Shown here: in pieces, positions 1-64,000 of the stretch
How positions within the stretch are numbered: the first letter of the stretch is position 1
How the letters are laid out: the number at the start of each line of letters is the position of its first letter
Notes under the pieces: model-generated
What the model was told of the DNA's origin: nothing
Database searches by the model: none
What the model saw: the letters and a program-made list of their open reading frames with translations, nothing else
NCBI RefSeq assembly: GCF_023115425.1
Contig: NZ_CP096032.1
Coordinates: forward strand, 1,178,001-1,242,000
DNA length: 64,000 nt
Direction of reading: 5' to 3'
From: Synechococcus sp. A10-1-5-1
GTDB taxonomy: Bacteria > Cyanobacteriota > Cyanobacteriia > PCC-6307 > Cyanobiaceae
Translations under genes and position numbers: made by a program

Positions 1-168
1 GGCCAGTAGTAACGGGAGCGTGTCTGGGTGCTGACTGCGATGACGACCCAGCCACCAGGCGGCGTAGTACTGAGCGGAGGGGTCATCCGTCGCCCGCAAC
101 CGCCGCAAAGCCTCCGCCTCGTCGATGGGTTCAGCCATCTCAAAGGTGGTGGAGGAGGGAGCCGACAT
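1..168 (-). CDS. cpcE: CpcE/RpcE-type phycobilin lyase subunit, N-terminus only
   Basis: This is the first 56 codons of a gene that runs off the left edge of the window. The ATG lies at 166-168. The peptide ends in the pattern YYAAWWLGRHRSQHPDTLPL, typical of the first HEAT-like helix pair of E/F-type lyases (CpcE, RpcE, PecE). The family forms a heterodimer with an F subunit and attaches a bilin to Cys84 of alpha-phycocyanin. Its position just downstream of and co-directional with the phycocyanin genes supports this. I cannot tell CpcE (phycocyanobilin) from RpcE (phycoerythrobilin or isomerising type) with so few residues. Confidence 0.7.
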   Translation of the reverse strand, partial: MSAPSSTTFEMAEPIDEAEALRRLRATDDPSAQYYAAWWLGRHRSQHPDTLPLLLA

Positions 169-189
169 AACCCGCTCGGAAACACAAGA

Positions 190-220
190 CAAAAAGAAAG
201 ACCCCCCAAATTGGGGGGTC
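190..220 (-). terminator. Hairpin terminator/attenuator after the phycocyanin operon
   Basis: A perfect inverted repeat GACCCCCC / GGGGGGTC at 200-220 is followed, on the minus strand, by a T-rich tract (TTTCTTTTTG). It sits between the stop of cpcA and the start of the lyase gene. It probably lowers lyase expression relative to the phycobiliprotein subunits by partial termination. Confidence 0.8.
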
Positions 221-241
221 TCGAAAGCCAATCGTGGCTGA

Positions 242-730
242 TCAGATCAGAGCGTTGATGGCGTAGTCGAAGTAGTTGTTGGCTTCGGTTGCAGCCTCAC
301 CGCTCAGACCGTGGTTGGCCTTGATGTAGTTGAGAGCTTCGACGTACCAGGAGGGGGACAGTTCGAAGGTCCGGTTGATCTCGTCGAGACCAGCGATCAG
401 GTAGTCATCCATGGGGCCGGTGCCACCTGCCACGAGGCAGTAGGTCACCATGCGGAGGTAGTAACCGATGTCGCGGGAGCACTTGGCCTTGCCTTCTGCC
501 GTAGCGGCATAGGCGGGACCCTGCATCTGGGTGGTGTAGGGAAACTTGGAGTACACAGCCTGAGCTGCGCCGTTCACCAGGGTGTCGGCCTTGGCGGTCA
601 GAGCCTTGGCAGCTTCGAGACCAGCCTTAGCGCGGTTGAAACGACCGAAAGCGCCTTGGATTTCGGTGTTGCCCAGGAAACGACCCTGGGAATCAGCTGC
701 GGCAACGGCTTCGGTGAGAGGCGTCTTCAT
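242..730 (-). CDS. cpcA: Phycocyanin alpha subunit
   Basis: A 162-residue alpha phycobiliprotein subunit, the usual length for CpcA/RpcA. It begins [18 protein letters not shown], and the bilin-binding cysteine is Cys84 in the context [15 protein letters not shown]. It pairs with the beta subunit into hexameric discs that form the core-proximal part of PBS rods on the cytoplasmic thylakoid face. It lies 39 bp downstream of cpcB and probably shares its transcript. In PE-containing strains this protein may be R-phycocyanin (RpcA); the bilin carried at Cys84 depends on the lyase, which is truncated here. Confidence 0.95.
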
Positions 731-769
731 GACGGAGAAAGAGAGGGGTGGACGTGAACTGGTGCCAGA

Positions 770-1288
770 TCAGGCAACAGCGGCAGCAGCACGGTCGAAG
801 TAGGTGCCGATCTCGCTCATGAGGGCGGTGCAATCACCTTGGGTGATGCCAGCCTTGTCGTTAGCGATGGAGATGGCGGCTTCCTTCATCAGGTTCACGC
901 CAGCGGCGACGGAAGCACCGGGGGTACCGAGGGCCAAGTAGGTCTCACGCAGACCGTTCAGGCAGCGGTCTTCCATCACGGAAGCATCGCCAGTGAAGAT
1001 CGAGTAGGTGACGTAGCGAAGGATGATCTCCATGTCGCGCAGGCAAGCAGCCATGCGGCGAGAGGTGTAGGCGTTACCGCCAGGAGCAATCAGAGCGGGC
1101 TGCTGAGCGAACAGCTGGCGAGCAGCGGCCGACACGATGGTGGAGGCGTTGCTGGTGATGCGGTTGACGGCATCCAGACGCTTGTTGCTGTCGGAAACCA
1201 TGGCGGCCAGAGCGTCAAGCTCACCGGCGCCGATGAATTGGCCCCGGGCGTCGGCCTGGGCGACAACCTTGGTGAAGGCGTCGAACAT
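770..1288 (-). CDS. cpcB: Phycocyanin beta subunit
   Basis: A 172-residue beta phycocyanin subunit. Both family bilin cysteines are present: Cys82 ([13 protein letters not shown]) and Cys153 ([12 protein letters not shown]). Asn72, the residue normally gamma-N-methylated in beta subunits, lies in GGNAY. It is the first gene of the minus-strand cpcB-cpcA unit, with a 264-bp non-coding region upstream. Length and motifs match CpcB/RpcB with no truncation. Lyases expected to load it are an S-type enzyme (Cys82) and a T-type enzyme (Cys153); candidates for both lie further right in the region. Confidence 0.95.
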
Positions 1289-1552
1289 GAGTTAACTCCT
1301 TTGGGCTTCGTCTGAGGGAGGGGACTGCAGACGCTATGGATGGGTCTGCCGGGAGGCATACCGCATCCCGTCGCTGTGATTGTCGCCACACCCCAGTGCA
1401 GACCAGCGAAGGCGTTCATAATGTTTAACCAGGGCCATCCCACTGGGCTTGAGCCAGAAGGGATGACAAGTTCTTGAGGTCCATGCGGTTTTCCGCCTGA
1501 CCCGCTTCGCGCCTCTTACGGTCAACTCCATTGTTTGTGAGTGGACCAGGGC
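1289..1552. promoter_or_regulatory. Divergent control region between cpcB and hemH
   Basis: This 264-bp non-coding stretch separates the minus-strand phycocyanin genes from plus-strand hemH. It must hold the cpcBA promoter and leader. On the minus strand an AT-rich box near 1418-1432 (reading TTAAACATTATGAA) contains a CATTAT hexamer that could be a -10 element. I found no clear -35 or known operator. Confidence 0.4.
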
Positions 1553-2728
1553 ATGGCCAAGGTCGGCGTGGTGTTGCTGAACCTCGGCGGCCCTGAGCGC
1601 ATTCAGGACGTCGGACCCTTTCTCTACAACCTCTTCGCGGACCCGGAAATCATCCGGCTACCCAATCCCGCACTCCAGAAGCCCCTCGCCTGGTTGATCA
1701 GCTCCCTGCGTGCTGGCAAGTCGCAAGCCGCCTACCGCTCCATCGGTGGCGGCTCACCGCTGCGTCGCATCACCGAGCAGCAGGCACGCGAGCTCCAGAG
1801 CACCCTCCGCCAACGCGGCATTGAGGCCACCAGCTACGTGGCCATGCGCTACTGGCATCCCTTCACCGAATCGGCCGTCGCCGACATCAAGGCCGATGGG
1901 ATCGATGAGGTCGTCGTCCTTCCCCTCTATCCACACTTCTCCATCAGCACCAGCGGCTCCAGCTTCCGCGAACTGCAACGCCTGCGTCAGGGCGATCCCT
2001 CCTTCTCCAAACTCCCCATCCGCTGCATCCGCAGCTACTACAACGACCCCGGCTACATCGGCGCCATGGCCGAACTCATCGGCAAAGAAATCCAGGCCTG
2101 CCCCAACCCCCCTGACGCCCACGTCTTCTTCTCCGCCCACGGCGTACCCAAGAGCTACGTCGAGGAAGCCGGTGATCCCTATCAAAAGGAGATCGAAACC
2201 TGCGCCCAGCTGATCATGGACAAGCTGGCCGCTGATCTCGGCCACACCAATCCCTTCACCCTGGCCTACCAAAGCCGCGTCGGGCCGGTGGAATGGCTCA
2301 AGCCCTACACCGACGACGCCCTCAACGAACTCGGTGAATCCGGCGTCAAGGACCTCGTCGTCGTCCCGATCAGCTTTGTCAGCGAGCACATCGAAACCCT
2401 CGAGGAAATCGATATCGAATACCGCGAAATCGCAACGGAAGCCGGCATCACCAACTTCCGACGCGTTCCCGCTCTCGACACCACACCGTCCTTTATCAAC
2501 GGTCTGGCCAACCTCGTCCAACACGCCCTAGAAGGACCAGAAGTCAACCTCGATCAAGCCGCCGCTCTTCCCACACAGGTCAAGCTCTACCCCCAAGACA
2601 AGTGGGCCTGGGGATGGAACAACAGCTCAGAGGTCTGGAACGGTCGCTTGGCAATGCTCGGCTTCTCCGCTTTCCTGCTCGAGTTGCTCAGCGGTCGTGG
2701 GCCTCTTCATTCCATCGGCTTGCTTTAA
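1553..2728 (+). CDS. hemH: Ferrochelatase with C-terminal CAB-like domain
   Basis: Inserts ferrous iron into protoporphyrin IX to make protoheme, the precursor of biliverdin and all phycobilins. The N-terminus [15 protein letters not shown] and the motifs [11 protein letters not shown] and [18 protein letters not shown] are ferrochelatase signatures. Residues from about 355 to the end ([20 protein letters not shown]) form the chlorophyll a/b-binding-like helix that cyanobacterial and plastid ferrochelatases carry. I chose the ATG at 1553 (391 aa) rather than a GTG at 1541. The stop overlaps the 3' end of convergent pebB by about 4 bp. Its place between phycocyanin and pebAB links heme supply to bilin synthesis. 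Confidence 0.95.
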
Positions 2729-3522
2729 ACGGACTGAGCCTCGAGATCAAAGAGGACATCGTGGATGTAGGCCTCGGTCCATTCCGAGCCGTAGAAACGG
2801 CTGAGCATCCCGCGAGCGGGATCCTTCTCGGCGCGGTATCGCGTGTAGCGCTTTTGGCCTGCCAACAACAGTTCTGATCGCTCCGCAGACACTGGGGTCG
2901 CCGTCGCCTCGAGGCTGAGATAAAGCTGGAGGTACTCCTGGAACGCGGGACGAATGACCGTCTCGATCAGCTGATCCCCCTCGGGACCCAACGGAATCCG
3001 TGTCCAGAGGAACCCCGGGGAGAAGTAGGGCTGGGCTTCTTCGGGAATCGGGCCTCCGTCAGGAAGAGCCTGCTTCCAACGCTCGAAAATCGGCAGGAGT
3101 TGTTCCCAAACCGCCTGAGTGTGTTGGCGATCTCCCCGATCGACCGGTTGAAGATCCAGTGCCAACAAATGGCCATTGGGAAGGGTGACCAAATCAGCGC
3201 CAAAGAAAGGCAGGTCGTAGCGCGTCCGAGGGTTAATGACGAAGTTCAGAACTGAGGCCGCCATCCCCGCTGAGACACAGGCCGCTCGGACCTGACGAAA
3301 TTTCTCGCTCTGGCATGCCCAGGTTGCGGTGGCCACAGGAACAGGCTTGGCCTTGGATCCCGTCACTCCCTCGCGGGTGAGGAACTGAGGATCAATGGGA
3401 TACGGATCAGGGTTAAGCGGTTTCAGCATGGCAATCGCTTCATCCAGAAACCACTGCCACCGCCAATCAGGGAGCGCAACAGGGTCGAGGCTGCTTGCCC
3501 GTGTGGCCGCAGGATCAGACAT
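2725..3522 (-). CDS. pebB: Phycoerythrobilin:ferredoxin oxidoreductase PebB
   Basis: A ferredoxin-dependent bilin reductase that converts 15,16-dihydrobiliverdin to phycoerythrobilin. Family features include [39 protein letters not shown] and the C-terminal signature [20 protein letters not shown]. The ATG at 3522 gives 265 aa; a GTG at 3531 would overlap the pebA stop as GTGA, so translational coupling is also possible. It is the last gene of a four-gene minus-strand operon (small protein, S-type lyase, pebA, pebB). With PebA it makes the PEB chromophore for the phycoerythrin encoded next door. Confidence 0.92.
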
Positions 3523-3527
3523 CGGAT

Positions 3528-4819
<1,292 letters not shown>

Positions 4820-4846
4820 CGGGACGACAAAGGGAACCGCCACGAC

Positions 4847-5056
4847 TCAAGCTTGAGGTTGGGCCAACTGGCTTTGGAGCTGCCCAAGGACCTCCTCTAA
4901 GCGGGTGAGTTCCGGGTGATCCGCCAAGGTGCGATCAATCTTGGCCTGGGGAAGCTTGAGCTTCTGCCCCATGGCAATGACGTCTTGGCGCAGACGATCC
5001 CGATAGGCGATGAGCTGCTCAATGGACTCCTGGATGTCCTGAGGGGTTGCGTCCAT
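4847..5056 (-). CDS. Small conserved-looking protein of the PBS region
   Basis: A 69-residue hydrophilic protein that is predicted helical (IQESIEQLIAYRDRLRQDV, ELTRLEEVLGQLQSQL) and could form a short coiled coil. I do not recognise a named family. It is the first gene of the small protein-lyase-pebA-pebB operon and ends 27 bp before the next start. The ATG at 5056 is preceded in frame by a GTG at 5059. Tight spacing and codon use like its neighbours argue that it is real. A structural or chaperone role in bilin handling would be speculation. Confidence 0.65.
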   Translation of the reverse strand: MDATPQDIQESIEQLIAYRDRLRQDVIAMGQKLKLPQAKIDRTLADHPELTRLEEVLGQLQSQLAQPQA

Positions 5057-6011
<955 letters not shown>

Positions 6012-6026
6012 ATCAACGAGGGTTAG

Positions 6027-6563
<537 letters not shown>

Positions 6564-6588
6564 TCTCTTCACCGAATCAGATGAGTGC

Positions 6589-6616
6589 AGGAGGCCTTCG
6601 GGCCTCCTTTTTTTTG
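6589..6616 (+). terminator. Rho-independent terminator of cpeBA
   Basis: The hairpin GGAGGCC-TTCG-GGCCTCC is followed by a run of T residues (8 T). The TTCG tetraloop and the poly-T make this a textbook intrinsic terminator. Confidence 0.93.
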
Positions 6617-6704
6617 GTTTCTTGCACCTCAAGGGTGAAGAAAGCGAAGAAGAGAAGCGGAGGATTAAGGTGACCGGAAACGAAGTGGGGGACCCAAGAT
6701 CACC

Positions 6705-7319
6705 GTGAGCAACCAAGAACTAGACCAGTTATTTGCAGACCTAGAGCATCCGAATCCCTATATCCAAACCCAAGCCTTTACGGCCATGGCTGAGCGTTGG
6801 CAAGTCGAAGCCATCCCTCGATTGATTGGGTTACTCAGTCAGCCCAATGTTGGACTGAGAAGAGCATCGGTACGGGCATTGGGATCATTTGGCGAGACAG
6901 CAATGCAGCCCATTGCCGATTGCTTTAAGGCCACGGAAGAGGCGACGGTTCGTGCAAGCTGCGTGAAAGCCTATGCACAACTCGCATCAAACTATCCGGG
7001 ACTTCGTTTCAGCGAAGGAGCCATGACCGTCCTACGGGATGGACTCAACGATGAATCACCCGTTGTCGCCGTGGCATCGGTGATGGCCCTCGGTCAGGTG
7101 GGGCAACAAGCCGTGTCATTGCTCCTTGAGGTGAGCCGCGGGGAGAACCCCGCTCAGGGAGTGGCGGCCATTAATGCCCTTGCGGAGATTGATGATCCCT
7201 CTGTGGAGCAAGGTTTCAACACTCTCCTCAACGAAGAGAAGCTGGACAGCTACGTCAAAGAAACCCTCAACTCAGCCATCATGCGGGTCAGGGACCTCCG
7301 GGCTCGTCAGGCCTCTTGA
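6705..7319 (+). CDS. cpeZ: HEAT-repeat PE lyase chaperone CpeZ
   Basis: A 204-residue E/F-type HEAT-repeat protein (repeats such as RRASVRALGSFGETAMQPI, VAVASVMALGQVGQQAVSLL, GVAAINALAEIDD). Length and sequence fit CpeZ, a chaperone-like partner that in Fremyella assists CpeY (alpha-PE Cys82) and CpeF (beta-PE doubly linked bilin). The start is GTG at 6705, 142 bp after cpeA and beyond its terminator. Its 3' end overlaps convergent gene 7307-8221 by about 13 bp. A CpcF-like lyase subunit is the main alternative. Confidence 0.78.
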   Translation: MSNQELDQLFADLEHPNPYIQTQAFTAMAERWQVEAIPRLIGLLSQPNVGLRRASVRALGSFGETAMQPIADCFKATEEATVRASCVKAYAQLASNYPGLRFSEGAMTVLRDGLNDESPVVAVASVMALGQVGQQAVSLLLEVSRGENPAQGVAAINALAEIDDPSVEQGFNTLLNEEKLDSYVKETLNSAIMRVRDLRARQAS

Positions 7320-8221
7320 TTCTTGAGCTGACTGATCGCAAGAGACAGAACGGACTGCACATCCGGTTGGATCTCCTGGTCCAACCGGCTTTGAAGCACA
7401 TCAATCGATCGGGTGGCCCTGAGCTTCATCAGGGAAAGCGCAGCGTTCTTGCGAACTTGACCAACTGAATCCTGGAGCAATGGCTCCAGCTGAGGTGCAG
7501 CCCAGACCGGGTCATGGAGCTTGCCAAGCAACGTTGCCGCCTCGGCACGAACATCGGCATCGACGTCAGATAGGGCTCGAACCACAAGATCTTTAGCGAC
7601 GTCATCCGCCAGGCTTTGGATCTGATCCCCGAGTGCTGCGATCGCCGCACAGCGAATTTCTGGATGCTCCGATGAGGCGGCGTCCCGAAGGGCATCAGGG
7701 GCTCGGGCACCGACGAATGCAAGCGCCCAACTGGCGAGCCCCAGTTGCATGGCCGTGCTCTCTGGATGAATCAAAACGTCCAGCAGCAGAGGAATGGCCT
7801 CAGCTCCGACCGCCGCCATCGCGCCAACCGCAGACCCTTGGACCACTGGATCGGGGTCGCTGCGGAGAGCCTCCAGCAGAACAGGAAGCGCCCGGGGATC
7901 TTCGATCAAGGTCAGCGTCTTTGCGGCTGCTCGTCGAACCGTGACGCTGTCATGGCCTGACAATGCGCGGCAAAGAGAAGGCACGGCTGCCTTGCCGACG
8001 ACACCGAGACTCTCAGCAAAGGTCAGGCGCATCAAGCCCCTCGGATCACCTAGGCCAGCCACCATTTTTTCGATGGCGTCCGTGTCACTCGGGGGTAAGT
8101 TCCCGCTGCGAAGTTGTTGCTTGAGCTCTTCTGCAAGCTGACTCGCTTCCTGTTCGTTGAGCTGCTGGGGCTGCCCGTTGACGGATAGAGAGTGGGCCTC
8201 GGGCACGAGCACGGGGATCAA
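7307..8221 (-). CDS. cpeF: HEAT-repeat lyase-like protein, probable CpeF (MpeV)
   Basis: A 304-residue HEAT/Armadillo-repeat protein with at least six repeats between residues 60 and 295 (for example RRAAAKTLTLIEDPRALPVL, QGSAVGAMAAVGAEAIPLLL, RKNAALSLMKLRATRSIDVL). An acidic, Gln-rich N-terminal segment precedes the repeats. Size and location next to cpeBA match CpeF (earlier MpeV), the lyase for the doubly linked beta-PE bilin, but NblB/IaiH-like proteins share this architecture. The start is uncertain: TTG at 8221 with in-frame GTG codons at 8212 and 8203. It is transcribed towards cpeZ and away from the next gene. Confidence 0.6.
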   Translation of the reverse strand: MIPVLVPEAHSLSVNGQPQQLNEQEASQLAEELKQQLRSGNLPPSDTDAIEKMVAGLGDPRGLMRLTFAESLGVVGKAAVPSLCRALSGHDSVTVRRAAAKTLTLIEDPRALPVLLEALRSDPDPVVQGSAVGAMAAVGAEAIPLLLDVLIHPESTAMQLGLASWALAFVGARAPDALRDAASSEHPEIRCAAIAALGDQIQSLADDVAKDLVVRALSDVDADVRAEAATLLGKLHDPVWAAPQLEPLLQDSVGQVRKNAALSLMKLRATRSIDVLQSRLDQEIQPDVQSVLSLAISQLKNQEA

Positions 8222-8283
8222 GCGATCCTGAATTATCGACCGCCAGATTCACGCTTTATGGTCTTCGTCACACTCCAGCTGCC

Positions 8284-8709
8284 ATGACCTGCTTCGTTCT
8301 CTCACACAACCTGCAGGTTCACTCCGATGCAGTGCCAGGTCTGACTGCTGACGCGCTGGCAGAAGGTCTAAAAGTGAGCAGCCCACACATCGCCGTCGCC
8401 GAGCCACTGGAGCACCCCCATTGGCTTGTCCGCATCGAGTCGGAGCTTGACGCCGCCGCCCTTGCTCTGGAGCTAACACGCTCTTGGCGTGCAATGCGCA
8501 AGTCCATGGGCCACGCAGAGGACCATGAGCTGCTTGCACTGGGTGGACGCAAAGACAGCCAGGGGATGCCGGGCTCACCTCTCCAACAAGGGAGCTGGGG
8601 CGTTGACGTCGTCGAAACCAGCGATGGGGACGCCTTCCTGAAGGCCATTAATTGGGACGGACTGAAGCAAGGCCGTCCCGTTGATGGTGTCTTCGAAGAG
8701 CGGGGCTAA
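8284..8709 (+). CDS. Conserved-type hypothetical protein of the PBS region
   Basis: A 141-residue soluble protein of unknown family. Visible features are a regular beta-alpha pattern (PHWLVRIESELDAAALALEL), the segment WRAMRKSMGHAEDHELLALG and an acidic C-terminus. There is no signal peptide or membrane segment. The ATG follows CTGCC at 8284. It is divergent from the cpeF candidate (62-bp gap) and convergent with the CpcD-like gene, the two stops overlapping slightly near 8706-8709. Codon use matches the neighbours. Position among PE lyases suggests a role in PE assembly, but nothing in the sequence proves it. Confidence 0.7.
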   Translation: MTCFVLSHNLQVHSDAVPGLTADALAEGLKVSSPHIAVAEPLEHPHWLVRIESELDAAALALELTRSWRAMRKSMGHAEDHELLALGGRKDSQGMPGSPLQQGSWGVDVVETSDGDAFLKAINWDGLKQGRPVDGVFEERG

Positions 8710-8977
8710 CCCTGCTTTTTGCGGCTGCGGCGCCGGGGCTTGGCCTCCGTCTTCGCGGTGCGTTCCATGGTTCGCTCAGGCGTCTGCTCCGCGCCTGACG
8801 CGATCAGATCCCGGGCATGGCGCTGGACAGCGATCACTGGAGAACCGTTTTGACGCATGGCGCGCATGGCCTGCGACAAGGCGCCCAGAGGAACACGTAC
8901 ATGCCGCGGGGTATGAAGCTCGGTACGGGTGCCAATGCCAGTAGTCACTGTCAAAGCATTGGAAAGTGACGGTCCCA
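8706..8977 (-). CDS. Small CpcD-like-domain protein with a basic tail
   Basis: About 90 residues from the ATG at 8977 (a TTG at 9011 is an upstream alternative). The segment RHVRVPLGALSQAMRAMRQN followed by GSPVIAVQ aligns by eye with the CpcD/ApcC-like domain at the ends of the rod linkers in this window (VYYVPFDKLSEQFKRIHREG then GKIASI). The C-terminus is strongly basic (KPRRRSRKKQG). CpcD domains cap rods or contact the inside of hexamers, so this could be a small rod-capping linker. The similarity is weak, so the assignment is tentative. Confidence 0.55.
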
Positions 8978-9126
8978 TAGGGCCTAGAGCTGACTGGGTC
9001 CAGGTTGCCAACCCCGCGGAGTGGGAGCCAGCCCGTAGATAGTTCTTAACGAGAGCGCAGTCCGGGTCCCTGAGGAACCAAAGTCAACTCTGTTTTAAAC
9101 GTCTGCGATCTTCGCAGGGTGCGTCG

Positions 9127-10410
9127 GTGAGTCGCTTCAACAACATCCACCTGGGCTTATCGCACGAGGAGGCTCTCCGCATCCTCACACTGGCAGAAGC
9201 GGACCTAGAAGCGGCCAGTGATTACTACATGGCCGCTTCTCACCTGATCAACTTCCCAGGCGATGCATCGGAAGAAGCCTTAATCACACTGCTAGAGCAG
9301 GCCAGTGAGAGCCAATCCATCAAGCTCGCGCAACGCAAAGCCGTTGAAGTTCTGGGTCAGCTCAATGCACAGCAGGCCATACCTGTCATTGGTACATGCC
9401 TGGATAGCGACGATATTTACCTCGTTGAAAACAGTGCCTGGGCACTGCAGCAGCTCAACTGTCAAGACGAAACACTGCATCAACGCCTCACCAACCTGCT
9501 TCAGGATGAAAGGCAAAACAGGCGAGTCATTATTCAAAGCCTTGCCGGCCTGAAGATCAAAGAGGCCGTCGAACGCATCAGAACACTGATCGATGATCCC
9601 CAACCAGGGGTACGTGGTGCCGCACGAGCAGCATTGGCACAACTGATCGACGAACGAGCGCATCTCGAGGCCATTGAGGACCACCTCGTTCTGCCAAACC
9701 AGATGGACCGGCAGGCAGCAATCCAGGACATCATTGACGCACGTTCCATAGAGCTATTGCCAAGTGTGCTCAAAGCACCTGTCTCACCAGCCTTTCGCTT
9801 AAGAGCCCTAAAAGCCCTGTGGCCAGAACAGACCAAAGAGTGCAGGGGTCTCTCTCTGACCACTGCAATTGATGGACTCCTGCAGGATGAGCCAGAGGAT
9901 CTTGTGTTGGTGCATCGGTATGACCAGACTCCAGAGCATGCCTTCCTTCTGCAGGAATTTTTTGGCACGGATTTCAGCCGTTGCTATCTCGCCCTCCAGA
10001 ACCTCAAGGGACAATCCGCGGAAACCATCTGGCCGTTAATCAAGCAGCGCTGGGAGGAGGAAGCGCACAACGACTATGGAGCCCACTATTTCTTTATCCA
10101 CCTGTTTCAAGAACTGGTGAACTGGCCCGATGCGGCCCTAAGCGAAATCGGAACCTGGCTGATGGATGCCGCGGACACACTGCGTCCGCAGTTCATGAAA
10201 TCAAAACCGGCAGCCATTTTGACTCTCGCAACGGTTCTACCCGAGCGATGTCGTCAAGAGCTCGAGCGTTGGAGTGATCCCGAGCAGACGCCATTTTGGG
10301 AAAGCCGCTATGCGGCACTGATGGCGATGGAGCAGCTCGGTCTTCAACCAACCCGGACAGAGGATCCGAACCCATTTGTCACAGCAAGGATCGAGTCGTT
10401 TAGCGACTGA
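9127..10410 (+). CDS. cpeY: Phycoerythrin alpha-Cys82 lyase CpeY
   Basis: A 427-residue HEAT-repeat lyase. The N-terminal SHEEALRILTLAEADLEAAS and DYYMAASHLINFPGDASEEA are characteristic of CpeY. HEAT repeats fill residues 60-200 (AVEVLGQLNAQQAIPVIGTC, RGAARAALAQLI). The C-terminal half has an unusual WPLIKQRWEEEAHNDYGAHY region also found in CpeY. In Fremyella CpeY attaches PEB to alpha-PE Cys82, helped by CpeZ. The start is GTG at 9127. The 3' end overlaps convergent cpeR by 11 bp. It appears slightly more AT-rich than the cpeBA genes. Confidence 0.85.
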   Translation: MSRFNNIHLGLSHEEALRILTLAEADLEAASDYYMAASHLINFPGDASEEALITLLEQASESQSIKLAQRKAVEVLGQLNAQQAIPVIGTCLDSDDIYLVENSAWALQQLNCQDETLHQRLTNLLQDERQNRRVIIQSLAGLKIKEAVERIRTLIDDPQPGVRGAARAALAQLIDERAHLEAIEDHLVLPNQMDRQAAIQDIIDARSIELLPSVLKAPVSPAFRLRALKALWPEQTKECRGLSLTTAIDGLLQDEPEDLVLVHRYDQTPEHAFLLQEFFGTDFSRCYLALQNLKGQSAETIWPLIKQRWEEEAHNDYGAHYFFIHLFQELVNWPDAALSEIGTWLMDAADTLRPQFMKSKPAAILTLATVLPERCRQELERWSDPEQTPFWESRYAALMAMEQLGLQPTRTEDPNPFVTARIESFSD

Positions 10411-10711
10411 TCTCGGAGTAGCGGGTCTGGCTTGAACCGCGGGAAGCCCAGTACTGCACAAGCTTCTCCCCGCCAGGCCTGGGCACACTGGCTGTGGCAC
10501 GAAGGATTTTGAAAGCACGATTCGGTCCCATCGGCCAATTCCCGACGGCCTCAACAGTGCGTATGGAACCGCCGATCTCCACCAGACAGCGCTCAAAACG
10601 CTCCAGTTGAGCCTGATCCACCGTTTCAAAAATGAAGTCCGTTCCCAAGCAAATCAGGTGTTGGGAGCGAATCCATACACGCAACTGGTTCTCGGATGGA
10701 GAAACCGGCAT
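10400..10711 (-). CDS. cpeR: Phycoerythrin operon regulator CpeR
   Basis: A 103-residue protein matching CpeR: NQLRVWIRSQHLICLGTDFI, FETVDQAQLERFERCL and NWPMGPNRAFKILRA. In Fremyella CpeR activates PE-linker and peb gene expression in green light; its biochemical mode of action is not obvious from the sequence. It is the last gene of cpeS-cpeT-cpeR, starting 18 bp after cpeT, and its end overlaps cpeY by 11 bp. Through this link the lyases and the activator are co-transcribed. Confidence 0.88.
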   Translation of the reverse strand: MPVSPSENQLRVWIRSQHLICLGTDFIFETVDQAQLERFERCLVEIGGSIRTVEAVGNWPMGPNRAFKILRATASVPRPGGEKLVQYWASRGSSQTRYSEISR

Positions 10712-10729
10712 CAGACAACCCCCTGGCGG

Positions 10730-11341
10730 CTAATCGCTCAGGCCAACGAGCCAGTCTTCTTGAAGGTGTTCCGCGAGGAAAGCCAACCGCTCAAACTTCA
10801 GCAATCCATGCTCTGAACCCCAAACCAACTGATCGGTATCAGGGTCAAAGCCTCGATCTCGACTCGCCCACGACGACTGATCAACAAACACCTCGCTGAC
10901 GAGGTAAGTGAGCTTGCCATCGCGCGGGACCAAGCACCCCTTACCCGGCTCAACAGAACCTTGATATCCAAGCTTGGAGTCACCTGTGAAATGCATCGAG
11001 CAACCGCAACGCGGCTGCAGGCGATCAATCTTGATCTCATTTAGCAGTGGAAGGTGTTGCGGCGCACCCGCGACTCGTTCGGCGTTACTGATACCAAAGT
11101 TCTCCACAATGTGAATTCCAGACTCACCTGCCCGTAAACGGTGGACGCCCTGGCGGTAAGGGCGCCAGGGATCGTGGTCATAACTTTGCTCGGAATAGAA
11201 GCCGGGTGCCTGAAGCACATCCCAGGGGAGCGGTAAAAAGAAGATATTGATATGGGCGAACTTGCTGGGATCTGCCTGGGCCTGGGCACGGTTGCTGTAG
11301 TGACCGCAGAGCGTGCGGGCAAAGAGAAGCGAATCGTGCAT
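10730..11341 (-). CDS. cpeT: T-type phycobiliprotein lyase CpeT
   Basis: A 203-residue lyase of the CpcT/CpeT family, which loads the C-terminal beta-subunit cysteine (PE equivalent of Cys153/165). Family features are FARTLCGHYSNRAQAQADPS, FAHINIFFLPLPWDVLQAPG, FYSEQSYDHDPWRPYRQGVH and the Cys pair in QPRCGCSMHF. The ATG overlaps the cpeS stop as TGATG, so the two are translationally coupled. It is the middle gene of cpeS-cpeT-cpeR. Confidence 0.9.
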   Translation of the reverse strand: MHDSLLFARTLCGHYSNRAQAQADPSKFAHINIFFLPLPWDVLQAPGFYSEQSYDHDPWRPYRQGVHRLRAGESGIHIVENFGISNAERVAGAPQHLPLLNEIKIDRLQPRCGCSMHFTGDSKLGYQGSVEPGKGCLVPRDGKLTYLVSEVFVDQSSWASRDRGFDPDTDQLVWGSEHGLLKFERLAFLAEHLQEDWLVGLSD

Positions 11342-11874
11342 CAGAGCGTGAGCCGCCGGACTTCGGAAGCAAACGACGTTTGCAGCACTCCCGAACCCTC
11401 CGAAGTACGAAGGACTGATGAACGGCAGCGCACATGCTCTGAGACAAACCAGATCCGCTCTTCCGCAATGGACTGGCCGTACTTTGTGGTCAACACAAAG
11501 GTGCCATCAGAGAGAAAACGGTATTGAGAGATGGCCTGCTCTGCCTCGGCATAACCGACGCTGCGAAGCAGAGCGCCACTGGTCTGATCCTCAGGAACAG
11601 GAACGAGAACACAAGAGCCACTCGAGACCTCTGAAGGGTCGTCAGGCTCCCAGTCGCTCTCGGCACTCCACTCCATTCGGAAGGGGCACTGAATCAACGC
11701 TGGATCCTGGGAAGTGGACTCAAGGAGGTCCAGGACCCGTTGATCATGAGATGTGAGCTGCTCAATCGTGATCTGACTGAGCACCTCTTCGAATTGCTGA
11801 AAAGCAAGGGAATGACCACTTCGCATGGAGCGCCAGGTTCCTGCGCTGCGCTCAACAAACGACGTCAGATTCAT
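11341..11874 (-). CDS. cpeS: S-type phycobiliprotein lyase CpeS
   Basis: A 177-residue lipocalin-fold lyase beginning MNLTSFVERSAGTWRSMRSG then HSLAFQQFEEV, the typical CpeS start. Other family motifs are CPFRMEWSAESDWEPD and RIWFVSEHVRCRSSVL. CpeS attaches phycoerythrobilin to the Cys82 site of PE subunits. It is coupled to cpeT downstream and preceded by a small ORF ending 11 bp before its ATG. It is the second S-type lyase in the window; the copy upstream of pebA is clearly divergent from it. Confidence 0.88.
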   Translation of the reverse strand: MNLTSFVERSAGTWRSMRSGHSLAFQQFEEVLSQITIEQLTSHDQRVLDLLESTSQDPALIQCPFRMEWSAESDWEPDDPSEVSSGSCVLVPVPEDQTSGALLRSVGYAEAEQAISQYRFLSDGTFVLTTKYGQSIAEERIWFVSEHVRCRSSVLRTSEGSGVLQTSFASEVRRLTL

Positions 11875-11885
11875 TCAGTTGCTAC

Positions 11886-12056
11886 TTAGATCCGCTCGTT
11901 AAAGCTGGAGGGAGAACCGTCGCGAGCACTCTGAACCATGTGAACCATCGACTCAACCATCATCGACATGGCAGAAGCCGCCTGAGACCCCGAGCCAGAA
12001 GCCTTGGCTTCAACACTGGATCGCTGGTCACGATGACGCTGAGAATTCGAGGGCAT
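11886..12056 (-). CDS. Small Met/Ser-rich protein upstream of cpeS
   Basis: A 56-residue ORF from an ATG at 12056 (an extended form to 12125 would run into the upstream terminator). It contains a methionine-rich helix-like stretch, SAMSMMVESMVHMVQSARDG. No family is recognised. It ends 11 bp before cpeS and lies just after a terminator, so it would be the first gene of the cpeS-cpeT-cpeR unit. It could be a genuine leader protein or chance; I consider it more likely real because of its position. Confidence 0.5.
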   Translation of the reverse strand: MPSNSQRHRDQRSSVEAKASGSGSQAASAMSMMVESMVHMVQSARDGSPSSFNERI

Positions 12057-12086
12057 CAGAGTTGGACCGTGAAACGCCGGTGGGCC

Positions 12087-12120
12087 ATAAAAAAGCCCGG
12101 AAGGCAACCTTCCGGGCTCA
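12087..12120 (-). terminator. Terminator after the rod-linker genes
   Basis: The inverted repeat AGCCCGGAAGG / CCTTCCGGGCT is followed on the minus strand by TTTTTT. It ends the linker transcript and separates it from the cpeS unit. Confidence 0.92.
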
Positions 12121-12166
12121 ATCATCGTTCAGAACAGGGCTGGACCGCGGCCCAAGGCATCAAGGA

Positions 12167-12865
12167 TTAAGTGTTCGCAATAGAAAGGATGCGCCCACCA
12201 CGGCGCTGAATCCCCTGAATGGCCGTGCTCAAGGAGCTGTAGGGAGCCGTGCTGGTCTGCACGGAGCGGCGACGCACACCCACCGGAGCGGCTGTGGTCC
12301 ATTTGATCGTGTAGCGCTTGCCATCACGGTTTCCAGGTCCAGGAAGCTTGGGCCCAGCAGCAGGTGCAGAGGCGGTTCCCAGACTTGTGGTCAAGCGTGA
12401 TTGCCTCGAGCCATCGAAGCCGGCAAAGCCAGAATCCATCGCGACAGATCGGGTGTAGCTCAGGTTGCTCTGACCGACCTGGGTGGATGCTCCACGCATC
12501 GAGGGAACATGGTCGAGGCCAAAAGCCCCGATGTATTCATCACTGAAGGTGTAGCTGTTGATCTCAGCCTCGTAACCCTCATTGGCGAGACGCTGAACGT
12601 GCTCACTAACCTCAGCTTGGTTATGGGGTGCACGCCCAAGCAGGTGCTTGAAGTTGAGTTCGACGAAACGATAGGGACCGTTTTTCTCGAGGAACAAACG
12701 CCGATAGGTGTCGGACTGAGCCAAGGCCGTGACAAGGCCTTGAACCGTCAGATCGCCATTGACAAACAGACTCTCGGCTGAAGTGCAACGCTCCTCATCC
12801 ATCAAGTGAGCATTGCCAAAGACCTGGCGGTAGGCAGCTCGAATTACAGCAGTGGTATCAGTCAT
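12167..12865 (-). CDS. cpeE: PE-associated rod linker polypeptide (CpeE/CpeD type)
   Basis: A 232-residue linker with one PBS linker domain (residues about 5-125: VIRAAYRQVFGNAHLMDEER, ELNFKHLLGRAPHNQAEVSE) and a C-terminal CpcD-like domain (AIQGIQRRGGRILSI). I chose the ATG at 12865; the TTG at 12889 is an upstream alternative. Such linkers sit in the cavity of PE hexamers and set their order along the rod. The size and single linker domain suggest CpeE or CpeD, distal in the rod. It is the third linker of a co-oriented trio and ends at a terminator. Confidence 0.82.
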   Translation of the reverse strand: MTDTTAVIRAAYRQVFGNAHLMDEERCTSAESLFVNGDLTVQGLVTALAQSDTYRRLFLEKNGPYRFVELNFKHLLGRAPHNQAEVSEHVQRLANEGYEAEINSYTFSDEYIGAFGLDHVPSMRGASTQVGQSNLSYTRSVAMDSGFAGFDGSRQSRLTTSLGTASAPAAGPKLPGPGNRDGKRYTIKWTTAAPVGVRRRSVQTSTAPYSSLSTAIQGIQRRGGRILSIANT

Positions 12866-12914
12866 GGGAGGAATGAATGTTGTGGTCAATCAAGCGTTGG
12901 TGATCAGAGGTTGA

Positions 12915-14531
12915 TCACATCACTTCAGTGATCGAGACAATCCGCCCACCACGGCGATGGATGTAGCCCAACTGAGACGTCATGTCCTTGCCCGAGACCA
13001 GATAGCTGGCATTCGGAGTGCGCTGACGACCACCTGCGGGCTGCGCCTGAACAACGATCCGGTAGCGCTTGCCAGTGGGTTCAGTGGTGCCTGAAGCGGC
13101 AGCCACCCGATTGATGCGCTGGGTGGTGCTACTCCAATTGGTGGGGACACCATTCGTGGCCACGGATGCCACGAGACTGGAGGCCGACTGAACAGTGTCA
13201 CTCGCTGCATAGCCCTGTGACAGGGAGAGATGGCGGTTGAAGGCCACCTGGGAGCGACCGGCTTCGGTTGCAATCCGTTGGTAAGGAATCGTGTCCTCAC
13301 CGAAGACTTCCTGGTACTCGGCAGAGTCCAGATAGCTGTTGATTTCAGCTTCATAGCCCTCATTGGCCAGACGCTGAATGTGTTCGCTCACCTCAGCTTG
13401 AGAGGTGGGAGCACGACCCAGGAGATGCTTGAAGTTGAGCTCGATGAAGCGGTAAGGAGCGTTGCTTTCAAAGAAGCGACGGCTGTACTCAGCGGACAGG
13501 GCAATGGCCCGAACAAATTCACGGGTACTGGAGAGGCCTTCGGCAAACTTGCTCTCCGCAGTCAGGCTGCGCTCGCTCTCCATGAGATGGGGGTTACCCA
13601 TCACCTGGCGGTAGGCAGAGCGCATCAGTGCCTGAATCTGATCGGCGGAGTCGCCGGAGGTGCGAGCAAACACTTCCTGCTCGCGCTGACCAAGACCAAA
13701 GCCCACATACAGATCGCCACGCATCGGAGCGCTGTCTCCACCGTCAGACAGAGCGCGCTTCACCGGAGCAAACGCCGTGCGACCGCTGCTCGTTCCAGTG
13801 AAACCGCCAGCTCCGCCAGCGCTGCGGTACACCTGCGCTGGAACCTTGATCGACAACCTGTTGCCCTTAGCGAGGTTGCCGAGGAGTTGGCTGCTGGCTC
13901 CGATCGCAGTGTCACTACCGGCAAAGTTTTGCTCGAGTGCTGCAATGCGGTTAAAGCTCGCCTGGGGCATCCCAGGAGTCGAACCCCAGCTGCGGGCATA
14001 GGGAACGGTGTCTTCGCCAAAGGCTGCGAAATACTCGTCTGAATCCAACAGATGATCGATCGCCGCCTCGAACCCCCCAGTGGCCATCTGGGCTACCTGG
14101 GCCGTGACTTCGGCTTCGCTTGATGGTCCACGGCCGAGCAGATGCTTGAAGCTCAGCTCCACGGAGCGGTGCGGACCAACCGCTTCGAAGTAGCGAGCGC
14201 GGTAGAACTCGGATTTCGCCAGCTGGCGAACGAATTCACGCACCGAGATTTCGCCTTGGCGCAGACGGGACTCAGCACTGATGCAGCGCTCACTCTCCAT
14301 CGGCTGCACGTTACCGAAGACCTGGCGATAAGCCGCTCGAATCACAACAGCAAGTGCCGTCTCGTCGTCAGGAGCAAATTCGTCGCGAGCTGGCGAAAGA
14401 TCCTGGTTACGGAAAGACCCGTTGGTCAACGCCGCATCCGCCGATGGCATGCGGTTGCGGCTGTAGGAAACGGGACCCTCGATCAACTGGGTGGCACCGA
14501 AGCCAAGGGAATTCGAACGATTGGCAGGCAT
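12915..14531 (-). CDS. cpeC: Tandem-domain PE rod linker (two linker domains plus CpcD)
   Basis: A 538-residue linker with two complete PBS linker domains: residues about 60-180 (VIRAAYRQVFGNVQPMESER, ELSFKHLLGRGPSSEAEV) and about 300-420 (LMRSAYRQVMGNPHLMESER, ELNFKHLLGRAPTSQAEVSE). A CpcD-like domain ends the protein (YIHRRGGRIVSITEV). One polypeptide could therefore organise two PE hexamers. In marine Synechococcus a fused linker of this kind is, to my recollection, called CpeC; naming across strains is not uniform. The second domain closely resembles that of the downstream 232-aa linker, suggesting duplication. Confidence 0.85.
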   Translation of the reverse strand: MPANRSNSLGFGATQLIEGPVSYSRNRMPSADAALTNGSFRNQDLSPARDEFAPDDETALAVVIRAAYRQVFGNVQPMESERCISAESRLRQGEISVREFVRQLAKSEFYRARYFEAVGPHRSVELSFKHLLGRGPSSEAEVTAQVAQMATGGFEAAIDHLLDSDEYFAAFGEDTVPYARSWGSTPGMPQASFNRIAALEQNFAGSDTAIGASSQLLGNLAKGNRLSIKVPAQVYRSAGGAGGFTGTSSGRTAFAPVKRALSDGGDSAPMRGDLYVGFGLGQREQEVFARTSGDSADQIQALMRSAYRQVMGNPHLMESERSLTAESKFAEGLSSTREFVRAIALSAEYSRRFFESNAPYRFIELNFKHLLGRAPTSQAEVSEHIQRLANEGYEAEINSYLDSAEYQEVFGEDTIPYQRIATEAGRSQVAFNRHLSLSQGYAASDTVQSASSLVASVATNGVPTNWSSTTQRINRVAAASGTTEPTGKRYRIVVQAQPAGGRQRTPNASYLVSGKDMTSQLGYIHRRGGRIVSITEVM

Positions 14532-14623
14532 GGGAAGATGAGATGGGGAGATCCTTGTTCAGAAGGCAGGTGTCGCTCCCTGCGATGACTGGGCAGTTGG
14601 CTCTGCTCAGTCATCCAGCTTTT

Positions 14624-14650
14624 GAAAGCCCTCGCCCTGAAGCGAGGGCC
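14624..14650 (-). terminator. Hairpin between two linker genes (attenuator)
   Basis: GCCCTCGC-CCTGAA-GCGAGGGC (14628-14649) is followed on the minus strand by CTTTCAAAAG. The poly-T is weak, so read-through is likely. It lies between the 294-aa linker and the tandem linker and may set their ratio. Confidence 0.6.
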
Positions 14651-14656
14651 TAGAGA

Positions 14657-15541
14657 TCAGCTGACGGGGGTGATGCTTGCGATCTTTCCGCCCTCGCGGT
14701 GAATGCGCTTGAACTGCTCGGAGAGCTTGTCGAAGGGCACGTAGTAGACACGGTTGCCGCGGGTGTAACGGGACACGCGACGAACGTTGTTCGCGCTGTA
14801 GGCCGTGACCTCGACGCGGAAGGTTTTGCCTTGGTCGGAAGCACCGACGCCAAGACGGGTTGCTGCATCCGCCAGGTTCTTCGCAGGACGGAAGCTGAAG
14901 CCCTGGGACTCCACAGAAGAAGGAGGAACAACCGCCATCGGGCGGTTCTGATAAGCGGCACCGCCCAACTTGCTGGAAATGCCAGCCAGGTCACCCTTCA
15001 GGCTGCTGCTGCTGTTGCCGCGAAGCAGCTGGAAGCTCCAGGTGAATTCCTGCATCGTCCCGCAGCTTTCGGTCTTCCAACCGCGCTGATAGGGAACGGT
15101 CCACTCGCCGAACGTGTTCTGGTAGTCGTCGGAGTCCAGGAAGCTATCGATATCGGCTTCGTAGCCCTTGGCGTCCAGGCGCTCGGCGTGATTCCTCATT
15201 TCCTGGAAATCAACGGGAGCCCGGCCCAGCAGGTGGCGGAACGCCAACTCGATGTAGCGATAGCGGGGGCAAGCGTCGAAGAAGCGCGCCTTGTAGAGCT
15301 CGCTCTTGGCGATGCTGCGCACGAATTCGCGCACGCTGATTTCACCCAGCTTGAACTGGGATTCGGGGACGAGCTGACGCTCGCTCTCCATCACGTAGGC
15401 GTTGCCCAGGACCTGCTTATAAACAGCCGTGATGATCTGCTCTTTCTTGGCGTCGTCATCGCCAGGAATGAGCTCGAGGGGGGCTTCGCTCTCTTGAGAG
15501 AAGCGCTCAACCCCAAGGAGAGAGGCAGGACCGAAGGGCAT
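14657..15541 (-). CDS. PBS rod linker, MPFGPAS-type (CpeC/MpeD-like)
   Basis: A 294-residue rod linker with one PBS linker domain (residues about 30-160: ITAVYKQVLGNAYVMESERQ, ELAFRHLLGRAPVDFQEM) and a C-terminal CpcD domain (VPFDKLSEQFKRIHREGGKI). The start MPFGPASLLGVERF is the kind seen in CpeC-type linkers of freshwater PE strains. In marine Synechococcus the corresponding gene may be called mpeD, even in strains without PE-II. A role in joining phycocyanin to the first PE disc, or within PE discs, is likely. I leave the symbol open because of the naming conflict. Confidence 0.85.
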   Translation of the reverse strand: MPFGPASLLGVERFSQESEAPLELIPGDDDAKKEQIITAVYKQVLGNAYVMESERQLVPESQFKLGEISVREFVRSIAKSELYKARFFDACPRYRYIELAFRHLLGRAPVDFQEMRNHAERLDAKGYEADIDSFLDSDDYQNTFGEWTVPYQRGWKTESCGTMQEFTWSFQLLRGNSSSSLKGDLAGISSKLGGAAYQNRPMAVVPPSSVESQGFSFRPAKNLADAATRLGVGASDQGKTFRVEVTAYSANNVRRVSRYTRGNRVYYVPFDKLSEQFKRIHREGGKIASITPVS

Positions 15542-15653
15542 GGGCTGCGGACGGAATCAGCTGACTCATCCTCAGGGCAAAGGAAACCAGGGGGCTCCCG
15601 CCTTCATAAAGCTCAACCAATTGTTTCTCAATGTTGCGTGACTCAACGGAGTC

Positions 15654-16325
15654 CTAGCCCCCGAGGCTGGTGCGCGTCGTCTCACGGGTAAGCGGGTTCC
15701 AGGTGTCCAACTCCTTGTAAGGCCTGGACAGCAGTGCCGCCCGCTCAGACTCGAGTCCCAAGCAGCCCGAAAAATCAGCACCGGAAAGCGTTTCTGCTCC
15801 CTCGAGGCGAGCGGAGGTCAGATCGGCAGCCCTGAAATCTGCAAAGTCCAACTGACAGCCCGAGAAGCTGGCGCCCACACAGGACGCTCCCCGTAAAACA
15901 GCGTGACGCAGGTCAGCACCAACCAAGCGAACGCCATCCAGCAGCGAACCACTGAGGTCTGCTCCGCTGAGATAAGCCCCCATCAAATTGCATCCACGCA
16001 GGTCCAACCCGCGCAGATCCGCGCTGTTCAGAAAAGCGCCATTCAGCTTGGCCCCAGGACCGACAGCTCCCGAGGTGCGGTAATCAAAGCCTTCAGGGAA
16101 GCGCGTGAATGCGTCGAAACGCGCCAGGCGTAGATCAGCCCCATCCACCACACAGGCGCTCAGATCGGCCCCTCGCAAATCAACCCTGCAGAGCGCAGCA
16201 CCCTGAAGATCAATCCCAGCAAGGTCCCGTCCACTCCAATCGGCACCTCTGGCATCAAGAGGAGCCGCAGAACCGACCGTTGGCAGCAGGTCTTCAGGGG
16301 GCTGCCACTGCAGAAGGTCAAGCAC
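15654..16325 (-). CDS. Pentapeptide-repeat protein
   Basis: A 223-residue protein whose residues 25-190 are built of A(D/N)LXX pentapeptide repeats (DLRGADLSACVVDGADLRLA, DLRGLDLRGCNLMGAYLSGA). This predicts a right-handed quadrilateral beta-helix. There is no signal peptide. The start is GTG at 16325. The last 35 residues are non-repetitive. It lies between the CpcL-like linker and the rod linkers, in the same direction. Such proteins often mediate protein contacts; a PBS assembly role is inferred from context only. Confidence 0.85.
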   Translation of the reverse strand: MLDLLQWQPPEDLLPTVGSAAPLDARGADWSGRDLAGIDLQGAALCRVDLRGADLSACVVDGADLRLARFDAFTRFPEGFDYRTSGAVGPGAKLNGAFLNSADLRGLDLRGCNLMGAYLSGADLSGSLLDGVRLVGADLRHAVLRGASCVGASFSGCQLDFADFRAADLTSARLEGAETLSGADFSGCLGLESERAALLSRPYKELDTWNPLTRETTRTSLGG

Positions 16326-16370
16326 TGGGTTCAGTGAAGTGAGGGCGAAACGTTAAGGACTTGGCAGAGA

Positions 16371-17099
16371 TTAGGAGTGGCGCAGAGCCGCCAAAGCGAC
16401 AGTCAGCAACACACGGGTGATCTCGACGCCACCGACCACGGCCACAGCGAGCCACGCCTTCAGGGCCCAAGCCGGAGGCTGACCATTGACCCAAGCCTCT
16501 GAAACCTGACCGGACGACGCCCAAGCTTCAGCAGAAACCGGAGCACGTTCGGCCATGGCATCGCGCCAATCCGAGCCATAGCGGGGGAATTGCTGATAGA
16601 TCGGCAGCTCACCGGTGGCTCGACCCGGCAACAGCCTGGAGCGCTGGGACGGAACCCGATCAAAACCGAAGTTAGAGATGTATTCGTCGCTATCTAGCAG
16701 CTGATCCACAAAAGCCGGGAAGCCCTGCTCAGCAATCACAATCGACCAGCGCAACCGCTCCTCATTGGAGTAAACCTGCCTGCCTAGGACACGACCGATG
16801 ACCTGGTCGATCATGCGGTAATTGGAGTTGCACTGGTAGTAGTCGCTCAGGAACCGATCCGAAAGAAGCAAGCCACGAATAAAGTCCTTCGTCGTAATCG
16901 AACCATTGAGGTATTGCGACTCTAAATAAGGCTCTCGATCAACCTTCAGGGCATGAAAGAAGATTTGCTTGTACGACTTTTCAATGAGAGCTTTACGCTC
17001 GTCTTGAGCGAAAGGAGCACTGCCACCCTGCATGGAAGCCTTCAGGGGGACCCGGGAGTTCTGCGTTGTAAAAGGAGCTTCCAGGAGAGGCAGAGCCAT
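16371..17099 (-). CDS. cpcL: CpcG-type rod linker with hydrophobic C-terminus (CpcL-like)
   Basis: A 242-residue linker with the CpcG start MALPLLEAPFTTQNSRVPLK and one PBS linker domain (residues about 30-160: SDRFLSDYYQCNSNYRMIDQ, VIGRVLGRQVYSNEERLRWS). The last 33 residues are strongly hydrophobic (AWLAVAVVGGVEITRVLLTV), consistent with a membrane-anchoring helix. That is the mark of CpcL (also called CpcG2), which tethers core-less phycocyanin rods to the thylakoid near photosystem I. Ordinary CpcG1 proteins have a polar C-terminus. The hydrophobic stretch includes one Glu and one Arg, so its membrane insertion is inferred rather than certain. Confidence 0.75.
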   Translation of the reverse strand: MALPLLEAPFTTQNSRVPLKASMQGGSAPFAQDERKALIEKSYKQIFFHALKVDREPYLESQYLNGSITTKDFIRGLLLSDRFLSDYYQCNSNYRMIDQVIGRVLGRQVYSNEERLRWSIVIAEQGFPAFVDQLLDSDEYISNFGFDRVPSQRSRLLPGRATGELPIYQQFPRYGSDWRDAMAERAPVSAEAWASSGQVSEAWVNGQPPAWALKAWLAVAVVGGVEITRVLLTVALAALRHS

Positions 17100-17160
17100 G
17101 AACCATCAATGCGCTGCGGCCATAGTGCAATGGGCCCCGGCCGCTCCCAGAAAAAGCTTC

Positions 17161-17748
17161 TTAGCTCTTTACAGAGCCACCAAAAAGCAGTTCATGTAAA
17201 TTATCAAAAGAGTCTTGAAGCAAGGCCAAGACAGGAGATCGGCCATACAGCGCTTCAAAGGATGCGCTCGAAATCGCGCTCAACTGGCTCAAAGCAAAAG
17301 CGAGACCATCCGTGGGAACATTCATCAGCTGATACAGCTCATTCAAGGCATCAATAGACGGCTGATCACTGAAGCGAGGACGGGCTGCGGCAACGGCGTA
17401 AATCACAACACGAAAGAAGTTCTCGCAATCACGCCAACAAGCCTCGGCACGCTCTGGAGTTGCCAAAGCACCACCGGCAACAAACAACTCGGGATGCTGC
17501 AGCGCCAAAGCTGAACGGGCCTCACGAACACAAGGATCAACCAGACCCTTCAGCGCTAATAACTGATCAGAAGGTAGGTTGGAATAAACCGAAAACAAAG
17601 CCAACTCAGCATCACTGAGCTGATGCTTACAGCGATTCGCCTCTACAAGGATTTGCAGGAGATCAGCAGGAAGATCCCCGAAAAGGTCGACGTTGAAGAC
17701 TTTTGCCCGACGAATCAGAGATTGCAGATTGGAGTTGCCGTCAACCAT
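17161..17748 (-). CDS. Divergent phycobiliprotein-like protein
   Basis: A 195-residue protein whose segment EACWRDCENFFRVVIYAVAA aligns with the bilin-site helix of true subunits in this window ([16 protein letters not shown] of Cpc[17 protein letters not shown] of CpcA). Cys104 corresponds to the Cys82/84 bilin site and Asp107 to the conserved Asp that contacts the bilin. The following INALNELYQL-like region also matches the globin-type helices. The rest is highly divergent with a longer N-terminus. It could bind a bilin or act as a structural relative. Its ATG lies inside the end of the upstream gene (34-bp overlap). Confidence 0.65.
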   Translation of the reverse strand: MVDGNSNLQSLIRRAKVFNVDLFGDLPADLLQILVEANRCKHQLSDAELALFSVYSNLPSDQLLALKGLVDPCVREARSALALQHPELFVAGGALATPERAEACWRDCENFFRVVIYAVAAARPRFSDQPSIDALNELYQLMNVPTDGLAFALSQLSAISSASFEALYGRSPVLALLQDSFDNLHELLFGGSVKS

Positions 17749-18134
17749 CCGTGCCTCTCAAAATAAAGCGCCCAGGCAATCGTGCCAATCAAACCGGGGC
17801 AGTGCTCGAGGGCCATGGAGGCAAGATTCTTGGAAACACCAAGGCTCAAGAGGATCTCTGTGAACTGCTCCTTGGTCTGAACCGTCTCAGGACGAATAGC
17901 AGAGCCGACGACCCAGGTCAATTTTGTCGCCTCAAGATTTCCGCCTGAATTCTCACAAGCCAAAAATAGATTGGCTTCATTCCCTTTTACAGCGGCCTCG
18001 TCTTGCCACATCTGAATATAATCTTCTCGAAGATCAATCCGTAGGACTTCTCCGTCTCGATCAAACCGAAGCTCACGATCTCCACCGGACAGCAGACGAA
18101 GCCTGTCAATGTCGGAATCAAGAAGGCGCTTCAT
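17715..18134 (-). CDS. Hypothetical protein of the PBS region
   Basis: A 139-residue soluble protein with no family I recognise. The N-terminal half is rich in charged residues (DSDIDRLRLLSGGDRELRFD); the C-terminal half looks alpha-helical (FTEILLSLGVSKNLASMALE). It starts 28 bp after the CpcT-like gene ends and overlaps the phycobiliprotein-like gene by 34 bp. The overlap and shared direction suggest a coupled pair. Codon use is AT-richer than in the flanking chromosome. Confidence 0.7.
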   Translation of the reverse strand: MKRLLDSDIDRLRLLSGGDRELRFDRDGEVLRIDLREDYIQMWQDEAAVKGNEANLFLACENSGGNLEATKLTWVVGSAIRPETVQTKEQFTEILLSLGVSKNLASMALEHCPGLIGTIAWALYFERHGWLTATPICNL

Positions 18135-18162
18135 TGCTCAACCGAGAGTCCGTAGAGCGAAC

Positions 18163-18816
18163 TTAATTCCAACTGGGGGGTATTTCTTGACTCCAGTCGC
18201 AAAGCTTTTCAAAACGGAATGGGCCGGCAATTGATCCCCAAAGGTGCTCATGGGTGTCAGGATCGTAGCCACGGTCAATGGTTTGCATCGTTTGAGGGGT
18301 CAACTCAAACTCGCTTAACAGATAGGAATCACGGCCTTTGCGAAATACCTTGCAATGACAGCCAGGTTCAACCTTTCCAATGAATCCTTCACTGGTCTTA
18401 TCCACCCAATAGGTGCAACCGGAAAGCAGCCTTAAATCAGTCTCGACAAGCTCGGCGAGCCTTGCTGGCTGCTCAACAGCACCGTAAAAACGCTCAGGAG
18501 ACTCGATCGCGAAATTCAAAATGGAAAGGGTCCCATCTTCGAGATACCCCGGCCGCAGCACTCTGACCCTATAAGGTTCATTCGGTGCAATCGCATAAGC
18601 CTGCTCTAGCAAGAGGCTATGGGCCTGAAGATGAGGAATTGGGCGAATACGAACGAGAATATTTCCATACAGCGGTGGGTTTTCAAATGCCTGCGCTTGA
18701 TTGCTAAAGCTGCCCGACAGCATTTGCGTTAGCTCACCAGCAAGATCTGCCACTTGACTTAAATCAATAAAATCAGGATAACACTCTCTTGGATTAACCA
18801 AATCCAACGTCGTCAC
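18163..18816 (-). CDS. CpcT/CpeT-family phycobiliprotein lyase
   Basis: A second T-type lyase. Family motifs are SFSNQAQAFENPPLYGNILV, YAIAPNEPYRVRVLRPGYLE, the FRKGRDSYLLSEFELT region and DRGYDPDTHEHLWGSIAGPF. CpcT enzymes attach a bilin to Cys153 of beta-phycocyanin, so this copy likely serves phycocyanin while cpeT serves phycoerythrin. Names such as cpcT or rpcT are both possible. The start is unclear: the open frame extends to 18906, directly abutting a divergent gene. I chose the GTG at 18816 because homologous sequence begins only about 20 residues later. Confidence 0.78.
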   Translation of the reverse strand: MTTLDLVNPRECYPDFIDLSQVADLAGELTQMLSGSFSNQAQAFENPPLYGNILVRIRPIPHLQAHSLLLEQAYAIAPNEPYRVRVLRPGYLEDGTLSILNFAIESPERFYGAVEQPARLAELVETDLRLLSGCTYWVDKTSEGFIGKVEPGCHCKVFRKGRDSYLLSEFELTPQTMQTIDRGYDPDTHEHLWGSIAGPFRFEKLCDWSQEIPPSWN

Positions 18817-18906
18817 AATGCAAGCGCACCGCCTTCTACTTGCAGTCCAGACGGTTGCGTCTTGCCCTAAAGCCGATACCATCCAGCCAATTCCAGATCT
18901 CCTCAC

Positions 18907-19299
18907 ATGTCGGCAGGATCGTCAGCCAACCCTGAGGCCCGCTCACAGCCAGACGTCCTCGCATCGCTGAGCCAAAGCCTGGAAGCACTGAGCATCATTG
19001 GCGAATCGCTGACTTTCCGACTGCTTGAGCTTGAACAACGGCTCGGGGCCGTCGAAGCAAAAGCCAATCAACTGGCCGAGATCCAACCGACGGAAGGGCT
19101 GCACCTAGAGACCGCCGCAACGCTTGAGTGCACCGAACGGCGCATTGCCCGGCTTGAAGACCTGCTCACCAACCCAACCTCGGCGCACGCTGTGAGTCCC
19201 GAGGTAGTCGAAGAGATTCAGAATGAGGAAGAATTCCTTGAAGAGAATCCATTCCCAGATGAGGTTGAGCAGCCCTTTATGGATGAATTTGCCGCTTAA
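18907..19299 (+). CDS. Acidic helical hypothetical protein at the PBS-region edge
   Basis: A 130-residue acidic protein with a predicted coiled-coil segment (residues about 20-60: LSQSLEALSIIGESLTFRLL, ELEQRLGAVEAKANQLAEIQ). A very acidic tail follows (EEIQNEEEFLEENPF). It resembles the conserved unknown ORFs that border the PBS region of marine Synechococcus, but I cannot name it. The ATG at 18907 lies about 90 bp from the divergent lyase start I prefer. Confidence 0.72.
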   Translation: MSAGSSANPEARSQPDVLASLSQSLEALSIIGESLTFRLLELEQRLGAVEAKANQLAEIQPTEGLHLETAATLECTERRIARLEDLLTNPTSAHAVSPEVVEEIQNEEEFLEENPFPDEVEQPFMDEFAA

Positions 19300-19331
19300 A
19301 CAGTGCGAGCAGAAGGTCTAATCAGAATGCA

Positions 19332-19568
19332 CTAGAGGCCGAATAAACGCAGCCTGAAGTCAGCCACTTGGGATGCCAATTGGGGGTTACTCAGGAAAAA
19401 AGGATGATCGGAGCAGGCCTGGATCGCTAAATCTTTTTTCTCTTGCAGGCTCAGATTTTCCTGGCCTCCGGCATCGGCCTGCCGCTTGAACGCAGCATCA
19501 AAAACCATACCGAAGCTATCGGCATTATCAAAAAGCTCGCCAGGCTTATCGGGAATGCTGATTGGCAT
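19332..19568 (-). CDS. Small hypothetical protein next to tRNA-Phe
   Basis: A 78-residue protein, soluble, with alternating polar and hydrophobic helices (LSLQEKKDLAIQACSDHPFF). No family is recognised. The ATG at 19568 lies 41 bp from the tRNA-Phe gene. Conserved-looking amino-acid composition and AT-rich codon use like its left neighbours suggest it belongs to the PBS region. Confidence 0.6.
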   Translation of the reverse strand: MPISIPDKPGELFDNADSFGMVFDAAFKRQADAGGQENLSLQEKKDLAIQACSDHPFFLSNPQLASQVADFRLRLFGL

Positions 19569-19609
19569 AAAGATGTCCGACTTACGCGGTCAACTATTGG
19601 TTTGATGAA

Positions 19610-19682
19610 TGCCAGGACCCAGATTTGAACTGGGGACACGGCGATTTTCAATCGCCTGCTCTACCAACTGAGCTATCCCGGC
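19610..19682 (-). tRNA. tRNA-Phe (GAA)
   Basis: A 73-nt tRNA. The acceptor stem GCCGGGA / TCCTGGC, D-arm TAGCTCAGTTGGTAGAGCA, anticodon loop TTGAAAA (anticodon GAA) and T-arm GGTTC-type motif (AGTTCAAATCT) are all present. CCA is not encoded. It marks the right edge of the PBS region; the chromosome beyond is GC-rich housekeeping sequence. Confidence 0.95.
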
Positions 19683-19751
19683 CCGTCGCTTTCGCGACCC
19701 GTGCATCTTAGATCACAGCCCCCCGTCCTCAGGGCTGTTCAAGCAAGCGAC

Positions 19752-20021
19752 TCAGGCCTTGGGCATGGCCCGCAACATGGCAACAAGGGTGCGATGGGCG
19801 TCTTCACTGTCGGTCAGGGTGTGGTCAAAGCACACCTCAACACTGGCCCCATCCACCTCAAGCTCCATCACTTCTGGACGAACAGCCAGCATCCTGGCCG
19901 AGACAGGGGCCTCAACACCGCCGTAATGACGGGCGTAGGCCAGCACCGCCTCGGCGTGATCGTCATTCATGTGCTTGCAAATCCGGTCACTCACAGCGGG
20001 AGTGAGAGGGTCGGCGGACAT
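19752..20021 (-). CDS. DUF2470-domain protein
   Basis: An 89-residue protein consisting of a single DUF2470 domain: ICKHMNDDHAEAVLAYARHY and FDHTLTDSEDAHRTLVAMLR. This domain is found at the C-terminus of HugZ-type heme-binding proteins and as stand-alone copies in cyanobacteria. Stand-alone function is not established; heme or tetrapyrrole binding is possible from the HMNDDHAEA motif. Confidence 0.85.
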   Translation of the reverse strand: MSADPLTPAVSDRICKHMNDDHAEAVLAYARHYGGVEAPVSARMLAVRPEVMELEVDGASVEVCFDHTLTDSEDAHRTLVAMLRAMPKA

Positions 20022-20060
20022 GGCGACGCGGTTCAGGGCGAGTTGATTCTGACCCCTGCC

Positions 20061-20180
20061 CTAAGCCCCTGCGAAACGCTGCCAAAGCAAGAGGCCCAGG
20101 CGAACCCCTGAGAAGCCCACATACCCCGCCAGAACCACGAACAAAGCGATGGAGAGCCAAGAGGCAAGGCGTTCCTTCAC
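20061..20180 (-). CDS. 39-aa single-pass membrane protein coupled to a kinase gene
   Basis: A very small ORF starting at GTG 20180, overlapping the TGA of the kinase gene as GTGA. The product has a charged N-terminus (KERLAS) and one hydrophobic helix (WLSIALFVVLAGYVGFSGVR). The overlap pattern and clean membrane helix argue for a translated gene. Function unknown. Confidence 0.55.
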   Translation of the reverse strand: MKERLASWLSIALFVVLAGYVGFSGVRLGLLLWQRFAGA

Positions 20181-21436
20181 GGAGGGCAAGCGGCAGAAAG
20201 CGCCAGTCTGGCCATCCCTGAGGCTGCTGTGCAGCTTGGGCGGTTCAGCACTGGAATCCCCAGGATGCCCTGACGGATCAGGCGCCACTGAGGATTGCGG
20301 GCACCACCGCCCAAGCTGATCACACGCTGGATCGGATCAGCTCCCAGACGCTGCAGTGCAGACCAGCCCTGGGCCTCGATCCGCGCCAAGCCCTCCAGCA
20401 AGCCCTGCAGGTAGAGGGCATCGCTGATGGGCCGGGGCTCAAGAATCGGCTCAAGGGAGGGATCGTCCACCGGGAAGCGCTCTCCCGTCCGGGGCAAAGG
20501 CCGCAGATTCAGACCACTGCTACTGCGCGGATCAATCTGACGACTCAATTCAACAAGTAGGGAATCGGAGAAGAACTGGCGGAGGACGCCGGCCCCGGCG
20601 TTGGACGCGCCCCCTACGAGCCAGCGGCCCGCGACGCGATGGCAGCTGATGCCAGGGCCAGTCAACGGTTCCTCAGCAAATTGCTTCAGGACCAGGGTGG
20701 TTCCCAGCACCGTGACCCCGTCACCAGGCTGGGGATCAGCAGCCAAGACAGCCGCATTGGCATCGGTGCTACCGGCCACCACCTGGCAGTGAGCCGGTAA
20801 TCCCAGGGCGGTCCTGGCGGTCTGCGACAAGGGCCCAAGAGCAGTACCCGACGCAATCACCTCCGGCAGGGCCCGACTCCAGGGTTGATCCCCGATGGCG
20901 CCCTGCCAGCGCCTCTGGCGAAGATCCCATCCGAGGCGCAGGTTGTTGCCCTCCTCTCCGAAGCGCCAATCCCCGATCAGCCAACCACTGAGCCAGTCGG
21001 CCTGATGCCGAAACAAGACCCCGTCGTCCCTGCGTTCAGCCCGCAACCGAAGCACCCTGGCCAAGCTGCCACTGGCACTGCCCGCGGGCACCGAAGCACT
21101 GCCCGCGAGCTCGGCCGACGCAGAGCCCTGCTCCTGACAGGCCAGGAAATACGGAAGCGCACTGCCAAAGGGTTCACCATTGGCTGCGCAGGCCAGGACC
21201 GTACCTGAGGTGCCATCGACAGCAACAGCGCTCACCCGGTCGCGTAGAACTTCAGGCAGCTCAGCGCAGAGAGCGATCACCCCCTGACGCCAGCCCAGTG
21301 GATCCTCAAAACTGCTGGGGTAATCGCCCGAACTCTCGGCCAGAAGGGTGCCCGAGGGATCAACCAGGGCCAGCCGCAAACCGCTGGTACCCAGGTCAAT
21401 TCCCAGGCCCAGCGGCTCAAGGCTGCTGGAGATCAA
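20177..21436 (-). CDS. FGGY-family carbohydrate kinase
   Basis: A 419-residue sugar kinase with the N-terminal phosphate-binding loop [18 protein letters not shown], the [17 protein letters not shown] segment and the C-terminal adenosine motif [16 protein letters not shown]. Cyanobacterial members of this group have been described as D-ribulose kinases; xylulokinase-like activity is the alternative. It is shorter than E. coli XylB (484 aa). The TTG at 21436 overlaps the metK stop (TTGA), so metK-kinase-mini membrane protein forms a coupled unit. Confidence 0.85.
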
Positions 21437-22680
21437 GCGGCTGCGCGGGCGGCCGTGGCTTGCTTCAAGGTGGCAGCAACGTCATCGACGTTCTCCCAGG
21501 GGAGGTTCAGATCACTGCGACCGAAGTGGCCATAGGCGGCAACGTCTTGATAGAAGCCACCACCGCGCTGCTGAGGCAGGCTGCGCAGACCGAAGGTGTC
21601 GATGATCGCGCCCGGGCGCAGATCGAAGTGCTCCTGCACCAAGGCGGTGAGGTCGTCATTGCTGACCACACCCGTGCCAAAGCTCTCCACCAGGATGCTG
21701 ACGGGCTTGGCAACACCGATGGCATAGCTCAGCTGAACCTCAGCCTTGCGGGCGAGACCAGCGGCCACCAGGGCCTTGGCGACGTAGCGGGCGGCATAGG
21801 CAGCGGAGCGATCCACCTTGGTGGGATCTTTGCCAGAGAAGGCACCACCGCCATGGCGGGCATAGCCGCCATAGGTGTCCACGATGATCTTGCGGCCAGT
21901 CAGACCGGCGTCGCCTTGGGGGCCGCCGACCACAAATTTGCCGGTGGGATTCACCAGGAAACGGGTGCCGTCCTTGGAGGGCTTGAGGGTCAGGTCCGCA
22001 GTGGCGGGCTCGACGACATGGGCCCAGAGGTCAGCAGAGATGCGCTCACGAATGGCCTTCTCTTCGCTCACCCCGTCGATCTCGGAGATGTGCTGGGTGG
22101 AGATCAAGATCGTGTCGATAGCCACAGGCTGGTCGTTTTCGTAAACGACGCTGACCTGGGTTTTGCCATCAGGCAGCAGATAGGGGAGGGTGCCGTCATG
22201 GCGCACCTCAGCCAAACGCCGTGAAAGACGGTGGGCCAGGCTGATGGGGAGCGGCATCAGCTCGGGAGTCTCGTTGCAGGCGAAGCCGAACATGATGCCC
22301 TGGTCACCAGCACCCACCAGATCCAAGGGATCACCGGCGTGGTCGTCCGCTTCGTTAACGCCCTGGGCAATGTCGGGGGACTGCTGATCTAGGGCCACCA
22401 AGACCGCACAGCTGTTGGCGTCAAAACCACCAGCACGGGCACCGGAGTAGCCGATCTTCTGAATCACACCCCGCACCAGGCTGATGTAGTCGACCTTGGC
22501 GGTGGTCGTGACTTCACCGGTGATCAAGCAGAGACCGGTGTTGACCACGGTTTCGCAGGCCACACGGGAGGCGGGGTCCTGAGCGAGGAGGGCGTCGAGA
22601 ACCGCATCACTCACCTGATCGCAGATCTTGTCGGGATGCCCCTCGGTCACCGACTCGGAGGTGAAGACGTATCGGCTCAT
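21433..22680 (-). CDS. metK: S-adenosylmethionine synthetase
   Basis: Makes S-adenosylmethionine from methionine and ATP. The 415-residue protein has the signatures [16 protein letters not shown] near the N-terminus, [16 protein letters not shown], and [20 protein letters not shown] in the third domain. Full length, no anomaly apart from an Ala-rich C-terminus. The kinase gene is translationally coupled downstream. Confidence 0.97.
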
Positions 22681-22712
22681 TCCCAGAATTGGGTTCTTAG
22701 TTAAGAGCCAAC

Positions 22713-23498
22713 CTAAGGGAGGGACGGGCGGACACTTAACTCGCTCCAGGCATGCACCAAGGGATGGGGTTCGGCCAAAGGGGGTGGGGTTCTCCAGGCC
22801 GCCGTATAGCCCAGGGCTAAGGGATGGGGGATTCCTGCGGCGACCGCCATGCGCAGATCACTATTGGCATCACCGATCAGGGCGCAGCGGCTGACATCAA
22901 CGCCCATCTCCGCGCAAAGCCCGTGAACCGCAGCGGGATCCGGTTTGCGGGGACGATGCTCAGCGCTCCAGAGCCCGGAAAAGTAACCGCGCAAGCCGTG
23001 GGCCCCAAGAAAGTGCTCGATGCCGGCCATGTCGTCATTGCTGATCACGGCGCAACGAACCCCGACCACCTGCAACTGCTCAAGCCAAAGGAAGAGCCCC
23101 TCAGTGGTGGAACTTGTGGGGAGCGGGGCGTCCACAGTGCGGCGAGCATCAACCGCATCGGCCTCTGCGAAAACCTGCTCGCTGAGAGCCAGCGCCTCTG
23201 GCCAACCAACACCGACTTGAACAAAAGCCGTCGCCGTGGCGATCAGGTTGTGATCTCGGCTCGCCACCGCGGTAATGCCAGCCGGACAGATGGCGTCGGA
23301 CTTCAGGCCATAGGCCCGCTGCAGCAAATCCTTCAGCGGGTCACGCCGCTCCACGCTGACCTGCTCCAAGCAGAGAAAAACCCTGGCTTCCGCCAGGGTG
23401 AGTAGCTGGGGCTCACTGATGCTGAGGGTGCCGTCCTTGTCGAACAGCACCGCATCAATGGCTCCAAGCTCCGTGCCACGCAACAGGAGCTCAGCCAT
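22713..23498 (-). CDS. HAD-superfamily phosphatase
   Basis: A 261-residue HAD hydrolase. Motif I is FDKDGTLS (residues 19-26, nucleophile Asp), motif II is VISNDD, the Lys motif is RPRKPDP and motif IV is [16 protein letters not shown]. The arrangement resembles phosphoglycolate phosphatase or similar small-molecule phosphatases; the substrate is not deducible. It lies between rpsA and metK on the same strand, 9 bp after rpsA. Confidence 0.85.
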
Positions 23499-23507
23499 GG
23501 CTCAGCT

Positions 23508-24599
23508 TCACTCGTAAGCCATTTCGCCGTCTTCAGCCTGCTCAAGCAGCATCTGCTTGTAGCGGGCCGCCATTTCCTCAGCCTTCTCGAACACCTTCTG
23601 AGGATCGGTGAGCATGTCACCGGGCTCGGGCTCAAGGGCTTTGGTGGAGAGGGAGATGCGACCACGCTCTGCGTCGAGGTCGATGATCATCACCTTCATC
23701 TGATCGTTGACATTGAGCACCGTGTGGGGGGTCTCAATGTGCTCGTGGCTGATCTCGGAGATGTGCAGCAGGCCGCTGACACCACCGATGTCGATGAAGG
23801 CGCCGTAGGGCTTGATGCCACGGACGGTACCGATGACCACTTCGCCCACCTCGAGGCGATTCATCTTGCGCTCAACCAGAGCACGACGATGGCTGAGGAC
23901 GAGGCGGTTGCGCTCTTCATCCACCTCCAGGAACTTCAGAGGCAAGAACTCAGCAACCAGCTCCTCCTTGGGCTTGCGGGTGCTGATGTGGCTACCAGGG
24001 ATGAAGCCACGCAGACCTTCAACCCGCACCAGCGCACCACCACGGTTGGTGGCAAACACCTCGCTGTAGATGGTGGCGTCTTCCTTCTGAAGCTGACGAA
24101 CCCGCTCCCAGGCACGCTGGTACTCAATGCGGCGAATCGAGAGGGTGAGCTGACCGTCCTCGTTCTCTTCGCTCAGGATGAAGAACTCACGCTCTTCGCC
24201 AGGCTCGAGCACATCGCTGATGTGCTCGACCCGGTTGATCGACACCTCCTGCATGGGCATGAAGGCGGCTGTCTTCGCGCCGATGTCGATCATTGAGCCC
24301 TTGGGCTCAATGGCGAACACGGTGCCCTTCACCACGTCGCCAGGCTTGAAGTTGTAGTCGTACTTGCTCAGCAGCGACGCGAACTCGTCCAGGGTGAAGC
24401 CAACGCCATCGAGGTCGCGAGCCACAGCACGGCTGCTGGGGTCGTCGGCGCTGGGCACCTCTTCCGGAATATCCAGGTCGAGCTCAGCAGCAGCGTCAAC
24501 CACGTCTTGATCGACAGCCTCGACGGCCACGTCCTGATCAACGGCCTCTACGGCCACGTCAGTCTCGCTGGTGTTGAGATCGGAAGGGGTCACGGTCAT
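23508..24599 (-). CDS. rpsA: 30S ribosomal protein S1
   Basis: A 363-residue S1 protein with three S1 RNA-binding domains (residues about 85-155, 175-240, 255-325; for example GDVVKGTVFAIEPKGSMIDI and VGEVVIGTVRGIKPYGAFID). Cyanobacterial and plastid S1 proteins have this short three-domain form rather than the six of E. coli. The N-terminal 60 residues are Val/Asp/Glu-rich with a near-perfect repeat (VAVEAVDQDV twice). It binds mRNA leaders during translation initiation. Confidence 0.93.
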   Translation of the reverse strand: MTVTPSDLNTSETDVAVEAVDQDVAVEAVDQDVVDAAAELDLDIPEEVPSADDPSSRAVARDLDGVGFTLDEFASLLSKYDYNFKPGDVVKGTVFAIEPKGSMIDIGAKTAAFMPMQEVSINRVEHISDVLEPGEEREFFILSEENEDGQLTLSIRRIEYQRAWERVRQLQKEDATIYSEVFATNRGGALVRVEGLRGFIPGSHISTRKPKEELVAEFLPLKFLEVDEERNRLVLSHRRALVERKMNRLEVGEVVIGTVRGIKPYGAFIDIGGVSGLLHISEISHEHIETPHTVLNVNDQMKVMIIDLDAERGRISLSTKALEPEPGDMLTDPQKVFEKAEEMAARYKQMLLEQAEDGEMAYE

Positions 24600-24714
24600 G
24601 GAGAGTCGGCGGACTGCCCGAGGCAGCGCGAAGGGACCAATGCGTCGGCCGCCACCGGCGCAGGGAATCCAAAACTATAGAGGTCAGCTGCTGCAGAACC
24701 CTCGCAAGCGAGGC

Positions 24715-25197
24715 CTAGCCCACCGCAGCCAATGACTTGCCTTTGGGCTTGCGGTTCAGACCATCCAGCGTGGCCACAAAATCTGCGACGCTCTGGAACT
24801 GGCGATAGACCGAAGCGAAACGGATGTAGGCAACGTCGCTCATCCCCGCCAGGTGCTGCAGGGCCAATTCACCGATGTCCCGACTGGAGACTTCCCGGCC
24901 GCTGCGGCTCTGGAGCTCTAACTCCAGTTCGTCGACAACCAGCTCTAATCGACTGGGTTCCAGTCCCGTTTTGTCACAGGCCCGAAGCAGACCATGCAGC
25001 AACTTGCCGCGATTGAAAGCCTCGCGGTTGCCGCTGCGTTTCAGCACAGTGATCGGAACTGTCTCCACCCGCTCATAGGTGGTGAAGCGAAACTCGCAAT
25101 TGAGGCACTCCCGACGACGACGCACACTGCGACCGGTGTCCGCGGAACGCGATTCAAGAACGCGGCTATCGGTGTGCTGACAGGAGGGGCACTGCAT
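24715..25197 (-). CDS. nrdR: Transcriptional repressor NrdR
   Basis: Represses ribonucleotide reductase genes in response to dATP/ATP. The 160-residue protein starts at MQCPSC (ATG 25197; the longer open frame lacks homology). It has the zinc ribbon CPSC...CLNC (residues 3-34) and an ATP-cone domain ([20 protein letters not shown]). It is downstream of psbT-psbB on the same strand but separated by a terminator and about 210 bp. Confidence 0.95.
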
Positions 25198-25407
25198 GCC
25201 CGAAGTTCCGCCGGAGAAGTTGCTCAAGTTTAGACAGAACATTTCCATTTGAGAAGGGCTGCTGCAACTTGGGTCTTGCCAAGCAACAGAGCGACTCCCC
25301 ACGTGAACCCGTGAGACTCAGCAGCGAAACAACAGCCAGATAAGTCGAAATGAGATTGCTTTAAAAGCCGCCGCTGAGCTGCTTTGCAGCATTCAGCGCG
25401 TCCAAAG

Positions 25408-25436
25408 CAAAAAGCCCCCGCTTGTGGCGGGGGCTA
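25408..25436 (-). terminator. Terminator of psbB-psbT
   Basis: AGCCCCCGC-TTGT-GGCGGGGGCT forms a near-perfect hairpin followed on the minus strand by TTTTTGCTTTGG. It lies just downstream of psbT. Confidence 0.9.
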
Positions 25437-25456
25437 TGAAACTCACCGGGGTCGAA

Positions 25457-25552
25457 TCACTTGCCGATCTTCGGGGGATCGCGGAAGGCGATCGCGAAGA
25501 ACAGAGTGGAAATGGCCAACGCCAGGATCAGAATGTAAGCAAAGCTTTCCAT
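25457..25552 (-). CDS. psbT: Photosystem II protein T
   Basis: A 31-residue single-helix PSII subunit, [20 protein letters not shown] then [11 protein letters not shown]. PsbT sits at the PSII dimer interface and stabilises it. It follows psbB by 18 bp, the standard cyanobacterial order. It is too short for most ORF cut-offs. Confidence 0.96.
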
Positions 25553-25570
25553 GGGTTACCTCCGAGGCGC

Positions 25571-27130
25571 TCAGCTAAGGGTGCTGCCTGCGGGGGGTAC
25601 ATAACCCTCCGGCAGACGACGGGTGGTGCGGTCGCCCAGTTTCTGGAACAGACCGAACTCAACCTGCTCACCGAGATCAGGATCAACGCCGGCAAAGACA
25701 TCGCGGTAGAGGGTGCGAGCACCGTGCCAGATGTGACCGAAGAAGAACAGCAGAGCGAAGCAGGCATGGCCAAACGTGAACCAACCGCGAGGTGAGCTGC
25801 GGAAGGTGCCGTCAGAGTGGTAGGTCTCACGATCGAACTCGAAGGCCTCGCCAAGCTGTGCCTTGCGTGCCAGACGCTTCACGTCTGCCGGATCAGTGAA
25901 GGACTGACCGTTGAGGGAACCGCCATAGATGGTGGCCGTTACTCCGGTCTGCTCGAAGGAATACTTCGCTTCAGCGCGGCGGAAGGGAATGTCAGCGCGG
26001 ACGATGCCTTGGCTGTCTTCCAGAACGACAGGGAAGTTCTCGAAGAAGTTGGGCAGACGGCGCACCTCGAGATCGCGGCCTTGGTTATCGGTAAAGGCCA
26101 CGTGACCAAGCCAGCCCGTGGGCAGACCGTCACCATTCACCATCGGGCCAACGCGGAACAGACCGCCTTTGGCAGGGCTGTTCCCGACGTAGTCATAGAA
26201 GGCGAGTTTTTCAGGAATCTGGGCGTAGGCCTGTTCCTTCGTTGCACCGTTGTCCAGAGCGGTCTGAACGCGGCGGTTGATCTCAGTTTTGAAGTAGCCC
26301 TGGTCCCACTGATAGCGAGTCGGACCGAACAGCTCGATCGGGGTGGCAGCAGCGCCATACCACATGGTTCCAGCCACGATGAAGGCGGCGAAGAACACTG
26401 CAGCGATGGCACTCGAAAGCACGGTTTCGATGTTGCCCATCCGAAGGGCCTTGTAGAGGCGCTCGGGGGGGCGAGTCGTGATGTGGAAGACGCCGGCAAT
26501 GATGCCGACGATGCCAGCGGCGATGTGGTGGGCAACGATCCCACCGGGGTTGAAGGGGTTGAAGCCCTCAGGTCCCCAAGACGGTTGAACGGCCTCGAGG
26601 TGTCCAGTCACGCCATAGGCGTCTGAGACCCACATCCCTGGGCCAAAGACACCAGTCAGGTGGAACGCACCAAAGCCGAAGCAGCCAAGGCCAGCGAGCA
26701 GCAGGTGGATCCCAAAGATCTTGGGGAGATCCAGCGCAGGCTCGCCAGTGCGAGGGTCCAGCCAGATCTCCAGATCCCAGTAGGTCCAGTGCCAGATGGC
26801 GGCCAGCATCAGCAGGCCGCTGAAAACGATGTGAGCAGCTGCGACACCTTCGAAGCTCCAGAAGCCGGGATCAACACCGGTGGCACCAGTGATGCTCCAG
26901 CCGCCCCAGCTGTCCGTCACGCCCAGGCGAGCCATGAACGGCATGACGAACATGCCCTGGCGCCACATGGGGTTGAGCACCGGGTCGGAAGGATCGAAAA
27001 TGGCCAGCTCATAAAGAGCCATGGAGCCGGCCCAGCCAGCAACCAAGGCAGTGTGCATGAGGTGCACGGCGAGCAAACGGCCCGGGTCGTTAATCACGAC
27101 CGTGTGCACCCGATACCAGGGCAATCCCAT
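25571..27130 (-). CDS. psbB: Photosystem II CP47 chlorophyll-binding protein
   Basis: The 519-residue inner antenna protein of PSII, with six transmembrane helices and a large lumenal loop. The start [19 protein letters not shown] is invariant in the family; an in-frame extension to 27214 is not used. Chlorophyll-ligand histidines appear in [13 protein letters not shown] and [14 protein letters not shown]. It is transcribed with psbT and diverges from the ferredoxin-psbM pair. Confidence 0.98.
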
Positions 27131-27408
27131 GGGGGTCAGGTCCGAGGAAACAATCCAGCCTTCCGCTTCAGAAAACCGAAACAGGAAGTCAGCGCGATCA
27201 GTTTTTGCCAGCAAGAGCCGACAAACACGTGATCCGTGCTCGCGATCGTAAGGGGTTCAGCTGACAGAACGTTTTGAACCGCACCGAGCTGAAACGTGCC
27301 GTGACGGGAAAACGACGCTGGAGCCACAAGGAGTGCCCTCTCCGGCCATGCCGCGGTTACAAAACGCAATCCATTCCCTCAGAATGTTCGGATTCCGAGC
27401 GATCCGCC
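27131..27408. promoter_or_regulatory. Divergent promoter region, psbB and ferredoxin genes
   Basis: A 278-bp non-coding stretch that must hold both promoters. No element stands out. The in-frame extensions of both neighbouring genes into it lack family similarity. Confidence 0.4.
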
Positions 27409-27867
27409 ATGCCCGTCATTCGATTTGTACGTGAAGGGCGGGACGTGGAGTGCTATCCGGGCGAGAACCTCCGCGAGGTGGCTCTCCGTGAAGGCCTAGA
27501 GCTCTATGGCCTCAAAGGTCAGCTGGGGAACTGCGGTGGCTGTGGCCAGTGCATCACCTGCTTCGTCGACGTCGTGGAGGAGAGCAGTCCCGGAAGCCTG
27601 AGCGGCCGGACCGCCGTTGAAGATCAGAAGCTGCGCCGGAGGCCCCAGAGCTGGCGATTGGCCTGCCAAACCCTGGTGCAGCAATCAGTGCTGGTGCTAA
27701 CTCGCCCACAAGTGCGTTTTGGCGATGCCGACGCTCGGATTGCGACCGCCAAAGCCAGCCCTCTACCTGCCGGGCCCACCGCCTGGCCCGAACCTGAACC
27801 GCAAGAGGAGGACGTCACGGAGTCCGCTGCCGAGACCGAAACCACAACGAGGGATGAAGAGGCCTGA
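27409..27867 (+). CDS. 2Fe-2S ferredoxin-like protein with acidic tail
   Basis: A 152-residue protein from the ATG at 27409 (MPVIRFVREGRDVECYPGEN). Cysteines at 42, 48, 51 and 86 fit a C-x5-C-x2-C...C [2Fe-2S] pattern of adrenodoxin type; an extra Cys45 lies in GNCGGCGQCITC. After residue 105 there is a Pro/Glu/Thr-rich acidic extension (EPEPQEEDVTESAAETETTT) that ordinary 97-residue PetF ferredoxins lack. A similar ferredoxin gene next to psbM is a recurrent arrangement in cyanobacteria. It could supply electrons to an unidentified photosynthetic or biosynthetic reductase. Confidence 0.85.
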   Translation: MPVIRFVREGRDVECYPGENLREVALREGLELYGLKGQLGNCGGCGQCITCFVDVVEESSPGSLSGRTAVEDQKLRRRPQSWRLACQTLVQQSVLVLTRPQVRFGDADARIATAKASPLPAGPTAWPEPEPQEEDVTESAAETETTTRDEEA

Positions 27868-27915
27868 TCAACCCCCTTTGGCGGTGATACGGTCACCGAG
27901 CTCAAGACTTTTGCG

Positions 27916-28020
27916 ATGGAAACCAACGACCTCGGCTTCGTTGCCAGCCTGATGTTCGTGCTGGTTCCGACGGTGTTCCTGATTGTCCTTTACATCCAGA
28001 CCAGCAGCCGCCAGAGCTGA
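27916..28020 (+). CDS. psbM: Photosystem II protein M
   Basis: A 34-residue single-helix PSII subunit: [20 protein letters not shown] followed by [14 protein letters not shown]. PsbM lies at the dimer interface near PsbT. It starts 48 bp after the ferredoxin gene and is followed by a hairpin with a T-rich end. Confidence 0.95.
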
Positions 28021-28042
28021 ACTCACGGCCCCGCATCCACTG

Positions 28043-28081
28043 ACCCTGGACGCATCTTCCTGATGGGTCCAGGGCTTTATT
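28043..28081 (+). terminator. Terminator of psbM
   Basis: CCCTGGAC ... GTCCAGGG (8-bp stem, about 15-nt loop) is followed by CTTTATT. It lies 20 bp after psbM. Confidence 0.7.
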
Positions 28082-28111
28082 GATCCCAGCGTCCTAGCGG
28101 GCTCAACAGCC

Positions 28112-28146
28112 AAAACCCCCAGGGCCCAAGGGCCCTGGGGGTTTTC
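28112..28146. terminator. Bidirectional terminator between psbM and a usp gene
   Basis: AAAACCCCCAGGGCCC / GGGCCCTGGGGGTTTT is a long perfect palindrome flanked by A and T runs, so it works on both strands. It serves the convergent stress-protein gene and backs up the psbM terminator. Confidence 0.88.
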
Positions 28147-28186
28147 CTTATTTCAGGTCAGCAGCAAATGGAGGCAGCGGTGACCA

Positions 28187-29035
28187 TCAGCTCCGGACTT
28201 CCGGCTCTCGAACCAAGAGGACCGGCGCAGGGGCATGCACACGGATGTAGTCACTGACCGAGGAACCCAACAGGCGATCGATATCCACCAGCCCGCGGGC
28301 CACCAGAGGGCGACGATCCTGTGAGGCGATGACAACCAAATCGGCTTTGTGCTCTTCAGCGGCCTGACAGAAACCCCGGCCGATGTCGCCGGTGCCATGG
28401 ATTGCTTTCATCTCAACGCCAAAGCCCCGGGCCCGCTGCACGGCCTTATCGAGCAACTCATCGGCAGGGGTTTGCCCACCGCGAGAGGGGGCAATGTCCT
28501 GGCGGCTGATGTGAACACCCGTCAGGCTGCTCCCGGGCACATCGCGCACCAACTCACAGGCCAGCCTGAGCGCGTCGTCACCGACCCCAGTGCCATCAAT
28601 CGCCACCATCACACGGTTGATGTGACGCACATAGAGGTCGTCGCGCACCAGCAACATCGGCCGGGTCGAGAGCTGGAAGACGTACTGGCTAGCACTGTTG
28701 TTCAGGATCGACTGGAGCCGGCCCAAACCCCGAGAGCCCATGACGATCAGGTCAGCATCCAGTTCATCAGCCACCTTCAACACCGTTTGCTTGGTGTCCC
28801 CTTGGCGAATGATCGTGTTGACCTCAGAAGGGTTGAGCCCCAACCGCTGAACGGCTTCAGCGACGATTCCGGCTGCTTTTTGGGAATGTTCGGCGTAGTC
28901 CTGACCCGCCTGCTCTGCGACAACGTGGAGCAGATTGATGCGGGCCTGACGCACGGTGGGAATGTCGCGCAGCATGCGCACCATTTCCTCAACGTGGCCT
29001 TTGCCTGAATCGGCGATCAGAAGATTGCGAAACAC
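28187..29035 (-). CDS. Universal stress protein, tandem UspA domains
   Basis: A 282-residue protein with two UspA domains (about 1-135 and 140-278). The ATP-binding motif is clear in the first (IVMGSRGLGRLQSILNNSAS) and degenerate in the second (VVIASQDRRPLVARGLVDID). It is probably a cytoplasmic stress or signalling protein. The start is GTG at 29035. It is monocistronic and convergent with psbM. Confidence 0.88.
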   Translation of the reverse strand: MFRNLLIADSGKGHVEEMVRMLRDIPTVRQARINLLHVVAEQAGQDYAEHSQKAAGIVAEAVQRLGLNPSEVNTIIRQGDTKQTVLKVADELDADLIVMGSRGLGRLQSILNNSASQYVFQLSTRPMLLVRDDLYVRHINRVMVAIDGTGVGDDALRLACELVRDVPGSSLTGVHISRQDIAPSRGGQTPADELLDKAVQRARGFGVEMKAIHGTGDIGRGFCQAAEEHKADLVVIASQDRRPLVARGLVDIDRLLGSSVSDYIRVHAPAPVLLVREPEVRS

Positions 29036-29089
29036 ATCCCAAGGGCGCGTTGGGGCAGCCTATGGCTGAATTGCGCGTAACCCCGACTT

Positions 29090-29578
29090 GTGCCGGAGAC
29101 CGTGACGGAGCAGCAACATCAGCGCCCCTGGCACCTGGAGCGATCGGTTCTGCCACAACACACCGACCATGCCGGAGTGATGTGGCATGGCAGCTATCTG
29201 GCCTGGCTGGAGGAAGCCCGGGTGGAAGCCCTACGCCAGGCGGGACTTGCCTACAGCGACCTCTCAGAGCGCGGCCTGGAACTGCCGGTTGTCTCACTAC
29301 AGATCGACTACCGGCAAGCCCTGCTGCATGGAGAATCCATTCGACTCGAGAGCTGGGTCCTTCCGCAACAGGGCGTCAAACTCCCATGGCGCAGCGTCTT
29401 CATCAAGGCAGATGGAAGCCTGGCCGCCGAAGCCCGCGTGGAGCTGGTCCTGGTGGACCTGAGCCAAGGCCCAGGGCAGAGGCGACTACTACGCAAGGCG
29501 CCTGACGACCTGCGGCAGGCCCTAGAGCGCCTGAGACAAGGCCCAGGCCCAGGCCCAGACTCACGGGTCTCGCTATAG
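29090..29578 (+). CDS. 4-hydroxybenzoyl-CoA-type thioesterase
   Basis: A 162-residue hotdog-fold thioesterase. The motif QHTDHAGVMWHGSYLAWLEE carries the Asp and the His/Glu positions of the active site. In cyanobacteria such proteins include the 1,4-dihydroxy-2-naphthoyl-CoA hydrolase of phylloquinone synthesis; this is a candidate, not shown. The start is GTG at 29090 or 29102. The C-terminal PGPGPDSR repeat is unusual and probably disordered. Confidence 0.8.
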   Translation: MPETVTEQQHQRPWHLERSVLPQHTDHAGVMWHGSYLAWLEEARVEALRQAGLAYSDLSERGLELPVVSLQIDYRQALLHGESIRLESWVLPQQGVKLPWRSVFIKADGSLAAEARVELVLVDLSQGPGQRRLLRKAPDDLRQALERLRQGPGPGPDSRVSL

Positions 29579-29603
29579 TACAGAAGTACTGTCGCGATCG
29601 GGT

Positions 29604-30803
29604 ATGGGCGAGGTCCTGCGAGGTCCCTTCTGCTCTGGCCAAGGCCGCAGTCGCGGCCTTGGCGCGGAACCCAGCGAGGCGCATCGCCTCTGGCGCTTGA
29701 TCTGGAGCCGCTGTCCTGGCGTGGGCTGGCGAAGACTCGAACACCTCGAGAACCTCTTTGAAGATCTCGATCAGGCCTGGCAGGCCACCAGCCAAGAACT
29801 GGAGCATGCTCTCCGCGGAACCCAGGCCAGCACGCTGGATCTGGAGCGGATCGATGCCTATCGCCAACAGGTGGGGCCATCACCCGTCAGCCATCCACCA
29901 ACCCCCGCGCAACGCCTGCAGTGGTCTGCCCGCCGCTGCCTACTCCCTGGAGACCGCGCCTTTCCAAGCTGCCTTGAGGAGATCGCGCAACCACCTCTGG
30001 CCCTGCATTGGGAGGGGCGGGGAAGCGTCTGGGCTGCACTGCGAGAACGCCAAGCCGTTGCCGTCATCGGGACCCGGCGCGCATCCAGACATGGCTTGGC
30101 CATGGCCCAGGCGGTCGGACGAACGCTCGCGCAGGGGGGCTGGCCGGTGCTGGCTGGCCTGACTGAAGGGGTTCAGGAGGCGGCCCATCAAGGTTGCCTG
30201 TCCGCTGGCGGGACACCCATCGCCATCCTTGGAACACCGCTCAATCAAACCTCGCCACGCACCTTGGCGCCTTTGCAAAAACAGATCTCCGCTGAGGGAT
30301 TGTTGATCTCTGAATGGCCCAGGGGCACAGCGGTGCGGGCTGCTCACTTCAGCTTGAGAAAACGTCTTGAGACCGGCCTGGTTCAAGCCATGGTCCTGGT
30401 GGAATGCCCGCTGCAAAGCACGGCCCTCAAGACCGCACAGTTGGGCTGGGCTCAGGGAATCCCCCTCTGGGTGATTCCTGCGGATGCTGGACGGAGCAGT
30501 GCAGCCGGCAGCAATCGCCTACTGGGCCAAGGGGCCACACCTCTGCTCCTCCCCTCAGATCTGTTGAACCAGTTGGGAACCGGTCCGCTAGCGGTGTCCG
30601 GCGAAAGGTCCACAGCCCAGGAGCATGCTGGCCTGCTCAGCCGTCAGGCAACGCTGATGGCTGCCCTTGGCCAGGGGGCAAGCCTTGAGCAGCTCTGCCG
30701 GTCCCTTCGCCTCGACCCTGGGCAGATCAGTCAAGGGCTACTGCAGCTAGAGATGGCCGGACTGGTGCGCAGCGCTCCTGGCCTGTGGTGGCATCCCAGC
30801 TGA
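29604..30803 (+). CDS. dprA: DNA-processing protein DprA/Smf
   Basis: A 399-residue Rossmann-fold protein that loads RecA on incoming single-stranded DNA during natural transformation. DprA motifs are AVIGTRRASRHGLAMAQAVG, GTPIAILGTPLNQ and PLQSTALKTAQLGWAQGIPL. A C-terminal winged-helix-like segment (LEQLCRSLRLDPGQISQGLL) follows. It begins the co-directional dprA-prmC-tsaC group. Its presence suggests natural competence capacity. Confidence 0.92.
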   Translation: MGEVLRGPFCSGQGRSRGLGAEPSEAHRLWRLIWSRCPGVGWRRLEHLENLFEDLDQAWQATSQELEHALRGTQASTLDLERIDAYRQQVGPSPVSHPPTPAQRLQWSARRCLLPGDRAFPSCLEEIAQPPLALHWEGRGSVWAALRERQAVAVIGTRRASRHGLAMAQAVGRTLAQGGWPVLAGLTEGVQEAAHQGCLSAGGTPIAILGTPLNQTSPRTLAPLQKQISAEGLLISEWPRGTAVRAAHFSLRKRLETGLVQAMVLVECPLQSTALKTAQLGWAQGIPLWVIPADAGRSSAAGSNRLLGQGATPLLLPSDLLNQLGTGPLAVSGERSTAQEHAGLLSRQATLMAALGQGASLEQLCRSLRLDPGQISQGLLQLEMAGLVRSAPGLWWHPS

Positions 30804-30827
30804 AGGGACGCTGCATAGGCTGAGCGC

Positions 30828-31724
30828 ATGGGCGATTCGGTCACAGCTCAATCACTGCTGAACTGGCGGAAGACCATGCTCCGCCAAGGAGGAGAAGCCA
30901 GTGCGCTCGACTGGTTGCTGGATCTCAAAGGCGGGGTGCACTGGCCGCAGTTGCAAGCCCTCAGGCTCTACCCCGAATCGAAGGTGGCGCTGGAGCACAG
31001 GCTGGAAACGCTGGAGGAAATCTGGCAAGAGCACCTTGAACAAGGCAAACCCCTCCAGTACCTGGTCGGCCTGTGCCCCTGGCGGGATCTGGAACTGAAG
31101 GTGGCCCCTGGGGTTTTGATCCCCAGGCAAGAGACAGAGCTACTGATTGATCTGGCCTTGGCCTGCCTGAGACCTGATCAACAGCAATCACAAGTGAGCT
31201 GGGCTGATCTGGGAACCGGCTCAGGCTGCATCGCGATCGGGTTAGCCAAAGCACTGCCAAGCAGCAAGGGCTTCGCCGTTGATCGCTCGACCGCGGCGCT
31301 CAGGCAGACGGAGGAGAACGCCAGACGAATCCTCAACAGCAACAGCGTGGAGTTCAGAGAGGGTGACTGGTGGGATGCGATCCAGGACCAGTGGGGTCAG
31401 TTGGATCTGGTGGTCAGCAACCCGCCCTACATCCCTGCTGCGGTCTGGGCGGAACTCGAGCCGGTCGTGCGCGATCACGAACCTGAGCTGGCTCTCAATG
31501 GAGGGGCAGATGGCTTGGATGCCATTCGCAGGATTACGAGCGATGCCCTCCAATGCCTGGCGCCAGGGGGCTGGCTGCTTCTGGAGCACCACTACGACCA
31601 GAGCTCTGCTGTCCTGGGCTTACTGAAGGAAGCGGGATTGGTCAAAACCCAGGCCCACTCGGACTTAGAAGGAGTCCAACGATTCGCCAGGGCGCAGAAG
31701 CCTTCAGATCAGGAGGGTCCCTAG
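30828..31724 (+). CDS. prmC: Release factor glutamine methyltransferase
   Basis: Methylates the GGQ glutamine of release factors RF1/RF2. The 298-residue protein has an N-terminal helical domain, the SAM motif ADLGTGSGCIAIGLAKALPS and the catalytic NPPY motif in LVVSNPPYIPAAVW. It starts 24 bp after dprA and is followed within 3 bp by tsaC. Confidence 0.95.
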   Translation: MGDSVTAQSLLNWRKTMLRQGGEASALDWLLDLKGGVHWPQLQALRLYPESKVALEHRLETLEEIWQEHLEQGKPLQYLVGLCPWRDLELKVAPGVLIPRQETELLIDLALACLRPDQQQSQVSWADLGTGSGCIAIGLAKALPSSKGFAVDRSTAALRQTEENARRILNSNSVEFREGDWWDAIQDQWGQLDLVVSNPPYIPAAVWAELEPVVRDHEPELALNGGADGLDAIRRITSDALQCLAPGGWLLLEHHYDQSSAVLGLLKEAGLVKTQAHSDLEGVQRFARAQKPSDQEGP

Positions 31725-31726
31725 CC

Positions 31727-32314
31727 ATGGAAGGCTGCCTCGATGAAGACCGCTTTGCCGCAGCGCTGCAGCAAGGCCAAGCCGGAGTCTTCCCCACCGA
31801 CACACTGCCGGCCTTAGCCACCACACCGGAGCACGCCGCTCTGTTGTGGCGGATCAAGCGACGCCCCCAGAACAAGCCCGTGATCTTGATGGGCGCGGAC
31901 GGCGAGCAGCTCTTCAGCAGCCTGGGCCTGGAACCCGAGCAGAGCTGGATCCAATTGATGGAACAGCACTGGCCCGGGGCCCTGACCCTGGTGGTGCCAG
32001 CGGGTGGCGAAAAGCTCGAGCTGCTCAATCCAGGTGGAGCCGCCCTGGGCCTACGGGTGCCGGACTGCGACCAGGCACGAAACCTGCTGCGCATCAGCGG
32101 CCCCTTGGCAACAACCAGTGCCAATCGATCCGGGGAGGAGCCCTGCAAAACAGCTGCTGAGGTGCAGCTGAAGTTCCCTGAACTCAACCGGTTGGCACCC
32201 GAACCATGGCCAAGCCCCTCAGGTCAGGCCAGCACTGTGATTGCGCTGGAGCCCGGGGGCAATTGGCGCTTGCTCCGCGCGGGTGCTGTGATGCCCAGAG
32301 AGCTCCTCAACTAA
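31727..32314 (+). CDS. tsaC: Threonylcarbamoyl-AMP synthase (YrdC/Sua5 domain)
   Basis: Makes threonylcarbamoyl-AMP for t6A37 modification of ANN-decoding tRNAs. The 195-residue protein consists of one YrdC domain: GVFPTDTLPALATTPEHAAL, IKRRPQNKPVILMG and the TSANRSGEE motif. The ATG at 31727 has a strong AGGAGGG site at 31711-31717. The longer in-frame extension overlaps prmC and is not supported. Confidence 0.92.
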   Translation: MEGCLDEDRFAAALQQGQAGVFPTDTLPALATTPEHAALLWRIKRRPQNKPVILMGADGEQLFSSLGLEPEQSWIQLMEQHWPGALTLVVPAGGEKLELLNPGGAALGLRVPDCDQARNLLRISGPLATTSANRSGEEPCKTAAEVQLKFPELNRLAPEPWPSPSGQASTVIALEPGGNWRLLRAGAVMPRELLN

Positions 32315-32320
32315 CCGGCC

Positions 32321-32491
32321 ATGGCTTGGTTGCCCCTGCTGCTGGTGGTCCTGCTGAGCGTGCACGAGTGGTTGTTTCAGCCACTGCTGGTCATCAGCGC
32401 TGCTCTGTTTGAGCTGAGGCCACTGCCTTGGCTGCTGCTTGCGGGCCTGGCCTGGCTGATGGCAGGAACCAGCTCATCACAAGGGCGTTAG
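32321..32491 (+). CDS. 56-aa hydrophobic membrane protein
   Basis: A small ORF starting 6 bp after tsaC. The product has two hydrophobic segments (MAWLPLLLVVLLSVHEWLFQ and LPWLLLAGLAWLMAG) separated by a short polar turn. Unknown function. The tight spacing and membrane-like composition make it likely real. It ends about 30 bp before the psaB terminator, convergent. Confidence 0.6.
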   Translation: MAWLPLLLVVLLSVHEWLFQPLLVISAALFELRPLPWLLLAGLAWLMAGTSSSQGR

Positions 32492-32519
32492 TCCCTGCTG
32501 AGCAGCGTCGAGGTCAGGC

Positions 32520-32550
32520 ACAAAAAAAGCCCCCGGCAGAGCCGGGGGCG
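32520..32550 (-). terminator. Terminator of psaA-psaB
   Basis: GCCCCCGGC-AGA-GCCGGGGGC is followed on the minus strand by TTTTTTTG. It lies 46 bp downstream of psaB. Confidence 0.93.
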
Positions 32551-32596
32551 CTTGGTCGTCCCTCAAGGGGAGCAAGTCAAGGGTTGATCGAAGGGA

Positions 32597-34807
32597 TCAA
32601 CCGAACTTGCCAGAGGTGGAGGCGATCAAGAAGGCGGCGTAGGTCACGAAGTAGCCCACTGTGAAGTGAGCCAGACCAACCACACGGGCCTGAACGATCG
32701 AGAGAGCCACAGGCTTGTCGCGCCAGCCCACCAGGTTGGCGAGCGGGGTGCGCTGGTGAGCCCAGACAATGGTCTCGATCAGTTCCTGCCAGTAACCGCG
32801 CCAGGAGATCAGGAACATGAAGCCGGTGGCCCAGATCAGGTGACCGAACAGGAACATCCAAGCCCAGACGGCGAGGTTGTTGCTGCCGAACGGGTTGTAA
32901 CCGTTGATCAGCTGAGAGGAGTTGAGCCACAGGTAGTCGCGGAACCAGCCCATCAGATAGGTGCTGGATTCGTTGAACTGAGCCACGTTGCCCTGCCAGA
33001 TGGCGAGGTGCTTCCAGTGCCAGTAGAAGGTGAGCCAACCCACGGTGTTCAGGGCCCAGAAGACAGCCAGGTAGAAGGCGTCCCAGGCACTGATGTCGCA
33101 GGTACCGCCACGGCCGGGGCCGTCGCAGGGGAAGGAGTAGCCGAAGTCCTTCTTGTCAGGCATCAGCTTGGAGCCACGGGCATCCAGAGCACCCTTGACC
33201 AGGATCAGGGTGGTGGTGTGCAGACCCAGGGCGATGGCGTGGTGCACCAGGAAGTCACCAGGGCCGATCTGCAGGAACAGATCGTTGCCACCGTCGTTGA
33301 TGGCGTCCATCCAACCACCCATGTAGGCGGCGCTGGCATTGCTAGCAGCGCTAGCGCCATTGGAGAGGAGCACGTCGAAGCCGTACATGGCCTTGCCAGA
33401 GGCGGCCTGCACGAACTGTGCAAAGACGGGCTCAACCAGGATTTGCTTCTCGGGGGTACCGAAGGCCACAACCACGTCGTTGTGGACGTAGAGGCCAAGG
33501 GTGTGGAAGCCCAGGAACAGGGAGACCCAGCTCAGGTGGCTAATGATCGCTTCTTTGTGCTCGAGCATCCGAGCAAGAACGTTGTTCTTGTTGGCCTCGG
33601 GGTCGTAATCACGGATGAAGAAGATCGCACCGTGAGCGAAGGCACCGCACATCAGGAAGATGGCGATGTACTGGTGGTGGGTGTAAAGGGCAGCCTGCGT
33701 CGTGTAGTCCTTGGCGATGAACGCATAGGACGGCATCGAATACATGTGCTGAGCCACCAGGCTGGTCACAACGCCCAGGGAAGCCAGGGCCAGACCAAGC
33801 TGGAAGTGGAGCGAGTTGTTGATGGTGTCGTAAAGACCCTTGTGGCCAGCGCCCAAGTCACCAGGGGTGCCGTTGGGGGGGTTGTGGGCTTCGAGGATCT
33901 CGCGGATCGAGTGACCGATACCGAAGTTGGTCCGGTACATGTGACCGGCGATCACGAACAGACAGCCAATCGCCAGGTGGTGATGGGCAATGTCGGTCAG
34001 CCAGAGGGCCTCACTTTGGGGGTGGAAACCACCCAGGAAGGTGAGGATCGCGGTGCCAGAGCCTTCTGAGGTACCGAACACCTGATAAGCGGTGTCGGGG
34101 TTCTGGGCGTAAACGCCCCAGTTACCTGTGAAGAAGGGAGCCAGGCCTGCCGGGTGAGGCAGCACGTTCAGGAAGTTGTCCCAACCCACGTGTTGACCCC
34201 GGGATTCGGGGATGGCGACGTGGACCAGGTGACCAGTCCAAGCGATCGAGCTGAAACCGAACAGGACCGCGAGGTGGTGGTTCAGGCGGGATTCAGCGTT
34301 CTTGAACCAGGCCAGGGAAGGCCGGAACTTGGGCTGAAGGTGCAGCCAACCAGCGAACAAGGCCCAAGCCGACAGGATCATCATGAAGATGGAGCCCTGG
34401 TACAGCTCGGCGTTGGTGCGCATGCCGATGGTGTACCACCAGTGGTACACGCCGGAGTACGCAATGTTCACCGGGGAGGAGGCGCCTGCCTGGGTGAAGG
34501 CAGTGATGGCGCCTTGGCCGAAGTGGGGATCCCAGATCGCGTGAGCGATGGGACGGACATGCAGCGGATCGGCGACCCACTGCTCGAAGTTGCCCTGCCA
34601 GGCGACGTGGAACAGGTTGCCCGAAACCCAGAGGCCGATGATCGCAAGGTGACCGAAATGGGTGGAGAAAAGCTTTTGGTAAAGCTTTTCCTCCGTCATT
34701 CCGTCATGGCTCTCGAAGTCGTGAGCCGTGGCGATCCCGTACCAAATACGACGGGTTGTCGGGTCCTGTGCCAGACCCTGGCTGAACGAAGGAAATTTCG
34801 TTGCCAT
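32597..34807 (-). CDS. psaB: Photosystem I P700 apoprotein A2
   Basis: The 736-residue PsaB core subunit, which with PsaA binds P700, the electron carriers and the FX cluster. It starts [20 protein letters not shown]. The FX-ligand region is [20 protein letters not shown], with two cysteines. Eleven transmembrane helices are expected; the C-terminal half matches PsaA. It follows psaA by 19 bp and both share one transcript. Confidence 0.98.
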
Positions 34808-34826
34808 TGGGAAAGGTCAGGAGAGG

Positions 34827-37130
34827 TCAGCCGACCGCAATGATGCGGGCCAGGAAGAACGACCAGGTGGTCGCGATGCCGCCCAGCAGATAGTGGGCAA
34901 CACCGACGGCACGGCCCTGGGTGATGGAAAGCGCCCGCGGCTGAATGGCGGGAGCAACCTTCAGCTTGTTGTGAGCCCAGACGATGGACTCAATCAGCTC
35001 TTGCCAGTAGCCGCGGCCACTGAACAGGAACATCAAGCTGAACGCCCAGACGAAGTGGGCACCAAGGAACATCAGACCGTAGGCACTGGTGGCGGAGCCA
35101 TAGCTGTTGATCACCTGTGCGGCCTGAGCCCACAGGAAATCACGCAGCCAGCCGTTGATCGTGATGGCGCTTTGGGCAAAGTTGCCGTTGGTGATGTGGG
35201 ACACGGAACCGTCAGCGTTGACGGTGCCCCACACGTCGCTCTGCATCTTCCAGGAGAAGTGGAAGATGACGATCGACAGGGAGTTGTACATCCAGAACAG
35301 GCCTAGGAACACGTGGTCCCAAGCCGACACCTGGCAGGTACCTCCACGGCCGGGGCCGTCGCAGGGGAAGCGGAAGCCGAGGTTCGCCTTATCGGGAACC
35401 AGGCGGCTGCTGCGGGCATACAAAACACCCTTCAGCAGGATCAACACCGTCACGTGAATCGTGAAGGCGTGGATGTGGTGGACCATGAAGTCGGCCGTTC
35501 CCAGGGGGATCGGACCGGCAGCAACCTTGCCGCCCACAGCAACCACGGTGCCGTTGAAGACCTCGCTGACGCCGGCGAGGGCGTTAGGTGCGGTGCTACC
35601 AGCAGCAGAGGCGTGCAGACCCTGAATCCACTGCGCGAAGACGGGCTTCAGTGCAATGGCGGAGTCACTGAACATGTCCTGGGGACGGCCCAGGGCACGC
35701 ATGGTGTCGTTGTGGATGTAGAGGCCGAAGCTGTGGAAGCCGAGCCAGATGCACACCCAGTTCAGGTGGCTGATCAGGGCATCGCGAGCCTTGAGCACCC
35801 GATCGAGCACGTTGTCCACATGCTTGGCGGGGTCGTAGTCGCGAATCATGGCGATGGCGGCGTGAGCGCCAGCACCAACGATCAGGAAGCCACCAATCCA
35901 GGTGTGGTGGGTGAAGATCGACAGCTGCGTGGGGTAGTCGATGCCGATGTAGGGATACGCAGGCATCGCGTACATGTGCTGAGCAACGATGATGCTCAGT
36001 GAGCCCAGCAGAGCCAGGTTCACGGCCAACTGAGCGTGCCAGCTGGTGGTCATGAACTCGTAAAGGCCATCGTGACCTTTGCTGGCGGGGAACAGCAGGG
36101 GGTCGCCCTTCTGGCCCTCGAGGATCTCCTTGATGCTGTGGCCAATGCCCCAGTTGGTCCGGTACATGTGACCGGCAACGATGAAGAGCACGGCGATCGC
36201 CAGATGGTGGTGAGCGATATCGCTCATCCACATGCTGCCGGTCACAGGATTCAGTCCACCTTTAAAGGTGAGGAAATCGCTGTAAGCAGCCCAGTTGCCG
36301 GTGAAGAAGGCATTGATGCCTGCACCGAAACCTGGGAACAGCTGAGCCAGCAGGTCCTGGTTGAAGAACTCGTGGGGCAGGGGGATGTCCGCCACGGTGG
36401 CGATGGTCTTGCCATTGAGCGACAGCGGGCTGCCGGCATCGATGGCGTCCATCAGCGCGGTGGTGGGCAGAGACACATGGATCAAGTGACCCGCCCAGGA
36501 CAAGGAACCCAGACCAAGCAGACCGGCCAGATGGTGGTTGAGCATCGACTCAACGTTCTGGAACCACTCGAGCTTGGGAGCTGCCTTGTGGTAGTGGAAG
36601 ACGCCCGCATTGAGCATCAAACCGGCCATCACCAGAGCACCGATGGCCAGGGCCATGAGCTGGGTTTCAGTGGTGATGCCCCAGGCCCGCCACACGTGGA
36701 AGAGGCCTGAAGTGATCTGGATGCCGTGGAAACCGGCACCCACATCGCCGTTAAGGATTTCTTGGCCGAAGACAGGCCAAACCACCTGCGCACTGGGTTT
36801 CACGTGCGTGGGGTCGGCGAGCCAGCCGGAGAAGTTGGAGAAGCGAGCACCGTGGAAGAAGGCGCCGCTCAGCCAAACAAAAATGACAGCCAGGTGACCG
36901 AAGTGGGCCGAAAAAATCTTCCGGCTGACCTCTTCGAGATCGCTGGTGTGGCTATCGAAGTCGTGAGCGTTGGCGTGGAGGTTCCAAACCCAGGTTGTGG
37001 TTTTGGGACCTTTGGCAAGGCTGCGATCGAAATGGCCGGGCTTACCGAACAGTTCGAAGGTGGCCGGGTTGTTCACCCGGTCGACCTGGGCCTTCGCCGT
37101 TTTCCCACGCTCTGGTGGGCTGATGGTCAT
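34827..37130 (-). CDS. psaA: Photosystem I P700 apoprotein A1
   Basis: The 767-residue PsaA core subunit starting [20 protein letters not shown] at 37130 (the frame extends to 37187 without homology). The FX-ligand motif is [20 protein letters not shown]. Typical PsaA regions such as [20 protein letters not shown] and [20 protein letters not shown]-like segments are present. It is the first gene of psaA-psaB, with a long leader of roughly 200 nt if the proposed promoter is right. Confidence 0.98.
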
Positions 37131-37595
37131 CGAGAGGTTCCTCGAGGGACGGGGTCGAGGTGGAGGTCCACCCTTCTGGCCAGGCAATTCGACGAATCAA
37201 AGAGCCGCCAGTGGAGCCACGGACGCAAGCCGGGAGCTCGCGCCATGGGCGCCGGGCCAAGAAAGCCTGTTACGACCGAGGCCGAAACCGCTCTTCCTGA
37301 CTGGCGCTTTGGGCCCCAATACGGGGACCGCTGGCGGAAGTATAAAAGCGGAATCCAAGCCACTCGGCCTGGCAGTTACAAAGGTTCAACCCGGAGCCGA
37401 GCCAGTCAGGGACTGAGTTCTCACGGGAGCAAAGAATCATCAATTTTTCTCAGATTACCCCGCTCTTGTTAAGCAAATCAGGCCATTTCAAGGGATCTAT
37501 TTATCGAGAATGCATTAGTCCTTCCGGTCAAATAGTCCGCAAACCTGCAGAATGTGTTCAGTCATTTGCCCGGACGAGTGGGGAGAGGCAATCGC
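37131..37595. promoter_or_regulatory. psaA promoter region (465 bp non-coding)
   Basis: The non-coding region between psaA (minus) and the lipoprotein gene (plus). On the minus strand a TATACT box occurs at 37339-37344. At 37375-37390 the plus strand reads GTTACAAAGGTTCAAC, whose first half matches the HLR1 element bound by RpaB in photosystem-I promoters; the second half is poor. This would place the start near 37332. The plus-strand promoter for the lipoprotein was not identified. Confidence 0.4.
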
Positions 37596-38987
37596 ATGTG
37601 CCAGTCAGCACTGAAGGCCATCTCGGCCGTGGTGCTTGCGGTGTTGCTCATGGTCACCAGTGGCTGCACATCCGGCGCCAGCGCAAGAGGGAGCAGGAGC
37701 GAGGTCTCCCCAGTCACAAGCTCAAAGCCGAGTGGACAGCTGCAGGAAGTTGCCCCACCAGGAGCAGTTCAACAACTAAGGGAAAGGTTGAACGACCGGG
37801 CACCACAGATCGACGTGTTGGCCCCCGCAAATGACAGCAGCCTTCCCGCCGGTCCCTGGACGCTGAAGCTCAACGTTCAGGACTGGCCCCTTTATGAAGA
37901 CGAGACAAACGGGCTAGGCCCCCACCTGGTCGTCCAACTGGATGATCAGCCGCCCCTGCGGATTAACAGCAACACAGAGGCCCAGGCGATTGCCATGCCG
38001 GAGCTCAGCCCAGGCAGCCATCGCCTGACCGTGTTCGCCGCTCGGCCCTGGGGGGAGGTGGTCAAAGCACCCGGCGCCAGTCAGCAATTGCGCCTGCATC
38101 GGGTCGCCCGCAATCCATCTCAACTTCCCAGCTCTGGCTCGCCGCAACTGATTGCGGCCAGTCCTTCGGACCTGCAGCACAGCGAACCGGTTCTGATCGA
38201 CTGGCTGCTGATCGACGCACCGCTGCAGCACCTCCGGGATGACGACGCCCGTTGGCGTCTGCGGGTCAGCGTCAACGGCGACAGCTTCCTGGTGGATCGG
38301 CAGACACCCCTCTGGCTCAAGGGTCTGAAACGGGGCAGCAATGCCGTTCAACTGGAACTGCTGGATGGACGGGGTGATCCCTTAAACCCGCCGTTTAACA
38401 GCGTGGTTCGTGAGGTGGTCATCGACGCCAGCCCCAAGCCCAGTTGGCAGCAAGCCAGTCTCAGCGCTGAAGCCCTCGCGGCCCTCAGTGGCACGCCGAC
38501 ACCCGAACCCGAGGCCAGCGGCGCCGTGATTCTTGAGAAAGCAACAGTCCCTCAGCCCGCACCGCCGTTACCTGCCGAACCGCAGGCGACTGAAATAGAA
38601 CCCCCAGCAGTAGCTCCGGAGACTCCTGCGGCACCAGTCAGCGAGGCCCAGCCCGAGGTCGCCAAGACGGAACCCAGCCCAGAGAAGCCCGAGGAACCTC
38701 AACCCGCCGCAGAGACACGGACTACATCGCCGACTTCAAAGGACGAGGCCGAACCCACGCCAGCAACCAGTCCCAAGCTGACTCCCGCGCCGTCACCGGT
38801 CCCAGCGCCAGAACCTGATCCAAGCGCTGCCCCCGCGCCTGCTGCGACAGCGAGCACGGAGCCGCGAACGGCTCCCAGTAGTCGCCTGGGCGGTTCGGCC
38901 CGAGATTTGGTCAGTAGCGACGGCTCCCTGATCGAAGCCCAGCCCAAGGGCCCCTTTGGCGGCCTGAAGGCGAAGCTGGGTGGATGA
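37596..38987 (+). CDS. Putative lipoprotein with Pro/Glu/Ala-rich tail
   Basis: A 463-residue protein starting MCQSALKAISAVVLAVLLMV with a lipobox ending TSG-Cys24, so it is probably lipid-anchored. Residues about 60-280 form a beta-rich domain (WTLKLNVQDWPLYEDETNGL, HLVVQLDDQPPLRINSNTEA). The region 290-430 is low complexity, rich in Pro, Glu and Ala (PAPPLPAEPQATEIEPPAVA). I do not recognise the domain. It overlaps the next gene by 4 bp (ATGA). The ATG at 37596 follows a GGAGAGG sequence. Confidence 0.75.
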   Translation: MCQSALKAISAVVLAVLLMVTSGCTSGASARGSRSEVSPVTSSKPSGQLQEVAPPGAVQQLRERLNDRAPQIDVLAPANDSSLPAGPWTLKLNVQDWPLYEDETNGLGPHLVVQLDDQPPLRINSNTEAQAIAMPELSPGSHRLTVFAARPWGEVVKAPGASQQLRLHRVARNPSQLPSSGSPQLIAASPSDLQHSEPVLIDWLLIDAPLQHLRDDDARWRLRVSVNGDSFLVDRQTPLWLKGLKRGSNAVQLELLDGRGDPLNPPFNSVVREVVIDASPKPSWQQASLSAEALAALSGTPTPEPEASGAVILEKATVPQPAPPLPAEPQATEIEPPAVAPETPAAPVSEAQPEVAKTEPSPEKPEEPQPAAETRTTSPTSKDEAEPTPATSPKLTPAPSPVPAPEPDPSAAPAPAATASTEPRTAPSSRLGGSARDLVSSDGSLIEAQPKGPFGGLKAKLGG

Positions 38988-40765
38988 ACGACAGCCTGAT
39001 TTGGGGTTTCAGCCTCAGCGCCAGCGGCCTGCCGCTGCTGCGACGCCTACTGCAATCAGGCGACATTGACCGTCTGGCCAGCCCGGCCAATGGCAGCCAC
39101 TGGGAAAGCGGGGAACTGCAGACCCTGCTTCAGGCCAATTGGAGCGTGAGTCGTGCCTTTGTAGCCGTCGGGGCCTGCGGTGCCATTACCCGTCTGATCG
39201 CCCCTCAGCTCAGGGACAAAGCCAGCGATCCGGCGGTGGTCGTTCTCGATCCCAGCGGACGCTTTGCGATCCCCTTGCTTGGGGGACACGAAGCAGGCGG
39301 GGAGTCCCTAGCCCAGACCCTGGCGGCCCGCTGCCAGGGAGAAGCGGTGATCACCGGAGCCGCCCATAGCGAAGGCCGTGTCGCCCTGGACAGTTTCGGT
39401 CAAGCCTGGGGCTGGAAACGGAACGGCGGCCCCTGGAACGAGCTGATGAAGGCGATCGCCCGGGGGGAAGCACTGGCCAGCCAACACCTACAGGGGAATC
39501 CCCGCTGGCAAGAGCTCCCTGGCCTGGCCCCAGGGCAAGAGCAGGCCACACAGGAGCTCTCAGTTGGCATCACGGCAGAGCGAGGCTGCCGCTGGCACCC
39601 GCCCAGCGTTTGGCTGGGCATGGGCTGCGAGCGCAATACCAGCCTGAGCCTGCTGGAGCGCTGCTGCGACAGTTTGATCCAGCAACACCAGATCGCACCG
39701 GAAGCAATCGCTGGCTTGGCCAGTGCCGATCGCAAGGCCGATGAACCAGCGCTGCTGGAGCTGGCGGAACGTCGCGGCTGGCCCCTGCGCTGCTTCAGCG
39801 CTGAACGCCTGGCTCCTGTGGCTGTGCCCAACCCATCCGCGGTAGTGGCCGCAGAACTGGGGACGGCCAGCGTGGCAGAAGCCTCGGCCCTGCTCGCCGC
39901 GGGCCCTGAAGCGAGGCTGCTCGCGGAGAAACAGATCACCCGCGCCGAAGCCAAGGAGCAGGGGGCGGCGACCGCAGCATTAGCCCAGGCCGCAAGCCAG
40001 TGGGCACCCCATCGCGGCCAGCTGCACCTGATTGGCAGTGGGCCCGGACGCCTGGACCTCTTAACCCCCGACGCCAAAGCGGCCTTAAGTCAGAGCTGCG
40101 TCTGGGTGGGCTATGGGCTCTACCTGGATTTGCTCGAACCGCTGCGGCGGCCGGATCAACTACGCAGTGACGGGCAACTCACGCAGGAGCGGGAACGCTG
40201 CAAAGAAGCCCTGATACTGGCCTGCGAGGGACAGACCGTCTCCTTGATTTCCTCGGGTGACAGCGGGATCTACGGAATGGCCGGTCTAGCCCTGGAGCTC
40301 TGGCTGGAGCTAGATCCAGCCGATCGACCCAGCTTTGAAGTTCACCCCGGCCTCTCGGCCCTACAGGTCGCCGCAGCCCGGGCAGGGGCACCGTTGATGC
40401 ACGACTTCTGCACCATCAGCCTGAGCGACCGTCTAACGCCCTGGGCTGTGATCGAAAAGCGCCTGGAGGCAGCGGCCGCAGGCGACTTTGTTGTCGCTCT
40501 CTACAACCCACGCTCCAAAGGCAGGGATTGGCAACTGGAGCGCGCCCAACAACTTCTACTCACCGGCAGATCCGAGACCACCCCTGTGGTCCTGGCGCGC
40601 CAACTGGGCCGCCCCGAAGAGCAGGTGACCCTGCACGAACTGGGCAGCCTTCCCATCGAGCAGGTGGACATGCTCACCCTGGTGATGGTGGGCAACAGCA
40701 GCAGCCGCGCAGAATCTGGCCGGATGGTTACCCCGCGGGGGTATCCAGGCGCTGAGCTGCAGTGA
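38984..40765 (+). CDS. cobJ: Fused CbiG and precorrin-3B C17-methyltransferase
   Basis: A 593-residue fusion. Residues about 1-330 are CbiG-like (cobalt-precorrin-5A hydrolase; GACGAITRLIAPQLRDKASD, PLLGGHEAGGESLAQTLAAR, WLGMGCERNTSLSLLERCCD). Residues 345-590 are a CobJ/CbiH methyltransferase (LHLIGSGPGRLDLLTPDAKA, SSGDSGIYGMAGLALELWLE). The pair acts in corrin ring contraction, part of B12 (pseudocobalamin) synthesis. Fusions of this kind are common in cyanobacteria. It overlaps the lipoprotein gene by 4 bp. Confidence 0.93.
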   Translation: MNDSLIWGFSLSASGLPLLRRLLQSGDIDRLASPANGSHWESGELQTLLQANWSVSRAFVAVGACGAITRLIAPQLRDKASDPAVVVLDPSGRFAIPLLGGHEAGGESLAQTLAARCQGEAVITGAAHSEGRVALDSFGQAWGWKRNGGPWNELMKAIARGEALASQHLQGNPRWQELPGLAPGQEQATQELSVGITAERGCRWHPPSVWLGMGCERNTSLSLLERCCDSLIQQHQIAPEAIAGLASADRKADEPALLELAERRGWPLRCFSAERLAPVAVPNPSAVVAAELGTASVAEASALLAAGPEARLLAEKQITRAEAKEQGAATAALAQAASQWAPHRGQLHLIGSGPGRLDLLTPDAKAALSQSCVWVGYGLYLDLLEPLRRPDQLRSDGQLTQERERCKEALILACEGQTVSLISSGDSGIYGMAGLALELWLELDPADRPSFEVHPGLSALQVAAARAGAPLMHDFCTISLSDRLTPWAVIEKRLEAAAAGDFVVALYNPRSKGRDWQLERAQQLLLTGRSETTPVVLARQLGRPEEQVTLHELGSLPIEQVDMLTLVMVGNSSSRAESGRMVTPRGYPGAELQ

Positions 40766-40768
40766 GAA

Positions 40769-40842
40769 TCGGGATGACAGGATTCGAACCTGCGGCCCCT
40801 TCGTCCCGAACGAAGTGCGCTACCAAGCTGCGCTACATCCCG
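40769..40842 (-). tRNA. tRNA-Pro (CGG)
   Basis: A 74-nt tRNA with acceptor stem CGGGATG / CATCCCG, anticodon stem CTTCG / CGAAG enclosing loop TTCGGGA (anticodon CGG) and T-loop GTTCGAATC. CCA is not encoded. It lies between cobJ and lipA. Confidence 0.95.
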
Positions 40843-40925
40843 ATGGGCGGAGTGTAGGAGATGGTGGCCCAGTCGCTTCCTAGAGTCAGCAAGCCCTTTG
40901 GTGCCTTCGGCGCGCTCAAGATCCC

Positions 40926-41795
40926 TTGCTGAAACCCGACTGGCTGCGCGTTAAAGCTCCCCAGCGGGAACGCATCGGTGAGGTGGCCGATCTGCTGCTG
41001 GATCTCAAACTCAACACCGTTTGCCAGGAAGCCAGCTGCCCCAACATCGGCGAATGCTTTGCCGGAGGCACAGCGACCTTTTTGATCATGGGTCCGGGCT
41101 GTACCCGGGCCTGCCCTTACTGCGATATCGATTTCGATAAGAGCGTTCGCAGCCTTGATCCGACCGAGCCCGAGCGGCTGGGCGAAGCCACCGCTCGGCT
41201 TGGCCTCAAGCATGTGGTGATTACCTCGGTGAACCGGGACGACCTCAGTGATGGCGGAGCCAGCCAATTCGTGGCCTGCATCGAGGCCGTTCGCCAGCGC
41301 TCTCCCCAGACCACCATCGAGCTCTTAATCCCCGATTTCTGCGGGGACTGGAACGCCCTGGCCACGGTCATGGAGGCCGGACCCGATGTCCTGAACCACA
41401 ACATCGAAACCGTCCCCCGGCTCTACAAAAAAGCCAGGCCCCAGGGCATTTACGAACGCTCCTTGGAGCTGCTGCTGCAGGTGCGGGAGCGCTGGCCTAA
41501 GGCCTACAGCAAATCCGGGTTGATGGTGGGCCTGGGTGAGAGTGATGAGGAGGTCATGGAGACCCTGCAGGATCTGCGCGAGCACCGGGTCGACATCGTC
41601 ACCATCGGCCAGTACCTCTCCCCAGGACCAAAGCACCTTCCGGTGGATCGCTTTGTCACCCCGGAGCAATTCGAGCGCTTCCGGCTCCACGGCGAGCAAG
41701 AGCTGGGCTTCCTGCAGGTGGTCAGCACTCCCTTGACCCGCAGCAGCTATCACGCCGGTGAGGTGCAGCGACTGATGCAGCTGCACCCTCGCTAG
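40926..41795 (+). CDS. lipA: Lipoyl synthase
   Basis: Radical-SAM enzyme inserting sulfur into octanoyl groups on E2 and H proteins. The auxiliary cluster cysteines are 33, 38 and 44 ([14 protein letters not shown]); the radical-SAM cluster cysteines are 59, 63 and 66 (CTRACPYC). The conserved C-terminal RSSYHAGEV motif is present. The 289-residue length is normal. The start is TTG at 40926. Some cyanobacteria carry two lipA genes; only one is in this window. Confidence 0.95.
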
Positions 41796-41802
41796 GGCTG
41801 GC

Positions 41803-41988
41803 TTAGGCCAGGGGTTCCAGTAGAAATTCGGCTTCCAATGCCTGGGCCTCGGGACTCTGGCCCAGCGCATCGAGGCGTTGATTCACCAGGCTCACAGGGG
41901 CGTCTAAGCGAACACAGTGTTCGAGCAAGGCCAGTGTCATCTGGCGAGCGAACAGCTGCTGAAAGGGTTGGGCGAACTCAGGAGGCAT
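41803..41988 (-). CDS. Small hypothetical protein
   Basis: A 61-residue soluble, helix-rich protein (FAQPFQQLFARQMTLALLEH). No family is recognised. It is downstream of glsF on the same strand, 130 bp away, and convergent with lipA. Its reading frame shows GC3-biased codons like nearby genes. A real but undescribed small gene is likely; chance is possible. Confidence 0.5.
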   Translation of the reverse strand: MPPEFAQPFQQLFARQMTLALLEHCVRLDAPVSLVNQRLDALGQSPEAQALEAEFLLEPLA

Positions 41989-42118
41989 GGCTCCGTTGCA
42001 GGTGCCGGAACGCTATGGAAGGTCTCAACTTGCAGCGGTCGGGCCAGCCGAACCAAGGGGTGGGGTCAGCCGACCCCCTGGTGCAGCAACCGAACAAAAT
42101 GGACGGTGAACCGGCGGC

Positions 42119-45100
42119 TTAGGCCGCCACCGCCTGCCGCTCAGCCAAGCCGACGTTGGCCTTCTCGCTGGGGGGGACGAGGACCTTGAAGCGCTCCTTC
42201 CAGCCGGACCAATCCGCGAGGATCGTGGCGGCCTTGGTGCTGCCGGTGGCTGCGACATGAGCCTCCAGCAGGGGCTTGAGCATGGCCTCCTGCTCCGGGG
42301 TACTGAGGGCACAGATCTCGACGATCTCGGGGTTCACCCGATCGCGCAGACCACCGGTCTCATCCAGAACAAACGTGACTCCACCGGTCATGCCGGCGCC
42401 GACGTTGCGGCCAGTGCTGCCGAGCACCACGACCACACCACCGGTCATGTATTCACAGCAGTGGTCGCCGGCACCTTCCACCACGGTCTTGGCACCACTG
42501 TTCCGAACAGCGAAGCGTTCGCCGGCGCGGCCGAGGGCGAAGAGCTCACCGCCGGTGGCGCCGTAGAGGCAGGTGTTCCCGAGGATCACCTGGGCACCGG
42601 GATCATTGCCGCCCGCAGGGGGAACCACGGTGAGGCGACCGCCATTGATGCCCTTGCCGACGTAGTCGTTGGCTTCACCCACCAGGCGCACATTCATGCC
42701 CTGAACGGTGAAGGCACCGAAGCTCTGACCAGCAGCGCCCTCATAGGTGAGGTCGAGCTGGCCCTTGAAACCGGTGTTGCCATGGCGTGCCGCGATCTCA
42801 CCGCCGAGGCGGGCGCAGACGCTGCGATCGGTGTTGATGATCGGCAGGGTCCGGGCCAGCTGGCCTTGGTTCTCGATGGCGGCCATCAGCTCGGCGTCAG
42901 CCAGCAGCTGATCTTCCAGGATCACGCCGTTGCCATGGGCTGCCTCGGCATGACGCAACCAGCCGCGATCAGCCGCCTGAGGAATGGGATCCAACAGGCA
43001 GGAGAGGTCGAGGGCCTTGGTTTTGGCCAACTGCACGGCGCGGGGCTTCAGCAGATCCGAGCGGCCGATCAGGTCCTCCAGGCGGGCCACGCCCAGGACG
43101 CTCATCAGCTGACGCACCTCCTCAGCCACAAACAGGAAGAAATTGACCACCTGCTCCGGCAGACCGGTGAAGCGCTTGCGCAGGGCTTCCTTCTGGGTGG
43201 CCACCCCGACCGGGCAGTTATTGGTGTGGCAAACGCGGGCCATGATGCAGCCCTCGGCGATCATCGCGATCGAACCGAAGCCATATTCCTCAGCACCCAG
43301 CAGGGCCGCAACCACCACATCCCAGCCGGTCTTGAGGCCGCCGTCGGCCCGCAGCAACACGCGATCGCGTAGGCCGTTCTCGAGCAGGGCCCGGTGCACC
43401 TCGGTCAAGCCGAGTTCCCAGGGACCGCCAGCGTGCTTAATCGAGCTCAGGGGCGAGGCGCCGGTGCCACCGTCATGGCCAGAGATCTGGATGACGTCAG
43501 CATTGGCCTTGGCGACACCCGCCGCAATAGTGCCAATGCCGATCTCGGCCACCAGCTTCACGCTCACCTTGGCGGCGGGGTGCACCTGGTGCAGGTCATG
43601 AATGAGCTGCGCCAGATCTTCGATTGAATAGATGTCGTGGTGGGGCGGGGGTGAGATCAGAGCCACCCCAGGCTTGCTGTTGCGCAGCCAGGCGATGTAA
43701 GGGTCGACCTTCGGACCCGGGAGCTGTCCGCCTTCACCGGGCTTCGCGCCCTGAGCCACCTTGATCTCGAGCTGCTTGCCACTGCGCAGGTATTCGGGGG
43801 TGACCCCGAAGCGACCCGAGGCGATCTGCTTAATCGCCGAGCAGGCCGTATCGCCATTGCGGAGCCCCTTGATCGAGGGCAAGGTGGCCGAGAGGCCCTC
43901 CGCATTCACGTCGCCGAGGACGTTGAAGCGTGCTGGGTCTTCACCACCCTCACCGCTGTTGCTCTTACCGCCGATGCGGTTCATGGCCACCGCCAACACC
44001 TCGTGGGCTTCGCGGGAGAGCGCACCCAGGCTCATGCCGCCGGTGCAGAAGCGCTCACAGATGCTCTCGATGCTCTCGACCTGATCGAGGGGAAGCGGCG
44101 TGGCGGCGGGCTGCAGTTCCAGCAGATCCCGCAGGGCCGTGACCGGACGGTTCTCCACAAGGGTCTTGTAGGTGGAGAAGTGGTCGTAACCAGGGCCCTG
44201 CTTGATGGCGGCGTGGAGCGCCTTGGTCATCTCCGGGCTGTTGAGGTGGTACTCGCCGCCCGTGCGGTACTGCACAAAGCCCATGAACTCGAGCTTGGTG
44301 CGATTGAGTTCTGGGAAGGCCTTGGCGTGGAAAGTCAGGGTCTCGCTCGCCAATTCCGCCAGGCTCAAGCCAGCCACACGGCTGGTGGTGCCCTTGAAGG
44401 CCCGCTCAATCAGATCCGCACCGACACCGATCGCCTCGAAGATCTGAGCGCCGTGATAGCTGGCCAGCAGGGAAATGCCGATCTTGGAGAGGATCTTGCG
44501 CAGACCGTCTTCCAGGGCCTTGCGCACATTCGCCTGGACCTGATCTGGGGTGAGGGCCGGCAGTTTGCCCCGTTCGATCAGCTTCTGGGTCTTGGGATGA
44601 GCCAGCCAATGGCGGGTGGTCTCCCAGGTCAGCCAGGGGCAGACCGCGCTGGCGCCATAGCCAATCAGGCAAGCCAGATGGTGAGTGCTCCAGCACTGGG
44701 CGGTTTCAGCCACCAGGGAGGTCTGCAGCCGCAGACCTTGCTTCAGAAGGTGATGGTGAACCGCACCAACCGCCAGCAGGGGCGGGATATAGGAGGTCGT
44801 CGCCGTGATCCCACGGTCGGAGAGCACCAGGATCTGGTTGCCGCTGCGCACTGCGGCTTCCGCGTCACTGCAGAGCTGGGCCAGCGCCACCTCTAGGCCA
44901 GCTGGTCCGCCGCTGATCGGCATCAGGGTCGAGAGGGTGCGGCTCGCAAGTCCCTGTTGGGTGGCTGCCGCCAGCTCGGCCTCGTTGAGGATCGGGCTGT
45001 TGAGATGCAGAACCTCTGCAGCTGAAGCATCGGGCTTGAGGGGGGAGCCCCGCTTACCCAGGTGCATCTCCAGGCTCATCACCAGCTTCTCCCGCAGGGG

Positions 45101-46702
45101 ATCAATCGGCGGGTTGGTGACCTGAGCGAAGCGCTGTTTGAAGTAGTCGTAGAGCAGGTGGGGCTTATCGGAGAGCACCGCCAAGGGGATGTCATCGCCC
45201 ATGCAGTAGGTGGGCTCCTTGGCGGCACCGGCCATGTCCTCGATCACCAGATCGAAGTCCTCGGCGGTGAAGCCAAAGGCAGTTTGCTGCTGCAGCAGCT
45301 CGAGATCCCCCAGCTCTCGCTCCTGCATCCAGGGCAAAGCGCTCAAGGTGCGGCGATGCTCAGCCAGCCACTGGCCATAGGGGTGACGCGACGCCACCTC
45401 CTGCTTGACGTCCCAGTTGTGGAGCAGACGGCCGTTCTCGAGGTCGACAGCCAGCATCTGGCCGGGGCCAAGACGCCCCTTCTCGATGATCCGGCTTTCT
45501 TCGAGCTCCACAACACCGGTTTCAGAGCCCATCACCACAAAACCGTCATTGGTGATGCAGTAACGGGCGGGCCGCAGACCGTTGCGGTCCAGGGTGGCGC
45601 CGACGCTGCGGCCATCGGCAAAGACCAGCAGGGCTGGACCATCCCAGGGTTCCTGGGTGCAGGCCGAGTACTCGTAAAAGGCTGTGACCTCTGGCTTATC
45701 CGCCAGGGCAGGCTGATCGCGGAAGGCCTCCGGCACAAGGGTGAGCAGGCTCTCGGTGATCGGGCGACCACTGCGGACCAGCAGCTCCAGGGTTGCATCG
45801 AGGTTGGCGGAGTCGCTGAAGGCGGCATTCACCACCGGCTTGAGGTCAGCAGCGGCATCGCCCCAAACCGCATCAAGGTCCGCTTCGGCGGCCCGAGCCC
45901 AGTTCAGGTTCCCCAGCAGGGTATTGATCTCCCCGTTGTGGCCGAGCAGACGCATCGGCTGGGCCAGGGGCCAGCGAGGCAGGGTGTTGGTGCTGAAGCG
46001 ACGGTGATAGACCGCAAAGCTCACTGCAAAGCGCTCATCGCGGAGGTCGCCATAGAAGGCGGAGAGAACCTCCGAGCGAACCATGCCCTTGTAGACGACG
46101 GTCCGACCGCTCAGCGAGGCGAAGTAGAGGTCGCTAGGCACCGCACCCCAGACGCTGCGGGCGCGATCACCACAGCGGCGCCGCAGACGGAAGAGCAACG
46201 CTTCGAGGGCATCGCCGTCGCACTCCGCGGAGAGCAGCCACTGCTCAATCACCGGAGCAGTCCCGCGGGCCAAAGGACCCAAGACGCTGGGGTCGACGGG
46301 GACCGCGCGCCAGCCCAGGCTGCGCAACCCCAAGGACTGTGCTTCCTCGTCGCAAAACGCTTTGGCCTGATCGCGCTTGCCGGCCTCGGCAGGCAAGAAC
46401 ACCATGCCCAAACCCCGAGTGGCGCCGGATGTGCCGGCGGCTTCAGGCCAGACCGCCTCGAGATAGGACCAAGGAATGCCGCAGAGAACGCCTGCACCAT
46501 CGCCAGAGTCGCCGTCGCCGCCGCAGCCGCCGCGGTGCTCCATGCAGTCCAGGCCACGCAGGGCCTGCTTCAGCACCCAGTGGCTGGTCTCACCCTTGAG
46601 GTTCGCCAGGAAGCCAACGCCGCAAGCGTCCTTCTCGCCAGCCACCTCGAGCGGAGCGGGGCTGTCGCAATGGGGCCAAACAGGACGAGAAGACAGCGGC
46701 AT
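42119..46702 (-). CDS. glsF: Ferredoxin-dependent glutamate synthase
   Basis: A 1527-residue Fd-GOGAT that makes two glutamates from glutamine and 2-oxoglutarate using reduced ferredoxin. The N-terminal nucleophile, after propeptide removal, is Cys27 (KDACGVGFLANLKGE). The FMN domain and 3Fe-4S cysteines (CIMARVCHTNNCPVG) are present; the C-terminal GXGXG-type beta-helix is complete (GGVVVVLGSTGRNVGAGMTG). This is the central step of nitrogen assimilation. No small NADPH subunit gene is adjacent, which suits the ferredoxin type. Confidence 0.96.
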   Translation of the reverse strand: MPLSSRPVWPHCDSPAPLEVAGEKDACGVGFLANLKGETSHWVLKQALRGLDCMEHRGGCGGDGDSGDGAGVLCGIPWSYLEAVWPEAAGTSGATRGLGMVFLPAEAGKRDQAKAFCDEEAQSLGLRSLGWRAVPVDPSVLGPLARGTAPVIEQWLLSAECDGDALEALLFRLRRRCGDRARSVWGAVPSDLYFASLSGRTVVYKGMVRSEVLSAFYGDLRDERFAVSFAVYHRRFSTNTLPRWPLAQPMRLLGHNGEINTLLGNLNWARAAEADLDAVWGDAAADLKPVVNAAFSDSANLDATLELLVRSGRPITESLLTLVPEAFRDQPALADKPEVTAFYEYSACTQEPWDGPALLVFADGRSVGATLDRNGLRPARYCITNDGFVVMGSETGVVELEESRIIEKGRLGPGQMLAVDLENGRLLHNWDVKQEVASRHPYGQWLAEHRRTLSALPWMQERELGDLELLQQQTAFGFTAEDFDLVIEDMAGAAKEPTYCMGDDIPLAVLSDKPHLLYDYFKQRFAQVTNPPIDPLREKLVMSLEMHLGKRGSPLKPDASAAEVLHLNSPILNEAELAAATQQGLASRTLSTLMPISGGPAGLEVALAQLCSDAEAAVRSGNQILVLSDRGITATTSYIPPLLAVGAVHHHLLKQGLRLQTSLVAETAQCWSTHHLACLIGYGASAVCPWLTWETTRHWLAHPKTQKLIERGKLPALTPDQVQANVRKALEDGLRKILSKIGISLLASYHGAQIFEAIGVGADLIERAFKGTTSRVAGLSLAELASETLTFHAKAFPELNRTKLEFMGFVQYRTGGEYHLNSPEMTKALHAAIKQGPGYDHFSTYKTLVENRPVTALRDLLELQPAATPLPLDQVESIESICERFCTGGMSLGALSREAHEVLAVAMNRIGGKSNSGEGGEDPARFNVLGDVNAEGLSATLPSIKGLRNGDTACSAIKQIASGRFGVTPEYLRSGKQLEIKVAQGAKPGEGGQLPGPKVDPYIAWLRNSKPGVALISPPPHHDIYSIEDLAQLIHDLHQVHPAAKVSVKLVAEIGIGTIAAGVAKANADVIQISGHDGGTGASPLSSIKHAGGPWELGLTEVHRALLENGLRDRVLLRADGGLKTGWDVVVAALLGAEEYGFGSIAMIAEGCIMARVCHTNNCPVGVATQKEALRKRFTGLPEQVVNFFLFVAEEVRQLMSVLGVARLEDLIGRSDLLKPRAVQLAKTKALDLSCLLDPIPQAADRGWLRHAEAAHGNGVILEDQLLADAELMAAIENQGQLARTLPIINTDRSVCARLGGEIAARHGNTGFKGQLDLTYEGAAGQSFGAFTVQGMNVRLVGEANDYVGKGINGGRLTVVPPAGGNDPGAQVILGNTCLYGATGGELFALGRAGERFAVRNSGAKTVVEGAGDHCCEYMTGGVVVVLGSTGRNVGAGMTGGVTFVLDETGGLRDRVNPEIVEICALSTPEQEAMLKPLLEAHVAATGSTKAATILADWSGWKERFKVLVPPSEKANVGLAERQAVAA

Positions 46703-46925
46703 AGCCCAGCGACAACAGGTCTATCGGTAGTAACGAAGCAGCCGGGTCGACGGCCTGTTCTGAAGGCCTTCAGTCCCGCCGAACCGAACGGAAGGCGACG
46801 AATCGCCCTAAACCGCGGTCCCGCTGCGAACTTCTGAATCTAAAAGCTGGACCACCTTCAGCGAAAGTCAGTCCTGGCGGAGCGCCGCAACCTCGCTAGC
46901 GTTTCTGGACCCAGTGGGCTGCTTC
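46703..46925. other. Divergent intergenic region, glsF and a glycosidase gene
   Basis: A 223-bp non-coding stretch with both promoters. I looked for NtcA-type GTA-N8-TAC sites upstream of glsF and saw none clearly placed. Confidence 0.35.
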
Positions 46926-48680
46926 ATGGCATTGATGCCCGTTCTGGCAGCCCTGCATCCGGGAATTCCGCTGCTCCCGCCGCCGCCTCTGCCCGCCGAG
47001 GAGAGGCCGATTCGGCAAGCGGAAGGGTCCCTGGTTCGATCCAATGGCCTGACCCAACCAGCCCGCTGGCGCATCGAGCGTGGCGAACTGTGGCTCACCC
47101 TCGAATTTCTCGAGAACCAACTCGGAGTCCATCGCTCCAGCGGCGAGAGAGGCAGCCTGCAGCTGGAGTGGTTTGGTACCGAGATCAGCCTCTCCTCGAG
47201 ACGGCAGAAGTCCCTCGGGGATGAAGTCGCCGTTCCCGTCAGTGATCTGATGCGCCGGGTTGGCGTCCGCTTTGCGCCGTTTGGGAAAAAAGAACTGAGC
47301 TTGGAGCTGCCCGCCCGTCCGCTTCAGGCGGTGCGCGCCCGGGACAACGGGATCAGCGGCAAGCGGGTGGTGCTGGACCTCAGCGCCCCGGCCCTAGTAC
47401 GCAGCGACGATGGCCAACTGGCCATAAGTGCCGACAGCAACCGAGAGCAGCTGCAGCAACTCGCACGGCTGGGGCTGAACCCCCGCCAAGAGCGGGGCTG
47501 GCTGCTGCTGAAAGCAGATGGAGAGCGTCTGACCCTGGGGCGCCCTTGGCGCCTGGTCCTCGACCTACCCGGTGACACCGCCCTCAGCACCCTCAATCGG
47601 CCCAGCGCCAATGCAAAGAACACCGCCCTGGCAACGCTGCAACGCCAAGGCCTGGTGCTCAATCGAACGGTCGGCCGCATCGGCAACCGCCAAGTTCTGA
47701 TCAACAGCGTCCAGCTCGACCCCCGCCGGGTGCCTGTCGATATCCGCCCCCTGAACCGCCCTAACGGGATGAAGGGACTGAGCAGCCTGAGTCAGCTGGC
47801 CCGCAATGAATCAGCCCTGATTGCGATCAATGGAGGGTTCTTCAATCGGGTCAACCGGCTTCCCTTGGGGGCACTGAAAGACAACGGGCAATGGCTCTCA
47901 GGACCAATCCTGAACCGGGGGGCCGTGGGCTGGGGTGATGGTGAACTCCCTGAGTTCGATCGTCTGCGGCTCCAGGAGAGCGTGCTGGATCAACGCCAAC
48001 AACGTCTGTCACTGGTCAGCCTCAACAGCGGCTATGTCCGAAAGGGAGTAGCTCGCTACACCGAGGACTGGGGGCCTCGCTATCAACCCTTAACGGGTCA
48101 GGAGCTGGGCTTCGTGCTCCGCGATGGCGTGGTGCAACAGCGCATCGAAGCCATTCCCCAACCCGGGGTCCCGCTGCGCACCGGTGACGTGCTCTTGGTG
48201 GCCCGGGGCGGAGTCAAGGTCGACTGGCAGCCGGGGGAGCGACTGGTCCTCAGCAGCCGCTCGACGTCCATCGTTGGAGACAAACCCTTTGTTGTCGGCG
48301 GCGGACCGCTGCTGTTGCGTTCAGGGCTCGTGGCACTCAATGGCCAGGCGGAAGGGTTCAGCCCAGGCTTCATCCGCCAGGGGGCGCCGCGAACCGTCAT
48401 TGCCAGCGATGGACGCCAGCTCTGGCTGATCACCCTGCAAGGGGTGAACAATGCCGGTCCGACCTTGATGGAGACGGCCTTGCTGCTGAAGCAACAAGGT
48501 CTCAAGGAGGCCCTGAACCTCGACGGTGGCAGCTCCACCGGCTTGGTCCTTGCGGACGTTCAAACCGTGAAGGGGCGCGGGATTGCCGGATCGGTGCACA
48601 ACGGCATTGGACTGATCCCCCGCATACCGCTACCGATGCCGAACCGCCCACCCGCAAGGCTGGCCTCCAGCCCGCCCTGA
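46926..48680 (+). CDS. Phosphodiester glycosidase (NAGPA/DUF2233) family protein
   Basis: A roughly 584-residue protein with a C-terminal NAGPA domain (residues about 285-565). Its hallmarks are LIAINGGFFNRVNRLPLGAL, FVVGGGPLLLRSGLV and the LNLDGGSSTGLVL motif. The N-terminal half resembles an AMIN-like or SpoIID-like beta region (KRVVLDLSAPALVRSDDGQL), so it may bind cell-wall glycan. The start has a short hydrophobic stretch (MALMPVLAALHPGIPLL) that could be a weak signal peptide; GTG at 46914 is an alternative. Probably acts in the periplasm. Confidence 0.8.
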   Translation: MALMPVLAALHPGIPLLPPPPLPAEERPIRQAEGSLVRSNGLTQPARWRIERGELWLTLEFLENQLGVHRSSGERGSLQLEWFGTEISLSSRRQKSLGDEVAVPVSDLMRRVGVRFAPFGKKELSLELPARPLQAVRARDNGISGKRVVLDLSAPALVRSDDGQLAISADSNREQLQQLARLGLNPRQERGWLLLKADGERLTLGRPWRLVLDLPGDTALSTLNRPSANAKNTALATLQRQGLVLNRTVGRIGNRQVLINSVQLDPRRVPVDIRPLNRPNGMKGLSSLSQLARNESALIAINGGFFNRVNRLPLGALKDNGQWLSGPILNRGAVGWGDGELPEFDRLRLQESVLDQRQQRLSLVSLNSGYVRKGVARYTEDWGPRYQPLTGQELGFVLRDGVVQQRIEAIPQPGVPLRTGDVLLVARGGVKVDWQPGERLVLSSRSTSIVGDKPFVVGGGPLLLRSGLVALNGQAEGFSPGFIRQGAPRTVIASDGRQLWLITLQGVNNAGPTLMETALLLKQQGLKEALNLDGGSSTGLVLADVQTVKGRGIAGSVHNGIGLIPRIPLPMPNRPPARLASSPP

Positions 48681-48711
48681 CACACTGATTCGACCCAGCC
48701 ATTCTTTTGCC

Positions 48712-49080
48712 ATGCCCAAGGGCCAAGGCATGCAAGTCACCGCAGCGGCTGCCGCAGAGCTCGGCCGCCAAGCGGCCGTCGCCGGCACCCCGGGGATGAT
48801 GCACCTTGACCTGGTGGATGGCAGCTGCGAGCGCTGGGTGATTCGCATCCGTCCCGGCCGTCTGGCAGGCGTTCCCGTGGCACGCGCCGATGGGATCACG
48901 CTGTTCGCCCCCGGCGACCAGGAGGAGCGACTCAACACCCTCGAGCTCGACTATCGCGGTGATCTCAGCGGGGGCGGATTTCTGATCCGCACCGGCCGTG
49001 ACCACCGCGTTTGCGCTTGTGGTGCGGCCTTTGGCCCCGCTGACGAACCCTCTCCGGGTAGCAGCACCTCGACAAAGTAA
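48712..49080 (+). CDS. IscA/HesB-like protein
   Basis: A 122-residue protein of A-type Fe-S carrier fold: QVTAAAAAELGRQAAVAGTP, MMHLDLVDGSCERWVIRIRP and DYRGDLSGGGFLI. Cys44 and the pair in RVCACGAAFG could ligate a cluster, but the exact spacing differs from canonical IscA (C35, C99xC101). It lies upstream of the str operon (70 bp to rpsL). Function beyond Fe-S handling is not clear. Confidence 0.65.
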   Translation: MPKGQGMQVTAAAAAELGRQAAVAGTPGMMHLDLVDGSCERWVIRIRPGRLAGVPVARADGITLFAPGDQEERLNTLELDYRGDLSGGGFLIRTGRDHRVCACGAAFGPADEPSPGSSTSTK

Positions 49081-49149
49081 TGTGGCGGATTGTCGAAACG
49101 GTCGGCTCCCCGACCTCGCTTCCGGCCCCTCGAAAACTCCCGGCCCTCG

Positions 49150-49524
49150 ATGCCCACGATTCAGCAGCTGATCCGCAGTGAGCGGACGCGCCTTACCCGC
49201 AAGACCAAGTCGCCCGCACTGCGCTCCTGCCCTGAGCGCCGTGGTGTCTGCACCCGCGTTTACACCTCAACCCCCAAGAAGCCCAACTCGGCTCTGCGGA
49301 AGGTGGCTCGTGTGCGCCTGACCTCCGGCTTCGAGGTGACCGCCTATATCCCCGGTATCGGCCACAACCTTCAGGAACACTCCGTGGTGATGATCCGCGG
49401 CGGTCGTGTGAAGGATCTGCCCGGCGTCCGCTACCACATCATTCGCGGCACCCTGGACACCGCTGGTGTGAAAGACCGTCGTCAGTCCCGCTCCAAGTAC
49501 GGCGCCAAAACCCCCAAGGATTGA
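49150..49524 (+). CDS. rpsL: 30S ribosomal protein S12
   Basis: A 124-residue S12 with the family start [15 protein letters not shown] and the streptomycin-region [28 protein letters not shown]. The ATG at 49150 is chosen over in-frame upstream codons. First gene of the str operon; the decoding centre protein. Confidence 0.97.
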
Positions 49525-49565
49525 TCTCCTTCGACGTTCGTTTCTGACTTCCTCCCCTTAGCTCT

Positions 49566-50036
49566 ATGTCACGCCGCAACGCCGCTGAGAAGCGCCCGGT
49601 TCTCCCCGATCCTCAGTTCAACAGCCGTTTGGCAACCATGATGGTTGCTCGGCTGATGAAGCACGGCAAGAAGTCCACCGCCCAGCGGATTCTTTCCGAC
49701 GCCTTCACGCTGATCAACGAGCGCACCGGCAGTGACGCCCTCGAGCTGTTCGAGACCGCAGTGAAGAACGCCACTCCCCTCGTGGAAGTCCGCGCTCGTC
49801 GCGTCGGTGGTGCCACTTACCAGGTGCCCATGGAAGTACGCCAGGAGCGCGGCACCGCCATGGCCCTGCGCTGGCTGGTCAACTTCTCTCGCGCCCGCAA
49901 CGGCCGCAGCATGGCCCAGAAACTGGCTGGCGAACTGATGGATGCCGCCAACGAAGCTGGCAGCGCCGTCCGTAAGCGGGAAGAGACCCACAAGATGGCC
50001 GAAGCCAACAAGGCCTTCGCCCACTACCGCTACTAA
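49566..50036 (+). CDS. rpsG: 30S ribosomal protein S7
   Basis: A 156-residue S7, starting [20 protein letters not shown]. Core motifs are [16 protein letters not shown] and [20 protein letters not shown]. It follows rpsL by 41 bp. S7 nucleates 30S head assembly and can repress the operon. Confidence 0.97.
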
Positions 50037-50146
50037 GCCTCACCGGCAGGGCCGCGAGCGGTCCTGCTGCTTCTCGGGTCGGGTGAGACCGACTTGTAGA
50101 GTGACGCCCGCTTTTTTGTCGATCCCACCCTCCGGAGACCTGCCCC

Positions 50147-52222
50147 GTGGCTCGCGCTATTCCCCTGGAACGCGTCAGGAATATTGGTATTGCGGCACAC
50201 ATTGATGCCGGTAAAACCACCACCACCGAACGAATCCTGTTCTATTCAGGTGTGGTGCACAAGATCGGTGAGGTGCATGACGGCGCCGCCGTGACCGATT
50301 GGATGGCCCAGGAGCGCGAGCGGGGCATCACCATCACCGCTGCTGCGATTTCCACCAGCTGGAACGACCACCGGATCAACATCATTGATACCCCTGGTCA
50401 CGTGGACTTCACCATCGAGGTGGAGCGCTCCATGCGTGTGCTGGACGGTGTGATCGCCGTCTTCTGTGCTGTGGGTGGTGTTCAACCCCAGTCTGAAACC
50501 GTCTGGCGTCAAGCGGATCGCTACAGCGTTCCCCGCATGGTGTTCGTCAACAAGATGGACCGCACGGGCGCTGACTTCCTGAAGGTGCACGGTCAAATCA
50601 AGGACCGCCTGAAGGCCAACGCTGTCCCCATTCAGCTTCCCATTGGCGCTGAGGGTGAACTGAGCGGCATCATCGACCTCGTCAAGAACCGCGCCTTCAT
50701 TTACAAGGACGACCTCGGCAAGGACATCGAGGAAGCCGATGTGCCCGCCGACATGAAGGATCTCGTCGAGGAGTGGCGCGCCACCCTGATGGAGACCGTT
50801 GCCGAAACCGACGAAGCCCTGATCGAGAAGTTCCTCGAAGAGGGTGAACTGAGCGAGGCTGAACTCGCCAAGGGCATCCGCGAGGGCGTTCTGAAGCACG
50901 GCTTGGTGCCGATGCTGTGCGGCTCCGCCTTCAAGAACAAGGGTGTTCAGCTTTTGCTCGACGCCGTTGTCGACTACCTGCCTGCCCCCGTAGATGTGCC
51001 CCCGATCCAGGGTGTGCTCCCCAACGGTGACGAGGCCGTTCGTCCCTCCGATGACAACGCTCCCTTCAGCGCCCTGGCGTTCAAGGTGATGGCCGACCCC
51101 TTCGGCAAGCTGACCTTCATCCGGATGTATTCCGGAGTGCTGCAAAAGGGCAGCTACATCCTCAACTCCACCAAGGACAAGAAAGAGCGCATTTCTCGTC
51201 TGATCGTGCTCAAGGCCGACGACCGTGAGGAAGTGGACGAGCTGCGCGCCGGCGACCTCGGCGCTGTTCTGGGTCTGAAGAACACCACCACCGGCGACAC
51301 CCTGTGCGTCGATTCCGATCCGATCATTCTGGAATCGCTCTACATCCCCGAGCCTGTGATCTCGGTGGCTGTGGAGCCCAAGACCAAGGGCGACATGGAG
51401 AAGCTCTCCAAAGCCCTCCAGTCCCTGTCCGAAGAAGATCCCACCTTCCGGGTCTCCACCGATCCGGAGACCAACCAAACCGTGATCGCCGGCATGGGCG
51501 AACTCCACCTGGAAATCCTGGTGGACCGCATGCTTCGTGAGTTCAAGGTCGAGGCCAACATCGGCGCCCCTCAGGTGTCCTATCGCGAAACCATTCGCGG
51601 CAGCGCCAAGGGCGAGGGCAAATTTGCCCGTCAGACCGGTGGTAAGGGCCAGTACGGCCACGTGGTGATCGAAATGGAGCCCGGCGAGCCGGGCACCGGG
51701 TTCGAATTCGTCAACAAGATCGTTGGCGGTGTCGTGCCCAAGGAGTACATCGGTCCGGCTGAGGCCGGGATGAAGGAAACCTGCCAGTCCGGTGTGATTG
51801 CCGGTTTCCCCCTGATCGATGTCCGAGTCACCATGGTCGACGGGTCGTACCATGACGTCGACTCGTCGGAGATGGCGTTCAAAATCGCCGGCTCCATGGC
51901 CTTCAAAGACGGCGTCAAGAAGTGCAACCCTGTACTCCTTGAGCCCATGATGAAGGTCGAGGTAGAGGTTCCCGAGGACTTCCTTGGAAGCGTCATCGGT
52001 GACCTCTCATCGCGCCGCGGTCAGGTTGAAGGACAGTCCATCGACGATGGGCAGTCCAAGGTCCAGTCCAAGGTGCCCCTGGCCGAGATGTTCGGCTACG
52101 CCACCCAGCTCCGATCCATGACCCAGGGTCGGGGTATCTTCTCGATGGAATTCAGCCATTACGAGGAAGTTCCTCGCAACGTGGCAGAAGCCATCATCTC
52201 CAAGAATCAGGGCAATTCCTGA
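50147..52222 (+). CDS. fusA: Elongation factor G
   Basis: A 691-residue translocation GTPase. G1 is [18 protein letters not shown]3 is DTPGHVDF, G4 is [11 protein letters not shown]. All five EF-G domains are present. The start is GTG at 50147. The gene is 110 bp after rpsG, an intergenic gap longer than usual for this operon. Confidence 0.97.
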
Positions 52223-52261
52223 TCTTTTTCCTACCCATTTACCCCCCGATTCTTTTTCATC

Positions 52262-53461
52262 ATGGCTCGCGAGAAGTTCGAAAGGAATAAGCCCCACGTC
52301 AACATCGGCACCATTGGCCACGTTGACCACGGCAAGACCACCCTCACCGCCGCCATCACCAACGTGCTGGCCAAGAAGGGTCAGGCGAAAGTGCAGAACT
52401 ACGCCGACATCGACGGTGCTCCTGAAGAGCGTGAGCGCGGTATCACCATTAATACCGCTCACGTCGAGTACGAGACCGCTGGTCGTCACTACGCCCACGT
52501 GGACTGCCCCGGCCACGCGGACTACGTGAAGAACATGATCACCGGTGCTGCCCAGATGGACGGCGCCATTCTGGTGGTGGCCGCCACCGACGGCCCCATG
52601 GCCCAAACCAAGGAGCACATCCTCCTGGCCAAGCAGGTGGGTGTTCCCGCTCTGGTGGTTGCACTGAACAAGTGCGACATGGTCGACGACGAGGAGATCC
52701 TCGAGCTCGTCGAGATGGAAGTGCGTGAACTGCTGAGCAGCTACGACTTCCCCGGCGACGACATCCCCGTGGTGAAGGTCTCCGGCCTCAAGGCCATCGA
52801 AGGCGACGCTGATTGGGAAGCCAAGATCGATGAGCTGATGGATGCGGTTGATTCCGCCATCCCCGAGCCCGAGCGTGAAGTCGACAAGCCCTTCCTGATG
52901 GCTGTCGAAGACGTCTTCTCCATCACCGGCCGCGGCACCGTGGCCACCGGCCGCATCGAGCGCGGTGTGGTCAAGGTGGGCGAGGAAATTGAGATTGTGG
53001 GTATCAAGGACACCCGCAAGACCACCGTCACCGGTGTGGAAATGTTCCGCAAGCTGCTCGATGAGGGCATGGCCGGCGACAACGTGGGTCTGCTGCTCCG
53101 CGGCATCCAGAAGGAAGACATCGAGCGCGGCATGGTGCTCGTGAAGCCCGGCTCCATCACCCCTCACACCAAGTTCGAGGGTGAGGTCTACGTGCTGAAG
53201 AAGGAAGAAGGCGGCCGCCACACCCCCTTCTTTGCTGGCTACCGCCCGCAGTTCTACATCCGTACGACCGACGTGACCGGTCAGATCACCGCTTTCACCG
53301 CCGACGACGGCTCCAACGTGGAAATGGTGATGCCCGGTGACCGCATCAAGATGACCGGCGAGCTGATCTGCCCCGTCGCCATCGAGCAAGGCATGCGCTT
53401 CGCTATCCGCGAAGGCGGCCGCACCATCGGTGCTGGCGTGGTCTCCAAGATCATCGCCTGA
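52262..53461 (+). CDS. tufA: Elongation factor Tu
   Basis: A 399-residue EF-Tu. G1 is [16 protein letters not shown]3 is [14 protein letters not shown]4 is [12 protein letters not shown]. It delivers aminoacyl-tRNA to the ribosome. It begins 39 bp after fusA and is followed by a 195-bp gap containing a strong hairpin before rpsJ. Confidence 0.98.
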
Positions 53462-53496
53462 TCCTGCTGGTCCGGCCTCGGCCGTGATCTAGGGTT

Positions 53497-53523
53497 GAGG
53501 GGTGGAGCTGGTCTCCACCCCTC
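53497..53523 (+). other. Perfect hairpin in the tufA-rpsJ spacer
   Basis: GAGGGGTGGAG-CTGGT-CTCCACCCCTC is a perfect 11-bp stem with a 5-nt loop. It is followed by TCTCGTG rather than a T-run, so it may be an mRNA-stabilising or processing structure instead of a terminator. Confidence 0.65.
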
Positions 53524-53656
53524 TCTCGTGCACCTCGACAATCCAGCTGCTTTGGGTTTGTTCCGGTTCCCCGGCACCCAGCGCTTCCCTTCCTGCGCCT
53601 TCATCCTTCAAGGATCAAGCCAGAACCGTTGAACGCTTAACGACGTCAGACACTCC

Positions 53657-53977
53657 ATGTCCACCGCTATTGCCCAGCAGAAGATCCGCATCCGCCTGAA
53701 GGCGTTTGATCGCCGCATGCTGGATCTGTCCTGCGAAAAAATCATCGAAACGGCTGATCACACCGCTGCAACTGCGATCGGTCCGATTCCCCTGCCTACC
53801 AAGCGCAAGATTTACTGCGTACTGCGCTCGCCCCACGTGGACAAGGACTCCCGTGAGCACTTCGAGACCCGCACCCACCGCCGGATCATCGATATCTACA
53901 GCCCTTCGGCCAAGACCATCGACGCGCTGATGAAGCTCGACCTACCCAGCGGCGTTGACATCGAAGTCAAGCTCTGA
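53657..53977 (+). CDS. rpsJ: 30S ribosomal protein S10
   Basis: A 106-residue S10 with [20 protein letters not shown] and [20 protein letters not shown]. It ends the str operon, as in many cyanobacteria where S10 is separate from the S10 operon. S10 forms part of the 30S head and, as NusE, the antitermination complex. Confidence 0.97.
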
Positions 53978-54003
53978 TTCCTAGGCTCCGCAGCTGGATC
54001 CCC

Positions 54004-54030
54004 AAAACCCGCCCCAGGGCGGGTTTTTTT
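54004..54030 (+). terminator. Terminator of the str operon
   Basis: ACCCGCCC-CAG-GGCGGGT followed by seven T residues, 27 bp after rpsJ. A clear intrinsic terminator. Confidence 0.95.
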
Positions 54031-54102
54031 GTGTGTTCGAACCACACGACGGCGAATCATCACTGCCTAGCATTCGCCCTCTTGAGGCTCTGGTGCAACG
54101 AC

Positions 54103-54774
54103 GTGACGCAACTGGCCGTGAGAGAACTGCCGCTGTTCCCGCTGCCGGATGTGGTGCTCTTCCCCCAGGAAGTGCTGCCGTTGCACATCTTTGAGCCGAG
54201 GTACCGGATGATGCTGCGCACGGTCCTGGAGAGCGACCGGCGTTTCGGGGTGGTCCGCTGGGACCCCCAGGAAGGAACGATGGCGAGCGTGGGCTGTTGC
54301 GCTGAGATCCTCCAGTGCCAGACCCAGGACGATGACCGCAGTTACATCGTCACGATGGGCCAACAGCGCTTCAGGTTGTTGGAGGTGGTGCGTGAGGCCC
54401 CCTTCAAGGTCGGCCTGGTGAGCTGGATCGAAGACGATCAGCCTGACGACCACGCCCAACTGCAGGATCTCTCGGGCGAAGTCAGCAGTGCTCTTAAGGA
54501 CGTAGTGGAGCTGACCGGCAAATTGATGGGTAAACCCACCAGCCTCCCCAACGATCTGCCTGATCTACCCAGGGAGCTCTCGTATTGGATTGGCTCGCAC
54601 CTGGGGGGCCCCGTGGCCGATCAACAGCAAGCGCTACTGGAGATCACCAACACCGAAGAACGGCTGCGCCAGGAGTTCGAGCTGCTGGATGAGACCCGCC
54701 GCCAGCTCGCCGCACGAACGGTCTTGGAGTCGACCTTGAGGGATCTGAAGGCCGGCGAGAGCGAGGAGAACTGA
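54103..54774 (+). CDS. LON-N-domain (substrate-binding) protein
   Basis: A 223-residue protein made of a Lon N-terminal-type domain without the ATPase or protease parts: LPLFPLPDVVLFPQEVLPLH, IFEPRYRMMLRTVLESDRRF. The GTG at 54103 is preferred (VTQLAVRELPLFPLPD); the ORF extends upstream without homology. Stand-alone LON-N proteins are common in cyanobacteria with unknown function. It precedes the methyltransferase gene by 1 bp. Confidence 0.85.
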   Translation: MTQLAVRELPLFPLPDVVLFPQEVLPLHIFEPRYRMMLRTVLESDRRFGVVRWDPQEGTMASVGCCAEILQCQTQDDDRSYIVTMGQQRFRLLEVVREAPFKVGLVSWIEDDQPDDHAQLQDLSGEVSSALKDVVELTGKLMGKPTSLPNDLPDLPRELSYWIGSHLGGPVADQQQALLEITNTEERLRQEFELLDETRRQLAARTVLESTLRDLKAGESEEN

Positions 54775-54775
54775 G

Positions 54776-55762
54776 ATGCAAACCAGTGCCGTGTTGGCGC
54801 TGCTCAGCCCCTGGGCGAGCGGCGTCATGCTCATGGTCGCCGTTGCGGCTGTGCTGCTGTTGGTGGGTCTGGCGATTTGGTCAGCGCGAGATCGTGCTTT
54901 TGAGAGCACCGCCAGCGTGGCTGAGGCCTACGACCGCTGGACCGACGACCAACTGCTCGAGCGGCTTTGGGGCGATCACGTGCATCTGGGCCACTACGGC
55001 TCCCCCCCGCAATCCAGAGACTTCCGAGCCGCTAAGGCTGACTTCGTCCACGAACTGGTGCGCTGGAGCGGCTTGGATCAACTTCCCCCCGGCAGCACCG
55101 TCTTGGATGTGGGCTGCGGCATCGGTGGTAGTGCCCGGATCCTGGCCCGCGACTACGGCCTGAATGTGCTCGGCATCAGCATCAGCCCAGGACAAATCGA
55201 ACGGGCCCAGCAACTCACCCCTGAAGGCCTGAGCTGCCGCTTCGCCGTGATGAATGCCCTGGATCTGCAGCTGGAGAACGGCAGTTTTGATGCGGTCTGG
55301 AGCGTGGAAGCTGGCCCCCACATGCCGGACAAACAGCGCTACGCCGATGAACTGCTGCGGGTTCTCAAACCCGGCGGTCTGCTGGCTGTGGCCGACTGGA
55401 ACCGCCGCGATCCTGAGGTCAAACCGCTGAACCGCAAGGAGCGCTGGGTGATGCACCAGCTCCTGGTGCAGTGGGCCCACCCGGAGTTCGCCAGCATCCC
55501 AGGTTTTCGCCGCAACCTTGAGCAGAGCCGCTGGAGCAGCGGTGCCCTCGTGGAAACCGCCGATTGGAGCCGCGAGACCCTGCCCTCTTGGATCGAGTCG
55601 ATCCTTGAAGGAGTCCGCAGACCCAGGGCCGTCCTGGGTCTTGGCCCCAAAGCCGTCTTGATGGGGCTGCGGGAATCCCCCACCCTGCTGCTGATGCACT
55701 GGGGCTTCGCCACTGGAATGATGCAGTTCGGCGTCTTTCGAACCCGCAAACCCTCGGCCTAG
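54776..55762 (+). CDS. MPBQ/MSBQ methyltransferase-like SAM enzyme
   Basis: A 328-residue methyltransferase. One N-terminal hydrophobic helix (SGVMLMVAVAAVLLLVGLAI) precedes the SAM motif VLDVGCGIGGSARILARDYG. It resembles the cyanobacterial 2-methyl-6-phytylbenzoquinol methyltransferase (Sll0418 type) in tocopherol and plastoquinone synthesis, which also has a membrane anchor. Gamma-tocopherol methyltransferase is the main alternative. It overlaps the convergent pheA end. Confidence 0.82.
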   Translation: MQTSAVLALLSPWASGVMLMVAVAAVLLLVGLAIWSARDRAFESTASVAEAYDRWTDDQLLERLWGDHVHLGHYGSPPQSRDFRAAKADFVHELVRWSGLDQLPPGSTVLDVGCGIGGSARILARDYGLNVLGISISPGQIERAQQLTPEGLSCRFAVMNALDLQLENGSFDAVWSVEAGPHMPDKQRYADELLRVLKPGGLLAVADWNRRDPEVKPLNRKERWVMHQLLVQWAHPEFASIPGFRRNLEQSRWSSGALVETADWSRETLPSWIESILEGVRRPRAVLGLGPKAVLMGLRESPTLLLMHWGFATGMMQFGVFRTRKPSA

Positions 55763-56583
55763 AGCTGGGTCATCGGGTAGGCACCAAACACCGCCAGGTG
55801 CTCACAGAGGGGCCTGAGCTCCTCCATGGCCTGATGCAGGGACTCCGGTCCATCCGGGAGCTCCAGGTCCACAAAAAAGATGTATTCGCCCATTTCCCGC
55901 TTGGAGGGGCGGGACTCGATCCGGCTCATGTTCAAGCCACGGTGCGCGAAACAAGCCAGGGCTTTGAGTAGGGCACCGGGCTGGTTGGCCTGTAGGGAGA
56001 AGGCCAAGCTGGCCAGCTCCCCATGCCAATTGCGTTCCCCCTGACGGAGCAGCAAAAAGCGGGTGCAGTTGCCGGCCACATCATTGATGGGGTAGGCCAG
56101 CTCCTTGAGGCCATGATCCTTGGCGGCCTGCTGGGAAGCGATGGCCGCCCGGAAATGACTGCCGGCGACCATTCGTGCCGCTTCGGCGGTGGAGCTGGTG
56201 GGCAGCTGCAGGGCATTGGGCAGGTTGTTGCTCAGCCAGAGGCTGCACTGCGCCAAGGCCTGGGGGTGGGAGAGCACTTCACTGACCCCATCGACACTGC
56301 CGCTCCCGACGAGGGCGTGACGAATGGGAAGGACCACCGCCCGTGAAATCTCCAGCTCGGGGTGCTCCCACAGGGCGTCCAGGGAAGCGGTGACCCCACC
56401 TTCCACCGAGTTCTCGACGGGGACCACGGCGGCATCAACCCGGCCTGCCGCCAGGGCCTGGATCACCGCGCGAATCCCCGTCTGGGGGAGCAGTTCAGGT
56501 GTCTCCCACTGCTCCAGCTGCGCGAAGGCTTGGGCCGCCTGCTCCCCATAGGTGCCCACCGGACCAAGAAAAGCAATGCGCAT
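55759..56583 (-). CDS. pheA: Prephenate dehydratase
   Basis: A 274-residue enzyme of phenylalanine synthesis without a chorismate mutase domain. The catalytic domain starts RIAFLGPVGTYGEQAAQAFA and has the VPVENSVEGGVTASLDALWE motif. An ACT domain follows (residues about 195-270: ANQPGALLKALACFAHRGLN), the site of Phe feedback control (ESRPSKREMGEYIFFVDLE). Confidence 0.96.
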   Translation of the reverse strand: MRIAFLGPVGTYGEQAAQAFAQLEQWETPELLPQTGIRAVIQALAAGRVDAAVVPVENSVEGGVTASLDALWEHPELEISRAVVLPIRHALVGSGSVDGVSEVLSHPQALAQCSLWLSNNLPNALQLPTSSTAEAARMVAGSHFRAAIASQQAAKDHGLKELAYPINDVAGNCTRFLLLRQGERNWHGELASLAFSLQANQPGALLKALACFAHRGLNMSRIESRPSKREMGEYIFFVDLELPDGPESLHQAMEELRPLCEHLAVFGAYPMTQL

Positions 56584-56635
56584 GGGGCTGATCGGGCCGT
56601 GCTCGATAGGATCATGGCCCCTCGGCCGACCTTTG

Positions 56636-57175
56636 ATGCCTCTGGCCTTCAGTGCCAGCCAAGCCTTGCAGTTGCCGGTGCAGCAGAACGCACAGCGTTT
56701 GGCTGCCTACCTGGACGACGAGGAGCAGGTCATTGAAGCCCTGCTCGAGGCCGAGCAGCTCAGCAAAATCGCACCTGGGCGCTATCGCTACACGGTGACC
56801 AAGCTGCAGGTCTTTCAACTGCAGATTCAACCGGTGGTGGACCTGGTAGCCCGCCGCAGCCCCAACCGCATCGAGCTCGAAGCCATCGACTGTCAGCTCG
56901 AAGGGCTGGGAGTCGTCGACGATTTCCAGCTCAGCCTGGGCTCATGGCTTGAAGCGCGAGACGGCGCCTTGGTTGGGGAGGCCAGCCTGGCGGTGAGTGT
57001 CAGCCAACCCAGCCTGTTGAAACTGATCCCAGCAAAAGTGCTGGAAGCCACGGGACGCTCACTGCTGGCAGGCATCTTGCTGGGCATCAAAACCCGGGTG
57101 GGACAGCAACTGATCAGCGATTTCCAGCGCTGGTGCAAGCAGCACGCCATCAACCCTGCAGGCGTCGAGGCCTAA
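56636..57175 (+). CDS. DUF1997 family protein
   Basis: A 179-residue cyanobacterial and plastid conserved protein (DUF1997). Visible pattern: [40 protein letters not shown] and the C-terminal [20 protein letters not shown]. The beta-strand-rich middle and amphipathic C-terminal helices suggest a lipid- or membrane-associated START-like fold. Function is not established. The ATG at 56636 is 52 bp from the divergent pheA start. Confidence 0.8.
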
Positions 57176-57747
57176 GCCGCCAGCACCTTGCGCAGAAAAC
57201 TGTGGCGATGGAGCACTGTTGGGCCAAGGGAGAGCACGGCGGCCCGATGTTGTGCTGTGCCATATCCGGCGTGGCGCTCAAAGCCATAACCCGGATAGCG
57301 CTCTGACAATCGCACCAACAGGGCATCCCGGGCCTGCTTAGCCAGCACACTGGCCGCCGCAATCTCAAGGTGCGCGCTGTCGCCGCGCACGACTGTCTCC
57401 TGGGAGCCAGCCCAGAGGCGCAGGGGAAGGTTCCCATCCACCAAGACATGCTCTGGAGCCGGAGAACCCAGGCGCTGCAAGGCCCGCAGCATGGCCCGTT
57501 CAGTGGCGCTGCGGATCCCCACTCCATCAATTTCCTGAGCGGAGGCCTGCCCTAGAGCCCACGCCTCCGCCAGCTCCACGATCAAAGGGACCAACAGGGC
57601 CCGCCGCTTGGCCGAGAGCGCTTTGCTGTCGGTCAAACCCGCCGCGGCCAGGGTCTCTCGAGCGGGATCGCTCAAGACCACAGCCCCAGCGAAGACAGGG
57701 CCGAACCAACAGCCCCGTCCGACTTCATCGACGCCAGCGATCCGCAT
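57172..57747 (-). CDS. rnhB: Ribonuclease HII
   Basis: A 191-residue RNase HII. The catalytic N-terminus is [19 protein letters not shown] (Asp/Glu pair), with conserved [13 protein letters not shown] and VDGNLPL. It removes RNA from RNA-DNA hybrids and misincorporated ribonucleotides. It overlaps the end of the convergent DUF1997 gene by 4 bp and follows rne by 14 bp, a typical cyanobacterial pair. Confidence 0.96.
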
Positions 57748-57761
57748 CGCCGCCGCAGGCC

Positions 57762-59813
57762 TCAGTCGCTGGCCGATGAACGGCGACGGCGACGACGGGG
57801 CTCTCCGTTGTCGTCGGTCTCGTCTGCCGGAGGGCTCGAGACCACAGCGGCTTCAGCCACAGGAGCTTCGGTGACAGCCACGGCACCGCTGGAGGTGCTG
57901 GCACTACTGCGGCTCCGGGTGCGAGTCCGGCCCGTGCGGGCTGGAGCCGGCTCGTCTTGGGCCGGCGAAGCCGATGCATCGGTGATCGCCACCGTGGTCA
58001 GCGGGGCCTCCGTGATCGCCACTTCCGTGATCGAAACGGTGGGGAGCGGCGTGATCGCCACACCGGTGGGTTCGACCTGAGCAACGGCCACCGGAGCGGG
58101 CACCGCGCCGTTGGTGTTGGCGTTCTGTCCGCCGCGACCTCGGCGGCGGCGGCGGGGACCAGCAGCGGCCAACTGCTGACGGGCCTCATCCAGGACCGCA
58201 TCAGCGTCTTGCCCCGGACGGACCACTCGAACCATCAAGTTGTCGGGATTCGGAGCAGGATCCAGGAGCAGGGCTGGGTTGAGACCCAACCAGCCATAGA
58301 CCAATTCCTGTTCAGGTTCCATCGGGACAGCGACCAGTTCGGGCTCAGGCCGGCGGTTGTGGCCTTCCGAGCTGCTGGTCGTGGCGACAGGATCGGCCTG
58401 GCCAGCGGCCACCAAACCACTGTCTTCGTAACCCGTGGTGACGTCCCCATCGGAGCTGCGTCCTCCGCGACCCCGACCGCGGCGGCGGCCGCCGCTGCCG
58501 CCCTCCAAGGCCACAGGGGTCGAGGCTTCAGCACGGGCCGAGGCAGCCGAGCGAACCAAGCCCGACACGCTGGCCAGGGGTTGCAGGGTGTCTTGCCCGG
58601 GCAGGACCACCACATGACCCAGACCACCGCAGCTGGGACAGGCCCGACCGAAGAGTTCGTAGATGTTCTGGCCCTGGCGCTTGCGGGTGAGCTCCACCAA
58701 GCCCAGTTCACTGATCTGCGCGATCTGGGGACGGGCTGAATCCGAGCGGACTTCAGAGGTGAAGTGCTCCAGCAGTTGCAGCTGATCGCGGCGCGACTCC
58801 ATATCGATGAAGTCGATGATCACGACACCACCGATGTTGCGCAGTTTCAGCTGACGGGCGATCTCGGTCGCCGCCTCGTAGTTGGTCCAGAGGACGGTCT
58901 CGCGCGCATTGGCCGAACGGGTGAAGGAGCCCGAGTTGACGTCAATCACCGTCAGGGCCTCGGTGGGCTCGATGATCACGTAGCCGCCCGAGGGCAGATC
59001 CACCCGAGGCTTCAGGGCATCGCGGATGGCCGCATTGACCTTGTAGTGCTCAAGGATCTCGGTGGGCTCGCTGTGGTGCTCCACCAGCACCTGATGGGGA
59101 TCGCTGCCCAGGAAGGTGTTGACCCGGGAGACCGCGTCCTGGGCATCCACGACGATCCGAGCCACCTCAGGGGTGTAGTGGTCCCGCAGGATGCGGTGGA
59201 TGAAGTCGTCGTCGCGGTTCAGCAGAACCGGAGGCGTTGCGGATTCGGCCGCCGTCTGAATGGCTTCCCACTGGCGCAGCAGCGCCTCGAGATCGTCGAT
59301 CAGCAGCTCTTCGCTGATGCCTTCGGCTTCAGTGCGGATCAGCAGACCCGCACCCGGGGGCTTGATCAGCACACCCAGGGCGCGGAGACGATTGCGCTCG
59401 CTTTCAGCCGTGATCCGGCGGGAGATATTGACGCCCTGGCCATGGGGCTGCAGCACCAAAAAACGACCAGGAAGGGTGAGGTTGCCGGTCAGGCGAGGGC
59501 CCTTGGTGCCGGTGGGCTCCTTCATCACCTGGACGAGAACCTTCTGCCGGGGCTCGAGCAGCTCTGTGATGCCAACGGTGCCTTTCTTCAGGCGAAGGGG
59601 ACCGAGATCGGAAACATGAATAAAACCGTTCTTCTCGCCCTCTCCGATATTGACGAAGGCGGCATCAATGCCGGGCAGGACGTTCTCGATCGTCCCGAGA
59701 TAGACGTCGCCGATTTGGTAGAGGCCCTGTGCGACGACAAGCTCGTCGACACGCTCATCGGTGAGAACGGCGGCAATGCGCAGTTGCTCGGCGATGACGA
59801 TCTGCTGGGGCAT
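57762..59813 (-). CDS. rne: Ribonuclease E
   Basis: A 683-residue RNase E/G. The N-terminal S1 domain ([20 protein letters not shown]), catalytic DNase-I-like region ([32 protein letters not shown]) and the Zn-link CPSCGGLG are complete. The C-terminal 270 residues are low-complexity and unstructured. The last residues, [13 protein letters not shown], contain the nonapeptide reported in cyanobacteria to bind PNPase. The 406-bp upstream region fits the long regulatory leader expected for this gene. Confidence 0.96.
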
Positions 59814-60219
59814 GGAAGGTCAGGAAAGGACCTGCACAAGGCAGGCGGGGATAAGAAATGACTGGACGAACGCAGTGCGTTGGTCTGAGACAGAGATCTG
59901 ATCGCGGCATCGCCGATGCCGGGTGACTCCTGCCAGTGGGATGTGAGAAAAGCTCAGAACGCGACGCCGAGGCTGAAGCTGCGGCGAAAGGTGAGGGCGT
60001 TGAACCAGCGAGGTTGAACGCGAAAAAGTTGCGGGTGCCAATTGGTGCCCGTCTGAACAGCGCCGCCGAGAGCGACTTTCAGGAAGGGAAACTCGTGAAA
60101 GCTGCTGAGGAGGTTCCGATCGCTTTCAGCCAACGTCGGCTGGCTGGGCGAGGGAGAGATCGACTAACCGGCTTCGGTAAAAGATCTGCCGTCCTGTTTG
60201 CAAACTAGCACGCTTGATT
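59814..60219. promoter_or_regulatory. rne leader and intergenic region (406 bp)
   Basis: No coding ORF with support. In cyanobacteria rne has a long 5' untranslated leader used for autoregulation, so most of this stretch probably belongs to that leader. I found no single strong hairpin. The plus-strand frame 59936-60208 has a random-looking composition and is not taken as a gene. Confidence 0.45.
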
Positions 60220-62925
60220 TCAACAGCCAGAAGGGGTTTGCAGCAGTAACGAGCGCCGCCGCAGGCCCACCATCGCCAGCGGCCGACCCAAGCTGCGCGA
60301 GAACCAATGCTGCAGCTGTTCCGGCTTCAAACTGCGGCCGGCTGGATCGACCACGGCGCTGTAATGCAGCACCTGACGGTCCGGATCATCCGCCGAGCGG
60401 GGGAGCAGCTCAAGCTCCCCGAGGTAGGGACGCAGGTCCCGTTGCCGGGGCCGACCTTTCTTGTCGGTGTCCTCCCAAATCCAGCTCTCCTCTGCCAACA
60501 GCTCCGACACCGCCTCTTGCCAAGCCTCGAGAGACGCAATGGCATGCCCCTGCTCCACACGCATCTCGACCGCCCAGGTCGCACCAGAGAGCTCCTGCGA
60601 CAGGCTTGAACCAAAGACCTCAACGGGCTTGACCTCAAGCAGCGCGAATCCAGGGGGCAATTGGCGCTGAAGCTGCTGGCGAGCCGACTCGGGCTCCAAC
60701 GGAACAGTGAACTCCACATCCATCCATTCCCCATCCGCCTCAGCACCCAGGGGTAGAGCCAAGGCGAACTGAACCCGGGGCAGGGGATGGAAGCCTCCGG
60801 TAAAGCTCACCGGCAAGGCCGATCGGCGCAGGGCGCGCTCCATCAGGCGCACGAGATCGAGGTGACTGAGCAAGGCCAAGGAACCGGTCTTGGCAAAGCG
60901 GAAGCGCAGGCGTTGCACGCGCTCACTGGCCGGGGGGCGCTGGGGGCTCGGTTCGGGAATCTCAGGAGGAGCGACCACCACGTTGTGGCCCAAATCGGGA
61001 CCACAGACCCCACAGCTGCTGCAACCGTCAAAGGAACAGTCCGGGACTACTGCCGCGGCCAGGGCATTGCGCAGGTCCTCGGCGAGCCAGCTTTTCTCCA
61101 CCCCTGAATCGATGTGATCCCAAGGCAGAGGCTGGGCGCAGAAAGCCGCCAGATCACCAGGGTCCATGCCCTCGGCAGAGCTCCATTCCCCCATCTCGTG
61201 CTCGCGGTAGCGCCCGCCCAAATCGGCCGCCTCGATCGCATCGGTCCAGGCCTGATAGGTGCGATCAGCTGCTTCGAACCAGGCATCCAAACCCGCCCCG
61301 GCGCGCCACGCCGCCTCAATCACGGGAGCGAGGCGCCGATCCCCCCGCCCGACAAAGTCCTCCATCGCCGAGAGGCGCACATCGGTGAAGTTCGTCTTCA
61401 GACCGCGCAACTGACGCAGGGCCTGGCGCAACAGCTGCTGACGACGCACAAATTCAGCCGTACTGACGCTGTGCCACTGGAATGGGGTGTGGGGCTTGGG
61501 CGTGAAATTGCTGATGGTCAGGTTGAGCTCCAACCGCCCCAGGTCCCGGCACTGCTGCTGCAACGACCTGCAGGTCTCAGCGATGCCCAGGACGTCGGCA
61601 TCGGTTTCACCCGGCAGGCCGATCATGAAATAGAGCTTGACCTTGCGGTAGCCGCTCTCCATGGCGGTACGAATCCCCCGCAGCAGCTCTGCATCGGTCA
61701 AGCCCTTATTGACGATGTCCCTCAGCCGCTGGGTGCCGGCCTCCGGCGCAAAGGTCAGACCAGCCCGGCGGGTGCCGCCAAGGATGTGGGCAATGTTGCT
61801 GTCGAAGCGATCGACCCGCTGACTCGGCAAGGTCAAGGTGACGTTCTTATCCGCGAGGCGGTTGCGTAGCTCCACCCCCACCGCCGGCAGAGCCAAATAA
61901 TCCGAGCAGCTGAGCGAAAGCAGGGAGAAGTCCGAATAGCCCGTGCGCTCCATGCCCGTCTCAATGGCCTCCACCACGGCCTGCGGTTCCACGTCCCGGG
62001 CCGGACGGGTCAGCATCCCCGGCTGGCAGAAGCGGCAGCCGCGGGTGCAGCCGCGACGGATCTCGACGGTGAGGCGATCGTGCACCGTCTCGATGTGGGG
62101 AACCAGGCCCATGGCGTAGTGAGGCATGGGCGTGGCGGTGCGGCGCATGACCCGCTTGGGCACCCCCGGATGCAGCGGCTGCTGACTGACCCCATCGGGA
62201 CCCGGGCCATACAAGGACGGGACATAGACCCCGGGCACCTGGGAGAGATCCCGCAACAAAGCGCTGCGGCTCAGGCCCGCAGCCTTGGCCTCTGCCACAA
62301 CGAGACCCAACTCTGGGAGCACCTCTTCACCGTCCCCCAGAACGATGAAGTCGAAGAAGGCGGCGAAGGGCTCTGGGTTGCTGGTGGCGGTGGGACCGCC
62401 GGCAAAGATCAGTGGAGGGGCGTCTGGATCCGCAAGAGGCAGATCGCCGCGATCAGCGGCCCGCACGGGGACATGGGCCAACTCCAACATCGCCAGGATG
62501 TTGGTCGCCCCCAACTCGTAACTCAGGGAGAAGCCAAGGATGTCGAAGGCGGGAAGCGGCCGACGGCTCTCCACGGCAAAGAGGGGCTGACCCCGCTCAC
62601 GCAAGCGCTCCGAAAGATCAGGGCCTGGCAGATAACTGCGATCACACAACTGGCCTGGAACGCTGTTGAGGATCGAATAAAGAATGATGTGACCGGTATT
62701 GCTGGAGCCGACCTCGTAGATCTCGGGGTAGGTCAGGGCCCAGCGCACGGCAGCGGCGGGCCAGACCTGATCCCAGTCGCGCTCTTGAACCCCGAGTTCG
62801 TTGCCCAGATAGCGGCCCGGCTTGGCAATGCTGCGATCCACCAAGGCATCGAAATCCACCGGTGCGTCGAAAACGGCGGTCACAGCAGCAGGCCTTGGCA
62901 CTGACTTGATCGTATGCAGAGGCAC
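60220..62925 (-). CDS. B12-binding-like radical-SAM protein with DUF2344
   Basis: A 901-residue protein with a TIGR03960-type arrangement. An N-terminal Rossmann-like segment (residues 60-230) precedes a radical-SAM domain with the CxxxCxxC motif RRGCTRGCRFCQPGML. The C-terminal 220 residues (LRFRFAKTGSLALLSHLDLV onward) are a DUF2344 domain, often separate in other bacteria. Function is unknown; RNA or tRNA modification has been suggested for the family. The start is GTG at 62925, 69 bp from the divergent dapL. Confidence 0.88.
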   Translation of the reverse strand: MPLHTIKSVPRPAAVTAVFDAPVDFDALVDRSIAKPGRYLGNELGVQERDWDQVWPAAAVRWALTYPEIYEVGSSNTGHIILYSILNSVPGQLCDRSYLPGPDLSERLRERGQPLFAVESRRPLPAFDILGFSLSYELGATNILAMLELAHVPVRAADRGDLPLADPDAPPLIFAGGPTATSNPEPFAAFFDFIVLGDGEEVLPELGLVVAEAKAAGLSRSALLRDLSQVPGVYVPSLYGPGPDGVSQQPLHPGVPKRVMRRTATPMPHYAMGLVPHIETVHDRLTVEIRRGCTRGCRFCQPGMLTRPARDVEPQAVVEAIETGMERTGYSDFSLLSLSCSDYLALPAVGVELRNRLADKNVTLTLPSQRVDRFDSNIAHILGGTRRAGLTFAPEAGTQRLRDIVNKGLTDAELLRGIRTAMESGYRKVKLYFMIGLPGETDADVLGIAETCRSLQQQCRDLGRLELNLTISNFTPKPHTPFQWHSVSTAEFVRRQQLLRQALRQLRGLKTNFTDVRLSAMEDFVGRGDRRLAPVIEAAWRAGAGLDAWFEAADRTYQAWTDAIEAADLGGRYREHEMGEWSSAEGMDPGDLAAFCAQPLPWDHIDSGVEKSWLAEDLRNALAAAVVPDCSFDGCSSCGVCGPDLGHNVVVAPPEIPEPSPQRPPASERVQRLRFRFAKTGSLALLSHLDLVRLMERALRRSALPVSFTGGFHPLPRVQFALALPLGAEADGEWMDVEFTVPLEPESARQQLQRQLPPGFALLEVKPVEVFGSSLSQELSGATWAVEMRVEQGHAIASLEAWQEAVSELLAEESWIWEDTDKKGRPRQRDLRPYLGELELLPRSADDPDRQVLHYSAVVDPAGRSLKPEQLQHWFSRSLGRPLAMVGLRRRSLLLQTPSGC

Positions 62926-62994
62926 CCCCAGGCGGCCCCCTCCGCATAGGACAATCCGGCCAGTACAACCGGGCCCGCGCGGCCCCTCGGTGAG

Positions 62995-64000
62995 ATGGCC
63001 CAGGTCAACGGCAACTATCTGAAGCTCAAAGCGGGCTACCTCTTCCCTGAAATCGCCCGCCGCGTCAAGGCGTTCAGCGAAGCCAATCCCAACGCTCCGA
63101 TCATTCGCCTGGGCATTGGCGATGTCACCGAGCCCCTACCTGAGGCCTGCCGCAACGCCATGAAGTCGGCCATCGATGAGATGGGGACCCGTGAAGGCTT
63201 CCATGGTTATGGCCCCGAGCAGGGCTACGCCTGGCTGCGCGAGAAGATCGCGGCCAACGATTTCCAGGCCCGCGGCTGCACCATCAGCGCCGAGGAGATC
63301 TTTGTCTCCGACGGCTCGAAGTGCGATAGCTCCAACATCCTCGACATCCTGGGTGCCGGCAACCGGATCGCCGTCACCGACCCCGTCTACCCGGTGTACG
63401 TCGACAGCAACGTCATGGCGGGCCGCACGGGCGATGCCGATGACGCCGGCCAGTACGGCGGTCTGACCTACCTGCCCATTAGCGCCGAGAACGGCTTCAC
63501 CGCCCAGATCCCATCCGAGAAGGTGGATCTGATCTACCTCTGCTTCCCCAACAACCCCACCGGTGCGGTGGCCTCCAAGGAGCAGCTCAAGGCCTGGGTG
63601 GACTACGCCCGTGCCAACGACGCCTTGATCCTGTTTGACGCGGCCTACGAGGCCTTCATTCAGGACCCCTCGCTGCCCCACTCCATCTATGAGATCGAAG
63701 GTGCCCGGGACTGCGCCATCGAGTTCCGCTCCTTCTCCAAGAATGCCGGTTTCACCGGCACCCGCTGCGCCCTGACCGTGGTGCCCCGTGGACTGATGGG
63801 CACCGCCGCCAATGGCGAGAAGGTGGAACTCTGGGGCCTGTGGAACCGCCGTCAGTGCACCAAGTTCAACGGTGTCAGCTACATCGTTCAACGCGGCGCC
63901 GAAGCGGTTTATTCCGCTGAAGGTCAGGCCCAGGTGAAGGGGCTGATCAGCTTCTACATGGAGAACGCCGCCATCATTCGCCGCGAACTCAGCGGTGCGG
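62995..64000 (+). CDS. dapL: LL-diaminopimelate aminotransferase, 5' part
   Basis: The first 335 codons of a gene cut by the right edge (full proteins are about 408 aa). DapL converts tetrahydrodipicolinate directly to LL-diaminopimelate, the lysine and peptidoglycan route typical of cyanobacteria and plants. Signatures: [57 protein letters not shown] and the PLP-lysine motif [19 protein letters not shown]. Confidence 0.96.

Follow-up and report, generated by a model that had tools for sequence, protein, structure and literature searches.

Gene content of the block

The window, a stretch of 64,000 nucleotides from Synechococcus sp. A10-1-5-1, carries on its minus strand genes encoding a T-type bilin lyase, the protein Unk4, the allophycocyanin-like phycobiliprotein AplA, a CpcL-like rod linker and the pentapeptide-repeat protein Unk5. 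This is the order that an initial annotation of the DNA had given, and all five reading frames lie where it had placed them. The genes and the related features elsewhere in the window are:

18163..18816 (open reading frame open to 18906), minus strand: T-type bilin lyase, CpcT-like; PF06206 (CpeT/CpcT family), 1.6e-53
17715..18134, minus strand: unk4, 139 aa; window protein without Pfam family
17161..17748, minus strand: aplA, allophycocyanin-like phycobiliprotein, 195 aa; PF00502 (Phycobilisome), 2.3e-18
17428..17439, minus strand: codons of the predicted bilin attachment motif of AplA, Cys104-Trp-Arg-Asp107
16371..17099, minus strand: cpcGII, CpcL-like rod linker, 242 aa; PF00427, 6.6e-35
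16389..16445, minus strand: linker tail, most hydrophobic 19-residue stretch (residues 219-237); Kyte-Doolittle 1.91
15654..16325, minus strand: unk5, pentapeptide-repeat protein; PF00805, 1.4e-28
14657..15541, minus strand: phycoerythrin-type rod linker (PF00427 and CpcD), the next gene downstream of unk5
11341-11874, minus strand: CpeS family gene of the phycoerythrin cluster; PF09367, 2.8e-60
10730-11341, minus strand: CpeT family gene of the phycoerythrin cluster; PF06206, 2.8e-58
5451..6557, plus strand: cpeBA; NF058508 over cut-off, with one match at E <= 1e-80; PF00502 inventory

The intergenic gaps, in the order of transcription from the lyase to unk5, are 28, -34, 61 and 45 bases, the negative value being a 34-base overlap of unk4 and aplA. 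Terminator-like sites between 14400 and 19000 are found at chance level (six against 6.6 expected), so that a single transcript, and with it co-transcription of the block, is plausible. The lyase start near 18816 favored in the initial annotation is likewise plausible, and the Pfam match begins at residue 59 of the open reading frame 18163-18906.

Regarding the published gene order, the part of Six et al. (2007; PMC2246261) used here gives the 5' block of the marine Synechococcus rod region as unk1/unk2-(cpcT)-unk4-aplA-cpcGII-unk5, with cpcT placed after unk2 in two strains. The position of unk4 5' of aplA, that of cpcGII 3' of it and the pentapeptide gene unk5 are the same in the window, and this gene order has been known in ocean Synechococcus since 2007. 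In that source aplA is tied to PEII-containing strains, whereas the genome studied here has aplA together with cpeBA as the sole phycoerythrin subunit pair found and no second phycoerythrin, as in brackish Type IIB clusters.

Conservation of the aplA neighborhood

AplA was detected in 40 of 201 Cyanobiaceae genomes by a single-sequence search (E <= 1e-20) and, among the matches listed, in 55 of 201 by a profile search at 129 bits or more; profile matches of about 100 bits, which span only from about position 16-25 on, are other phycobiliproteins. Gene order was taken from 40 of the 55 AplA-positive genomes, plus G177, G008, G119 and G183, and 11 were left out.

In 38 of the 40 Cyanobiaceae loci, unk4 immediately precedes aplA, so the gene order goes beyond chance and the set is not a random one, as had been supposed from the sequence; unk4 is also upstream of aplA in all 34 named picocyanobacterial loci, whose genomes are partly shared with the 40-locus set. 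The conserved unit is the unk4-aplA pair. Co-conservation of four genes as a unit, which the initial annotation had proposed to look for, was not found, while that of the pair was, within Cyanobiaceae. The linker follows aplA directly in 20 of the 40 loci, lies upstream in eight and adjoins in neither direction in 12, of which one is cut by a contig end and three have the linker 1.3 kb downstream, and in one genome (G045) linker and aplA are about 1.3 Mb apart. Thus 28 of 40 loci have the linker next to the pair, on one side or the other. In nine of 40 loci a CpcT gene lies no more than 1 kb upstream of aplA. In phycoerythrin-negative congeners, cpcT adjoins cpcL upstream of cpcBA, and unk4, aplA and the pentapeptide gene are all missing there (4/4 loci examined).

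Outside Cyanobiaceae, the DNA fetched around 66 aplA loci contained a phycoerythrin-cluster gene in 37 cases, a CpcG/L linker in three and CpcT in one; a pentapeptide-repeat gene was near aplA in 20 of the 66.

Co-occurrence of AplA and phycoerythrin

In the phylum sample, AplA was present in 27 of 33 phycoerythrin-positive genomes versus three of 72 phycoerythrin-negative genomes bearing phycobiliproteins (Fisher 4e-16), and when labels were shuffled within families, none of 20000 trials gave an overlap as large as that observed. Four of 34 AplA matches (about 1e-26) had been removed from this search, three of them coinciding with CpeB-profile (phycocyanin) matches and the fourth, in G367, on score alone. 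Among Cyanobiaceae with a CpcG/L linker the corresponding counts are 52/57 and 3/61, and within the genus of the window 4/4 and 0/7.

Regarding the exceptions, AplA without phycoerythrin was found in three phylum genomes (G236, G414, and G416), and phycoerythrin without AplA in six of the 33 phylum genomes and five of the 57 Cyanobiaceae with a linker. Three Cyanobiaceae genomes that are AplA-positive and phycoerythrin-negative (G096, G119, and G183) were counted as exceptions, yet their lack of phycoerythrin probably reflects assembly gaps: the contigs of G119 and G183 stop just past the pentapeptide gene, and that of G096 carries phycoerythrin-type linkers (L043). A phylum-wide link between AplA and phycoerythrin was stated in no title or abstract found, subscription papers lying outside the search. 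The co-occurrence gives no mechanism by itself.

T-type lyase and CpcL-like linker

CpcT is the T-type lyase for phycocyanin beta-Cys153/155. The window lyase is CpcT-like in having PF06206 and in being the sole non-CpeT member of that family in the genome; its specificity may be of the CpcT or the RpcT kind (PCB or PEB). The genome has two T-type lyases only, the window lyase and CpeT; CpcB of the window has Cys153, and in 59 of 60 aligned rows AplA shows no cysteine within three columns of the place that Cys-153 takes in CpcB. Since AplA is without the T-lyase site and the T-type lyases number two, the window lyase most likely serves phycocyanin, and a T-type lyase dedicated to AplA was ruled out on the same grounds. 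Further cysteines beyond the T-lyase position occur in 54 of the 60 AplA rows, and given these a second bilin may be carried elsewhere on the protein.

CpcL is a rod-membrane linker associated with photosystem I, in a rod without core. The linker of the block is CpcL-like, as proposed in the initial annotation, with a conserved C-terminal hydrophobic helix: its 19-residue Kyte-Doolittle maximum is at residue 219 (1.91), the maximum lies at 1.55-2.36 in 32 of 33 linker loci, the remaining one being cut by a contig end, and the other CpcG of the genome (L015) has no hydrophobic tail. This helix is the CpcL criterion in the part of PMC9415938 used here. The linker alignment profile matches the PDB CpcL 8hfq_n with E 9.4e-62 (profile 1-236 of 250), and PF00427 and the hydrophobic C-terminal helix are common to both, although the profile scores higher with several CpcG chains of solved structures.

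AplA

AplA combines a phycobiliprotein domain (PF00502) with a globin-like fold, the latter seen by VIA on its model (pLDDT 93.0), for which AP beta-18 chains are the best rows (Z 14.9; 148 residues at rmsd 3.6), other phycobiliproteins coming within Z 1 of them. The bilin cysteine and the aspartate (Cys-84/Asp-87-type) are kept in all 60 aligned rows and CWRD in 59, which bears out the initial description as a bilin-site protein; bilin binding by AplA of strain A10-1-5-1 is predicted. At the alpha/beta pairing positions, where AplA reportedly carries substitutions, 50 of 60 rows have D and nine have N at Asp13, the window being among those with N, and Arg91 and Tyr95 are kept in all 60. As the pairing residues are kept, a structural role in rod or core is possible.

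Residue 20 of the model aligns with residue 1 of AP and PC chains, giving an N-terminal extension of about 20 residues, whereas AplA as originally described reportedly has one of 28 residues relative to allophycocyanin. As a family, AplA is reported to carry a covalent chromophore in vivo and not to occur in phycobilisomes. The phycobiliprotein fold, the bilin cysteine and the N-terminal extension are shared with the AplA family of Fremyella diplosiphon, the Fremyella sequence itself lying outside the comparison.

Median identity to the window at distant loci is 34% for AplA (n=37), 53% for the linker (n=32), 62% for the pentapeptide protein (n=36) and about 80% for phycocyanin subunits, AplA having diverged most among the genes of the block; identity of the window AplA to aligned non-Cyanobiaceae members is 25-28%, with one at 32%. 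The gene aplA is intact in single chromosomes with differing surroundings.

Unk4

unk4 was detected in ten of 244 phylum genomes, all Cyanobiaceae. It is missing at all 66 non-Cyanobiaceae aplA loci and in ten of the 55 AplA-positive Cyanobiaceae, so AplA is not everywhere dependent on it. Conversely, some relatives with phycoerythrin but neither AplA nor a detected CpcG/L linker have kept unk4, and for this reason Unk4 probably acts on phycoerythrin maturation.

The Unk4 model (pLDDT 90.9) had no significant match by Foldseek in the PDB (best E 1.4) or among viral models (best E 0.88) and no fold match by VIA (best Z 2.8). Pfam gave scattered single-member matches only among 28 Unk4 members (best 0.04), the best PDB sequence match was to designed armadillo repeats (E 0.01), and the Unk4 profile had no similarity to the DUF2656 protein and the 103-aa protein of the cluster. 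The fold is possibly one not seen before, missing matches being no proof of a new fold.

In one metagenome-assembled genome, unk4 and aplA form a single open frame.

Proposed roles of the genes

In a Vulcanococcus-like strain of Cyanobiaceae that makes one phycoerythrin, the block would represent the 5' end of the phycobilisome rod region, and on balance we favor the reading that it unites three functions: a phycocyanin lyase, a CpcL linker and a phycoerythrin-linked accessory unit of unk4 and aplA, with unk5 following the linker. CpcT would act on beta-Cys153 of phycocyanin, and the linker would anchor rods in the membrane whether AplA is there or not, plausibly rods feeding photosystem I. 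Because AplA keeps its fold and bilin site and yet is the most divergent gene, it is more likely an accessory than a stoichiometric rod subunit; the conserved sites and the tie to phycoerythrin make it most likely a phycoerythrin-dedicated bilin accessory protein, either resembling a photosensor or serving phycoerythrin assembly as bilin acceptor or chaperone, with Unk4, its Cyanobiaceae-specific neighbor, as probable partner.

The initial annotation had read lyase, linker and bilin protein as one dedicated antenna, and this separate-antenna reading is mostly not supported, although the non-random set, the CpcL-like linker and the bilin cysteine stand. A separate small rod antenna of photosystem I, built from CpcL, AplA, Unk4 and the T-type lyase and having AplA for its terminal emitter or base disc, would suit the adjacent genes with their short gaps, the hydrophobic linker tail, the intact bilin site and pairing residues, the AP beta-18 chains that lead the VIA rows (with ties within Z 1) and the 28 of 40 loci in which the linker stands beside the pair. 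It appears unlikely, however, since AplA is without the T-lyase site, CpcL occurs without AplA at 4/4 phycoerythrin-negative loci, does not adjoin the pair at 12 of 40 loci and in G045 lies far from aplA, and AplA tracks phycoerythrin; beyond Cyanobiaceae, a phycoerythrin-cluster gene is far more often near aplA (37/66) than the linker (3/66) or CpcT (1/66). Still less probable is neutral hitch-hiking, in which joint inheritance of the whole rod region would be the sole cause of the genes being neighbors and AplA would be a decaying phycobiliprotein. The part of Six et al. (2007) used here does describe this region as moving and rearranging as a block, and AplA is its most divergent gene, but the bilin cysteine and the aspartate, arginine and tyrosine positions are conserved in 60/60 rows across families, the phycoerythrin association recurs within families over the phylum, and aplA stays intact despite differing surroundings.

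As regards what the accessory unit does, AplA may be a soluble or membrane-associated bilin photosensor regulating phycoerythrin genes, as has been suggested for AplA of Fremyella, with Unk4 as signaling partner. This possibility, which we hold with reserve, agrees with the citation of AplA among a new class of photosensors in the part of Six et al. (2007) used here, with an intact bilin site amid fast divergence elsewhere and with the proximity of aplA to cpe genes at the 37 non-Cyanobiaceae loci; on the other hand, neither the 195-aa AplA nor Unk4 has an output domain, and the cited literature puts the signaling role forward as a proposal. A tentative extension of the phycoerythrin-dedicated accessory reading takes AplA as a phylum-wide bilin acceptor or light-sensing assembly checkpoint, which would tie phycoerythrin assembly to the supply of bilin, and Unk4 as a new picocyanobacterial phycoerythrin-maturation factor, possibly of unseen fold, partnering AplA where both occur. 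For two decades AplA has stood among the phycobiliproteins with no role assigned to it. Its tie to phycoerythrin throughout the phylum, and to Unk4 in picocyanobacteria, brings the matter down to something testable in a phycoerythrin strain and speaks against taking the neighboring CpcL linker and CpcT lyase for partners of its own. Should Unk4 act directly on phycoerythrin, it would supply an assembly factor so far missing in ocean phototrophs of great abundance.

Regarding phages, no AplA match was found among 50,697 phage records and no phage genes were seen near the lyase; the lyase itself matches the phage CpeT-like family phrog_488 (E 1.3e-20).

Gene block and genomic setting

Reading frames and Pfam matches confirmed that the five genes listed in the initial annotation are present as described on the minus strand, in the order cpcT (T-type lyase), unk4 (139 aa), aplA (an allophycocyanin-like phycobiliprotein of 195 aa), cpcGII (CpcL-like linker) and unk5 (pentapeptide-repeat protein), with short gaps from gene to gene and an overlap of 34 bases between unk4 and aplA. 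The source is a single contig of 2.40 Mb, of which the window covers positions 1178001-1242000. This five-gene block is an already known gene block: its gene order matches that of the marine Synechococcus rod region, in the description of which unk4 lies 5' of aplA and is followed by cpcGII and then by unk5 with its pentapeptide repeats, and cpcT is placed after unk2 in two of the strains (Six et al., 2007). The closest named relatives of AplA come from two MAGs, one of Vulcanococcus and one of Synechococcus (80% identity each).

On the 3' side of the block, genes encoding phycoerythrin-type linkers, CpeS and CpeT were found, with a single cpeBA pair further on; a search of the genome for phycoerythrin subunits detected this one pair and no second phycoerythrin. 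A linker encoded at 12915-14531 (538 aa) combines a CpcD domain with two copies of the PF00427 domain. Within the phycoerythrin cluster, positions 8284-8709 encode a DUF2656 protein (PF10847, E 3.2e-39), and a DUF2656 protein is also encoded beside cpe genes in genomes G177, G080 and G105. Regarding phycocyanin, in the region 242-4843 cpcBA is located beyond a ferrochelatase gene on the opposite strand and adjoining a pebA-like bilin reductase gene and a CpeS-family gene, an arrangement which combines features of Type II and Type IIB clusters as these appear in published descriptions. The genome contains aplA, yet without cpcBA upstream of it.

Components of the block

In the linker, a PF00427 domain is combined with a hydrophobic tail that is conserved, as in CpcL, for which the hydrophobic tail has been used as a criterion (PMC9415938). 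The other CpcG of this genome is without such a tail. The linker alignment profile A3 matched the CpcL chain 8hfq_n in the PDB (E 9.4e-62), with some CpcG chains scoring higher.

In the alignment of 60 AplA sequences, the bilin-site Cys and Asp as well as Arg91 and Tyr95 are kept in all rows, and the position of Asp13 is occupied by D in 50 and by N in 9. The predicted structure (pLDDT 93.0) resembles phycobiliproteins, with a Foldseek match to a phycobiliprotein (E 2e-5, TM 0.61, rmsd 8.7) and, using VIA, a Z of 14.9 to AP beta-18, tied with others; its N-terminus is about 20 residues longer than those of the matched phycobiliproteins. AplA was the most divergent among the genes compared (median identity 34%), in a comparison that included paralogues among some of the phycobiliprotein rows.

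Two T-type lyases are encoded in the genome, CpeT and the lyase of the block. The specific site of T-type lyases is Cys-beta155, while Cys84 sites are served by CpcS (PMC2327270). A cysteine within 3 columns of the CpcB Cys153 position is absent from 59 of the 60 aligned AplA rows, which, together with the presence of two T-type lyases, argues against the suggestion that the block lyase serves AplA. The simplest reading is that this enzyme would be a CpcT acting on phycocyanin. A further match of the lyase (18163-18816) is to phrog_488, a phage family of CpeT-like auxiliary proteins (E 1.3e-20).

Conservation of gene order

The proposal that the cluster forms a separate small rod antenna, perhaps linked to photosystem I, is mostly not supported. 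Among 40 aplA loci the linker gene is directly downstream of aplA in 20, upstream in eight and in neither position in 12, and cpcT lies within 1 kb in nine; what is retained is the pair of unk4 and aplA, adjacent in 38 of the 40. Likewise, unk4 precedes aplA in all 34 named picocyanobacterial loci, which are partly from the same genomes as the 40-locus set. In four phycoerythrin-negative relatives from the same genus (G009, G064, G115 and G150), cpcT and cpcL are adjacent, and unk4, aplA and unk5 were not detected in the fetched DNA, which for G150 stops at a contig end. Genomes G080 and G105 keep unk4 and have no aplA, and are alike in this respect to strain WH7805, described as having unk4 without aplA (Six et al., 2007).

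Association with phycoerythrin

The part worth testing is the link of AplA to phycoerythrin across the phylum and that of Unk4 to phycoerythrin within the Cyanobiaceae; the function of both proteins is something we infer. In the phylum sample of 244 genomes, of which the 105 with a CpeB-profile match at E <= 1e-40 were used, AplA was detected in 27 of 33 genomes over the phycoerythrin cut-off vs. 3 of 72 others, and none of 20000 within-family label shuffles reached this overlap. In the Cyanobiaceae sample (201 genomes, of which the 118 with a CpcG/L linker were used), AplA is present in 52/57 phycoerythrin-positive and 3/61 phycoerythrin-negative genomes, and unk4 in 46/57 and 3/61, respectively; within the genus of the window the corresponding counts for AplA are 4/4 and 0/7. 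A CpcG/L match was found in all 55 AplA-positive genomes among the 201, but also in 63 without AplA. Outside the Cyanobiaceae, 37 of 66 aplA loci have a phycoerythrin-cluster gene, several of these loci being short and at least three genomes having been entered twice. In genus g9 (genome G008, locus L188, 4826-5365), aplA is divergent from the adjoining cpeBA and unk4 was not found there; the tie of AplA to phycoerythrin can therefore occur in the absence of unk4.

Unk4 was detected in 66 of the 201 Cyanobiaceae genomes and in 10 of the 244 phylum genomes, each of which belongs to the Cyanobiaceae. The Unk4 model (pLDDT 90.9) gave no significant fold match using Foldseek against the PDB, VIA or viral models. 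Among the 66 genomes, 17 have phycoerythrin, no AplA and no detected CpcG/L linker, and in five of these 17 (G020, G029, G055, G058 and G073) the unk4 frame is broken or split, as if its loss were ongoing. Such copies, with stops or split frames, occur in small genomes, e.g., at about 5056-5214 of locus L192 (G058). In one MAG (loci L043 and L100), unk4 and aplA lie in a single open frame (L100, 8380-9594); either the two genes are naturally fused there, or a base error has joined their frames.
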